Assembly (NCBI GenBank): GCA_947628155.1 | Contig: CANQYQ010000008.1 | Span: forward strand, 1-35,674 | Origin: an uncultured Clostridia bacterium | GTDB lineage: Bacteria > Bacillota > Clostridia > UBA1381 | Direction: 5' to 3' | DNA: 35,674 nt | In this document: positions 1-35,674 of the stretch, one piece after another | Layout: every line of letters begins with the position of its first letter | How positions within the stretch are numbered: position 1 is the first letter of the stretch | Notes under the pieces: generated by a model | What the model was told of the DNA's origin: nothing | Database searches by the model: none | The model's input: the letters and a program-made list of their open reading frames with translations, nothing else | Position numbers and translations under genes: made by a program

Positions 1-128
1 AATGCCACCTCCCTTTGACAAGGGAGGCTAACACCCGCCGTATACCATATTGGGTTACGGAACACGGGCGGCCGATGGCCACCCCTACGGTGCTCCCCAT
101 ACGCGTTAGCGCGATAAACATAAATTTA
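1..128. repeat. Right end of a dispersed MITE-like repeat (copy 1, cut by window edge)
   Basis: Bases 1-92 match 34229-34320 at all but two positions by eye, and the segment ends in GCGATAAACATAAATTTA, the same terminus as the copies at 29211-29619 and 33907-34362. It holds two recurring palindromic modules: CCTCCCTTTGACAAGGGAGG, and a GGCGGCC...GGCC module. No coding potential is evident. It lies just upstream of the M20 amidohydrolase gene. Confidence 0.9.
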
Positions 129-151
129 CAAAAATAATACGGAGAATATAC

Positions 152-1309
152 ATGGAAAACATAATTGAAAAGCTGGCGTTTGAGTTTGCGGATGAGATGA
201 CGCAAATCCGTCATGTGCTGCACAGGAATCCGGAGCTTGGCAACTGTGAGTATAAAACATCGGCGCTTATAAAGGAAAAGCTTACGGAGTGGGGAATATT
301 TCATGAGCCGATGGCAGGCACTGGAATTAAGGCGGTAATACGCGGCAAAGGCGATAACGCTGTTTTGCTTCGCGCGGACATGGACGCGCTTCCCATAAAG
401 GAGGAAAGCGGAGTCAGCTTCGCGTCGGAAACGGACGGCTGCATGCATGCGTGCGGTCATGATATGCATGTCGCGTGTCTTTTGGGCGCGGCGAAAATTC
501 TGAATAATATTAAGGATACGCTTAACGGCAGTGTTGTTTTGATATTTCAGCCGGACGAGGAAGGCAACGGCGGCGCGGAACGCATGATCAAAGAGGGTGT
601 ATTGGACAAGCCTAAGGTGACGGCGGCATTCGCGCTTCATGTCGAGCCGTTGGAGGAAACGGGGTATTTACAGATCAAGGATGGCTCCGTTATGGCGTCG
701 CCCGACGATTTTAAGATTACGATAACCGGCGCCGGCGGCCACGGCGCGTATCCGGAAAAATGCGTAAATCCGATCGATATCGGCGCGCGGATTCTGCGCC
801 GGTACAAGACGGAAATTAAAAACGACCCGAAAAAGCGGATCGTAACGATTTGCTCATTTAACGGCGGCACATGCCGCAACGTTATACCCGATACCGCCGT
901 TCTTACAGGTACGGCGCGGTCGCTTGACAACGAAACACGACGGGAATTGAAGGAAAAATTACGGTCAATAGCCGAAAAAACCGCGGAGGAAATGGGTGGA
1001 AAAGCGGAATTTGATTTTAATGAGCTTTTTCCGCCGGTTATTAACAACGCGGACATGAACGCGGTTGTACGCCGCGCGGCGGCTGAGTTAACGTGCGTGA
1101 AGGGAATCACCGCGCCGGAGCACGCCGCTATGACCGGCGATGATTTTTCGTATTTTACGGAATGTCTGCCGAGCGCGTATTTCAAGCTTGGAGTGGGAAA
1201 CAAGGAAGCGGCATACCCGCTGCACAGCTCCAAATTCCGCGCCGATGACAGAGCTATGCCCATAGGCGCCGCTATATTGGCGCAGACAGCGGCGGAATAT
1301 TTGATGTGA
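152..1309 (+). CDS. M20 family amidohydrolase/peptidase (N-acyl amino acid or IAA-amino acid hydrolase type)
   Basis: Cytosolic metal-dependent amidohydrolase of 385 aa, the usual length for the M20D branch that cleaves N-acyl or N-acetyl amino acids. Visible motifs are an HACGHD segment (residues 99-104, with the Cys and His metal ligands typical of M20D), DMDALP near 76-81 and a PDEEG segment near 134-138 carrying the catalytic and metal-binding glutamates. A Gly-rich GAGGHGAYP stretch marks the dimerisation/lid domain, and MTGDDFSYF near the C terminus contributes further active-site contacts. There is no signal peptide. The ATG follows GGAG with good spacing. The gene stands alone and converges on bioY with one base between the stop codons and no terminator between them. 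The exact acyl substrate cannot be told from sequence. Confidence 0.92.
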   Translation: MENIIEKLAFEFADEMTQIRHVLHRNPELGNCEYKTSALIKEKLTEWGIFHEPMAGTGIKAVIRGKGDNAVLLRADMDALPIKEESGVSFASETDGCMHACGHDMHVACLLGAAKILNNIKDTLNGSVVLIFQPDEEGNGGAERMIKEGVLDKPKVTAAFALHVEPLEETGYLQIKDGSVMASPDDFKITITGAGGHGAYPEKCVNPIDIGARILRRYKTEIKNDPKKRIVTICSFNGGTCRNVIPDTAVLTGTARSLDNETRRELKEKLRSIAEKTAEEMGGKAEFDFNELFPPVINNADMNAVVRRAAAELTCVKGITAPEHAAMTGDDFSYFTECLPSAYFKLGVGNKEAAYPLHSSKFRADDRAMPIGAAILAQTAAEYLM

Positions 1310-1310
1310 T

Positions 1311-1853
1311 TTAGAATACTCCCGCCTTTATAAGCGCGCGGCGCACGGTATATGAAAGGTACGACGCGGCGGCAGCCTTGGCGATGTCAAACGGGATGAA
1401 CGGAACAACGCACAACGCGAGCGCGGCCTTGAAATCCGTATTCTGGACAATCATAAATTGAACCGTGCCCATGGCATAGCATAAAGCGGTTCCGGCAAGA
1501 AACGCGAGGAAGTACCGAAGCATAGCGAACCATTTGTTTTGGGGCAGCCGCAATGTGAGTGATCCTATAAGGACGGCTGTCGGCACATATGACCATATGT
1601 ATCCGCCTGTCGGACCGGCAAGCGGCGCTATACCGCCCCGGAAGCCTGTAAATACCGGCACCCCGATCGCGCCTATCAATATGAACAGCGCGACGGAAAC
1701 CGAGCCGCGTTTTAATCCCAATATGCCCGCCGCGAGCATTATCCCGAACAACCCCATTGATATGGGAACAGGGCCTATCGGAACGGTTATTACGGAAAAT
1801 ACACATAATATTGCCGCAAAGATCGCGCATACAAGCATTGATTTTGTTTTCAT
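1311..1853 (-). CDS. bioY: BioY biotin transporter (ECF S component)
   Basis: Substrate-binding membrane subunit for biotin uptake, 180 aa from the chosen start. The protein begins MKTKSMLVC and is almost entirely hydrophobic, with about six membrane segments. The BioY-type segments FTGFRGGIAPLAGPTGGYIWS (slightly over one motif) and PFIPFDIAKAAAAS near the C terminus are clear. The ORF track start is 42 codons further upstream, but AGGAG sits just before the 1853 ATG and the extra codons cover the promoter, so the shorter form is preferred. No ecfA/ecfT genes are next to it; a shared energising module elsewhere is assumed. The promoter overlaps a BirA-type operator. The gene lies about 1.8 kb from a biotin carrier protein gene, which fits a local biotin theme. 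Confidence 0.93.
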   Translation of the reverse strand: MKTKSMLVCAIFAAILCVFSVITVPIGPVPISMGLFGIMLAAGILGLKRGSVSVALFILIGAIGVPVFTGFRGGIAPLAGPTGGYIWSYVPTAVLIGSLTLRLPQNKWFAMLRYFLAFLAGTALCYAMGTVQFMIVQNTDFKAALALCVVPFIPFDIAKAAAASYLSYTVRRALIKAGVF

Positions 1854-1946
1854 TGTTTTATCTCCTATCTGAATAAATTTTAATCGCGCAGATTTGATAA
1901 AAAGCGCATCCGCGCCCTTAGCCGTCATGCTAAATCCTACTTTAGC

Positions 1947-1975
1947 AGTATAACAGATCACAAATTGATTGTCAA
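1947..1975 (-). promoter_or_regulatory. bioY promoter, sigma-A type
   Basis: On the minus strand TTGACA (1970-1975) is followed by 17 nt and TATACT (1947-1952), close to the sigma-A consensus. The -35 box lies inside the left half of the BirA-type palindrome, so repressor binding would occlude it. The predicted leader to the bioY ATG is about 85-90 nt. Confidence 0.85.
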
Positions 1976-2001
1976 CCATATTTTTAATTTTGGTTTACAA
2001 T
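1968..2001. promoter_or_regulatory. BirA (biotin repressor) operator
   Basis: ATTGTCAACC, 14 nt, GGTTTACAAT: an inverted repeat of two 10-nt half sites with one mismatched pair. It matches the known Firmicutes BirA operator pattern (TTGTTAACC and its inverse about 14-16 nt apart). It overlaps the bioY -35 box and lies about 25 bp upstream of the divergent dGTPase-like promoter. Regulation by BirA-biotinyl-AMP is inferred; no birA gene is in the window. Confidence 0.88.
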
Positions 2002-2025
2002 TTTTCGGTGCACAGATAAAAACTA

Positions 2026-2055
2026 TTGTAAAACAACGGCAAGATATGGTACAAT
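2026..2055 (+). promoter_or_regulatory. Probable promoter of the dGTPase-like gene
   Basis: TTGTAA (2026-2031), 18 nt, TACAAT (2050-2055), about 20 nt upstream of the predicted start codon. It is weaker than consensus. The nearby BirA palindrome ends 24 bp upstream and may or may not affect it. Confidence 0.6.
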
Positions 2056-2076
2056 GTAGGGCGGAGAGTGATAAAT

Positions 2077-3261
2077 ATGAATTACTACGAATGTCTGTCG
2101 CCGGAGGCGCAGGAGAAAATACGGACATTGACCGGCATAGACGGCATTGATCGTCCGACGCCAATACGGCGGGACATGACGCATGATAGGCCTAATTTAT
2201 GGCGTCCGGCATATGTGCGTGACGTGGAAAAAATAATGCACAGTCCGTATTATAACAGATATACGGACAAAACGCAGGTGTTTTCTTTTTATAAGAACGA
2301 TGATATTTCCCGGCGAGGCTTCCATGTGCAGCTTGTATCGAGGATCGCGCGAAATATAGGACGTCTGCTGGATTTAAATCTTGATTTAATCGAAGCGATT
2401 GCCCTTGGACACGATATCGGGCACACTCCGTTCGGGCATGCCGGCGAGAGGTTTTTAAATGAGCTTTATCGCGCTAATACGGGCAGATATTTTAATCATA
2501 ACGTTCACAGCGTCCGTGTGCTTGATAATATCTTCAATCTCAATCTGACGCTGCAGACGCTCGACGGGATCTTATGCCATAACGGGGAATTTGCGTGCTG
2601 TGAATACCGGCCCGAGCCGCTTTCGGGATTTGAGGAATTTGATAAAAAGACGGAGCAGTGCTATACAGACCAAACGGCGATAGGACATCTTGTGCCGTCC
2701 ACGCTCGAGGCGTGCGTTGTACGCGTGTGCGATATGATAGCGTATCTTGGTAAGGATAGGCAGGACGCGGTTAAAGCGAGGATAATCGACAGTGAAAGCG
2801 TGTTTGACGAATCGCCTATAGGCAGCTTTAACGCCGCGATTATAAACAATTTGATCGTGGATATAGTCGAAAACAGCATAGGGAAGGACTATATAATGCT
2901 TGACAAGATACATTTTGACGCGGTTAAAAATATCAAGCGCGAAAATTATGAAAAAATATATCTTGACGGTACAGTATCCGACAGCTATTACGAAATAATC
3001 AAGCCGATGTTCGGCCGGGTTTATAACGCGCTTATGGATATGATAGTCAGAGAGGACAGAAATTCGGTAATATACCGCCATCATATTGATTTTGTAAATA
3101 AGCACCGCGCCGTAAAGGATTACGAACGCACGGAGAGGAATCAAATTGTAACGGATTACATCGCGAGTATGACCGATGATTATTTTATTGATTTGTACGA
3201 ATTTTTATTTGGCGAAAATAAAATCATTGAATATCGGTCATATTTCGACGATATGCACTAA
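2077..3261 (+). CDS. dgt: dGTPase-like HD-domain phosphohydrolase
   Basis: Predicted deoxynucleoside triphosphate triphosphohydrolase-like protein of 394 aa, hydrolysing dNTPs (typically dGTP) to the nucleoside and tripolyphosphate. The HD metal site is visible as HVQLVSRIAR (His83), GHDIGHTPFGHAGE (His112-Asp113) and the later Asp in the Cys-Asp-Met segment (VRVCDMIAYLGKD). An RYTDKTQV-type segment precedes it, as in the family. The ORF track opens at a GTG at 2068; I prefer the ATG at 2077, which has GGCGGAG about 10 nt upstream, but the three-codon difference is undecidable. It is transcribed divergently from bioY. Substrate preference within the family is inference. Confidence 0.82.
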   Translation: MNYYECLSPEAQEKIRTLTGIDGIDRPTPIRRDMTHDRPNLWRPAYVRDVEKIMHSPYYNRYTDKTQVFSFYKNDDISRRGFHVQLVSRIARNIGRLLDLNLDLIEAIALGHDIGHTPFGHAGERFLNELYRANTGRYFNHNVHSVRVLDNIFNLNLTLQTLDGILCHNGEFACCEYRPEPLSGFEEFDKKTEQCYTDQTAIGHLVPSTLEACVVRVCDMIAYLGKDRQDAVKARIIDSESVFDESPIGSFNAAIINNLIVDIVENSIGKDYIMLDKIHFDAVKNIKRENYEKIYLDGTVSDSYYEIIKPMFGRVYNALMDMIVREDRNSVIYRHHIDFVNKHRAVKDYERTERNQIVTDYIASMTDDYFIDLYEFLFGENKIIEYRSYFDDMH

Positions 3262-3341
3262 TAAAAACTCATATAGATATAAAAAATTCAGTCAAGTTGT
3301 TTAAATTTCAGAGGTTTTAAAAAAAAGATTGAACAAAACAC

Positions 3342-3370
3342 TTGAAAAATCCGTACACATCGTGTATAAT
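3342..3370 (+). promoter_or_regulatory. Strong sigma-A type promoter of a candidate small RNA
   Basis: TTGAAA (3342-3347), 17 nt, TATAAT (3365-3370). No open reading frame with a ribosome binding site follows within 200 nt, and a strong hairpin begins 36 nt after the -10 box. Confidence 0.75.
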
Positions 3371-3376
3371 AGTATT

Positions 3377-3455
3377 AACATTGTTTGTGATACAATGTTG
3401 CATTCATATATAACAAAACCGCCGCCCGATCATCGGCGGTTTTGTTATATATTGA
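3377..3455 (+). ncRNA. Candidate small RNA of about 75-80 nt
   Basis: Starts where the 3342-3370 promoter should initiate. It contains a 5' hairpin AACATTGT-ttgtgat-ACAATGTT (3377-3399), then a perfect 19-bp inverted repeat (3406-3424 with 3434-3452) whose GC core CCGCCG/CGGCGG is followed by TTTTGTTATAT, as in an intrinsic terminator. No plausible coding sequence is present. It could instead be an attenuated leader of the decarboxylase operon, but that operon has its own promoter at 3578. I know of no RNA family matching it. Confidence 0.5.
3406..3452. terminator. Perfect 19-bp hairpin, terminator-like
   Basis: Left arm 3406-3424 and right arm 3434-3452 are perfectly complementary with a 9-nt loop. 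The stem is A/T-rich outside and GC-rich in the core, so it may act in both directions. It would also stop read-through from the dGTPase-like gene. Confidence 0.7.
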
Positions 3456-3473
3456 ACAAAATTAATTCTGATG

Positions 3474-3498
3474 GTCCGCGCTGTACGCGGACTGTTTT
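3474..3498 (+). terminator. Second terminator-like hairpin
   Basis: GTCCGCG (3474-3480), 5-nt loop, CGCGGAC (3486-3492), followed by TGTTTTT. It lies between the candidate small RNA and the decarboxylase operon promoter. The rest of the 3262-3663 gap holds the features listed here and otherwise AT-rich sequence; the 71-aa ORF on the track across it has no ribosome binding site. Confidence 0.65.
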
Positions 3499-3577
3499 TG
3501 TGTATACTATACAAATTAAAAGTCAAATATTGATAAATTTTTAACAGGTAACATTCCCGAAATTTAATAAAAATAGA

Positions 3578-3606
3578 TTGCAAAAAATGGCGGTTGATGG
3601 TATAAT
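3578..3606 (+). promoter_or_regulatory. Promoter of the biotin-dependent decarboxylase operon
   Basis: TTGCAA (3578-3583), 17 nt, TATAAT (3601-3606), about 58 nt upstream of the first ATG. No BirA-like palindrome is visible here. Confidence 0.8.
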
Positions 3607-3663
3607 GTAAAATAGGTAAGAATTTGATATTCTATACAATATATAGTTAACGGAGGCTAAGAA

Positions 3664-5214
3664 ATGGGAACAGTTGACAAATTGACCGAGCTTCAGTACC
3701 GCAGAAGCGTAATTGAACAAGGCGGCGGCGAAGCGGCGGTAAAAAAGCAGCATGACTCCAAAAAGCTTACGGCGAGAGAAAGAATTGATCTGTTGCTCGA
3801 CGAAGGCAGCTTTGTGGAAACAGATGCGTTTGTCACGCACAGATGCACTGAGTTCGGCATGGACAAAAAGGAGGCTCCCGGAGAGGGCGTAGTTACAGGC
3901 TGCGGTACGGTTGACGGACGGCTGGTGTATGTATATGCGCAGGATTTTACCGTCATCGGAGGCTCCTTGGGCGAAATGCACGCGAAAAAAATATGCAAGG
4001 TAATGGATATGGCGGCGAAAACGGGCGCGCCGATCATCGGCATGAACGATTCGGGCGGCGCGAGAATACAGGAGGGCGTTGACGCGCTCGCGGGATTTGG
4101 AGAGATATTCATCAGAAATACTCATAACAGCGGAGTTATCCCGCAGATATGCGCGGTCATGGGCCCGTGCGCGGGCGGCGCGGTTTACTCGCCGGCGATC
4201 ATGGACTATGTGTTCATGGTAGAAGATACGAGCCGCATGTTTATAACAGGCCCGCAGGTCGTATCGTCCGTAACGGGCGAGGAGGTAACGGCGGAGGAGC
4301 TTGGCGGCGCGGCGGCGCACTCGGAAAAATCGGGTGTGGCGCAATTTACGGCGAAAAGCGATGAGGAATGCATAGAGCAGATCAAGACGCTGCTTTCGTA
4401 TCTGCCGTCGAATAATCTTGAAGAAGCGCCTTATACGGCGCCGACGGATGATATTAACAGACTGTCGGATAAGCTTTCGACGATAGTTCCCGACGAGCCC
4501 GCAAAGGCATATGATGTTAAGGACGTTATAGCGGAGATAGTCGATAACGGCGTATTTTTCGAGGTTCATAAGAATTTCGCGAAGAATATAGTGGTGGGTT
4601 ACGCGAGAATGAACGGCGCGCCGGTGGGAATTATAGCGAACCAGCCAAAGGTTATGTCCGGCTCGCTCGACGTGGATTCGTCAACGAAGGCGGCGCGGTT
4701 CATACGCTTCTGCGACAGCTTCAATATCCCGCTTGTGACGCTGACGGATGTTCCGGGGTATTTCCCGGGCGTTTCGCAGGAGCATAACGGTATTATCCGC
4801 CACGGCGCGAAGCTGCTGTTCGCGTATTCCGAGGCGACTGTTCCGAAGATAAACGTGATTTTAAGGAAGGCTTACGGAGGCGCGTACATAGCGATGAGCT
4901 CGAAGCATCTGGGCGCGGACGTAGTTATGGCGTGGCCGACGGCGGAAATAGCGGTTATGGGCCCGGAGGGCGCGGCGAATATTATATTTAAAAAGGAAAT
5001 TGCCGCAAGCTCCGATCCGATGGCGGAGCGCGCGAAAAAGATACAGGAGTACAGAAACAAGTTCTCCTCGCCTTACGAGGCGGCAAGGCGCGGCTATGTT
5101 GACGATGTAATAGAGCCGGATTCGACAAGACCGAGAATTATCGCGGCGCTTGAAATGCTCCAGTCGAAGCGCGAGACGCGTCCGGCTAAAAAGCACGGAA
5201 ATCTTCCGCTGTAA
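3664..5214 (+). CDS. mmdA: Carboxyltransferase subunit, methylmalonyl-CoA decarboxylase alpha / transcarboxylase 12S
   Basis: Biotin-dependent acyl-CoA carboxyltransferase of 516 aa, which moves CO2 between methylmalonyl- (or malonyl-)CoA and carrier-bound biotin. The two crotonase-like halves are plain: DSGGARIQEGV (residues 129-139) gives the first oxyanion-hole region and TDVPGYFPG plus RKAYGGAYIAMSSK the second. Length matches MmdA, PccB and the 12S transcarboxylase subunit. The ATG follows CGGAGG at 3652. It is the first gene of a five-gene operon with a biotin carrier, an OadB-like Na+ pump and an OadA/5S-like subunit. That context favours methylmalonyl-CoA decarboxylase or transcarboxylase over an ATP-dependent propionyl-CoA carboxylase, and no biotin carboxylase gene is present. 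The acyl-CoA preferred is not provable from sequence. Confidence 0.93.
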   Translation: MGTVDKLTELQYRRSVIEQGGGEAAVKKQHDSKKLTARERIDLLLDEGSFVETDAFVTHRCTEFGMDKKEAPGEGVVTGCGTVDGRLVYVYAQDFTVIGGSLGEMHAKKICKVMDMAAKTGAPIIGMNDSGGARIQEGVDALAGFGEIFIRNTHNSGVIPQICAVMGPCAGGAVYSPAIMDYVFMVEDTSRMFITGPQVVSSVTGEEVTAEELGGAAAHSEKSGVAQFTAKSDEECIEQIKTLLSYLPSNNLEEAPYTAPTDDINRLSDKLSTIVPDEPAKAYDVKDVIAEIVDNGVFFEVHKNFAKNIVVGYARMNGAPVGIIANQPKVMSGSLDVDSSTKAARFIRFCDSFNIPLVTLTDVPGYFPGVSQEHNGIIRHGAKLLFAYSEATVPKINVILRKAYGGAYIAMSSKHLGADVVMAWPTAEIAVMGPEGAANIIFKKEIAASSDPMAERAKKIQEYRNKFSSPYEAARRGYVDDVIEPDSTRPRIIAALEMLQSKRETRPAKKHGNLPL

Positions 5215-5228
5215 AGGAGGATATAACT

Positions 5229-5606
5229 ATGACAATTGCACAGGCATTGGGCGAGGGTGTTCAAACGGCGATAATAGGCCTTTCCACGGTATTCGCGGTG
5301 CTTATAATCCTGATGATCGTAATTTCGATCATGAAGGCGGTATTCTATAAAGAACCGAAAAAGCAGCTTGACAAAGCCGTGGACAGCGCGGGAAAGGAGC
5401 TTGCAAAGGCGGTTGAGGAGCTGCCGGTTACCGATAAAGCGCCTCAGGACGACGAAGAGCTTGTCGCGGTAATCATGGCGGCGATCGCGGCGAGTCTGAG
5501 CACCTCGACATATCATTTAAAAATCAAGTCTTTAAGACGCGTAGACCATGCGCAGTCCGAATGGAACAAGGCCGGTCTGCATGAGACGATAAGTCATACA
5601 TTTTAG
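5229..5606 (+). CDS. OadG/MmdD-like small membrane subunit of the Na+-pumping decarboxylase
   Basis: Small subunit of 125 aa that usually links the peripheral carboxyltransferase to the membrane pump. One N-terminal membrane segment covers about residues 10-34, followed by a charged Lys/Glu/Asp-rich linker. The C-terminal part, DDEELVAVIMAAIAAS followed by a short basic tail, is typical of clostridial OadG-family proteins. AAAGGAGG precedes the ATG and the gap to mmdA is 14 nt. Position two in the operon matches the mmdA-mmdD order in other Firmicutes. The family is short and poorly conserved, so context carries much of the call. Confidence 0.82.
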   Translation: MTIAQALGEGVQTAIIGLSTVFAVLIILMIVISIMKAVFYKEPKKQLDKAVDSAGKELAKAVEELPVTDKAPQDDEELVAVIMAAIAASLSTSTYHLKIKSLRRVDHAQSEWNKAGLHETISHTF

Positions 5607-5620
5607 GGAGGTAAAAAATA

Positions 5621-6013
5621 ATGAGAAAATTTAATATAACCGTAAACGGAAAAACATACGAGGTTGAAGTAGAAGAAGTAGGCGGAATTATCGGCGGCGC
5701 GCCGGGCGCGGCCCCCGTATCCCCGACAACCGCACCGGCTCCCGCTCCCGCGGCTCCGGCGGCGAAACCGGCGGCGCCGAAGGCGGCTCCGGTAGCGGGC
5801 GCGGCACAGGTTAAAGCGCCCATGCCGGGAACGGTTATGTCGGTTAAGGTTGCCGCGGGCGATAAGGTTACGAAGGATACCGTTGTGGCGGTCCTTGAGG
5901 CTATGAAGATGGAAAATGAAATATTCGCGGGCGTGGACGGCACGGTCGCGGGCGTAAGCGTTTCAAACGGCGACAGCGTTAACACAGGCGACGTACTCGT
6001 TTCCATAAACTGA
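5621..6013 (+). CDS. Biotin carboxyl carrier protein of the decarboxylase complex (1.3S/MmdC-like)
   Basis: Carries biotin between the carboxyltransferase subunits and the membrane pump. It has 130 aa: a short N-terminal region beginning MRKFNITVNGKTYEVEVEE, an Ala/Pro-rich flexible linker (about residues 24-63), and a C-terminal biotinyl domain with EAMKMENE, where Lys96 of the AMKM motif should be biotinylated by a BirA ligase. GGGAGG precedes the ATG. Size and layout match the transcarboxylase 1.3S subunit and MmdC. The neighbouring mmdA and oadA-like genes both lack a biotinyl domain, so this one carrier probably serves both. Confidence 0.95.
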   Translation: MRKFNITVNGKTYEVEVEEVGGIIGGAPGAAPVSPTTAPAPAPAAPAAKPAAPKAAPVAGAAQVKAPMPGTVMSVKVAAGDKVTKDTVVAVLEAMKMENEIFAGVDGTVAGVSVSNGDSVNTGDVLVSIN

Positions 6014-6046
6014 TTAAAGTAAAATTTATGGAAAGGGTGACGAAGG

Positions 6047-7297
6047 TTGTTAGAAAGTATTATTAATTTCCTGAATAACACAGGATTTGCGCAGATGATC
6101 TCGCAGATGGGCGCCGACGCGGCGTCCGGAAACTGGCTTCAGGTCATCGGCACTCCGCTAATGCTTGTCGTGGCGTGTCTGCTGATGTATCTTGCGATTG
6201 TAAAAAAATTCGAGCCGCTCCTTCTGCTGCCCATAGCTTTCGGAATGTTTTTGACGAACCTCCCCATGGAGTTCGCGCAAAGGCTTTTGCATCCGCAGTT
6301 TTTCATTGACGAAAGCTATTTGATCAACGGACATGATTTGGATATGCAGCTTATAGCTTCGCAGGGCGGACTTCTGGATCTGCTGTACTTAGGCGTAAAG
6401 CTCGGTATTTATCCGCCGCTCATATTCATGGGTATAGGATATATGACCGACTTCGGCCCGCTTATCGCGAACCCCAAGAGCCTGCTCTTGGGCGCGGCGG
6501 CGCAGTTCGGCGTATTCGCGGCGTTCTTTATGGCGCTTATTCTGGGAGCTATGGGACTCGGGTTTGACGTAAAGGACGCTGCAGCGATCGGAATTATCGG
6601 CGGCGCGGACGGCCCGACGGCGATTTTCGTAACGAAAACGCTTGCGCCCGCTCTGCTTCCGGCGATAGCCATAGCGGCATATTCGTACATGGCGCTTATT
6701 CCGGTAATACAGCCGCCGATAATGAAGCTTATGACCACAAAGAAAATGCGTTCAACGGTAATGGAGCAGTTAAGGCCGGTTTCAAGAACGGAGAAGATCC
6801 TGTTCCCGATAGTGGTAACACTTGTTGTAGGACTTATTGTTCCCGACGCGATTTCGCTTGTGGGATGCCTTATGCTCGGCAATTTGGCTAAGGAGTCGGG
6901 CGTTGTTGAGCGTCTGGGAAAAACTATGCAGAACGAGCTTATGAACATAGTAACGATATTCCTGGGCTTTACAGTCGGCGCGACGGCCACGGCGGAGCAG
7001 TTTTTAACGCCGCAGACGCTCGGTATTATCGCGCTCGGACTGATCGCGTTCTCGTTCTCGACGCTCGGCGGACTTGTATTGGGCGATATAATGTATTTTG
7101 CGACAGGCGGAAAGGTAAATCCGCTTATCGGTTCGGCGGGTGTATCGGCGGTGCCGATGGCGGCGCGTGTTTCGCAGCAGGTGGGGCAGAAGGAAAATCC
7201 CTCAAACTTCCTGCTCATGCACGCTATGGGCCCCAATGTCGCGGGAGTTATCGGTTCGGCGGTCGCCGCGGGTGTATTCCTTGCGATGTTTAAATAA
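6047..7297 (+). CDS. oadB: Na+-translocating decarboxylase beta subunit (OadB/MmdB family)
   Basis: Integral membrane subunit of 416 aa that decarboxylates carboxybiotin and exports Na+. Many hydrophobic helices are visible, and the hallmark GGADGPTAIF segment lies at residues 185-194, with Asp188 at the position of the essential Asp203 of Klebsiella OadB. A later NPLIGSAGVSAVP segment matches the second conserved membrane loop. The start is a TTG at 6047 with GAAAGGG upstream; no in-frame ATG fits better, and the N terminus (MLESIINFLNNTGF) resembles the family. The gene cannot be assigned to OadB or MmdB by sequence, and the operon contains both kinds of carboxyltransferase. Confidence 0.95.
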   Translation: MLESIINFLNNTGFAQMISQMGADAASGNWLQVIGTPLMLVVACLLMYLAIVKKFEPLLLLPIAFGMFLTNLPMEFAQRLLHPQFFIDESYLINGHDLDMQLIASQGGLLDLLYLGVKLGIYPPLIFMGIGYMTDFGPLIANPKSLLLGAAAQFGVFAAFFMALILGAMGLGFDVKDAAAIGIIGGADGPTAIFVTKTLAPALLPAIAIAAYSYMALIPVIQPPIMKLMTTKKMRSTVMEQLRPVSRTEKILFPIVVTLVVGLIVPDAISLVGCLMLGNLAKESGVVERLGKTMQNELMNIVTIFLGFTVGATATAEQFLTPQTLGIIALGLIAFSFSTLGGLVLGDIMYFATGGKVNPLIGSAGVSAVPMAARVSQQVGQKENPSNFLLMHAMGPNVAGVIGSAVAAGVFLAMFK

Positions 7298-7321
7298 CGA
7301 ATAGAATAGGAGTGAAAATAT

Positions 7322-8728
7322 ATGGCAAAAAAGAGGAAGGTTGAAATTACCGAAACGGTTTTGCGTGACGCGCATCAGTCGCTTATCGCGACGCGAATGA
7401 CTACAGACGATATTCTTCCGATTGTCGAGAAGCTTGACAATATCGGCTATCACTCGCTTGAAGCATGGGGCGGCGCTACGTTTGACTCATGTCTGCGCTT
7501 CCTGAACGAGGATCCGTGGGAGAGATTGAGAAAAATAAAGGACAGAGCTAAAAAAACTCCGCTGCAGATGCTGTTCCGCGGCCAGAATATATTGGGCTAC
7601 CGCCATTACGCGGACGATGTGGTTGAGTATTTTGTTCAGAAATCGATCGCGAACGGTATTGATATACTGCGTATTTTCGATGCGTTAAACGATGTAAGGA
7701 ATCTTGAGTGCGCTATAAACGCGTGCAAGAAGGAGGGCGGACATCTTCAGGCCACAGTCTGCTATACGCTGTCGGATTACCACACGAACGAAAAGTTTGT
7801 CGAAATGGCGAAGCGGCTTGAAAATATGGGTGCGGACTCGATTTGTATAAAGGATATGTCGGGACTGCTTCTTCCATATACGGCATATGATCTTGTATCG
7901 AAGATGAAAAAGGCTGTTAAGATCCCGATTCAGCTTCATACGCATTATACTTCGGGCGTCGCGTCAATGACGTATTTAAAGGCCGTTGAGGCGGGCGTTG
8001 ACGTAATAGACTGCGCTATGTCGCCGATGGCGATGGGAACGTCGCAGCCGGCTACGGAGCCGATGGTTGCGGCTTTGCAGGGTACGGAATATGATACGGG
8101 ACTTAATCTCGACGCGCTTGCGGAGATCACGGATTATTTCGCACCGTTAAGACAGAAGTATCTTGAGTCGGGACTTATGAATACTAAGGTCCTCGGAGTT
8201 GATATTAATACGCTGAAATATCAAGTTCCCGGCGGCATGCTCTCGAACATGGTATCGCAGCTTAAGCAGATGGGTCAGGAGGACAAATTCGCGGAGGTAT
8301 TGAAGGAAGTTCCGAGGGTTCGCGCGGATCTGGGATATCCGCCGCTCGTAACGCCCACATCGCAGATCGTCGGTACACAGGCGGTTATGAATGTAATAAC
8401 CGGAGAACGCTATAAGATGATTACGAATGAAACAAAGGGTATCGTCCGCGGCGAATACGGCGCGACTCCCGCTCCTATCCCGAAGGAAATTGTAAAAAAG
8501 ATTATCGGCGACGAAAAGCGTATTACATGCCGATATGCTGATACGCTTAAGCCGGAGCTTGATAAGATGCGTAAGGAATGCGCGGAATGGATCGAACAGG
8601 ACGAGGATGTGTTATCGTACGCGCTGTTCGGTCAGGTGGCGGTCAAATTCTTCGAGTACCGCCGCGCTCAGAAATATAAAATTGACGCGGGGTTGCTCGA
8701 CGAGGAAAACGACGTATATCCGGTATAA
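7322..8728 (+). CDS. oadA: Oxaloacetate decarboxylase alpha / transcarboxylase 5S subunit lacking the biotin domain
   Basis: Pyruvate/oxaloacetate-specific carboxyltransferase of 468 aa with a TIM barrel and the conserved C-terminal region. RDAHQS (15-20) supplies the metal-binding Asp, CIKDMSG carries the lysine expected to be carbamylated (Lys177), and LHTHYTSG (205-212) gives the two metal-binding histidines. It ends without a biotinyl domain, as in the 5S subunit of propionibacterial transcarboxylase and unlike enterobacterial OadA (about 590 aa), so it must use the separate carrier encoded two genes upstream. It is the last gene of the operon, 24 nt after oadB and before a strong terminator. 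It would catalyse oxaloacetate to pyruvate plus carboxybiotin, or the reverse. Confidence 0.94.
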   Translation: MAKKRKVEITETVLRDAHQSLIATRMTTDDILPIVEKLDNIGYHSLEAWGGATFDSCLRFLNEDPWERLRKIKDRAKKTPLQMLFRGQNILGYRHYADDVVEYFVQKSIANGIDILRIFDALNDVRNLECAINACKKEGGHLQATVCYTLSDYHTNEKFVEMAKRLENMGADSICIKDMSGLLLPYTAYDLVSKMKKAVKIPIQLHTHYTSGVASMTYLKAVEAGVDVIDCAMSPMAMGTSQPATEPMVAALQGTEYDTGLNLDALAEITDYFAPLRQKYLESGLMNTKVLGVDINTLKYQVPGGMLSNMVSQLKQMGQEDKFAEVLKEVPRVRADLGYPPLVTPTSQIVGTQAVMNVITGERYKMITNETKGIVRGEYGATPAPIPKEIVKKIIGDEKRITCRYADTLKPELDKMRKECAEWIEQDEDVLSYALFGQVAVKFFEYRRAQKYKIDAGLLDEENDVYPV

Positions 8729-8730
8729 TT

Positions 8731-8757
8731 AAAAGGACTGCTATCGCAGTCCTTTTT
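8731..8757 (+). terminator. Intrinsic terminator of the decarboxylase operon
   Basis: AAAAGGACTGC (8731-8741), loop TATC, GCAGTCCTTTT (8746-8756) with the T tract continuing. It starts three bases after the stop codon. Confidence 0.93.
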
Positions 8758-8831
8758 AGCTTATATCGGAGTATCGCGCGGCATGTGTTTTCAAACTCAA
8801 TTTTCCCTTTTGCGCATCAGAAAAATTTTAC

Positions 8832-8860
8832 TTGAAAATTTTAATTGGTTATGATATAAT
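8832..8860 (+). promoter_or_regulatory. Promoter for the stalk-domain protein gene
   Basis: TTGAAA (8832-8837), 17 nt, TATAAT (8855-8860). The next plausible start codon is at 9110, so the leader would be about 240 nt. Confidence 0.75.
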
Positions 8861-8866
8861 ATTCTT

Positions 8867-9109
8867 ACCACATAATTCCTCGGTATCGCGATATGATATT
8901 GGGTATATTTTTGTATTAAAAAATTAAATATGCGTAAATGTAAAGTTAAAAGCACTTGCTTCGTTTTTTGCGCAAATTTGATTTTATACCTTAATATCAT
9001 GAGCAATGGGATTGTGTGGTAACAATTAAGAAGCGATGTGATTTTGTGCGTCGCTTCGGGCGGCGCATTTTTATGCGGCGATGTTTCAATAAAAGGAGGA
9101 AAAGGAGCA
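8867..9109 (+). other. Long untranslated leader with two hairpins
   Basis: The transcript from the 8832 promoter would carry about 240 nt before the ATG. It contains GAAGCGA...TCGCTTC (9030-9036 with 9051-9057) and CGCAT...ATGCG (9064-9077), ending in AAAAGGAGGAAAAGGAG before the start codon. I recognise no riboswitch consensus. Apart from this, the 8757-9109 gap shows nothing. Confidence 0.4.
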
Positions 9110-10312
9110 ATGAAAAAAACATTATTTGTGCTGTCGCTCGCGGCGGCGGCGGTAATCGGAGGCACGGCTCACGCGGAGGTGGGCGATATTATCGGCGAGG
9201 TTTACACGACCGATATCGCAGCGACATTGGACGGGAGCGAGATCGCGTCGGCAAACATCGGCGGTGAAACTATGATTGCGCTTCGCGATTTGGAGGATTT
9301 TAACTTCTCGGTATGGTATGAGGAAAGCTCGCGCAGCGCTATCGCAAGCAGTCCGGAAATGCTGCGCGCGTCGGAAATCAAAGAACCAAAGAGCGTCGAG
9401 CATTACGACACTGTCGGCGAGGTTATAGGAAACGTATACGAAACGGACATCACCGCATATGTTAACGGGTTTGAGATCCCGTCGGTGAATATCGGCGGCA
9501 CGACTATGGTTTCCGTCCGTGACCTCGGCGATATGACAGATTCGCCGTTTGCCCAAATGGGACTGTCAAAATACGGGTTCTCATGCGAGTGGAACGAGGC
9601 GGACAGAAGGGTGGAGCTTCAAACGTTCCCGATTTATAATCTATACGATATGGGCGTTCTCGCAGCGCAAAACGACGTGCGGCTCGTATTTGACAACACA
9701 ACGCTTGCGATAGAGCCGAATTACAAGGAGGACAGGCTGAGTCAGCTTATTTACAACGATGAAAATGATAACGCGTTTACGAATAATTCCGACGGCTCTG
9801 TCAGCGAGCGTTACAGCGAAATGTATTACACCGACGAAAACGGAGAAAAAATAAAAATCGGAGTTCAATATCGGCCGTATCAGATTTCCGCGCTGGACGA
9901 CGGTTACGGCAATGTAACGGTAAGCGGCGGCGACGGCGTATGGCACGTGTCATTTGACAAGGACAAGCTTAAGCAGATTATAGATGAGACGGAAAAACCC
10001 GCGCCGCTCACATATGATGAAATCATAGAGCAGTTTGAAAACGGCTGGAACATGTACAGAGTGCGCGGCAAATTTGAAACGGACGATTACGCGGTGATCG
10101 CGGCGGCACAGACGGGACTTACGCACGGCGACTGGTATTACGCGGTGTTCCGTATAGGCCGTGACGGAAGCGCGGTGCGGGTGCAGCACATTTCAAATCA
10201 TGAAAGCGATGAGATACCGACGGATCTGACATTCGAGGACGGAGTGCTTACATATAATGAGAACGATATGATAAAGCATCTTGATGTTATCACCGGAGAA
10301 GTAACCGAATAA
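9110..10312 (+). CDS. Secreted protein with two stalk-type (copper amine oxidase N-like) repeats
   Basis: Exported protein of unknown function, 400 aa. MKKTLFVLSLAAAAVIGG with cleavage after AHA (residue 22) is a signal peptide. Two homologous repeats follow: residues 24-62 (IIGEVYTTDIAATLDGSEI and NIGGETMIALRDL) and 102-141 (VIGNVYETDITAYVNGFEI and NIGGTTMVSVRDL). This is the pattern of the copper amine oxidase N-terminal-like or stalk-type domain found in clostridial exported proteins. The remaining 230 residues are acidic and unrecognised. The ORF track begins 24 codons upstream, but the GGAGG and the signal peptide fix the start at 9110. It is monocistronic apart from the decayed gene behind it. 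Confidence 0.75.
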   Translation: MKKTLFVLSLAAAAVIGGTAHAEVGDIIGEVYTTDIAATLDGSEIASANIGGETMIALRDLEDFNFSVWYEESSRSAIASSPEMLRASEIKEPKSVEHYDTVGEVIGNVYETDITAYVNGFEIPSVNIGGTTMVSVRDLGDMTDSPFAQMGLSKYGFSCEWNEADRRVELQTFPIYNLYDMGVLAAQNDVRLVFDNTTLAIEPNYKEDRLSQLIYNDENDNAFTNNSDGSVSERYSEMYYTDENGEKIKIGVQYRPYQISALDDGYGNVTVSGGDGVWHVSFDKDKLKQIIDETEKPAPLTYDEIIEQFENGWNMYRVRGKFETDDYAVIAAAQTGLTHGDWYYAVFRIGRDGSAVRVQHISNHESDEIPTDLTFEDGVLTYNENDMIKHLDVITGEVTE

Positions 10313-10335
10313 AATGGATGCGCTTGCCGAATTGA

Positions 10336-10778
10336 CATTGCAGCGGCGAATACCGATACATGTTTGATTTTATACGGGAAAAACGTATGGCCGGGTATCC
10401 GGTTACGTACGGGTGCAGTCATTTCCTCGGGCCGGAATATGAACGCCGGGTAAGGGATCGGTATTTCCTGTGCGGCGCGGGACTGTATACGGCGAGTATC
10501 ACGGCAAACGGGGATATTACGGCGTGCTTGGACATTGAGCGAAGAACGGAGCTTGTGCAGGGAAATATTTTAAGGTATAATTGGATGTATGGGAAAACAA
10601 ATTTCAAGCGTTTCGCGCGGATTTAAGCGACGCCAATGAAAACTGCCGGAGGTGCGAATATTGCCGGTTCTGTCACGGCGGGGCATATCACAGTTGGGAT
10701 TTTGATAAAAATGAGTTTGCTTTGCCGGGACACTGTTTTAAATTATTGGCCGTATTTTACCGCTTTTTGGCATTTTGA
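10336..10778 (+). pseudogene. Frameshifted SPASM-domain remnant of a radical SAM protein
   Basis: One frame (about 10336-10575) reads FLCGAGLYTASITANGDITAC then LVQGNI, the pattern of a SPASM auxiliary iron-sulfur domain. Near 10577-10582 the homology moves to another frame, giving DVWENKFQAFRADL then NCRRCEYCRFCHGG and PGHC. Joined with one missing base near TATAATTGG these form a continuous C-terminal domain rich in cluster-binding cysteines. The N-terminal radical SAM barrel with its CxxxCxxC motif is absent: a TGA lies in frame at 10333, directly behind the stalk-protein gene. The original enzyme was probably a peptide-modifying or anaerobic-maturase-like radical SAM/SPASM protein. Its substrate cannot be inferred. 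Confidence 0.75.
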
Positions 10779-10807
10779 ATATTTATTGTATCGTTTTTGA
10801 GGAAAGT

Positions 10808-11094
10808 ATAATAAAACGCGGCATTAATTGCCGCGTCAGCGTGTAGACAAACGTCTGCACGCTGAGCAGACTGTGACAAATTAGGCTGGATTTCACGAAA
10901 ACGAGTCTGTAGGCGTACGAGGGTACGTTAAGGCTCGTTTTCGTGGAAAGCGCATAACAGCGCCGTTTTTTATCATAACGGCGCTGTTATTTTAACAAAG
11001 AGAAAAATATTGAATCAGTCAATATTCTATGCTTCATGCGCGGTCCGGTCAATTTGTCGACGGTCTGACGCGGCATTCATTGCCGCGTTATTAT
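10808..11094. mobile_element. Non-coding MITE-like element with about 30-bp terminal inverted repeats
   Basis: The left end (10808-10839) reads ATAATAAAACGCGGCA, then TGCCGCGTCAG. The right end (11065-11094), read on the other strand, gives ATAATAACGCGGCA, then TGCCGCGTCAG. Each end is itself a hairpin of 8-bp arms (10816-10836, 11068-11088). Between them are a 12-bp stem (10837-10848 with 10853-10864, one G-T pair), a 12-bp stem CACGAAAACGAG with CTCGTTTTCGTG (10894-10905, 10934-10945), and a 12-bp stem AACAGCGCCGTT with AACGGCGCTGTT (10956-10988). No ORF and no clear target duplication are visible. Parts could also serve as terminators for the flanking genes. Together with the SPASM remnant this accounts for the 10313-11115 gap. 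Confidence 0.65.
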
Positions 11095-11115
11095 GTTTAA
11101 CGTTGTTTGTCGGTG

Positions 11116-11838
11116 TTATAGATTTTTCAGGTAATTGACCTCATGAGACGTCAGATGGCGCCAGCGTCCGAGCGGCAGATTACCAAGCTCGATATTCCCT
11201 ATTTTTACGCGCTGCAGGCCTATTACCTTGCAGCCCACGGCCTCAAACATTTTCCGAACCTGTCTGTTGCGGCCTTCGTGAATTGTAATTTTAAGCATTG
11301 TTTTCGATGCTGAGGCGTCGAGAATCTCCACATCGGCGGGGGAGGTTTTGTAATTTTCTATATTCACGCCGTGACGGAGCTTATGCAGTCCGCTCATTGT
11401 GATCCCGCCGCTTATCACGGCGATATACGTTTTGTCCGTATGAAATTTCGGATGCGTCACCTTATGAGTAATTGCGCCGTCGTTTGTGAGAAGCAGCAGT
11501 CCTTCCGTATCGTAATCAAGCCGTCCGACGGGGAACAGCTGTGACGAGATCTCACCGCCTATAAGGTCGATAACGGTCGGACGGCCGAACTGGTCTTTAA
11601 CAGTTGTAACATATCCGGTGGGTTTATTGAGCATAATATAGTATTTTTTCTCGTTAATTTTAAGCTCTTTCCCGTCAAGCATTACCTTGTCAGCGCCTAT
11701 TTCTACCTTGACGCCCTGCTCGGATATGGTTTTACCGTTGACCTTAACGCGTCCGTTTTCTATCATTTCCTCGGCGGCACGGCGCGAAGCGGCGCCGCTC
11801 ATGGAAATATATTTCTGGAGTCTTACGATCTCTCCCAT
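11116..11838 (-). CDS. rluB: rRNA pseudouridine synthase, RluB/RsuA family
   Basis: Converts a specific uridine in 23S (RluB) or 16S (RsuA) rRNA to pseudouridine. Of its 240 aa, an S4 RNA-binding domain occupies about residues 5-60 (RLQKYISMSGAASRR), followed by the catalytic domain with GRLDYDTEGLLLLTNDG, where Asp108 is the expected catalytic residue, and NRQVRKMFEAVG towards the C terminus. AGGAGGG precedes the ATG at 11838. It follows the carboxypeptidase gene by 21 nt on the same strand and is probably cotranscribed with it, a pairing known in Clostridia and Bacilli. The choice of RluB over RsuA rests on Firmicutes precedent. Confidence 0.93.
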   Translation of the reverse strand: MGEIVRLQKYISMSGAASRRAAEEMIENGRVKVNGKTISEQGVKVEIGADKVMLDGKELKINEKKYYIMLNKPTGYVTTVKDQFGRPTVIDLIGGEISSQLFPVGRLDYDTEGLLLLTNDGAITHKVTHPKFHTDKTYIAVISGGITMSGLHKLRHGVNIENYKTSPADVEILDASASKTMLKITIHEGRNRQVRKMFEAVGCKVIGLQRVKIGNIELGNLPLGRWRHLTSHEVNYLKNL

Positions 11839-11859
11839 AGCGAATCCCTCCTGTTTCGA

Positions 11860-12957
11860 TTACAGTAATACCATATTCCATAAATGACGCATACGCTTTT
11901 TGAACCTTTCCCCAAACGACATCGCCTCGTATATGTCATTAGCTGAGCACACATCTACCGTACCTATCACCTCATTGTCAATCACAAATTCGGCATATCC
12001 GATTTTTTCGCCCTTCGCTACAGGGAAATTAAGCTTTGACGGGATTTTAAGACGAACCTTTATTTTTGGGTCAGCATTGCTGCGCAGCGCGGCATAAAAA
12101 TCCTGAGCGTATACGGCATCATAGTCGGAGTACGGCGCGCTGTCACCCGCGTGAACTACGCATTTTGCGGAGTATTCAGGGAAGTATTCGTCAAGCATAG
12201 CCTTATGGTCGTTCCAGTCGTCGTTGTCATTTAAAGTAACGGCGATAAGCGTTACTTCATCTCGTGTCGCGGCCGTAACAAGGCACCGTCCGGCAGCGTC
12301 GGTATATCCCGTTTTTACGCCTATACAACCCGGGTATTCACTGAGCAGGCGATTGTGATTGTGAAACGGCAAAACGCCTCCCGTGTTTATGATAAGTCCG
12401 TTGAAATCTATTGTGCCCACAATTTCCCGGAATGTTTGGTTTTGCATTGCGTAACGCGTAATGACCGCCAAATCGTACGCGGTCGTGTAGTGGTCGGGAT
12501 CGGGTAGTCCGTTCGGATTAGTAAAATGTGTATTTTTTGCCCCGATTTCGTCCGCCTTTTGATTCATAAGCTCGACAAACGCGTCAACCGAACCGGAAAT
12601 GTGTTCGGCTATGGCCACAGCGGCGTCATTGCCGGAATTAAGCATAAGTCCGAACAGCATATCGTACATACTAAGCTGGTTCCCTTCCTCGATATATGCC
12701 GACGAGCCTTCGGTTATAGCGGCGTTATGGGATACGGTCACCACGTCCGTCAGCTGTGAGTTATCGAGCGCTGTTATGCACGTCATAATTTTTGTCGTAC
12801 TGGCCATGGGCAGGCGTTCAACGCTGTTTTTTTCATAAACCACATCTCCCGTCTGCATTTCCAAAACGCAGGCGGCTCTTGAGTTTTCCGCATGAACCGG
12901 AATTGCGGCCGCAATACAGCATATCGCCGCTAATACACATATTAGTTTTTTCATCAT
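11860..12957 (-). CDS. dacF: D-alanyl-D-alanine carboxypeptidase (DacF/DacB-type penicillin-binding protein)
   Basis: Exported low-molecular-weight penicillin-binding protein of 365 aa that trims the terminal D-Ala of peptidoglycan stems. A signal peptide covers residues 1-23 (cleavage near VHA). The three active-site motifs are SxxK as STTK (Ser53-Lys56), SGN (108-110) and KTG (215-217). The C-terminal beta domain (about 275-340) is followed by a basic tail, KKRMRHLWNMVLL, that may act as a membrane anchor. GAGG lies just before two tandem ATG codons; either could start. It is upstream of rluB on the same strand. In spore formers such enzymes can be vegetative or sporulation-specific, and the sequence does not decide. 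Confidence 0.93.
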   Translation of the reverse strand: MMKKLICVLAAICCIAAAIPVHAENSRAACVLEMQTGDVVYEKNSVERLPMASTTKIMTCITALDNSQLTDVVTVSHNAAITEGSSAYIEEGNQLSMYDMLFGLMLNSGNDAAVAIAEHISGSVDAFVELMNQKADEIGAKNTHFTNPNGLPDPDHYTTAYDLAVITRYAMQNQTFREIVGTIDFNGLIINTGGVLPFHNHNRLLSEYPGCIGVKTGYTDAAGRCLVTAATRDEVTLIAVTLNDNDDWNDHKAMLDEYFPEYSAKCVVHAGDSAPYSDYDAVYAQDFYAALRSNADPKIKVRLKIPSKLNFPVAKGEKIGYAEFVIDNEVIGTVDVCSANDIYEAMSFGERFKKRMRHLWNMVLL

Positions 12958-13056
12958 TTTACCTCGTTGATCTATAAAATTGTCAAATCATTAAGCCGCG
13001 TCCGCCGGCTCCGCACGTGACCGCAGCCGTCTTCGCGGCCACAGGCGCGAACAAAT

Positions 13057-13084
13057 AAAAGCAAAGCTAACAGCTTCTGCTTTT
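13057..13084 (-). terminator. Terminator-like hairpin at the end of the CrtO-like gene
   Basis: On the minus strand AAAAGCAGAAGCT pairs with AGCTTTGCTTTT (one bulged base), then runs into TTTATTTG. It overlaps the stop codon and last codons of the gene ending at 13067. I found no good promoter for dacF in the remaining 12958-13056 stretch. Confidence 0.6.
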
Positions 13085-13534
13085 CAGACGGTTCATCATA
13101 CGTGCCAGCCTGGGGCGGTTATACCGCTGAATTATTATATACGGGATATTTCCCGCCGCGTAGCACAGGCAGCATATCAGGCCGCCGACGTCCCGCCATA
13201 TTATTACCATGCCGACCGAGAGAGCCATAAGCACGTAATGAGCGGCCTCCGCTACGCACGTTTCCGCTATGAGACGGTTTATGTCATCCGCCGTTTCGGT
13301 GCCGTGAATGCGTTTTGAAAGCATTTGTTTTATATATTTGCTCATATCCGGAAGCTTGCTCTTCCATTTGCTTACATACAGTCTGTTATATATTTTTCCG
13401 CCGTTCTCCCATTTTCGTTCGGCGAACAGCATACTCTCGGGATTGAACCATTTTCTCGGCAGCACAAGTCCGATGATCAATACCGCAAGGGAGCATACAG
13501 CGCCGTAGGCGGCGTCATAGATAATATTGCGCAT
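13067..13534 (-). CDS. Small membrane protein resembling CrtO glycosyl-diaponeurosporenoate acyltransferases
   Basis: Membrane protein of 155 aa with one hydrophobic segment near residues 10-27 and two more around 100-135. The pattern RKWENGGKIYNRLYVSKWKSKLPD then ETCVAEAAHYV and a final IPYIIIQRYNRPRLARM resembles the CrtO-type acyltransferase family, whose staphylococcal member acylates a carotenoid glycoside. Many Clostridia carry such proteins without carotenoid genes, and none are nearby here, so the real substrate is unknown. It has its own promoter and terminator. TTAACGGAG is about 6 nt from the ATG. Family assignment rests on my memory of the motif order. Confidence 0.55.
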   Translation of the reverse strand: MRNIIYDAAYGAVCSLAVLIIGLVLPRKWFNPESMLFAERKWENGGKIYNRLYVSKWKSKLPDMSKYIKQMLSKRIHGTETADDINRLIAETCVAEAAHYVLMALSVGMVIIWRDVGGLICCLCYAAGNIPYIIIQRYNRPRLARMMNRLKSRSC

Positions 13535-13566
13535 ATTTTTTCTCCGTTAAACTATATATATGTACG

Positions 13567-13595
13567 ATTATATCACAGAATAGTATTTTTTGCAA
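13567..13595 (-). promoter_or_regulatory. Promoter of the CrtO-like gene
   Basis: On the minus strand TTGCAA (13590-13595), 17 nt, TATAAT (13567-13572), about 32 nt from the ATG. Confidence 0.78.
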
Positions 13596-13673
13596 TACAA
13601 ATTATAACGTATTTCGAGGTTTTTAGATACGGCGCGCGGCTTTATTCCTTAAGAAGAACATAAAATCGGTTAA

Positions 13674-13691
13674 GTTTGTATCTTTACAAAC
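13674..13691. promoter_or_regulatory. Palindrome over the leuC -35 box, possible operator
   Basis: GTTTGTA, 4 nt, TACAAAC: a perfect 7-bp inverted repeat whose right half overlaps the TTTACA -35 element (13683-13688). The position suits a repressor. I cannot name the regulator. Confidence 0.5.
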
Positions 13692-13711
13692 ACGAAAAGT
13701 TGTAGTATAAT
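13683..13711 (+). promoter_or_regulatory. Promoter of leuCDB
   Basis: TTTACA (13683-13688), 17 nt, TATAAT (13706-13711). Only about 27 nt separates the likely transcription start from the leuC ATG, too short for a T-box or leader attenuator. Confidence 0.8.
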
Positions 13712-13744
13712 AGCAGATAATGAAATTTATGAGGTGATTAACAA

Positions 13745-15004
13745 ATGGGAATGACAATGACGCAGAAGATCCTCGCGAACGCCGCGGGACTTGACAGCGT
13801 ACGCGCGGGCGATTTAATTATGGCGAACTTGAGCCTTGTTCTCGGCAATGACATAACATCCCCCGTAGCGATCAAGGAATTTGACAAAATCGGCGGCACA
13901 AGTGTATTTGACAAGACGAAAATCGCGCTTGTACCGGACCACTTCACGCCGAACAAGGACATTAAATCGGCGGAGCAGTGCATGACGGTGCGTAATTTTG
14001 CCGCGGAGCAGGACATTTTAAATTATTTCGAGGTCGGCGAGGTAGGAATTGAACACGCGCTGCTGCCCGAAAAAGGACTTGTTGTAGCGGGCGACGTTGT
14101 AATAGGCGCGGATTCGCATACATGTACATACGGCGCTCTCGGCGCGTTCTCGACGGGCGTCGGCTCGACGGACATGGCGGCCGGAATGGCGATAGGCAAG
14201 GCGTGGTTCAAGGTGCCGGAGGCGATCAAGTTCAACCTCACCGGTGAGCTTAACAAGTATGTCAGCGGTAAGGATCTGATTTTGCATATCATCGGCATGA
14301 TAGGCGTTGACGGCGCGCTGTATAAGTCAATGGAATTTACCGGCGAGGGCGTTCATTCGCTCACGATGGACGACCGCTTCACAATAGCTAACATGGCGAT
14401 CGAGGCGGGCGCGAAAAACGGCATATTCGAGGTTGACGATAAAACACGCGAGTATATGAAGGAGCATTCGGCGAAGGAATACAAGGAATTTACGGCCGAT
14501 CCCGACGCGGAATACGTCAGGGTCATAGACATTGACCTGTCGAAGGTCCCTCACACCGTAGCGTTCCCGCATTTGCCGGAAAACGCAAGAACGCCCGACA
14601 ACTGGGGCGATGTGGAGATCGATCAGGTTGTAATTGGTTCGTGCACGAACGGACGCATTTCCGATTTGCGCCATGCGGCGGAGATTTTAAAGGGCAAGCG
14701 CGTTAAAAAGGGCGTGCGCGTACTCGTGTTCCCGGCGACTCAGGCGATTTATTTAGAGGCGTTAAAGGACGGCACTTTATCGACGCTTGTCGAGGCGGGC
14801 TGTGTGATTTCCGCGCCGACATGCGGACCGTGTCTGGGCGGACATATGGGAATTTTAGCGGCGGGTGAGAGATGCGTATCAACGACAAACCGCAATTTCC
14901 TCGGACGTATGGGACATGTTGAGAGCGAGGTATATCTGGCAAGTCCCGAGGTTGCCGCCGCGTCGGCGATCACAGGCAAAATAACAGCTCCGGAGGATAT
15001 ATAA
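13745..15004 (+). CDS. leuC: 3-isopropylmalate dehydratase large subunit
   Basis: With LeuD, isomerises 2-isopropylmalate to 3-isopropylmalate in leucine synthesis. It has 419 aa, the shorter LeuC/HacA-type form seen in Clostridia and archaea rather than the 465-aa enterobacterial form. The three [4Fe-4S] cysteines are visible: Cys300 in VIGSCTNGR, and Cys360 and Cys363 in [10 protein letters not shown]. The aconitase-type GADSHT segment is near 121-126. GAGGTG precedes the ATG at a good distance. It heads a leuC-leuD-leuB group. A related citramalate-pathway or homoaconitase role is possible for this subfamily, but the adjacent leuB supports the leucine route. Confidence 0.95.
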
Positions 15005-15013
15005 GCATCGCAG

Positions 15014-15035
15014 GGCGGACTGCCCACAGTCCGCC
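15014..15035. repeat. GC-rich hairpin module in the leuC-leuD spacer
   Basis: GGCGGACTG, loop CCCA, CAGTCCGCC: a 9-bp perfect stem. The flanking AGGGCGGACTGCCC is repeated in the leuD-leuB spacer, so this is a small dispersed module. It has no T tract. Confidence 0.7.
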
Positions 15036-15074
15036 GCGCATAATGATATTATAATTTGCGAAAGGAATGAGAAT

Positions 15075-15563
15075 ATGAAAGCAAACGGAAGGGTAATTAA
15101 ATACGGGGACAACATTGACACCGACGTTATAATCCCCGCGAGATATTTAAACACAAGCGATCCGGCGGAACTGGCGTCGCACTGCATGGAGGATATCGAT
15201 AAGGATTTCGTAAAGAACCACACAGCCGGTGATATAATGGTCGGCGGCGCGAATTTCGGCTGCGGTTCATCGCGTGAGCATGCGCCGATCGCAATCAAGG
15301 CAAGCGGCATTTCATGCGTTATAGCAAAGGATTTCGCGAGAATTTTCTACAGGAACTCTATCAATATCGGTTTGCCTATCTTGGAATGCGCCGAGGCTTC
15401 GGCGGATATTGACGCCGGGGACGAGGTTGAGGTGGATTTTGATACCGGCGTTATTACGAATAAGACAAAGGACAAAACGTATCAGGCTGTCGCGTTCCCG
15501 CCGTTTATGCAGGAGATCATAAACAGCGGAGGATTGGTGGAATACATAAAGAAAGGCATGTAA
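15075..15563 (+). CDS. leuD: 3-isopropylmalate dehydratase small subunit
   Basis: Swivel-domain partner of LeuC, 162 aa. The signature [17 protein letters not shown] (about residues 56-72) contributes the substrate-binding loop, preceded by [16 protein letters not shown] near the N terminus. Length fits the short LeuD/HacB type that pairs with 419-aa LeuC. GAAAGGA precedes the ATG. The 70-nt gap from leuC carries a GC-rich hairpin module but no clear terminator, so cotranscription is expected. Confidence 0.95.
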
Positions 15564-15595
15564 ATTTTCTATAAAAAATATTATTTCCGGCCTGT

Positions 15596-15610
15596 AGGGC
15601 GGACTGCCCT
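15596..15610. repeat. Second copy of the short GTAGGGCGGACTGCCC module
   Basis: AGGGC, 5 nt, GCCCT. TAGGGCGGACTGCCC shares its AGGGCGGACTGCCC core with the leuC-leuD spacer copy. The 100-nt leuD-leuB spacer otherwise shows only the leuB ribosome binding site. Confidence 0.55.
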
Positions 15611-15663
15611 CAGATCACCGCCGTAAAAAGAATAATTATATAAACTGAAAGGATACTTAAATT

Positions 15664-16749
15664 ATGGGAGAATATAATATAGCCGTGATCGAGGGCGATG
15701 GGATAGGCCCGGAGATCGTAAAAGCGGCCATAACCGTACTTGATAAAATCGGTGAAAAATATGGCCATGTGTTTAATTATACGCCCGCGCTTCTGGGCGG
15801 CTGTGCGATTGACGCGACGGGCGTTCCGCTGCCGGACGAGACAGTTGAAATATGCAAAAGATCCGACGCGGTATTAATGGGTTCGATAGGCGGCGACACG
15901 AACACATCGCCGTGGTATAAGCTTCCGGCCAATCTTCGCCCGGAGGCGGGACTTTTAGGCATAAGGAAGGCGCTCGGACTTTTCGCGAATTTGCGCCCGT
16001 GCCTTTTGTACCCGCAGCTTAGCGGCGCGTGTCCGCTGAAGGAGGAAATAAGCGCGAAGGGATTTGACATGCTTATCATGCGCGAATTAACGGGCGGACT
16101 GTATTTCGGAGCGAGAAAAACGGAGGAGATCGACGGACTTACAACAGCGGTCGATACGCTTATCTATAACGAAAACGAGATACGCCGCATCGCGGTTCAG
16201 GCGTTTGAGGTAGCGATGAAGCGCAGAAAGAAGGTCACGAGCGTGGACAAGGCGAACGTGCTCGATTCATCGCGCTTGTGGAGAAAAATCGTAAATGAAG
16301 TTTCGGCCGATTATCCCGAGGTCGAGGTTTCGCATATGCTCGTCGATAACGCGGCTATGCAGCTTGTTAAAGACCCGGCGCAGTTCGACGTAATGGTTAC
16401 GGAAAATATGTTCGGCGATATATTATCCGACGAGGCGTCGATGATAACAGGCTCAATTGGTATGCTCCCGTCCGCGAGTCTTAACGAGACAAAGCTCGGA
16501 CTTTACGAGCCGTCGGGCGGCAGCGCGCCCGATATCGCGGGAAAGGATATCGCCAACCCAATAGCGACGATTTTATCGGCGGCGATGCTGTTAAGATATT
16601 CGCTTGATTTAAAGGATGAGCCGGACGCGGTCGAGGCGGCGGTTTCAAAGGTGCTCGACGACGGATACCGAACCGGAGATATAATGTCCGACGGTATGAA
16701 GAAGGTCGGATGTACGGAAATGGCAAGGCTTATAGCGGAAAGAATATAA
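15664..16749 (+). CDS. leuB: 3-isopropylmalate dehydrogenase
   Basis: NAD-dependent oxidative decarboxylase of 3-isopropylmalate, 361 aa, cytosolic. Recognisable family segments are [13 protein letters not shown] at residues 7-19, [10 protein letters not shown] near 140-149, [16 protein letters not shown] for the catalytic lysine region, [15 protein letters not shown] for the metal-binding aspartates, and [18 protein letters not shown], the LeuB-type nucleotide-binding loop. AAAGGA precedes the ATG. It is third in leuC-leuD-leuB; leuA and the ilv genes are not in the window. It ends at a strong bidirectional terminator shared with ypeB. Confidence 0.96.
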
Positions 16750-16754
16750 GAAAA

Positions 16755-16790
16755 ACGCCTGACGCGTAATAATCAGCGTCAGGCGTTCCT
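16755..16790. terminator. Bidirectional terminator between leuB and ypeB
   Basis: ACGCCTGACGC (16755-16765) pairs perfectly with GCGTCAGGCGT (16776-16786). TTCCTTTTAATTT follows on the plus strand and TTTTTCTTAT on the minus strand, so it serves both convergent genes. Confidence 0.92.
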
Positions 16791-16796
16791 TTTAAT

Positions 16797-18152
16797 TTAC
16801 ACTGTCAGTATGCCGTCATCGGATTCGATAAGAAGGAATATCTCTTCCTCACGTCCGTTTGCGGCGTTTACGTATACGAGGAAATTTTTATTCATAAACG
16901 TGCCGTGAAATTCGTAGCACAAAACCTCCTGCATACTGTCCTTGGGAATGATCGCGAGTCCGGACGAGCTTACGTCGAGACGCGTGGAAACATATTGCCG
17001 CGCCTCCTCGGCTGTAAGCGCCGGAACGGTATCGGTGCGTTCGGTGTGGTTCATAAGATAGCCTTTTGCCTCAAACCCGGTAATTTCTCCGGTATCAAGA
17101 GCAACGCGTACCTTGACGAGGTCGCTGTAGCATACGATGCCGTCATTTGAATACGCAAAATTAATCGTTGCCGTGCCGCCTTTTTTTTCGTAATAGCTGC
17201 TCACCATATCGGGATATCCGCGCGCGGAAAGAAATTCGGCCGCCGCCTGTGTCGCGGAATCGATATCGTATTTTTCATCGCCGGTTTCGGTATTGTTGAG
17301 ATAATAGAGTATATAGCCGCCGTTTTTAGTGACGCTTATCGAAATATCGTTGTCGCCGTCGGTTTTTCGGAATGTATATGATTCTATCGCCGTATTTCCG
17401 GACAGACTTTCAAATTTCAAACCGCGCCCTTTAGGGCCTAAAAATTCCTCGGCCTTTCTTAGCGCCTCACTGCGCGTAATCTGCGGCGCGTCCTTGAGCA
17501 TAACGGATTCGCGGTTCTCGATGTGCTCCGAGAACGGGCCGTCATATATGAGCGCGGGGTAATCTCCAAATGACTTTTCCACGTTTTCAAGATCCGTTAA
17601 AATGTCGGAGCCTGCCGCCTGCGCCGCGTTATTATCGTTTACACTTGTGATTTCGGATAATTTGATATCTCCGGAATAGAGCTTGTCCTCAATATCGGCG
17701 AGCGTATCGCGCAAGGCCGCCGCGCGTTCATTTAAGGACGCGAGATTGTTGTATGCTTCCTCCGAAATTTCCGCGCCGTTTATCGCGTCCTGCGACAGTA
17801 CGTATGTGTAATCGCCGACCTGCGACAAAAATTTCGCGGTATTGTCAAGCTGCACATCCGAAGTGGGCAGCTGACCCAGACATGATTTTGCCTCGGCGGA
17901 CTGACGAAATATATCGGACGAAACAGCGGCAAGCTGCGCCGGAGATGACGCAAGCTGCGCCTTGGTCAGCTGCGTATCGATGTCGTCGATATATGACACG
18001 AGATCGTGGAACGCGCGGTTGTAGTTGTTCTCGACCGAATTTTCAAGTGCTTTTGCGCTGCGCTGCATAGCGGCGCCCCAGAAGAATACGATCAACAGCG
18101 CCGCGCCGAGGATCGAATACAGCCATATATTTATACTTTTTGATTTTTCCAT
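16797..18152 (-). CDS. ypeB: Spore germination protein YpeB
   Basis: Partner protein needed for stable deposition and control of the cortex-lytic enzyme SleB in spores. It has 451 aa with an N-terminal membrane anchor (about residues 9-27, IWLYSILGAALLIVFFWGAA), a coiled-coil-like N-domain, and a C-terminal region with three PepSY-like repeats (around 225-445; the segment TRSEALRKAEEFL is typical). AAGGAGG precedes the ATG, 11 nt behind the sleB stop. Length is the family norm. The sleB-ypeB order is the conserved spore-former arrangement; forespore expression is expected, but I could not identify a sigma-G promoter. Confidence 0.93.
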   Translation of the reverse strand: MEKSKSINIWLYSILGAALLIVFFWGAAMQRSAKALENSVENNYNRAFHDLVSYIDDIDTQLTKAQLASSPAQLAAVSSDIFRQSAEAKSCLGQLPTSDVQLDNTAKFLSQVGDYTYVLSQDAINGAEISEEAYNNLASLNERAAALRDTLADIEDKLYSGDIKLSEITSVNDNNAAQAAGSDILTDLENVEKSFGDYPALIYDGPFSEHIENRESVMLKDAPQITRSEALRKAEEFLGPKGRGLKFESLSGNTAIESYTFRKTDGDNDISISVTKNGGYILYYLNNTETGDEKYDIDSATQAAAEFLSARGYPDMVSSYYEKKGGTATINFAYSNDGIVCYSDLVKVRVALDTGEITGFEAKGYLMNHTERTDTVPALTAEEARQYVSTRLDVSSSGLAIIPKDSMQEVLCYEFHGTFMNKNFLVYVNAANGREEEIFLLIESDDGILTV

Positions 18153-18163
18153 TATTTACCTCC

Positions 18164-18619
18164 TTACGCGCAGAAGCGATGCTTGCCGATTTTCACGATA
18201 AGCGGACGCGACCATATCCATTTGCTTGTCGCCGTATCGGGATTGAAATAATAAATTGCGCCGTAGGACGGGTCCCAGCCGTTTAAAGCGTCCTGACACG
18301 CCTTATACACAGTGGAATTGGGGTCGATCGGCACATTGATCTGACCGTCGGACACGGCGGTGAAGGCGCCGGGCTGATAGATTACGCCCGAAATGGTGTT
18401 CGGGAACGAGGAATGGTTTACGCGGTTCAAAATTACCGCCGCGACAGCGACCTGTCCCTCGTACGGCTCGCCGCGCGCTTCGCCGTTAACGGCGCGCGCC
18501 AAAAGCTGTACATCATCCGAATATGACGCGGCGCGCGCGTTATCGCGCAGATTGTACGCCGCGAGTATCGCGGTGATCACCGCTATGCCCGATAAAATTA
18601 CAGGTATGATTTTTTTCAT
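18164..18619 (-). CDS. sleB: SleB/CwlJ-type cortex-lytic cell wall hydrolase
   Basis: Hydrolyses cortex peptidoglycan during germination. It has 151 aa: an N-terminal signal or anchor segment (residues 5-22) then a single Hydrolase_2 domain with LARAVNGEARGEPYEGQVA, where Glu47 corresponds to the catalytic glutamate, and the NRV and YYFNPDTATS segments further on. It lacks the N-terminal peptidoglycan-binding domain of Bacillus SleB, so it is domain-wise closer to CwlJ; pairing with ypeB supports the SleB role. AGGAGG precedes the ATG. It is the first gene of a two-gene unit. Confidence 0.9.
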   Translation of the reverse strand: MKKIIPVILSGIAVITAILAAYNLRDNARAASYSDDVQLLARAVNGEARGEPYEGQVAVAAVILNRVNHSSFPNTISGVIYQPGAFTAVSDGQINVPIDPNSTVYKACQDALNGWDPSYGAIYYFNPDTATSKWIWSRPLIVKIGKHRFCA

Positions 18620-18830
18620 ATTTTACCCTCCTGACCTGCTGTAGTATTATTATATTTCCCAAAATATTAAATTTGAAACATATTTAAGACAGCGTAAATA
18701 CACACAATTTGCGAACCGGAAATTAAAAAGGGAGGGAATATACCAAGCTAAAATATCGTCAGAAAGCGAAAAACGGCGCATCGCGTTATATTTACGGTGT
18801 TTATTATAATACCGAGATGATAAATTACAC

Positions 18831-18869
18831 AAAAAAATCCTCAATTTCACGAGTGAAGCTAAGGATTTT
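18831..18869 (-). terminator. Terminator of the beta-glucuronidase gene
   Basis: On the minus strand AAAATCCT, inner stem TTCAC/GTGAA, AGGATTTTTTT: a hairpin ending in seven T residues about 40 nt past the stop codon. The remaining 18620-18830 stretch shows no gene. Confidence 0.85.
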
Positions 18870-18908
18870 GATGTCAATAAACGTGTATTTTTTTGCGTTA
18901 TCATCTGC

Positions 18909-20651
18909 TTATTCGCCTGGGATTTTAAACGCGCCGCCTCCGCCGCGGCAAAACAAGCCGTCATCAGATTCGCCGAGCCATTCTCGGCGGAGGATGAACG
19001 CCGCCTGTTTGGGCGCGCGCTCTCTTGTAAACACGCCCTTTTTATTTCCCATTACTCTGCCCGGACTTTGCTCGGTTGAAAAATCGGCAAAATTCCATAC
19101 GTGCATGCCCGCGACGGCCGGATGCCGTTTAATAAGACGTATGTAGGAGCGCAGGAAGTTCGCTTGAAATTCCTCGCTGAATTGCAGCATAAACGTTGAA
19201 TGAAGGCCCGCTATCGTGTCCGCGCCAAATTCGGTCACAATAAGGGGCGCGGTATAAACGCGTTCAAAATCGCGCAGGCAATCGTCCATTTGCTTTACCG
19301 CCGCGTCAATATTGCCGGGAGCCGCGCTGCCGGGCCAGTTTTCATAAGGGTACCAACCGTAATAGCGGTTTAAGCCTATTATGTCAACATATTGGTAAAT
19401 ATTGTCCTCGTCGGGTTTTGTCCACGCGACGTATGTAAGCGGCCGGGTATCTAACTGCCGCGCCGCGTCTATCACCGGCAGAAAAAATTTCTTCGACGCC
19501 GCGTCGGCCGTGTCGCATTCGTTGCCGATGCTGTATGAAATCACACACGGATGGTTTTTATCCCTGTCGATAAGCCGTTTCATATATTCCACGGCCTTTT
19601 CGCAGGTTTTCGGGTCGTTGAACTGCGTCCCGTCCATGCCCGCGAACGGGGCTTCATCAATTACAAGGAATCCCTCGCGGTCAGCCAAATCAAGCAGCTC
19701 CTCACTGTAGGGGTAATGGCTCGTCCTGAAGGAATTTGCGCCTGTCCATTTCATTAGGTCAAAGTCGCGGACGTTAAGCGCATAGGATAATCCCTTGCCC
19801 AAAACACAGAAATCCTCGTGCTTGTCAAAGCCTTTTAAATATACTGGTTTGCCGTTAAGGAGTATTTGTCTCCCCGACACGGCTATATCCCTAAAACCCG
19901 TTTTAAGCTTATAGCTATCCGCTGCACGGCCGTTATCGAAAAGGGTTATATTTACCGGGTAAAGCGCCGGATTTTCCAAAGACCAGCGTTCGTAATTTTG
20001 CAGCCGAAGCTCTCCGGTATAGCAGCCGCCGTTTTTGCTGAGCGCACACGGCACATCGCCTATTTTTGCCGTCACCGCCGCGTCATTTCCTTCTCCCGAG
20101 GCGGTTACGCGTATTGATGCTTTGCCGTCAGCGCCGGCGCGTACTGCTATGTCGGTTATATGAGCCTTCGGAAGCGCGCATACAAATACATGACGGTCAA
20201 TGCCCGCGTATCCGTAGAAGTCGCAAATGCGTACAGGCTCTTCATTTAGCGGTTCGCCGTTTACCTTTACAACGAGCAGATTATCACCGGAACGCACCAG
20301 ATCCGATACGTCCCATTCAAACGGAAGGTACGGCGCGCGGTCCTCACCGGCGAAATGACCGTTTATAAATACCGCAGCGCCGTACTGCACGCTTGAAAAC
20401 CGCAAGACAACGCGCTCATTTATGTCGTTTTCGTTTAATGCGAACGACGTCTGGTACCATGCTATCCCGTGATAGTGGTAAAGCTCATTCGCCTGCTCAT
20501 TCCATGACGCGGGCACGGCTATCGTCCGGGTATTATCAATGCCTCGCGCCCAGCCGAGAGCTTCTCCCTCGGCCGTTGGATCCTTTTTAAATTCCCAGTA
20601 GCCGTCAAGCTTATACGCTCTGCGGTGCGCGTTGTTTTGCGGATATAACAT
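18909..20651 (-). CDS. uidA: Beta-glucuronidase, glycoside hydrolase family 2
   Basis: Cytosolic retaining glycosidase of 580 aa that removes glucuronic acid from conjugates. Domain order is the GH2 standard: sugar-binding jelly roll (about 10-160), immunoglobulin-like domain (165-255), TIM barrel (260-560). Glu378 in SIGNECD is the expected acid/base and Glu474 in VTEFGAD the nucleophile. NKKGVFTR (Asn536, Lys538) is the NxK motif that recognises the glucuronate carboxylate, with the same 62-residue spacing from the nucleophile as in E. coli. The active-site loop between DEAPF and the NECD segment is clearly shorter than the E. coli loop 1. No signal peptide. AGGAG precedes the ATG. No transporter or regulator gene adjoins it. 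Confidence 0.93.
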   Translation of the reverse strand: MLYPQNNAHRRAYKLDGYWEFKKDPTAEGEALGWARGIDNTRTIAVPASWNEQANELYHYHGIAWYQTSFALNENDINERVVLRFSSVQYGAAVFINGHFAGEDRAPYLPFEWDVSDLVRSGDNLLVVKVNGEPLNEEPVRICDFYGYAGIDRHVFVCALPKAHITDIAVRAGADGKASIRVTASGEGNDAAVTAKIGDVPCALSKNGGCYTGELRLQNYERWSLENPALYPVNITLFDNGRAADSYKLKTGFRDIAVSGRQILLNGKPVYLKGFDKHEDFCVLGKGLSYALNVRDFDLMKWTGANSFRTSHYPYSEELLDLADREGFLVIDEAPFAGMDGTQFNDPKTCEKAVEYMKRLIDRDKNHPCVISYSIGNECDTADAASKKFFLPVIDAARQLDTRPLTYVAWTKPDEDNIYQYVDIIGLNRYYGWYPYENWPGSAAPGNIDAAVKQMDDCLRDFERVYTAPLIVTEFGADTIAGLHSTFMLQFSEEFQANFLRSYIRLIKRHPAVAGMHVWNFADFSTEQSPGRVMGNKKGVFTRERAPKQAAFILRREWLGESDDGLFCRGGGGAFKIPGE

Positions 20652-20683
20652 TGCGATTTCTCCTATCGGTTATTTTTGAGGAC

Positions 20684-20733
20684 ATTGCCTTAATTATATC
20701 GTTATTGTACCATATTTTTATGTAAAAGGCAAT
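20684..20733. promoter_or_regulatory. Inverted repeat flanking the beta-glucuronidase promoter
   Basis: ATTGCCTT (20684-20691) and AAGGCAAT (20726-20733) are perfect complements about 42 bp centre to centre, one overlapping the -35 box and the other just past the likely transcription start. This could be a pair of repressor half sites or chance. Confidence 0.35.
20704..20732 (-). promoter_or_regulatory. Promoter of the beta-glucuronidase gene
   Basis: On the minus strand TTGCCT (20727-20732), 17 nt, TACAAT (20704-20709), about 52 nt upstream of the ATG. Confidence 0.65.
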
Positions 20734-20786
20734 ATATTTATTATCCCGCCGGATCCCGCCGGAGATGCGAAATTTCAATTATGTAC

Positions 20787-20815
20787 TTGAAAAATTGACG
20801 GCTTACTGATATAAT
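20787..20815 (+). promoter_or_regulatory. Promoter of the flavin reductase-like gene
   Basis: TTGAAA (20787-20792), 17 nt, TATAAT (20810-20815), 35 nt upstream of the chosen ATG. Confidence 0.78.
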
Positions 20816-20850
20816 GACGTTATAAATATAAAACGAAAGGGTTGATGATA

Positions 20851-21420
20851 ATGAAGAAGGATTTAGGATTGGTTCAGGCGGTATATCCCATGCCGGTGCT
20901 TATGGTCGCGGCGTATGATGAAAACGAGAAGGTCAACGTCATGAACGCCGCGTGGGGGCAGATATGCGATATGGATAAAATTATCCTGTTTATCGGCAAG
21001 GGCAAGAAAACATGGCTGAACATCAAGGAAAGCAAGGCGTTTACCGTGGCGCTCGCGGACGAGGCGCACATGGATGCGGCCGATTTCTTCGGCATTGCCT
21101 CCGGCAATAAAATCGATGATAAATTTGAGCGTACGGGGTACCACGCGGTAAAAAGCGACAAGGTCCACGCTCCTATCATCGATGAGTTCCCGGTCGTTAT
21201 GGAATGCGAGCTGCTTGAGTTTTTGCATACGGATCATGTTGACGGTATTGTCGGCAAAATAGTAAACGTCAAGGCGGAGGAAGCGGTTTTATCCGATAAC
21301 GGCAAGGTCGATCCGGCAAAGCTTCACGCGCTGATGTTCGACCAATTTCAAAACGGTTATTATGTCACCGGCGCAAAGGTCGGAAAGGCATGGAATGCCG
21401 GAATGGAGCTTATGAAATAA
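20851..21420 (+). CDS. Flavin reductase-like FMN-binding split-barrel protein
   Basis: Predicted FMN-binding protein of the flavin reductase-like family, 189 aa from the chosen ATG. The N terminus (LVQAVYPMPVLMVAAYDENEK) and NAAWGQICD fit the flavin-binding core of clostridial members often annotated flavoredoxin or flavin reductase. FGIASGNKIDDKFERTGYH follows in the family pattern. TTG (20842) and ATG (20845) are alternative in-frame starts; GAAAGGG is best spaced for 20851. It is divergent from the beta-glucuronidase gene. The electron donor and physiological partner are unknown. Confidence 0.85.
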   Translation: MKKDLGLVQAVYPMPVLMVAAYDENEKVNVMNAAWGQICDMDKIILFIGKGKKTWLNIKESKAFTVALADEAHMDAADFFGIASGNKIDDKFERTGYHAVKSDKVHAPIIDEFPVVMECELLEFLHTDHVDGIVGKIVNVKAEEAVLSDNGKVDPAKLHALMFDQFQNGYYVTGAKVGKAWNAGMELMK

Positions 21421-21526
21421 ACTGCGCCGATCAAAACCGGCGCCGTTAGAAAAGCGGCGTCGGTATATTGCTTAAAATTTAATATTTATTCCATATGAAA
21501 TGCGCACCTCGGAAGGAGATTTTGAG

Positions 21527-21937
21527 ATGATAAGCGTTCGATATTTAAACGATGACGACAAAAAATTCTGGTACAGCCTCGACCGCCATTTGCCGGAGGC
21601 GGAATTTGATAACAAGGTTCGCACCAAAACCGGCTATGTAATACTATCGGACGGCAATCCGGCCGGGCTGCTCAGATACAATTTATTTTGGGATAACACT
21701 CCGTTTTGCACAATGCTGTTTGTAGCGGAAAAATACCGCGGACGCGGCTTTGGAACACGGCTTATGGAGCATTGGGAAAATGATATGAGATCGCGGGGTT
21801 ATAATTTGCTGCTCACGTCAACGCAGTCAGATGAAACGGCGCAGCATTTTTATCGCAGGATAGGCTATACCGACTGCGGCTGCCTTTTATTGGATTCACA
21901 GGCGGCGGAAATTTTTTTGAGTAAAGCACTAAAGTGA
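21527..21937 (+). CDS. GNAT family N-acetyltransferase
   Basis: Predicted acetyl-CoA dependent N-acetyltransferase, 136 aa. The acetyl-CoA binding motif A is visible as VAEKYRGRGFGTRLMEHWE (about residues 70-88), and HFYRRIGYTDCG near 110-121 is the usual C-terminal motif B. The ORF track begins nine codons earlier, but GGAAGGAG directly before 21527 decides the start. Its substrate cannot be told. It is followed 33 nt later by the YjbR-like gene and may be cotranscribed. The 106-nt gap from the flavin reductase-like gene holds only a weak GC hairpin (GCGCCG/CGGCGC). Confidence 0.85.
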   Translation: MISVRYLNDDDKKFWYSLDRHLPEAEFDNKVRTKTGYVILSDGNPAGLLRYNLFWDNTPFCTMLFVAEKYRGRGFGTRLMEHWENDMRSRGYNLLLTSTQSDETAQHFYRRIGYTDCGCLLLDSQAAEIFLSKALK

Positions 21938-21970
21938 TTGAACGGAGGATCGGTTTGGCGAGGTATACGT

Positions 21971-22345
21971 ATGAACGAAATAAAAGAACAAATATTGAGG
22001 TACGCAAAGAAAACATATAAAACGATCCCGGACGCGCCGTTTTCGACCGCTCCGACATATTCGGTGCTGCGCCACGGCGGCACGCGCAAATGGTACGCGC
22101 TTTTTATGGACGTGCCGCGAAACAGGCTCGGCATGGACAGCGATGAGCGCGTGGATATTTTAAATGTCAAATGCGACCCGATATTATCGGGTTCGCTTCG
22201 CATGAATAAGGGATTTTTGCCGGCGTACCACATGCACCGCGAGAATTGGCTGACAATACTTCTCGACGGAACGGTCGGCGCGGAGGATATTTATCCGCTG
22301 CTCGATATGAGCTACGAGCTGACAAAGAAAAAGAGAAATAAATAA
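21971..22345 (+). CDS. MmcQ/YjbR family protein
   Basis: Small cytosolic protein of 124 aa with the CyaY-like fold of the MmcQ/YjbR family, often annotated as DNA-binding without firm evidence. Family features are the TYSVLRHGGTRKWYALFMDVP segment (first 20 residues are the match), LNVKCDP and the MNKGFLPAYHMHRENWLTI region. A TTG at 21938 would extend it by 11 codons, but ATG 21971 with GAGG upstream fits the family N terminus (MNEIKEQILRYAKK) better. It lies between the acetyltransferase and the restriction-like gene. Confidence 0.85.
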   Translation: MNEIKEQILRYAKKTYKTIPDAPFSTAPTYSVLRHGGTRKWYALFMDVPRNRLGMDSDERVDILNVKCDPILSGSLRMNKGFLPAYHMHRENWLTILLDGTVGAEDIYPLLDMSYELTKKKRNK

Positions 22346-22365
22346 GCGGATATTGCGGCGTTTTG

Positions 22366-22402
22366 CCGCCGCGCAAAGCGGGTATGCGCGGCGGCCGCTT
22401 TA
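22366..22402 (+). terminator. GC-rich hairpin after the YjbR-like gene
   Basis: GCCGCCGCGC (22366-22375), 10-nt loop, GCGCGGCGGC (22386-22395), then CGCTTTAATTT. The T tract is poor, so termination efficiency is uncertain. Confidence 0.6.
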
Positions 22403-22445
22403 ATTTGCTTGCATATAAAATTTTATTAGTAAGGGGAATATTATT

Positions 22446-24296
22446 ATGATTAAAAATATTGAACCAACGCTGCGCAGGATCGGCAATTATCTTAAGCTTG
22501 AGGATAACGCTGTTTTTGCTGTCCCGGAATACCAGCGGCCGTATTCATGGGAAATAGAACATTGCGATAAATTATGGCAGGATATTATTGATTTTATAGA
22601 CAGCGATAATAATGACAACTACTTTTTCGGTACAATAATTATCAATTGTCAAGATAACAATACAGTACTCGAGCTGATTGACGGACAGCAAAGGACCACC
22701 ACGTTCATGCTGCTTCTCAAGGCTCTTTTGCTGCGCGTCAACACCGCGATAGAGACCACGGCGCGGGATGAGGAGTCTGCCGGCCTTTTCAGAGGCTTAA
22801 AGGAGCGAAGAAGAAAAATAATGGGTATTTTATACAAAGCCGATCCCGAGGATATACCGGACAGGCCCGATATTGAAGCGGATAGGGATATTTACGCGGA
22901 TGCGTAGATCATAAAAAATTATTCCATTAACGAATTATATAAGACAGAATTGCAGTCTGTATTAAGCTCCGCTGATTTTGCCGAGGCCGAGTCAAGGGTC
23001 ATTAAAATTGCCCGAAAACAAAAGGATAATAAATATACAAACTTTTTCAGGAACTTCAAATTTTTCTATGAAAGAGCAAAAGAGCTTTCCGATTCGCAGC
23101 TCAATATTTTCACAAAGACGCTGACTGAAAGCTGCGAGGTCATAGAAATTAAGAGCTGGCAAACGGAGCAGGCTATAACCATGTTTAATTCCCTAAACTC
23201 GGACGGACTGCCTCTCTATGATTCCGATATTATTTCCGCGAAATTGTACGCGGCTGCCAAGGAGAACGGGACGGGAGATGAATTTACGAAGCTTTGGAAG
23301 GAGCTGATCGGACTTGTTAATGAATTAAAGCGGGATGATATTGCGGATATTGACGCAATTTTGATGCAGCAGATGTATTATGAGAGGGCAAAGAACTCGG
23401 AGATGGTGTCCCAAACAGGCTCGATTAACGTGACGACGCCCGGCTTAAGGAGATACTTTACGGATATAAACAGGAATATACTTCGCGACCCTGTCGGATT
23501 ATGCAAAAAGCTGATAAATCTTGCGCTGATATGGAAAAAGACTGCGTCATATCCCATGATTCGGGTTTTACTTAAATTTAACGATAACGCGAAGCTGTTT
23601 TTGGCAAGCTATTTCCATCGTTTTACAGCTAATGAAATAAGCGAGGACACGATAAAGGATATTGTGGAATGCCTTTTGAAATTGTTTGCGGTGCTGGAGC
23701 TGGTGGATATCGTATATTCCAGCAGCGCGTTTAAAACGTTCCTTTTCGGGGAAATAGTGAAATTGGCCGACGGCAATGTGCCGGCCGAAGAAATTAAGAA
23801 GGATTTTGACAGGCATATCCATGAAAAATGGAGTAAGGATAAAATCAGGGCGGATGTAATTGAGTACGATAAAAATATGCTTGTTTATTTGAATGAGTAT
23901 CTTTATGCCAAGGAATACAGCCTTAATTTTAACATAGGAACAAAATGTGATATTGAGCATATCATGCCCATCAGCGGCGCTAATATCGATGAAATCAGAA
24001 AAGACGCGCAGATTGAGAGCACGGAGGAATTTGAAGGCATAGTAAATAAGCTCGGTAATAAAATATTGCTTGAAGAAAAAATAAACCGGGCGATTGGAAA
24101 TGAATGGTTTAGGACAAAGGTGTCAACGAAATTATCGGATAAAACCGGGTATGTTGACAGCAGCTATCCTATTGCGTCGGCGTTAGTCGGGAAATTCGCG
24201 GACGTTAATAAGCCTTACTGGTGCAAGAAGGATATTGAAGACGCGACCGAAAAGATAGGCGACAGAATCATTAAATTTATATTTGGCGATCGATAA
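22446..24296 (+). pseudogene. GmrSD-like DUF262-DUF1524 restriction protein interrupted by one TAG
   Basis: Two ORFs (22446-22907 and 22950-24296) are in the same frame and separated only by the TAG at 22905-22907; read through, they give 616 codons, a normal GmrSD-family length. The DUF262 half shows VPEYQRPYSWE (26-36), DGQQRTTT (79-86), and after the stop MFNSLNSDGLPLYDSD. The DUF1524 half has the HNH-like CDIEHIMP, then LGNKILLEEKIN and IGNEWFRTK. GmrSD proteins are NTP-dependent nucleases against modified phage DNA. AAGGGG precedes the first ATG; nothing resembling a ribosome binding site precedes the second ORF, whose track start is a TTG. It may be a recent nonsense mutation, a suppressible stop or a sequencing error. 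No partner genes adjoin it. Confidence 0.85.
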
Positions 24297-24315
24297 ATTC
24301 AAGAACCATAAAAAA

Positions 24316-24346
24316 CGCCGTTTTACGGATCATCCGTAAAACGGCG
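24316..24346 (-). terminator. Terminator of ridA
   Basis: CGCCGTTTTACGGAT and ATCCGTAAAACGGCG are perfect 15-bp arms around one central base. On the minus strand TTTTTTATGG follows, as in an intrinsic terminator. Confidence 0.9.
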
Positions 24347-24388
24347 CCGGTATCAAATGTTTTGACGCTGTGACGCTCAGCGATATTT

Positions 24389-24760
24389 TTAAAGTTCAAC
24401 GATCGTTTCGACCTCGAGCAGCACATCCTTAGGCAGCCGCGCGACTTCCACGCACGAACGCGCCGGATAAGGCTCGGTGAAAAATTCGGCGTAAATTTCG
24501 TTGATTTTCGCGAAATCGTCCATGTTTTTAATAAATACGCCGGTTTTTACCACATTAGCCATACTGCCGCCGGACGCCTCGATGAGGTTTTTCACATTTG
24601 TCAGCGCCTGCCGTGCCTGCGCCTCAACGCCTTTTGGGATCTCACCCGTTTCGGGATCAATGGGTATCTGACCCGACGTGAACAGCATATTGCCGCTGAT
24701 TATCGCCTGCGAATACGGGCCGATGGCCGCGGGTGCGGATGTTGTTTTTACTTCTTTCAT
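24389..24760 (-). CDS. ridA: RidA family enamine/imine deaminase
   Basis: Hydrolyses reactive 2-aminoacrylate-type enamines and imines released by PLP enzymes. It has 123 aa, the standard trimeric RidA length. Recognisable family segments are [12 protein letters not shown] at residues 9-20, [14 protein letters not shown] at 28-41, [12 protein letters not shown] and [16 protein letters not shown], where Arg in ARSC binds the substrate carboxylate. GGAGG before the ATG overlaps the end of the upstream membrane-protein gene (stop codon four bases before), so the two are translationally close and cotranscribed. A PLP lyase-like gene is about 2 kb away on the same strand but in a different transcription unit. 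Confidence 0.95.
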
Positions 24761-24764
24761 TGTC

Positions 24765-25655
24765 TTAACCTCCTATAACCGATACTCTCAGCAATGAGAA
24801 TATAAATGTAAACAATATGAAATATCCGAGCATCAACGCATACAGGACCCGCGATTCGGAATATGACGACCATTCCTCGTTCAAGGAAATATATGTCAGT
24901 ATGAACGATGACAGCGCGCCGCACATAAGCAGTATCATGAGCGTGGTCGTCGATATGAACGAGAATGCCACGCCGATCGCCGCAAGCGCGGTAAACGGGA
25001 TATTAGTCAGAACAAGCCGCTGTGCGAGCGGTGTAAAGCCTGTGCGCGAGCGGAATATAAATCGGTTTATCAGCCAGAAGATCCCGGTGTGGATGAGCAG
25101 GAAGAAGCCTCCTCCCAGCGCGCCCGACAATGCCGCCTCGACAGCATGCAAAACAGAGCGGAAGCCGGTTGTACCGCCGAAGCCTATAATATTGGCAATG
25201 GCGCGAAGCCAGCCGCGCGGCGCGCCAGTGTTTACAAAGTATACGCAAAGTCCGATCACCGCGCCTTGTATTGCCGCGATCAGCAGCATCTGCGGCATTG
25301 AAAACGCGCGGGGATTGGCAATTTCTGTCGCCGGTGATTTTATGAACCGGTAAATGTATGAGAATATCCCGCGCATTTCGGGCGTGCGCTGGCTTTTGGC
25401 CGCTTGCCGTTTCGCTTTATATCTGTTCCATTTGCGTTTTAACGGATTTTCAGCTTGTGTATAGCCGGTGCGGTAATAACCGTTTTCGTTCCGGGTGTAT
25501 TGTGTATTTGTGCCGGAATTGTTATATTGCGTTGACGTGTCGGTATTTTGTGAAGCCGAACCGCCGTCTTTTGCGGCTCGGCGCGCCGCCGCGCCCGGGC
25601 AGCTGCATTTTTCGCCCTCGGCTAACTCACGTCCGCAGTAAATACAGCTTCGCAT
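24765..25655 (-). CDS. Zinc-ribbon membrane protein of unknown function
   Basis: Not recognised beyond architecture. It has 296 aa from [10 protein letters not shown]: a short N-terminal zinc-ribbon-like motif (Cys4-x2-Cys7 and Cys17-x-Cys19), a Ser/Thr/Asn/Gln/Tyr-rich low-complexity linker (about 30-70), a basic stretch (72-90), then about five membrane segments (121-141, 172-198, 215-235, 237-257, 270-292). The membrane part resembles Yip1/YIF1-type or DUF-class multi-pass domains, but I cannot name it. The ORF track start lies inside the promoter; AAAGGAG places the start at 25655. ridA follows immediately downstream. Confidence 0.72.
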
Positions 25656-25688
25656 GCGTTCATCTCCTTTAAACAGCTTGTTTTTTAT

Positions 25689-25718
25689 ATTGTACCCCCG
25701 CCGTGCTTGTTGTGTCAA
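25689..25718 (-). promoter_or_regulatory. Promoter of the zinc-ribbon membrane protein-ridA unit
   Basis: On the minus strand TTGACA (25713-25718), 18 nt, TACAAT (25689-25694), about 34 nt from the chosen ATG. Its location argues against the longer ORF-track start. Confidence 0.78.
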
Positions 25719-25764
25719 TAATGTTTCTGTAAACTTATTGTGAACAAAAAATGACGGCGCTCAG

Positions 25765-26430
25765 TTAATTGTTAAATCCGTTTAACAGCCGTGCCGCGTA
25801 CGCTTCGTCAACGGCCTCCCAGTCAAAGCTGTACGGCTTAACGCCGGATTCGCGAAGACTTTTCCATATGGCGTCATAGCTTTCCGCGGGTACGGACGAG
25901 GTGTAGATCTGATTTTCGATCATATCGTGGATCATGAACTCAAGAGAACCGTTTTCGTATTTCCCGAACCGGCATGTGCGTTGGTCGCTCTTCTCGATAT
26001 CCTGCGATAAAATCATAAGCTTTATGACCTCGACAGCCTTATCGTTAAATCCGGCGTCGAATATCAGTATTTTTTCCAAAAGCGCGTTAAAATCGGTTAT
26101 GAAACGGAGATTATAGCCGTCGTATTTTTTCAAATCTCCCGTTTCCTTCGACGCATTTTTAATATCCGCGTACTGTTTTTTCGCCTCAGCCGGATCATCG
26201 CACGGTGAGAACGAAAAAATAAGCTTCTTATCATCGTCGAGGTAGAGCAGGGGAGTGGGCATAAGCCCCGTCTGACCGCATGATGGACAGCGGAAAATAT
26301 TTATCCTGCCGCGCAGCAGATCCTCTTTTAAATCCGCGCTGTCGCGTACGGTTATGGAATTCCATACAGTTATATCACTCATTTGCCCGCATTTGGGACA
26401 TTGTACATTATGCTTTACGTTAATACTCAT
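25765..26430 (-). CDS. CpXC domain protein
   Basis: Cytosolic protein of 221 aa, unknown function. The N terminus has two CxxC pairs, CPKCG (near 11-15) and CPSCG (near 48-52), in the arrangement of the CpXC domain, probably binding zinc. The remainder is alpha/beta with no recognisable catalytic motif. Its ATG overlaps the stop of the upstream PLP-enzyme gene (ATGA), so translation is coupled to it. The shared operon does not reveal a function. Confidence 0.75.
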   Translation of the reverse strand: MSINVKHNVQCPKCGQMSDITVWNSITVRDSADLKEDLLRGRINIFRCPSCGQTGLMPTPLLYLDDDKKLIFSFSPCDDPAEAKKQYADIKNASKETGDLKKYDGYNLRFITDFNALLEKILIFDAGFNDKAVEVIKLMILSQDIEKSDQRTCRFGKYENGSLEFMIHDMIENQIYTSSVPAESYDAIWKSLRESGVKPYSFDWEAVDEAYAARLLNGFNN

Positions 26431-27710
26431 TTTTCAATCTCCGTAATTTTCTGCGCCGCCGCCATTATGCCGAGCTTCGCGGATTCATATGTCAGTCCGC
26501 CCTGCATGAACGCGGTGTAGGGCGGCCGCATCGGCCCGTCAGCGGATAACTCAATCGACGCGCCCTGCACGAACGCGCCCGCCGCCATTATTACCTGATC
26601 CCGGTACCCAGGCATGTCCCACGGCTCGGGCGTTACAAAGCTGTCAACCGGCGCGCCCTTTTGTATGCCTTGGCAGAATGCCTTTAGCTTTTCCGCATCC
26701 TCAAGCCGTACGGCCTGGATTATATCATGGCGCGCGTCCGTCGGCTTTGGCTCTACGTAAAATCCCATTTTATCGAATACCTCCGCGCACAGAACCGCTG
26801 TTTTCAAAGCCTGCGCCACGATGTGCGGCGCGAAAAACAATCCCTGGTACATCAGTCGGTGAAGTCCGGGCGTTGAGCCGCATTCTCTGCCTATGCCGAC
26901 CGATGTCATTCGGTATGAGCATTTTTCTATTATGTCCGCGCGCCCCGCGATATATCCGCCGGTCGGCGCGAGACCGCCGCCGGGATTTTTAATAAGCGAG
27001 CCGATAATAAGATCCGCGCCGTAGTGCGTCGGCTCGAAATCATCTACAAATTCGCCGTAGCAGTTATCGACTATGCATACAGTATCGGGCGATACCGATT
27101 TTACCGCACGCACTATTTCCCCGATTTGCGCCGCCGACAGAGTTGGGCGTGTATCATAACCCTTTGAACGCTGTATCATAGCCGCCTTGGGCCTTATTTC
27201 ACCGCAGATTTTTTTGATTTTTTCAAAATCCGCCGCGCCGGTGGGGAGCAAATCAATCTGTTTATATTGTACCCCGAAATCCTTTAACGAACCGTTACCG
27301 CTTTCGCCGTTTATTCCTATCGCTTCTTCAAGCGTGTCATACGGCTTGCCGGTTACCGCGGCAAGTGTGTCGCCGGGGCGGAGCACTCCGAAGAGCGCGG
27401 TCGAAATCGTGTGTGTGCCGTTCACAAACGTGTGGCGCACGAGCGCGTCCTCCGCCTCAAACACCTGAGCGTATATTTTATCGAGCGTATCACGCCCCAA
27501 ATCGTCGTAGCCGTAGCCGGTCGTTTCGGCAAAGTGCGCATACGATACGCGGTTGTCCGAAAACGCCTTCATGACCTTTAATTGATTTATCTGCGCCGTT
27601 TCGTCAATTTTGGCAAACTGTCCGCAAACCGCCGCTTCCGCCTCATCTACGAGCGTCAATACATTGTCCGAAATGCCGAAATTTTCTTTTATAAATTTAT
27701 TCTTATCCAT
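26427..27710 (-). CDS. Methionine gamma-lyase-like / aluminium resistance family PLP enzyme
   Basis: Fold-type I PLP enzyme of 427 aa, the family named aluminium resistance protein or methionine gamma-lyase family (YnbB in Bacillus). Family landmarks are FVNGTHTISTALFGVLRPGD near residues 95-114, CIVDNCYGEFVD with the PLP-binding Asp, and GSLIKNPGGGLAPTGGY, which carries the Schiff-base lysine. Nothing indicates truncation. AAAGGAG precedes the ATG. The CpXC gene overlaps its stop. True substrate is unproven; a cysteine or methionine lyase role is the usual guess. The gene is divergent from rimM. Confidence 0.92.
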   Translation of the reverse strand: MDKNKFIKENFGISDNVLTLVDEAEAAVCGQFAKIDETAQINQLKVMKAFSDNRVSYAHFAETTGYGYDDLGRDTLDKIYAQVFEAEDALVRHTFVNGTHTISTALFGVLRPGDTLAAVTGKPYDTLEEAIGINGESGNGSLKDFGVQYKQIDLLPTGAADFEKIKKICGEIRPKAAMIQRSKGYDTRPTLSAAQIGEIVRAVKSVSPDTVCIVDNCYGEFVDDFEPTHYGADLIIGSLIKNPGGGLAPTGGYIAGRADIIEKCSYRMTSVGIGRECGSTPGLHRLMYQGLFFAPHIVAQALKTAVLCAEVFDKMGFYVEPKPTDARHDIIQAVRLEDAEKLKAFCQGIQKGAPVDSFVTPEPWDMPGYRDQVIMAAGAFVQGASIELSADGPMRPPYTAFMQGGLTYESAKLGIMAAAQKITEIEK

Positions 27711-27735
27711 GTTAGTATACTCCTTTGCCGCAGCT

Positions 27736-27765
27736 ATTATATACCAACGCGGATATCGTTGTCAA
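27736..27765 (-). promoter_or_regulatory. Promoter of the PLP enzyme-CpXC unit
   Basis: On the minus strand TTGACA (27760-27765), 18 nt, TATAAT (27736-27741), 25 nt from the ATG. Confidence 0.82.
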
Positions 27766-27851
27766 CGAAAAAGATGATTTTTTACGTAAATGTGAAAAAT
27801 ATCGGATGTTATAAAATTCGGAAAAATCATATCATACCGACACGGATTTTA

Positions 27852-27890
27852 TTGACGATTGCGTGAAAATGTGGTATAATATGGTATAAT
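27852..27890 (+). promoter_or_regulatory. Promoter of rimM-trmD
   Basis: TTGACG (27852-27857), 17 nt, TATAAT (27875-27880). A second TATAAT follows at 27885-27890. The leader of roughly 75 nt contains GCGCGG and CCGCGC (about 27904-27934), a possible hairpin. Confidence 0.8.
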
Positions 27891-27963
27891 AAGGATATTA
27901 TAGGCGCGGGATAATATTGCGCTTGCACCGCGCGCTGTGATAAGTATAAAAAAGGAGAATTTT

Positions 27964-28476
27964 ATGGATTTGCTTGAAGCGGGAAAAATCGTTAACACCC
28001 ACGGATTGCGCGGCGAGGTAAAGGTCGTGCCGTGGACGGATCATCCGGAGGATTTTGAGAATATCGAATATGTGTTTGTAAAGAAAAAAACGGGCGATGA
28101 ACGGCTCGATATTGAAAGCGTGCGGTATCAGAAGAACAACGTGCTTTTGAAATTCTCGCAGATAAAGGATATAAGCGAGGCGGAAAAATACAAGGAGCTG
28201 ACACTGTACGCACCGAGGGAGATGTTTGAGCTCGAGGAAGGCGCGCACTTTATCGCGGATCTGCTAGGCCTTGATGTGATGGACATTGACACGGGCGAAA
28301 AAATAGGTGTGATAGCGGATGTGTTTAACACCGGGAGCAACGATATTTACGATGTAAAGCGCGAGGGAAAGAAAAATCTGCTTATTCCCGTGATAGATGA
28401 TGTGGTGAAGGAAATAGATACGGACGGCGGATATGTGAAGATATTTATGATGGAAGGACTTGACGATGAGGTTTGA
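27964..28476 (+). CDS. rimM: Ribosome maturation factor RimM
   Basis: Assists 30S subunit head maturation by binding S19. It has 170 aa with the N-terminal RimM barrel (KIVNTHGLRGEVKVVPWTDH) and a PRC-like C-terminal domain (GVIADVFNTGSNDIYDVK then NLLIPVIDDVV). The ORF track begins nine codons upstream; AAAAGGAG decides the start at 27964. It overlaps trmD by 11 nt. The usual partners rpsP, the KH-domain gene and ffh are not upstream in this window. Confidence 0.95.
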   Translation: MDLLEAGKIVNTHGLRGEVKVVPWTDHPEDFENIEYVFVKKKTGDERLDIESVRYQKNNVLLKFSQIKDISEAEKYKELTLYAPREMFELEEGAHFIADLLGLDVMDIDTGEKIGVIADVFNTGSNDIYDVKREGKKNLLIPVIDDVVKEIDTDGGYVKIFMMEGLDDEV

Positions 28477-29209
28477 CGTGCTGACGCTTTTCCCGGAGAT
28501 GTTCGAGGCGGTACTCGGCGAAAGCATAATCGGACGCGCAAGGGATGCCGGTATAATAGAAACAAATTTTATAAATATACGTGACTATACGAAGAACAAG
28601 CACAGGAAGGTGGACGATACTCCGTACAGCGGCGGCGGGGGCATGCTTATGACGGCGCAGCCGATATACGACGCGTATATGTCGGTTGCCGAGGGCCTTT
28701 CGTATAAGCCGTATACGATTTATATGTCGCCGCAGGGAAAGGTAATGACGCAGGAGACGGTAAAAAAGCTCGCGGCGGATTATGAGCATATCGTTATTTT
28801 ATGCGGTCATTACGAGGGCGTTGACCAGAGGGTGATAGACGAAATCATCGACGCGGAAATATCGATAGGCGATTTTGTGCTTACCGGCGGCGAGATCCCC
28901 GCAATGGCGGTTATTGACGCTGTATCGCGTATGCTGCCGGGTGTGCTCGCGGACGAAGGCTCGTACAGTAATGAATCGCATTTTAACGGACTTTTGGAAT
29001 ATCCGCAGTATACAAAGCCAGCAGAGTGGAACGGACACGGAATACCGGAGATTTTAATAAGCGGGCACCACGCGAAAATTGAGGAATGGAAACGTGAGCA
29101 GTCGCTTGTAAATACACTGAAAAAACGCCCCGATTTGCTTGAAAAGGCGGAATTGACGGAAAAGGACAGGGCGTTTTTGAAACACGCGGTACATGACGGG
29201 GAAATATGA
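28466..29209 (+). CDS. trmD: tRNA (guanine37-N1)-methyltransferase TrmD
   Basis: Methylates G37 of tRNAs to prevent frameshifting. It has 247 aa from the ATG inside the end of rimM. Knot-fold signatures are FDVLTLFPEMFEA at the N terminus, RKVDDTPYSGGGGMLM around residue 50, LCGHYEGVDQRVID and SIGDFVLTGGEIPAM. A TTG two codons earlier (28460) is an alternative start. In most Firmicutes rplS follows trmD; here a MITE-like repeat follows instead and rplS is absent from the window. Confidence 0.96.
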   Translation: MRFDVLTLFPEMFEAVLGESIIGRARDAGIIETNFINIRDYTKNKHRKVDDTPYSGGGGMLMTAQPIYDAYMSVAEGLSYKPYTIYMSPQGKVMTQETVKKLAADYEHIVILCGHYEGVDQRVIDEIIDAEISIGDFVLTGGEIPAMAVIDAVSRMLPGVLADEGSYSNESHFNGLLEYPQYTKPAEWNGHGIPEILISGHHAKIEEWKREQSLVNTLKKRPDLLEKAELTEKDRAFLKHAVHDGEI

Positions 29210-29210
29210 A

Positions 29211-29619
29211 TCTATCTTTATCGCGCAAATGCGTATGGGAAACCCGAACACCGTAGGGGCGGCCATCGGCCGCCTGTGTTCCGTAACCCAATATGGTATA
29301 CGGTGTGCGTTAGCCTCCCTTGTCAAAGGGAGGGGGACCATGCGTAGCATGGTGGAGGGATTCATATTTACAGAAAACCGCATATTGCGGCGATTTGTTG
29401 AAATTGCGGAATCCCCCAGTCAGCTTCGCTGACAGCCCCCTTTGACAAGGGGGGCCTTAGCAGAGCGTTCCCGTGAGTGAAAATCGTATATTGGCACGAT
29501 TGTAGGGGCGAACCGTGTTCGCCCGTGTTCCGTAACACAATATGGTATGCGGCGGGACGTCGAGGGCACCGTCCCCTACAGTGCTCCCCATACGCATTAG
29601 TGCGATAAACATAAATTTA
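29211..29619. mobile_element. Dispersed MITE-like repeat, copy 2
   Basis: Its right end GCGATAAACATAAATTTA (29602-29619) is the terminus shared with copies 1 and 3, and the left end reads TCTATCTTTATCGCGC, a decayed inverse. Internally it carries the same modules as copy 3 in opposite order and strand: GTAGGGGCGGCCATCGGCCGCC, CCTCCCTTGTCAAAGGGAGG, GAAAACCGCATATTGCGGCG, GCAGAGCGTTCCCGTGAG. The ORFs called across it are translated repeat, not genes. No transposase is encoded. It fills the trmD to serine acetyltransferase gap. Confidence 0.88.
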
Positions 29620-29689
29620 TCTTACCAAAGTAATACATTACCGATAACGGAAATATATGTTAAAATATTGATATATAGGAGGCGGAGGA

Positions 29690-30643
29690 ATGGAATTTAA
29701 GAAAAATATCGAGAATCACATAGACGCGCTGTTGGAGAGCCAGAGGAAAAACCGGTTTTCGGAGCGAAAAATACGTACGCGCATGCCGGATAAAGAGGCG
29801 GTTATAGATATAATAAACGACCTTAGGGCGCTGTTGTTTCCGGAGCATTTTGACGCGCGTAAAATTGACGATTTAAGCGTCAGATATGTCACGGGGGATT
29901 TGATGCTTACGATCAACAGAAAGCTGAAAAAACAGATAAAGCTTGCGTATCTTTACGAGAGCAGCATAAATGATACGGATAAGGACTACGGCGAAATGTA
30001 CGATGAGGCGGACGAGAGAGCAAACGCCGTATGCGATGTGTTTTTCGAGCGGCTGCCGGAGATTTACGAGCTTTTGACAACCGACATACAGGCCGCGTAT
30101 GACGGCGACCCGGCTGCGGAGAGCAAGGACATAATCGTATTTTCGTATCCGTGTATGCTTGCGATAACGGTACACCGCGTCGCGCATGTATTTTACGAGC
30201 TTAACGTGCCTCTTTTGCCGCGCATAATGTCCGAATACGCGCACAGCGAAACGGGGATAGACATAAATCCGGGTGCGAAGATAGGCAAATATTTCTTTAT
30301 CGACCACGGTACGGGCGTGGTGATCGGAGAAACGACGATAATCGGTGAACGTGTAAAGATTTACCAGGGTGTTACATTGGGCGCGCTTTCTACGCGCGAC
30401 GGGCAGAAGCTGCGGCATGTAAAGCGTCATCCGACTATCGAAAACAATGTAACAATATATTCGGGATCGTCGGTTCTGGGCGGCGAAACGGTGATCGGCG
30501 AAAATGCCGTTATAGGCTCGAACGCGTTTATAACGTCGTCTGTGCCGAAAAATACGCGCGTATCGATAAAAAATCCCGAGCTTAAATTCAGGGACGCGGG
30601 TGAAGACGCAGGGTTTTCACAGAAGCTGACCGACGTGATTTGA
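29690..30643 (+). CDS. cysE: Serine O-acetyltransferase (EpsC/CysE type)
   Basis: Transfers acetyl from acetyl-CoA to serine, giving O-acetylserine for cysteine synthesis. It has 317 aa, longer than CysE at about 270 aa because of a longer N-terminal helical domain; this is the EpsC-type layout. The left-handed beta helix begins near residue 188. Catalytic residues match E. coli CysE: Asp191 (GIDINP), His206 (IDHGTG) and His247 (KRHPTI). The conserved but non-catalytic His of the DIHP motif is Asn here. AGGAGG lies 5-10 nt before the ATG. No cysK is adjacent. Confidence 0.95.
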
Positions 30644-30678
30644 TAAAATCAGGATAAAGTTTTACGGTGGTGATCATT

Positions 30679-32433
30679 ATGGAAAACAAACAACCGATGA
30701 AGTTAGGGTATCTTATAAAACGATTTTTGCCGTATTATAAGCCTTATATGGGTGTAATGGCGGCGGATCTATTCTGCGCGTCAATGACGACGGCGTGCGC
30801 GCTGATATTTCCCATGCTGATACGTTATATTACAAATACGGCGATAAATGATCTTTCAGCGCTGACATTTGGAATAATAGCAAAAATCGCTTTGTTTTAT
30901 ATATTCCTCAGGATTATTGACGCGGCGGCGAATTTCTATACTAGCAACCAGGGGCATGTGATGGGCGCGAATATGGAGACGGATATGCGCCGCGATTTGT
31001 TCGAGCATCTTGAAAAGCTGTCGCATTCGTATTATTCCAATCACAAGGTCGGTCAGCTTATGGCGCGTATGACGGGCGATTTAAACGACATATCGGAGTT
31101 CGCGCATCATTGCCCGGAGGAATTTTTTATATGCGGATTGAAGCTGATAGTATCATTCGTGGTTTTATCGACGATAAGCATCCCGCTTACGCTTATAGTT
31201 TTCGCGGTTATGCCGTTTGTGGTGGTGTTTGTAAAATTTTTCAACGTACGTATGCGGCGCGCGTTCAAGGAACAGCGCAAGCAGGTAGGCGAGGTAAACG
31301 CGCAGGTCGAGGATTCTCTTCTGGGTATACGCGTCGTAAAATCGTTCTGCGGCGAGGATGCGGAGGCGGAAAAATTCCGCGAGGGAAACGAACGGTTTTT
31401 CAGGAGTAAAAAGAACAGTTTTTTCTATATGGGCGGCTTCTCTACCGCGACGCGCGTATTTGAAGGCGTTATGGAGCTTACGGTCGTTGTGGCGGGCGCG
31501 GTTTTCATGATCAACGGTAAAATCCTGCCCGGCGATTTCACCGCGTATTTGCTGTACATAAGCACGCTTATAACGTCCGCGCGCACGATTATTCAGTTTA
31601 CCGAGCAGTTCCAGCGAGGCATGACGGGGATCGAGCGTTTTTTGGAGACCATGGACACGGAACCGGAAATTACGGAAAAGGCCGGCGCGGGCGAGCTTAA
31701 AAACGTAAAGGGCGACATTACCTTTGATGATGTGTCGTTCCATTACGAGGACGGCGACGACTGCGTTTTGGAGCATATAAATCTGCATATCGACGCGGGT
31801 AAAAGCGTCGCGCTTGTCGGCCCTTCGGGCGGTGGAAAGACGACGATGTGCAATCTTATACCGCGGTTTTACGACGTTACCGGCGGTTCGCTCAAAATCG
31901 ACGGCACGGATGTAAGGGAGGTAACGCTTCATTCGCTCAGGAGCGCGATAGGCGTGGTGCAGCAGGATGTATACCTGTTTTCGGGAACTGTCTTGGAGAA
32001 TATTTTATACGGCGACCCGAAGGCGTCGCGCGCCGAGGTAGAGCTTGCGGCGAAACGCGCGGGCGCGGACGAGTTTATACGCACTCTGCCCGACGGCTAC
32101 GATACATATGTGGGTGAGCGAGGCGTGAAATTATCCGGCGGACAGAAGCAGCGGATTTCAATCGCGCGAGTGTTTTTGAAAAACCCGCCGATACTGGTGC
32201 TTGACGAGGCGACAAGCGCACTGGACAATGAAAGCGAAAGGCTTGTTCAGGAATCGCTGGAGGAGCTGGCAAAGGGCAGAACGGTATTCACGATCGCCCA
32301 TAGATTGACTACGATTCGCAATGCCGACGTTATACTTGTGTTAACAAACGACGGTATAGCGGAAAGCGGTACGCACGAGACGCTTATAAATTCGGGCGGC
32401 ATTTATGCCGATATGTATAAGCTTTACAGCTGA
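30679..32433 (+). CDS. ABC transporter, fused permease and ATPase half-transporter
   Basis: Exporter-type half transporter of 584 aa: an N-terminal domain with six membrane helices (about residues 15-310) and a C-terminal ATPase. Visible motifs are Walker A GPSGGGKTT, Q-loop region VVQQDVYLF, signature LSGGQKQRISIARV, Walker B ILVLDEATSALD and the H-loop IAHRLTT. It probably forms a homodimer, or pairs with a protein encoded elsewhere. The GTG at 30667 is a possible earlier start; the ATG at 30679 fits GGTGGTGAT better. Substrate cannot be inferred; lipids, peptides or drugs are typical. It has no partner gene and precedes the pyrH promoter. Confidence 0.93.
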   Translation: MENKQPMKLGYLIKRFLPYYKPYMGVMAADLFCASMTTACALIFPMLIRYITNTAINDLSALTFGIIAKIALFYIFLRIIDAAANFYTSNQGHVMGANMETDMRRDLFEHLEKLSHSYYSNHKVGQLMARMTGDLNDISEFAHHCPEEFFICGLKLIVSFVVLSTISIPLTLIVFAVMPFVVVFVKFFNVRMRRAFKEQRKQVGEVNAQVEDSLLGIRVVKSFCGEDAEAEKFREGNERFFRSKKNSFFYMGGFSTATRVFEGVMELTVVVAGAVFMINGKILPGDFTAYLLYISTLITSARTIIQFTEQFQRGMTGIERFLETMDTEPEITEKAGAGELKNVKGDITFDDVSFHYEDGDDCVLEHINLHIDAGKSVALVGPSGGGKTTMCNLIPRFYDVTGGSLKIDGTDVREVTLHSLRSAIGVVQQDVYLFSGTVLENILYGDPKASRAEVELAAKRAGADEFIRTLPDGYDTYVGERGVKLSGGQKQRISIARVFLKNPPILVLDEATSALDNESERLVQESLEELAKGRTVFTIAHRLTTIRNADVILVLTNDGIAESGTHETLINSGGIYADMYKLYS

Positions 32434-32457
32434 TTTGCGCAAATTTAAAAATAGGTG

Positions 32458-32486
32458 TTGTAATTTATTCCCGAATTTGGTATAAT
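32458..32486 (+). promoter_or_regulatory. Promoter of pyrH-frr
   Basis: TTGTAA (32458-32463), 17 nt, TATAAT (32481-32486), about 42 nt from the pyrH ATG. Confidence 0.8.
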
Positions 32487-32528
32487 CTAAAGGAAAGCTG
32501 AACAAACGACGTTTATGGAGGATAACAT

Positions 32529-33236
32529 ATGAAGGCAAAATACAGGAGAGTACTGCTTAAAATAAGCGGAGAGGCGCTTGCGGGACCAAACGGCTTCGGA
32601 CTTGACGAGGGCACGATAGAAAAAATCTGCGAGAACATCAAGAAGGTAGTCGAGATGGAGGTTCAGGTCGCGGTTGTTGTGGGCGGCGGAAACATCTGGC
32701 GCGGCAGAAGCGGCGGAACGATGGACAGAACACGCGCCGACCATATGGGAATGCTTGCTACGGCGATCAACGCGCTTGGTCTTGGCGCGCAGCTTGACGG
32801 CTGCGGCGTAAAAAACCGCGTTCAGACGGCAATTGAAATGAAAACTATCGCGGAGCCGTATATAAGAGGACGCGCGGTGAGACATCTGCAAAAGGGAAGG
32901 GTCGTAATATTCGGCTGCGGTACGGGAAATCCGTTTATGTCAACAGATACGGCCGCGGCGTTAAGAGCGGTCGAGATCAATGCGGACGTTATACTGTTAG
33001 CGAAAAAGGTTGACGCGGTATATGACAGCGACCCGAATGTTAATCCGGACGCGAGGAAGTATGATGAGCTGACATTTACGGAGGTGCTCGCGAAGCATCT
33101 CGCGGTTATGGATTCCACGGCGGCGTCGCTGTGTGAGGACAACCATATGCCGATACACGTATTCGGGCTCGATGACCCGGAAAATATCGTAAGAGCCGTA
33201 ACGGGCGAAAAAATAGGAACATTGGTGCATAATTGA
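32529..33236 (+). CDS. pyrH: UMP kinase
   Basis: Phosphorylates UMP to UDP with ATP in pyrimidine synthesis. It has 235 aa of the amino acid kinase fold: [13 protein letters not shown] at residues 6-18, [12 protein letters not shown] near 49-60, [18 protein letters not shown] for the UMP/GTP-responsive region, and [13 protein letters not shown] near the ATP site. GGAGG precedes the ATG. It starts the conserved pyrH-frr-uppS-cdsA group; rpsB and tsf are not upstream, replaced by the ABC transporter gene. Confidence 0.97.
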
Positions 33237-33241
33237 GGCAG

Positions 33242-33288
33242 TACCGCGCGGGGGTCGGACATGAAAACGGTTATGGCCGCGCGCGGTA
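33242..33288. other. Inverted repeat in the pyrH-frr spacer
   Basis: TACCGCGCG (33242-33250) and CGCGCGGTA (33280-33288) are perfect complements around a 29-nt loop. There is no T tract, so it is not a standard terminator; it may stabilise or process the pyrH-frr transcript. Confidence 0.5.
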
Positions 33289-33326
33289 GGGCAGTGAATT
33301 AAATAAGAAAACGGAGGAGTAAAAAA

Positions 33327-33878
33327 ATGGCAAAATATCCTGAGGTAGAAAACAAGATGTCAAAGAGGGTTGACGCGTACGCGGGCGAGTTGAAGACGAT
33401 ACGCGCCGGACGCGCTTCGGCGGCTGTGCTTGACAAGGTGGCGATCGATTATTACGGTGTGCCCACGCCGGTGCAGCAGGTGGGGCAGATCTCGTCGCCC
33501 GAACCGAGAATGCTTGTGATCCAGCCGTATGATCCGTCGATTTTGTCGGCGATCGAAAAGGCTATAGCGGCGTCGGATCTGGGCATTTCACCGCAGAATG
33601 ACGGCAAGGTGATAAGGTTATCATTCCCGCCGCTCACCGAGGAAAGACGTAAGGAGCTTGTAAAGACGGTGAAAAAGTACACGGAGGAAGCGAAGGTGCA
33701 GATAAGAAATATCCGCCGCGATTTCCTCGATGACTTGAAGAAACAGAAGAAAAACGGCGAGGTGACTGAGGACGATATAAAGGGTATGGAGAAGGATATC
33801 CAGAAGCTTACGGATAAGTATGTATCGGAGATCGACGGTATATCGTCCGCAAAGGAGAAAGAAATAACGGAAGTATGA
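33327..33878 (+). CDS. frr: Ribosome recycling factor
   Basis: With EF-G, splits post-termination ribosomes. It has 183 aa, the usual length, with [24 protein letters not shown] (first 20 residues are the family match) and a final long helical arm rich in Lys/Glu ([26 protein letters not shown] in part). ACGGAGGAG precedes the ATG. It is separated from uppS by a 456-bp repeat element and a terminator, although these genes are usually adjacent. Confidence 0.97.
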
Positions 33879-33906
33879 TAAATGACTGCCATATTTGGCT
33901 TTGATT

Positions 33907-34362
33907 TAAATTTATGTTTATGCGTGTAAATAGCCTTCCCCTTGAGGGGAAGGGGGACCGCGCAGCGGTGGATGAGGTGTTTAACAAACCATATTGGGTT
34001 ACAGAACACGGGCGGCCGATAGCCGCCCCTACGAAGGCCCCCTTGTCAAAGGAGGCTAACGCTCGCCGTATGCGATTTTCGCTCACGGGAACGCTCTGCT
34101 TGCGCCCCTTGTTAAAGGGGAGAGGGCCAACGAAGTTGGCGAGGGGATTCCGCAATTACAATAAATCGCTGCAATATGCGGTTTTCTGTGAAAATGAATC
34201 CCTCCGTCATTTGCTCCCGACGGTCGCAAATGCCACCTCCCTTTGACAAGGGAGGCTAACACCCGCCGTATACCATATTGGGTTACGGAACACAGGCGGC
34301 CGATGGCCGCCCCTACGGTGTTCGTGTTTCCCATACGCAACCGCGCGATAAACATAAATTTA
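33907..34362. mobile_element. Dispersed MITE-like repeat, copy 3 (complete)
   Basis: A non-coding 456-bp element with terminal inverted repeats: left TAAATTTATGTTTATGCG (33907-33924) and right CGCGATAAACATAAATTTA (34344-34362). Inside are palindromic modules: CCTTCCCCTTGAGGGGAAGG, GGCGGCCGATAGCCGCC, ATTTTCGCTCACGGGAAC, CCTCCCTTTGACAAGGGAGG and GGCGGCCGATGGCCGCC. The 34229-34320 part equals the window start with two mismatches, and most modules recur inverted in copy 2. It separates frr from uppS. The ORFs called in it (33914-34246, 34083-34355) are repeat translations. Confidence 0.9.
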
Positions 34363-34369
34363 TCATGTA

Positions 34370-34396
34370 AGACCGTTTTGCGGCGGTCTGTTTTTT
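34370..34396 (+). terminator. Intrinsic terminator directly upstream of uppS
   Basis: AGACCG (34370-34375), 8-nt loop, CGGTCT (34384-34389), then GTTTTTT. The T run is followed at once by AAGGGG, the uppS ribosome binding site, so the terminator occupies the uppS leader. No promoter fits in the 12 nt between it and the ATG. Confidence 0.75.
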
Positions 34397-34408
34397 AAGG
34401 GGAAAATA

Positions 34409-35161
34409 ATGATTTTTAGGAAAAAGGAAAATGAGCGGGACGAAATTGATTTCGAACGGCTGCCGCGGCATATAGGCATTATCATGGACGGGAACGGCCG
34501 ATGGGCGAAGCGGCGCGGACTGCCGCGAAGCGCGGGTCACAAGGCGGGTTCGGAAACGGTCAAAAAGATAATCCGCGAGGCGGCGCGGCTGGGCGTTAAA
34601 TACGTCACTGTGTACGCGTTCTCGACGGAAAACTGGAAGCGCTCCGAACAGGAGGTTTCAACGCTGATGAATCTGCTTTTGAATTACCTTCGCGATGCGG
34701 AAAAGATCATGCAGGGCGATAATATTCGGCTTCGTATGATTGGTATAAAAGAAGAATTATCACCGGAAATTCAGGCGGAGATCGACCGCGTGACAAGGCT
34801 TACGGAAAATAACGACGGCCTGCAATGGAATATCGCGATAAATTACGGCGGGCGCGAGGAAATCACACGCGCGGCGAGGGAAATCGCAAAAAGGGCAAAG
34901 GCGGGAGAGATTGACATAAATGATATTGATGAGAATACGGTTTCGGATAATCTCTACACAGCCGGACAGCCGGACGTGGATCTGCTGATTCGCACGAGCG
35001 GCGAGCAGCGGCTGTCGAATTTCATGCTATGGCAGGTGAGCTACGCCGAGTTCTGGTACACGGACAAGCATTGGCCCGATTTTACCGAGGCGGACCTGCG
35101 GCAGGCGATTATTGATTTTCAGCACAGAGGACGACGGTTCGGAGGTGTTACGAATGCTTAA
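34409..35161 (+). CDS. uppS: Isoprenyl transferase (undecaprenyl diphosphate synthase)
   Basis: Cis-prenyltransferase making the C55 lipid carrier for peptidoglycan. It has 250 aa. The signature HIGIIMDGNGRWAKRRGLPR (residues 21-40) includes the catalytic Asp27, followed by GHKAGSETVKKI, TVYAFSTENWKR and the C-terminal RTSGEQRLSNFMLWQVSYAE. ATG 34409 has AAGGGG upstream. cdsA overlaps its end by 8 nt. Expression appears to depend on reading through the terminator at 34370-34396 from pyrH-frr, or on a promoter inside the repeat that I could not identify. Confidence 0.97.
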   Translation: MIFRKKENERDEIDFERLPRHIGIIMDGNGRWAKRRGLPRSAGHKAGSETVKKIIREAARLGVKYVTVYAFSTENWKRSEQEVSTLMNLLLNYLRDAEKIMQGDNIRLRMIGIKEELSPEIQAEIDRVTRLTENNDGLQWNIAINYGGREEITRAAREIAKRAKAGEIDINDIDENTVSDNLYTAGQPDVDLLIRTSGEQRLSNFMLWQVSYAEFWYTDKHWPDFTEADLRQAIIDFQHRGRRFGGVTNA

Positions 35162-35674
35162 AAGAATTATTACCGCGGCGGTCGCGCTGGTCGTGTTTAT
35201 TGTGGTGCTGCTATTGCCGCCGGTTGTGTTTACCGCCGCGCTCGCGGCTGTGATTTTTATGATGCTCTATGAGTGCTACAGCGCGACAAAGGCGGATACG
35301 GCTATGAAAATTGTCGGGTTTATCTCGGCCGCGCTGATAATGGGCGCGGCGGGGCTTATCAAGGTGTATCCGGCGTTGATTACCATGATATGCGTTCTTG
35401 CGGCTATTGCCCTGAGTATACTGATGTATATGGCGCTCGTCGTTGCGGAGCACGGCAAGCGGGATTACAGGGACGTATTGTCAAGCGGATTTCTGACGTT
35501 TTACATTGTGCTTGCGATGAGCTGCATATGGGTCATGCGCGAAAAATACGCAACACCGCTTATGCTTATGATTTTTGTATGCGCTTGGTCGTGCGACACG
35601 TTCGCGTATTTCACAGGCAGGTTTTTGGGCAGACATAAGCTTATACCTCACGTAAGTCCGAAAAAAACGGTAGA
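35154..35674 (+). CDS. cdsA: Phosphatidate cytidylyltransferase, 5' part (runs off the window)
   Basis: Makes CDP-diacylglycerol for phospholipid synthesis. The 173 codons present encode a hydrophobic N-terminal half with several membrane helices starting MLKRIITAAVALVVF, reaching the family signature region CDTFAYFTGRFLGRHKLIPH and then SPKKTV at the window edge. GGAGG lies 5 nt upstream of the ATG, inside the uppS coding region. The ORF track omits it because no stop is included. Confidence 0.93.
   Translation, partial: MLKRIITAAVALVVFIVVLLLPPVVFTAALAAVIFMMLYECYSATKADTAMKIVGFISAALIMGAAGLIKVYPALITMICVLAAIALSILMYMALVVAEHGKRDYRDVLSSGFLTFYIVLAMSCIWVMREKYATPLMLMIFVCAWSCDTFAYFTGRFLGRHKLIPHVSPKKTV

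Follow-up and report, generated by a model that had tools for sequence, protein, structure and literature searches.

A stand-alone gene of the DUF262-DUF1524 (GmrSD) type, located in a 35,674-nucleotide stretch of DNA from an uncultured, gut-type Clostridia bacterium (hereafter the window), was probably acquired horizontally and recently inactivated by one nonsense mutation at codon 154. The gene spans positions 22446-24296 as one 616-codon frame, which opens with ATG at 22446, closes with TAA at 24294-24296 and contains a single internal stop (Table 1). At the given base composition, the chance of finding 462 open codons past this stop is about 3e-13, and that of finding the first 153 codons open is about 7e-5. 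Each of the two pieces has a match to the Pfam family GmrSD_N. The 5' piece (7.8e-25) covers profile positions 5-78 of 199, while the 3' piece carries the remainder at positions 121-198, together with a GmrSD_C match above the cut-off (1.3e-12).

A preliminary description of this DNA had reported two halves in one frame with intact motifs and codon 154 as the sole stop. Coordinates and motif positions bear this out: the rest of the frame is open, and VPEYQRP (residues 26-32), DGQQRT (79-84) and CDIEHIMP (501-508) are all in place.

Table 1. Features of the interrupted gene and its surroundings (window coordinates)
Feature	Position	Strand	Remarks
YjbR-family gene, upstream neighbour	21938..22345	+	Housekeeping-type; outside the system
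Likely ribosome-binding site AAGG	22427..22445	+	4-nt match, 11 nt from the ATG
5' piece	22446..22907	+	153 aa from the ATG up to the premature TAG; conserved first half of DUF262/GmrSD_N (YQRP, DGQQRT)
In-frame TAG, codon 154	22905..22907	+	Hypervariable linker of the DUF262 domain
3' piece	22908..24296	+	Same frame, 462 codons then TAA; second DUF262 half and entire DUF1524/GmrSD_C HNH domain
Nearest possible restart codon, TTG (codon 169)	22950..22952	+	Only a 3-nt Shine-Dalgarno match; unconvincing
RidA-like gene, downstream neighbour	24389..24760	-	Named from sequence; outside the system

Domain family and predicted fold

Read through the stop, the frame matches GmrSD_N (PF03235) across residues 16-267, thus crossing codon 154, at 117.9 bits against a curated cut-off of 33.2, and GmrSD_C (PF07510) at 49 bits against a cut-off of 23. 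The (I/V)DGQQR motif and the E/D-H-N-N nuclease residues were named as functional in GmrSD by Machnicka et al. (PMC4619093). Their counterparts here (IDGQQR at 78-83, E504, H505, N538 and N547) are all present and occupy invariant alignment columns. Among PADLOC models, HEC-06 ranked first for the protein (5.9e-40), followed by the Orf5 and SspE models, and no NCBIfam model was found for it. An AlphaFold2 model built from 55 sequences (mean pLDDT 88) retrieved DndI (9jfl), SspE (6jiv, 7drr, 7drs) and BrxU (7p9k, 7p9m) with Foldseek, and nothing else at E <= 0.001. Together, the Pfam, PADLOC and Foldseek matches identify the protein as a single-chain restriction-type enzyme of the DUF262-DUF1524 family.

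The known systems resemble the window gene to different degrees. GmrSD and Eco94GmrSD, modification-dependent Type IV enzymes with PF03235 and PF07510, share its domain order (both curated Pfam cut-offs are passed), the DGQQR motif and the E-H...N...N nuclease residues. The single-chain form is the common one in that group and is also the form encoded here (PMC4619093, PMC4437046). Unlike these enzymes, the window gene has a stop inside DUF262, and its sequence lies far from the characterised members. BrxU possesses the same two domains and matches the model at a Foldseek E of about 1e-5, but identity in the fold alignment is only about 15% and no BREX genes adjoin the window gene. Of the solved structures, DndI and SspE (9jfl, 6jiv, 7drr) match best in both fold and sequence; they depend on a phosphorothioation system, whereas DndC has no match in the genome draft and no Dnd companion modification genes neighbour the gene in the window. 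HEC-06 is a candidate system, known here as a PADLOC model only, with a function established no further than its domains. Since TAG occupies codon 154, the gene lacks one intact translated frame. Judged from its sequence, the window gene is an interrupted member of the GmrSD-type (DUF262-DUF1524) restriction enzymes and would encode no working enzyme.

Relatives and the site of the interruption

A scan of GTDB genomes yielded 80 loci encoding relatives, from which 76 full-length sequences (47-75% identity) were aligned with the window copy. None of these 76 carries an in-frame stop, and stops were likewise not found in relatives or phage copies. Codon 154 falls in a highly variable stretch of the N domain, flanked by the domain's two conserved blocks; among relatives, 17 different residues occupy its column. 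In the predicted model, it lies in a loop that joins the helix at 143-152 to the strand at 156-158. Searches for a second strain with the gene, and for copies of the same strain in viral contigs, returned none.

No neighbour is conserved across the loci of the relatives, which leaves an obligatory partner unsupported. Loss of such a partner was ruled out on this ground, the neighbours in the window being of housekeeping type only. About 14 of the 80 relatives adjoin Type I restriction genes, and most do not. In Ruminococcus flavefaciens YRD2003 and a closely related MAG (L037:25-9249 and L038:226-9224), an intact relative sits inside a Type I restriction locus with hsdR-type, hsdM and hsdS genes, accompanied by a tyrosine integrase and by additional hsdS-like pieces that face either way. 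This arrangement looks like an invertible specificity locus. A different relative, from the Oscillospiraceae MAG Th196P3bin40 (L114:6102-7490), is missing about 100 N-terminal residues including DGQQR while retaining the HNH domain; as far as the sequence tells, it is a second, independently decayed copy.

Genomic context and horizontal origin

The gene is absent from all four genus mates searched. Within the family, a close relative (64% identity) occurs in only one of the 69 other genomes searched, and a wider search of the order revealed no further close copies. G+C content is 0.41, compared with 0.47-0.54 in the other window genes sampled, and the nearest sequences in the tree come from Oscillospiraceae, Lachnospiraceae and other gut Clostridia. 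This patchy distribution, the low G+C and the tree neighbours all point to horizontal acquisition. Related genes were also found on plasmids and phages (23-36% identity) and on two viral contigs (50% identity).

Intergenic repeats containing CATATTGGGTTACGGAACACGGGCGGCCGATGGCC are interspersed in the window (1-128, 29206-29619 and 33945-34363). Their arms measure 91-131 nt and are up to 97% alike in direct and 92% in inverted orientation. At a separate locus (L142:6488-6862, - strand), a 125-aa CobU-like frame follows a CobS gene and aligns with no more than the final third of the CobU profile, possibly representing a truncated or frameshifted cobinamide kinase.

Age of the interruption and selection on the gene

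The window copy contains neither a second stop nor a frameshift. A random substitution in this gene has a chance of about 3.2% of producing a stop, and the absence of any additional one puts an upper limit of about 0.05 substitutions per site (95%) on neutral evolution after the gene was inactivated. Very recent inactivation was one of four options named beforehand, and it emerges as the best supported, given the frame free of further stops and frameshifts and the complete lack of stops among 76 full-length relatives. We therefore infer that the loss was recent, as far as the surviving frame can date it.

The claim that no other damage is visible stands for stops, frameshifts and motif residues; for substitutions it holds only in part. 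No column otherwise invariant in the family is substituted in the window copy. At positions where four outgroups agree, it has nevertheless accumulated 23-29 changes, against 4-12 in the sister lineages. Changes at conserved positions are 2-7 times as numerous as in its closest relatives, and the excess is seen on either side of the stop. Weakened selection may have preceded the stop; alternatively, this lineage may just have a faster rate of evolution. Saturation of synonymous sites kept dN/dS from deciding between the two.

Assembly error and allelic variation

The main rival is a one-base error in the draft consensus, or a strain chimera, with the gene intact in the organism. We regard this as unlikely. 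A single wrong base would give the same picture, and the draft is broken into 238 contigs at 86% completeness. The frame is intact apart from the stop, and relatives hold varied sense codons at this column. Against an error, the site is neither a homopolymer nor a repeat. Moreover, no other Pfam-checked in-frame junction in 1.36 Mb resembles a split gene, which indicates that such errors are infrequent in this assembly.

Coexistence of intact and stopped alleles, exchanged by mutation, reversion or recombination, had been put forward as population-level on/off variation. Defence genes are costly and often polymorphic, and a stop within an otherwise conserved gene would suit such a scheme. Positive support for switching did not emerge, however: the repeat search was empty near 22905, with no slippage tract, inverted repeat, inverted segment or duplicate at the site, and the genome contains a single GmrSD_N gene. 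Reversion of a true nonsense mutation is also too rare to serve as a switch. This explanation is accordingly improbable.

TAG as a stop codon in this genome

Full-length protein could in principle be produced if UAG were read through by a suppressor tRNA, by pyrrolysine insertion or under a recoded genetic code, and the wholly intact sequence past the stop is compatible with this. For the genome at large, the evidence contradicts it. RF1 and RF2 are both encoded; the RF2 gene prfB (L171:10311-11351, contig C21) contains one internal TGA, as would be expected for its usual programmed frameshift. A survey of stop usage across 1.36 Mb recovered 85 long coding frames ending in TAG, and these do not run on: past a TAG, another in-frame stop follows after a median of 19 codons, compared with 13 codons past a TAA and 8 past a TGA.

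Fourteen other same-frame TAG junctions in this 1.36 Mb were read through and scanned with Pfam. They either carry different families on each side or place the junction outside any domain, as expected of neighbouring genes and not of split ones. A second list of same-frame junctions, to which no coding-score filter was applied, consisted mostly of antisense frames and was left out. The proposed check for many TAG-interrupted genes thus returned 14 other junctions, none of which lies inside a protein family. No CTA-anticodon tRNA appeared among the recovered tRNAs, which make up an incomplete set in this draft, and no PylS exceeded the cut-off in the draft. A change of genetic code was ruled out by stop usage, run-on lengths, the Pfam junction check and the presence of both release factors; pyrrolysine is made unlikely by the lack of a PylS match above the cut-off in the draft. 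TAG functions here as a regular stop codon, and read-through of codon 154 is highly improbable.

Translation restart could instead yield the two halves separately, to reassemble like the two-gene GmrS/GmrD form. GmrS and GmrD are indeed two proteins in E. coli CT596 (PMC4619093), and the break here falls in a loop of the predicted model. Yet it lies within DUF262 instead of at the boundary with DUF1524, the closest start codon is the TTG at codon 169 with its 3-nt Shine-Dalgarno match, and none of the relatives is split at this point. A natural two-gene split was ruled out by the position of the break and the lack of split relatives, and restart-based reassembly is very doubtful.

Least credible of all is a gating role for UAG, whereby the cell would make the nuclease only upon entry of a UAG-reassigning phage (code 15) that brings its own suppressor tRNA. 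UAG-to-Gln recoding is documented in gut phages (PMC9523058, PMC10879173), and, if the idea were true, the phage's own recoding would switch on the restriction enzyme; nothing beyond the intact frame after UAG supports it, and the lack of the stop in every relative speaks against it.

Functional consequences and biological meaning

By analogy with GmrSD, BrxU and SspE, the N domain of the intact protein would recognise modified DNA and either bind NTP or hydrolyse it, and the C-terminal HNH domain would then cut. Under the favoured reading of a recent nonsense mutation, only the 153-residue fragment would be made, leaving the cell without the activity of this gene. That fragment lacks half of the DUF262 domain and the entire HNH nuclease, so no activity is expected from the window gene, and the first ATG past the stop appears only at codon 246. 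Loss of function is hence a sensible inference from the truncated product.

The cost of nuclease autoimmunity or conflict with a plasmid would be a plausible driver of the loss, and plain drift after relaxed selection could also suffice. In Pseudomonas fluorescens, loss-of-function mutations in PFLU4242 (DUF262 and DUF1524) relieve the cost of large plasmids, making selection against such genes a known force (PMC8544851). PFLU4242 of strain SBW25 resembles the window gene in its two domains; the difference is that its loss-of-function mutations were selected during laboratory plasmid evolution.

Most likely, an ordinary restriction gene of Type IV-like character has been interrupted here by one real, isolated nonsense mutation, an event unremarkable for bacterial defence genes. 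Defence genes of this kind are widespread, and a single copy interrupted by a nonsense mutation carries little weight alone. If alleles prove to be mixed, the locus would offer a usable natural polymorphism to measure the cost of Type IV restriction. It also provides a natural case beside laboratory evidence that genes of the DUF262-DUF1524 type can carry a cost and be lost by single mutations, and it fits the frequent gain and loss of such defence genes.

Follow-up and report, generated by a model that had tools for sequence, protein, structure and literature searches.

MITE-type elements with exchangeable hairpin modules in an uncultured Clostridia bacterium

The window, by which we mean the whole stretch of 35,674 nucleotides analysed here, carries three copies of an element family of a gut Clostridia genus that is MITE by its structure and by its empty insertion sites. 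We consider it likely that these are non-autonomous MITE-type transposons with exchangeable hairpin modules, mobilised in trans by a TA-targeting DDE transposase and carrying a core derived from REPINs. An original prediction for this DNA had proposed a mobile family of this kind; the inverted unit pair at fixed distance, the link to REPINs and RAYTs in a related genome, the symmetric TA target and the role of the terminal inverted repeat (TIR) in providing stop codons had not been part of it.

The window is an entire contig (G000:C8, 1-35674) that starts inside an element. A terminus common to three copies, and inverted at both ends of the complete one, had been predicted, and both are found: ATAAACATAAATTTA, the right TIR, occupies 114-128, 29605-29619 and 34348-34362, and copy 3 also has the inverted 15-mer TAAATTTATGTTTAT at 33907-33921, giving it perfect 15-nt TIRs. 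Copy 1 is partial because the contig breaks inside the element. For copy 2, predicted at 29211-29619, the right end was correct and the left end was not, its true start being 29207, four bases earlier, where a degenerate left TIR (TGAATCTATCTTTATCG) has as its first triplet the trmD stop codon TGA (29207-29209). The modules of copy 2 are inverted relative to those of copy 3, as had been claimed, with an inverted match of 83% over 285 bp. The copies also lie behind a stop or before a start as described: an ATG stands 23 nt downstream of copy 1, copy 2 overlaps the trmD stop, and copy 3 is placed between frr and uppS. The parts of the three copies are as follows.

33907-34362, no strand: copy 3, complete element of 456 bp; perfect 15-nt TIRs, TIR-bounded in the scan, empty site in the sister species (G004, L068)
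33907-33921, plus strand: left TIR of copy 3 (TAAATTTATGTTTAT)
33936-33977, plus strand: V unit, with stem CTTCCCCTTGAGGGGAAG, stem ACCGC/GCGGT and tail GATGAGG; belongs to end type D, and elements of the sister species have the same end type
34009-34032, minus strand: R unit (GTAGGGGCGGC hairpin) of copy 3
34106-34150, plus strand: U double-hairpin unit of copy 3, first of the inverted pair
34196-34252, minus strand: U double-hairpin unit of copy 3, second of the inverted pair
34285-34316, minus strand: R unit (GTAGGGGCGGC hairpin), belonging to the right end type of copy 3
34348-34362, minus strand: right TIR of copy 3
34370-34389, plus strand: terminator-like hairpin and T-run; in the sister species a hairpin like it stands immediately behind the frr stop, and copy 3 intervenes here
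29207-29619, no strand: copy 2, 413 bp, inverted relative to copy 3; degenerate left TIR overlapping the trmD stop TGA; empty site in the sister species (L068)
29310-29363, plus strand: U unit of copy 2, by sequence and unit class
29409-29458, minus strand: inverted U unit of copy 2, by sequence and unit class
1-128, no strand: copy 1, truncated at the contig end so that only the right part of the element remains, with its right TIR at 114-128

Copy 3 probably lies in the 3' untranslated region of frr, as it separates this gene from the hairpin that adjoins it in the sister species. It folds strongly (z = -7.9 against dinucleotide shuffles); no promoter-like site was found in it, and an Rfam scan of the window matched no family.

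The termini of the family read TAAATTTnnGTTTAT...ATAAACnnAAATTTA. Searched with up to two mismatches, CGATAAACATAAATTTA occurs at 83 places in the 2.46-Mb draft genome to which the window belongs (G000), against one for a reversed-pattern control. There are two main TIR variants, TAAATTTATGTTTAT and TAAATTTTAGTTTAT; the sister species G004 has mostly the latter, and a goat-rumen relative (G003) has TAAATTTTGGTTTA, with about 135 ends. Complete pairs, their TIRs inverted to each other, are present in G000, G004, G003, G001, G002 and G018, and the complete copies are non-coding and about 160-760 bp long. In a family-wide TIR scan, matches outside the genus were single ones only, except in G018, which belongs to another genus. 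Viral contigs with the 17-nt TIR pattern (101 stretches) held no TIR pair within 4 kb and were treated as chance, and degenerate TIR matches inside genes (L177, L184, L189) were likewise set aside as chance. A literature search by keyword and by sequence string found no description of this element family.

The proposed mobility is supported by G004, the closest relative compared, whose flanking genes are 80-86% identical. Its counterparts of copies 2 and 3 are empty, with a frr-uppS gap of 49 nt and a trmD-cysE gap that holds no element. Counting these two, at least eight sites have both flanks present and no element between them. When the outer flanks of G000 elements were mapped on 1.2 Mb of G004, 28 ends were empty and 14 shared, some of the shared ones weakly. 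The insertion target is symmetric around TA. Of 80 ends in G000, 67 have A or G directly before TA and none has C; one position further out, 42 have G and a single one has C. A set of 48 ends from G004 follows the same trend. The bases flanking the TIR mirror each other, with G/T then A/G before TA and the complement after TA. This pattern is consistent with TA being the target and being duplicated as a 2-bp TA; the duplication is suggested by the symmetric context, the empty intergenic sites having diverged too far for it to be read directly.

Across the genome, an ORF starts or ends no more than 300 nt from nearly every element end. Of 196 ends, 43 have the TAA of their TIR tip as the in-frame stop codon for an open frame 90 codons or longer; in the two remaining frames the counts are 9 and 5. 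Genes stopped in this way, where the G004 site is empty, have C-termini differing by -2 to +1 residues from their orthologs; the G004 TrmD, with its own stop, is two residues longer than the TrmD stopped by copy 2. Because the C-termini differ so little, the element appears to sit at the original stop, or within a codon or two of it, and to rebuild it. The base on the right flank is usually a pyrimidine, which a TAA or TAG stop as target would not give.

Within the shell the elements have a constant architecture, an inverted hairpin-unit pair at fixed distance from the TIRs. The simplest elements of G000 and G004 are 229-230 bp long and contain two U units in facing orientation, at about 46-92 and at about 138-182; a scan of TIR-bounded elements gave size classes of 230 and 417 bp, and in elements of 415-420 bp the U pair is present twice. 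A U unit consists of two hairpins, the first with a stem around CCCTTGTCAAAGGG. In the second, the arms change completely and complementarity is kept (ACCGCC/GGCGGT, ACCATGC/GCATGGT, GTCAGC/GCTGAC, GCCAAC/GTTGGC, CATTTGC/GCAAATG and others, in a parse that mis-assigned a few arms). The U pairs of G000 and G004 are inverted double hairpins that lack a GTAG tag; in G003 the place of the core is taken by an inverted pair of GTAG-tagged, REPIN-like hairpins (R units), and G018 has a third type of core pair.

The original prediction would have failed had the modules been mostly independent of the TIRs genome-wide and had relatives shown no empty sites; besides the empty sites described above, the modules largely keep to the TIRs. 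In 1.2 Mb of G004, 14 of 15 core-hairpin matches are inside TIR-bounded elements, and in 400 kb of G003 most R units are within or adjoining TIRs, those outside being near background level. Among 391 genomes of the class, the exact core hairpin was found only in G000, G003 and G371, by a strict 20-mer that misses variants. G371, from a different genus of the same family, has identical U and R units lacking these TIRs. From this occurrence apart from the TIRs in G371, and mostly with them in G004 and G003, we conclude that shell and core are separable over evolution and linked within this genus. Several G371 loci (L319-L331) are intergenic arrays of U and R hairpin units lacking TAAATTT ends.

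The predicted exchange of modules is visible at the ends of the elements. Four end types, A to D, can be distinguished, with the subterminal motifs CGGGGTA, CrCrCTTTTGCA, CTAAGGTCGGGG and GCGTG. Complete G004 elements pair them as AB, BC, AD, AC, CD and AA, covering five of the six possible mixed pairings when end types are set by hand (automatic clustering merged two of them by single linkage). L028 and L030 were aligned with their G004 counterparts. At sites filled in both species (L028, L052 and L010 with L036), the type B end is kept, with a similarity of 0.70-0.93, and the other end differs (0.32-0.45). Such one-end replacement fits recombination or gene conversion between copies, with independent insertion at the same site as a formal alternative.

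The original prediction had also looked to a transposase with matching ends; none was found in the searched stretches and the genomes of the genus, which are incomplete, and the family is for this reason not assignable to an IS family. An IS630-type DDE_3 transposase (PF13358) was detected in none of five genomes of the genus; matches to PF01609 (DDE_Tnp_1), PF00665 (rve) and PF00872 (Transposase_mut) were present, all of them without matching TIRs, and no TIR pairs 0.8-5 kb apart occurred in the fetched stretches. A fragment of an ISAs1-family transposase, also lacking TIRs, lies at a contig end (L341:1393-1773, G000:C173). As for Y1 transposases, three genomes have ordinary IS200, and G003 has two RAYT-like genes, which score 92 bits (L336) and 66 bits (L339) against NCBIfam NF047646, with a cut-off of 80. 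The one below the cut-off (L339:1459-1998, G003:C8) has a GTAG-tagged inverted R pair directly upstream, and this pair has no TIR. No Y1 transposase scored above threshold in G000, and neither G000 nor G371 yielded a RAYT gene; in G004 there are an ordinary IS200 and a fragment.

One rival reading takes the elements for REPINs that a RAYT (HUH tyrosine) transposase mobilises, with TAAATTT ends that are merely conserved flanks and no separate TIR transposase. It would account for the REPIN-like core pairs, for the RAYT-like genes of G003, one of which is preceded by an R pair, and for the failure to find a DDE transposase with matching ends. We nonetheless regard this reading as unlikely, as the TIR is constant where the core varies by species (R pairs in G003, U pairs in G000 and G004, another pair in G018), and the R pair beside the RAYT-like gene has no TIR. 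HUH insertion, as in IS200/IS605, is asymmetric, unlike the target found here, which is symmetric about TA; and in G000 no Y1 transposase passes the threshold despite many identical TIRs.

The elements might instead be old functional RNAs or regulatory parts, such as terminators or mRNA stabilisers, that are under selection and no longer mobile. Sampled ends, however, are more often at empty than at shared sites (28 versus 14), the TIRs are identical across many copies, and copy 3 has no promoter-like site, so that we find this explanation very unlikely, even with the strong folding, the compensatory variation of stems, the placement at gene ends and stop codons, and the conservation of several sites between species in its favour. 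Nested and duplicated modules give many copies an untidy look, as would a random accumulation of unrelated intergenic repeats that form no unit element; fixed TIR-to-core distances and size classes, the confinement of modules to TIR elements and clean empty sites make that explanation scarcely credible.

In the non-autonomous transposon family that we favour, 15-nt TIRs and subterminal arms of about 30 nt form a shell enclosing the inverted hairpin-unit pair, the basal element being 230 bp in G000 and G004 and about 167 bp in G003. A DDE-type, TA-targeting transposase, IS630/Tc1-like in behaviour, would act on the TIRs in trans, after which recombination or gene conversion between copies and tandem duplication of the unit pair, with a period of about 187 bp, would diversify the elements. 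The core pairs would derive from REPIN-like repeats, since the G003 core is a GTAG-tagged inverted pair and a RAYT-like gene has one such pair directly upstream. Since the TIR starts with TAA and thereby ends the open frame, insertions would persist at gene ends, often exactly at the stop codon. More tentatively, and less likely than not, the family may be a two-layer element, in which a TIR shell that targets TA took up REPIN cores and goes on swapping cores and ends. Hairpins born with RAYTs would in that case owe their present spread to a second transposase unrelated to the first, and TIR tips that rebuild stops would make insertion at gene ends cheap for the host. The family would unite in one element two repeat classes usually treated apart, TIR-bounded MITEs and REPIN/RAYT repeats, and would illustrate how a parasite whose tip supplies a stop codon can establish itself at the ends of genes. 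Comparison of sister species, with their shared, empty and end-swapped sites, offers a way to follow the origin of modular repeats.

Several known systems resemble these elements in part. BOX elements of Streptococcus pneumoniae are likewise modular, non-coding, structured, intergenic and MITE-like, of variable length (67-637 bp) and with a varying number of internal modules, and their mobilisation is tied to ISSpn2 (PMC3049150); compared by description, the present elements differ in having constant TIRs around an inverted unit pair, several interchanged end types and no known partner IS. RUP of S. pneumoniae, Correia/NEMIS and ERIC share TA-tipped TIRs, a TA target, high copy number and a mostly intergenic location; RUP is uniform in size and matches IS630-Spn1 (PMC2229807), whereas here size varies and the five genomes of the genus that were searched yielded no IS630 transposase. 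The inverted hairpin-unit core recalls REPINs and GTAG-tagged REPs with their RAYTs (PMC3116915, PMC3733652), the G003 core starting with GTAG and one pair flanking a RAYT-like gene, but here the unit pair is packed inside a TIR shell and the target is a symmetric TA. GTAG REPs have been reported in Proteobacteria, Cyanobacteria, Chloroflexi and the PVC group, with Firmicutes and Clostridia unmentioned (PMC3733652). TIRtrons, or TIRYT, are similar in that RAYT-like genes are associated with TIRs forming repeat families (PMC3733652); there the TIRs flank the gene itself, in contrast to the RAYT-like genes here, which have no TIR elements on either side.

Many TIR copies in G000 are found no more than a few hundred bases from where a contig ends; the family is probably a main reason why this assembly is fragmented, and would explain part of that fragmentation. 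The genomes are incomplete MAGs, and short-read assembly can misjoin repeats. At one G000 element (L178, G000:C18:9661-9943), the left and right flanks map to different G004 contigs, each at an element, which may reflect either a rearrangement through elements or a misassembly or assembly chimera.
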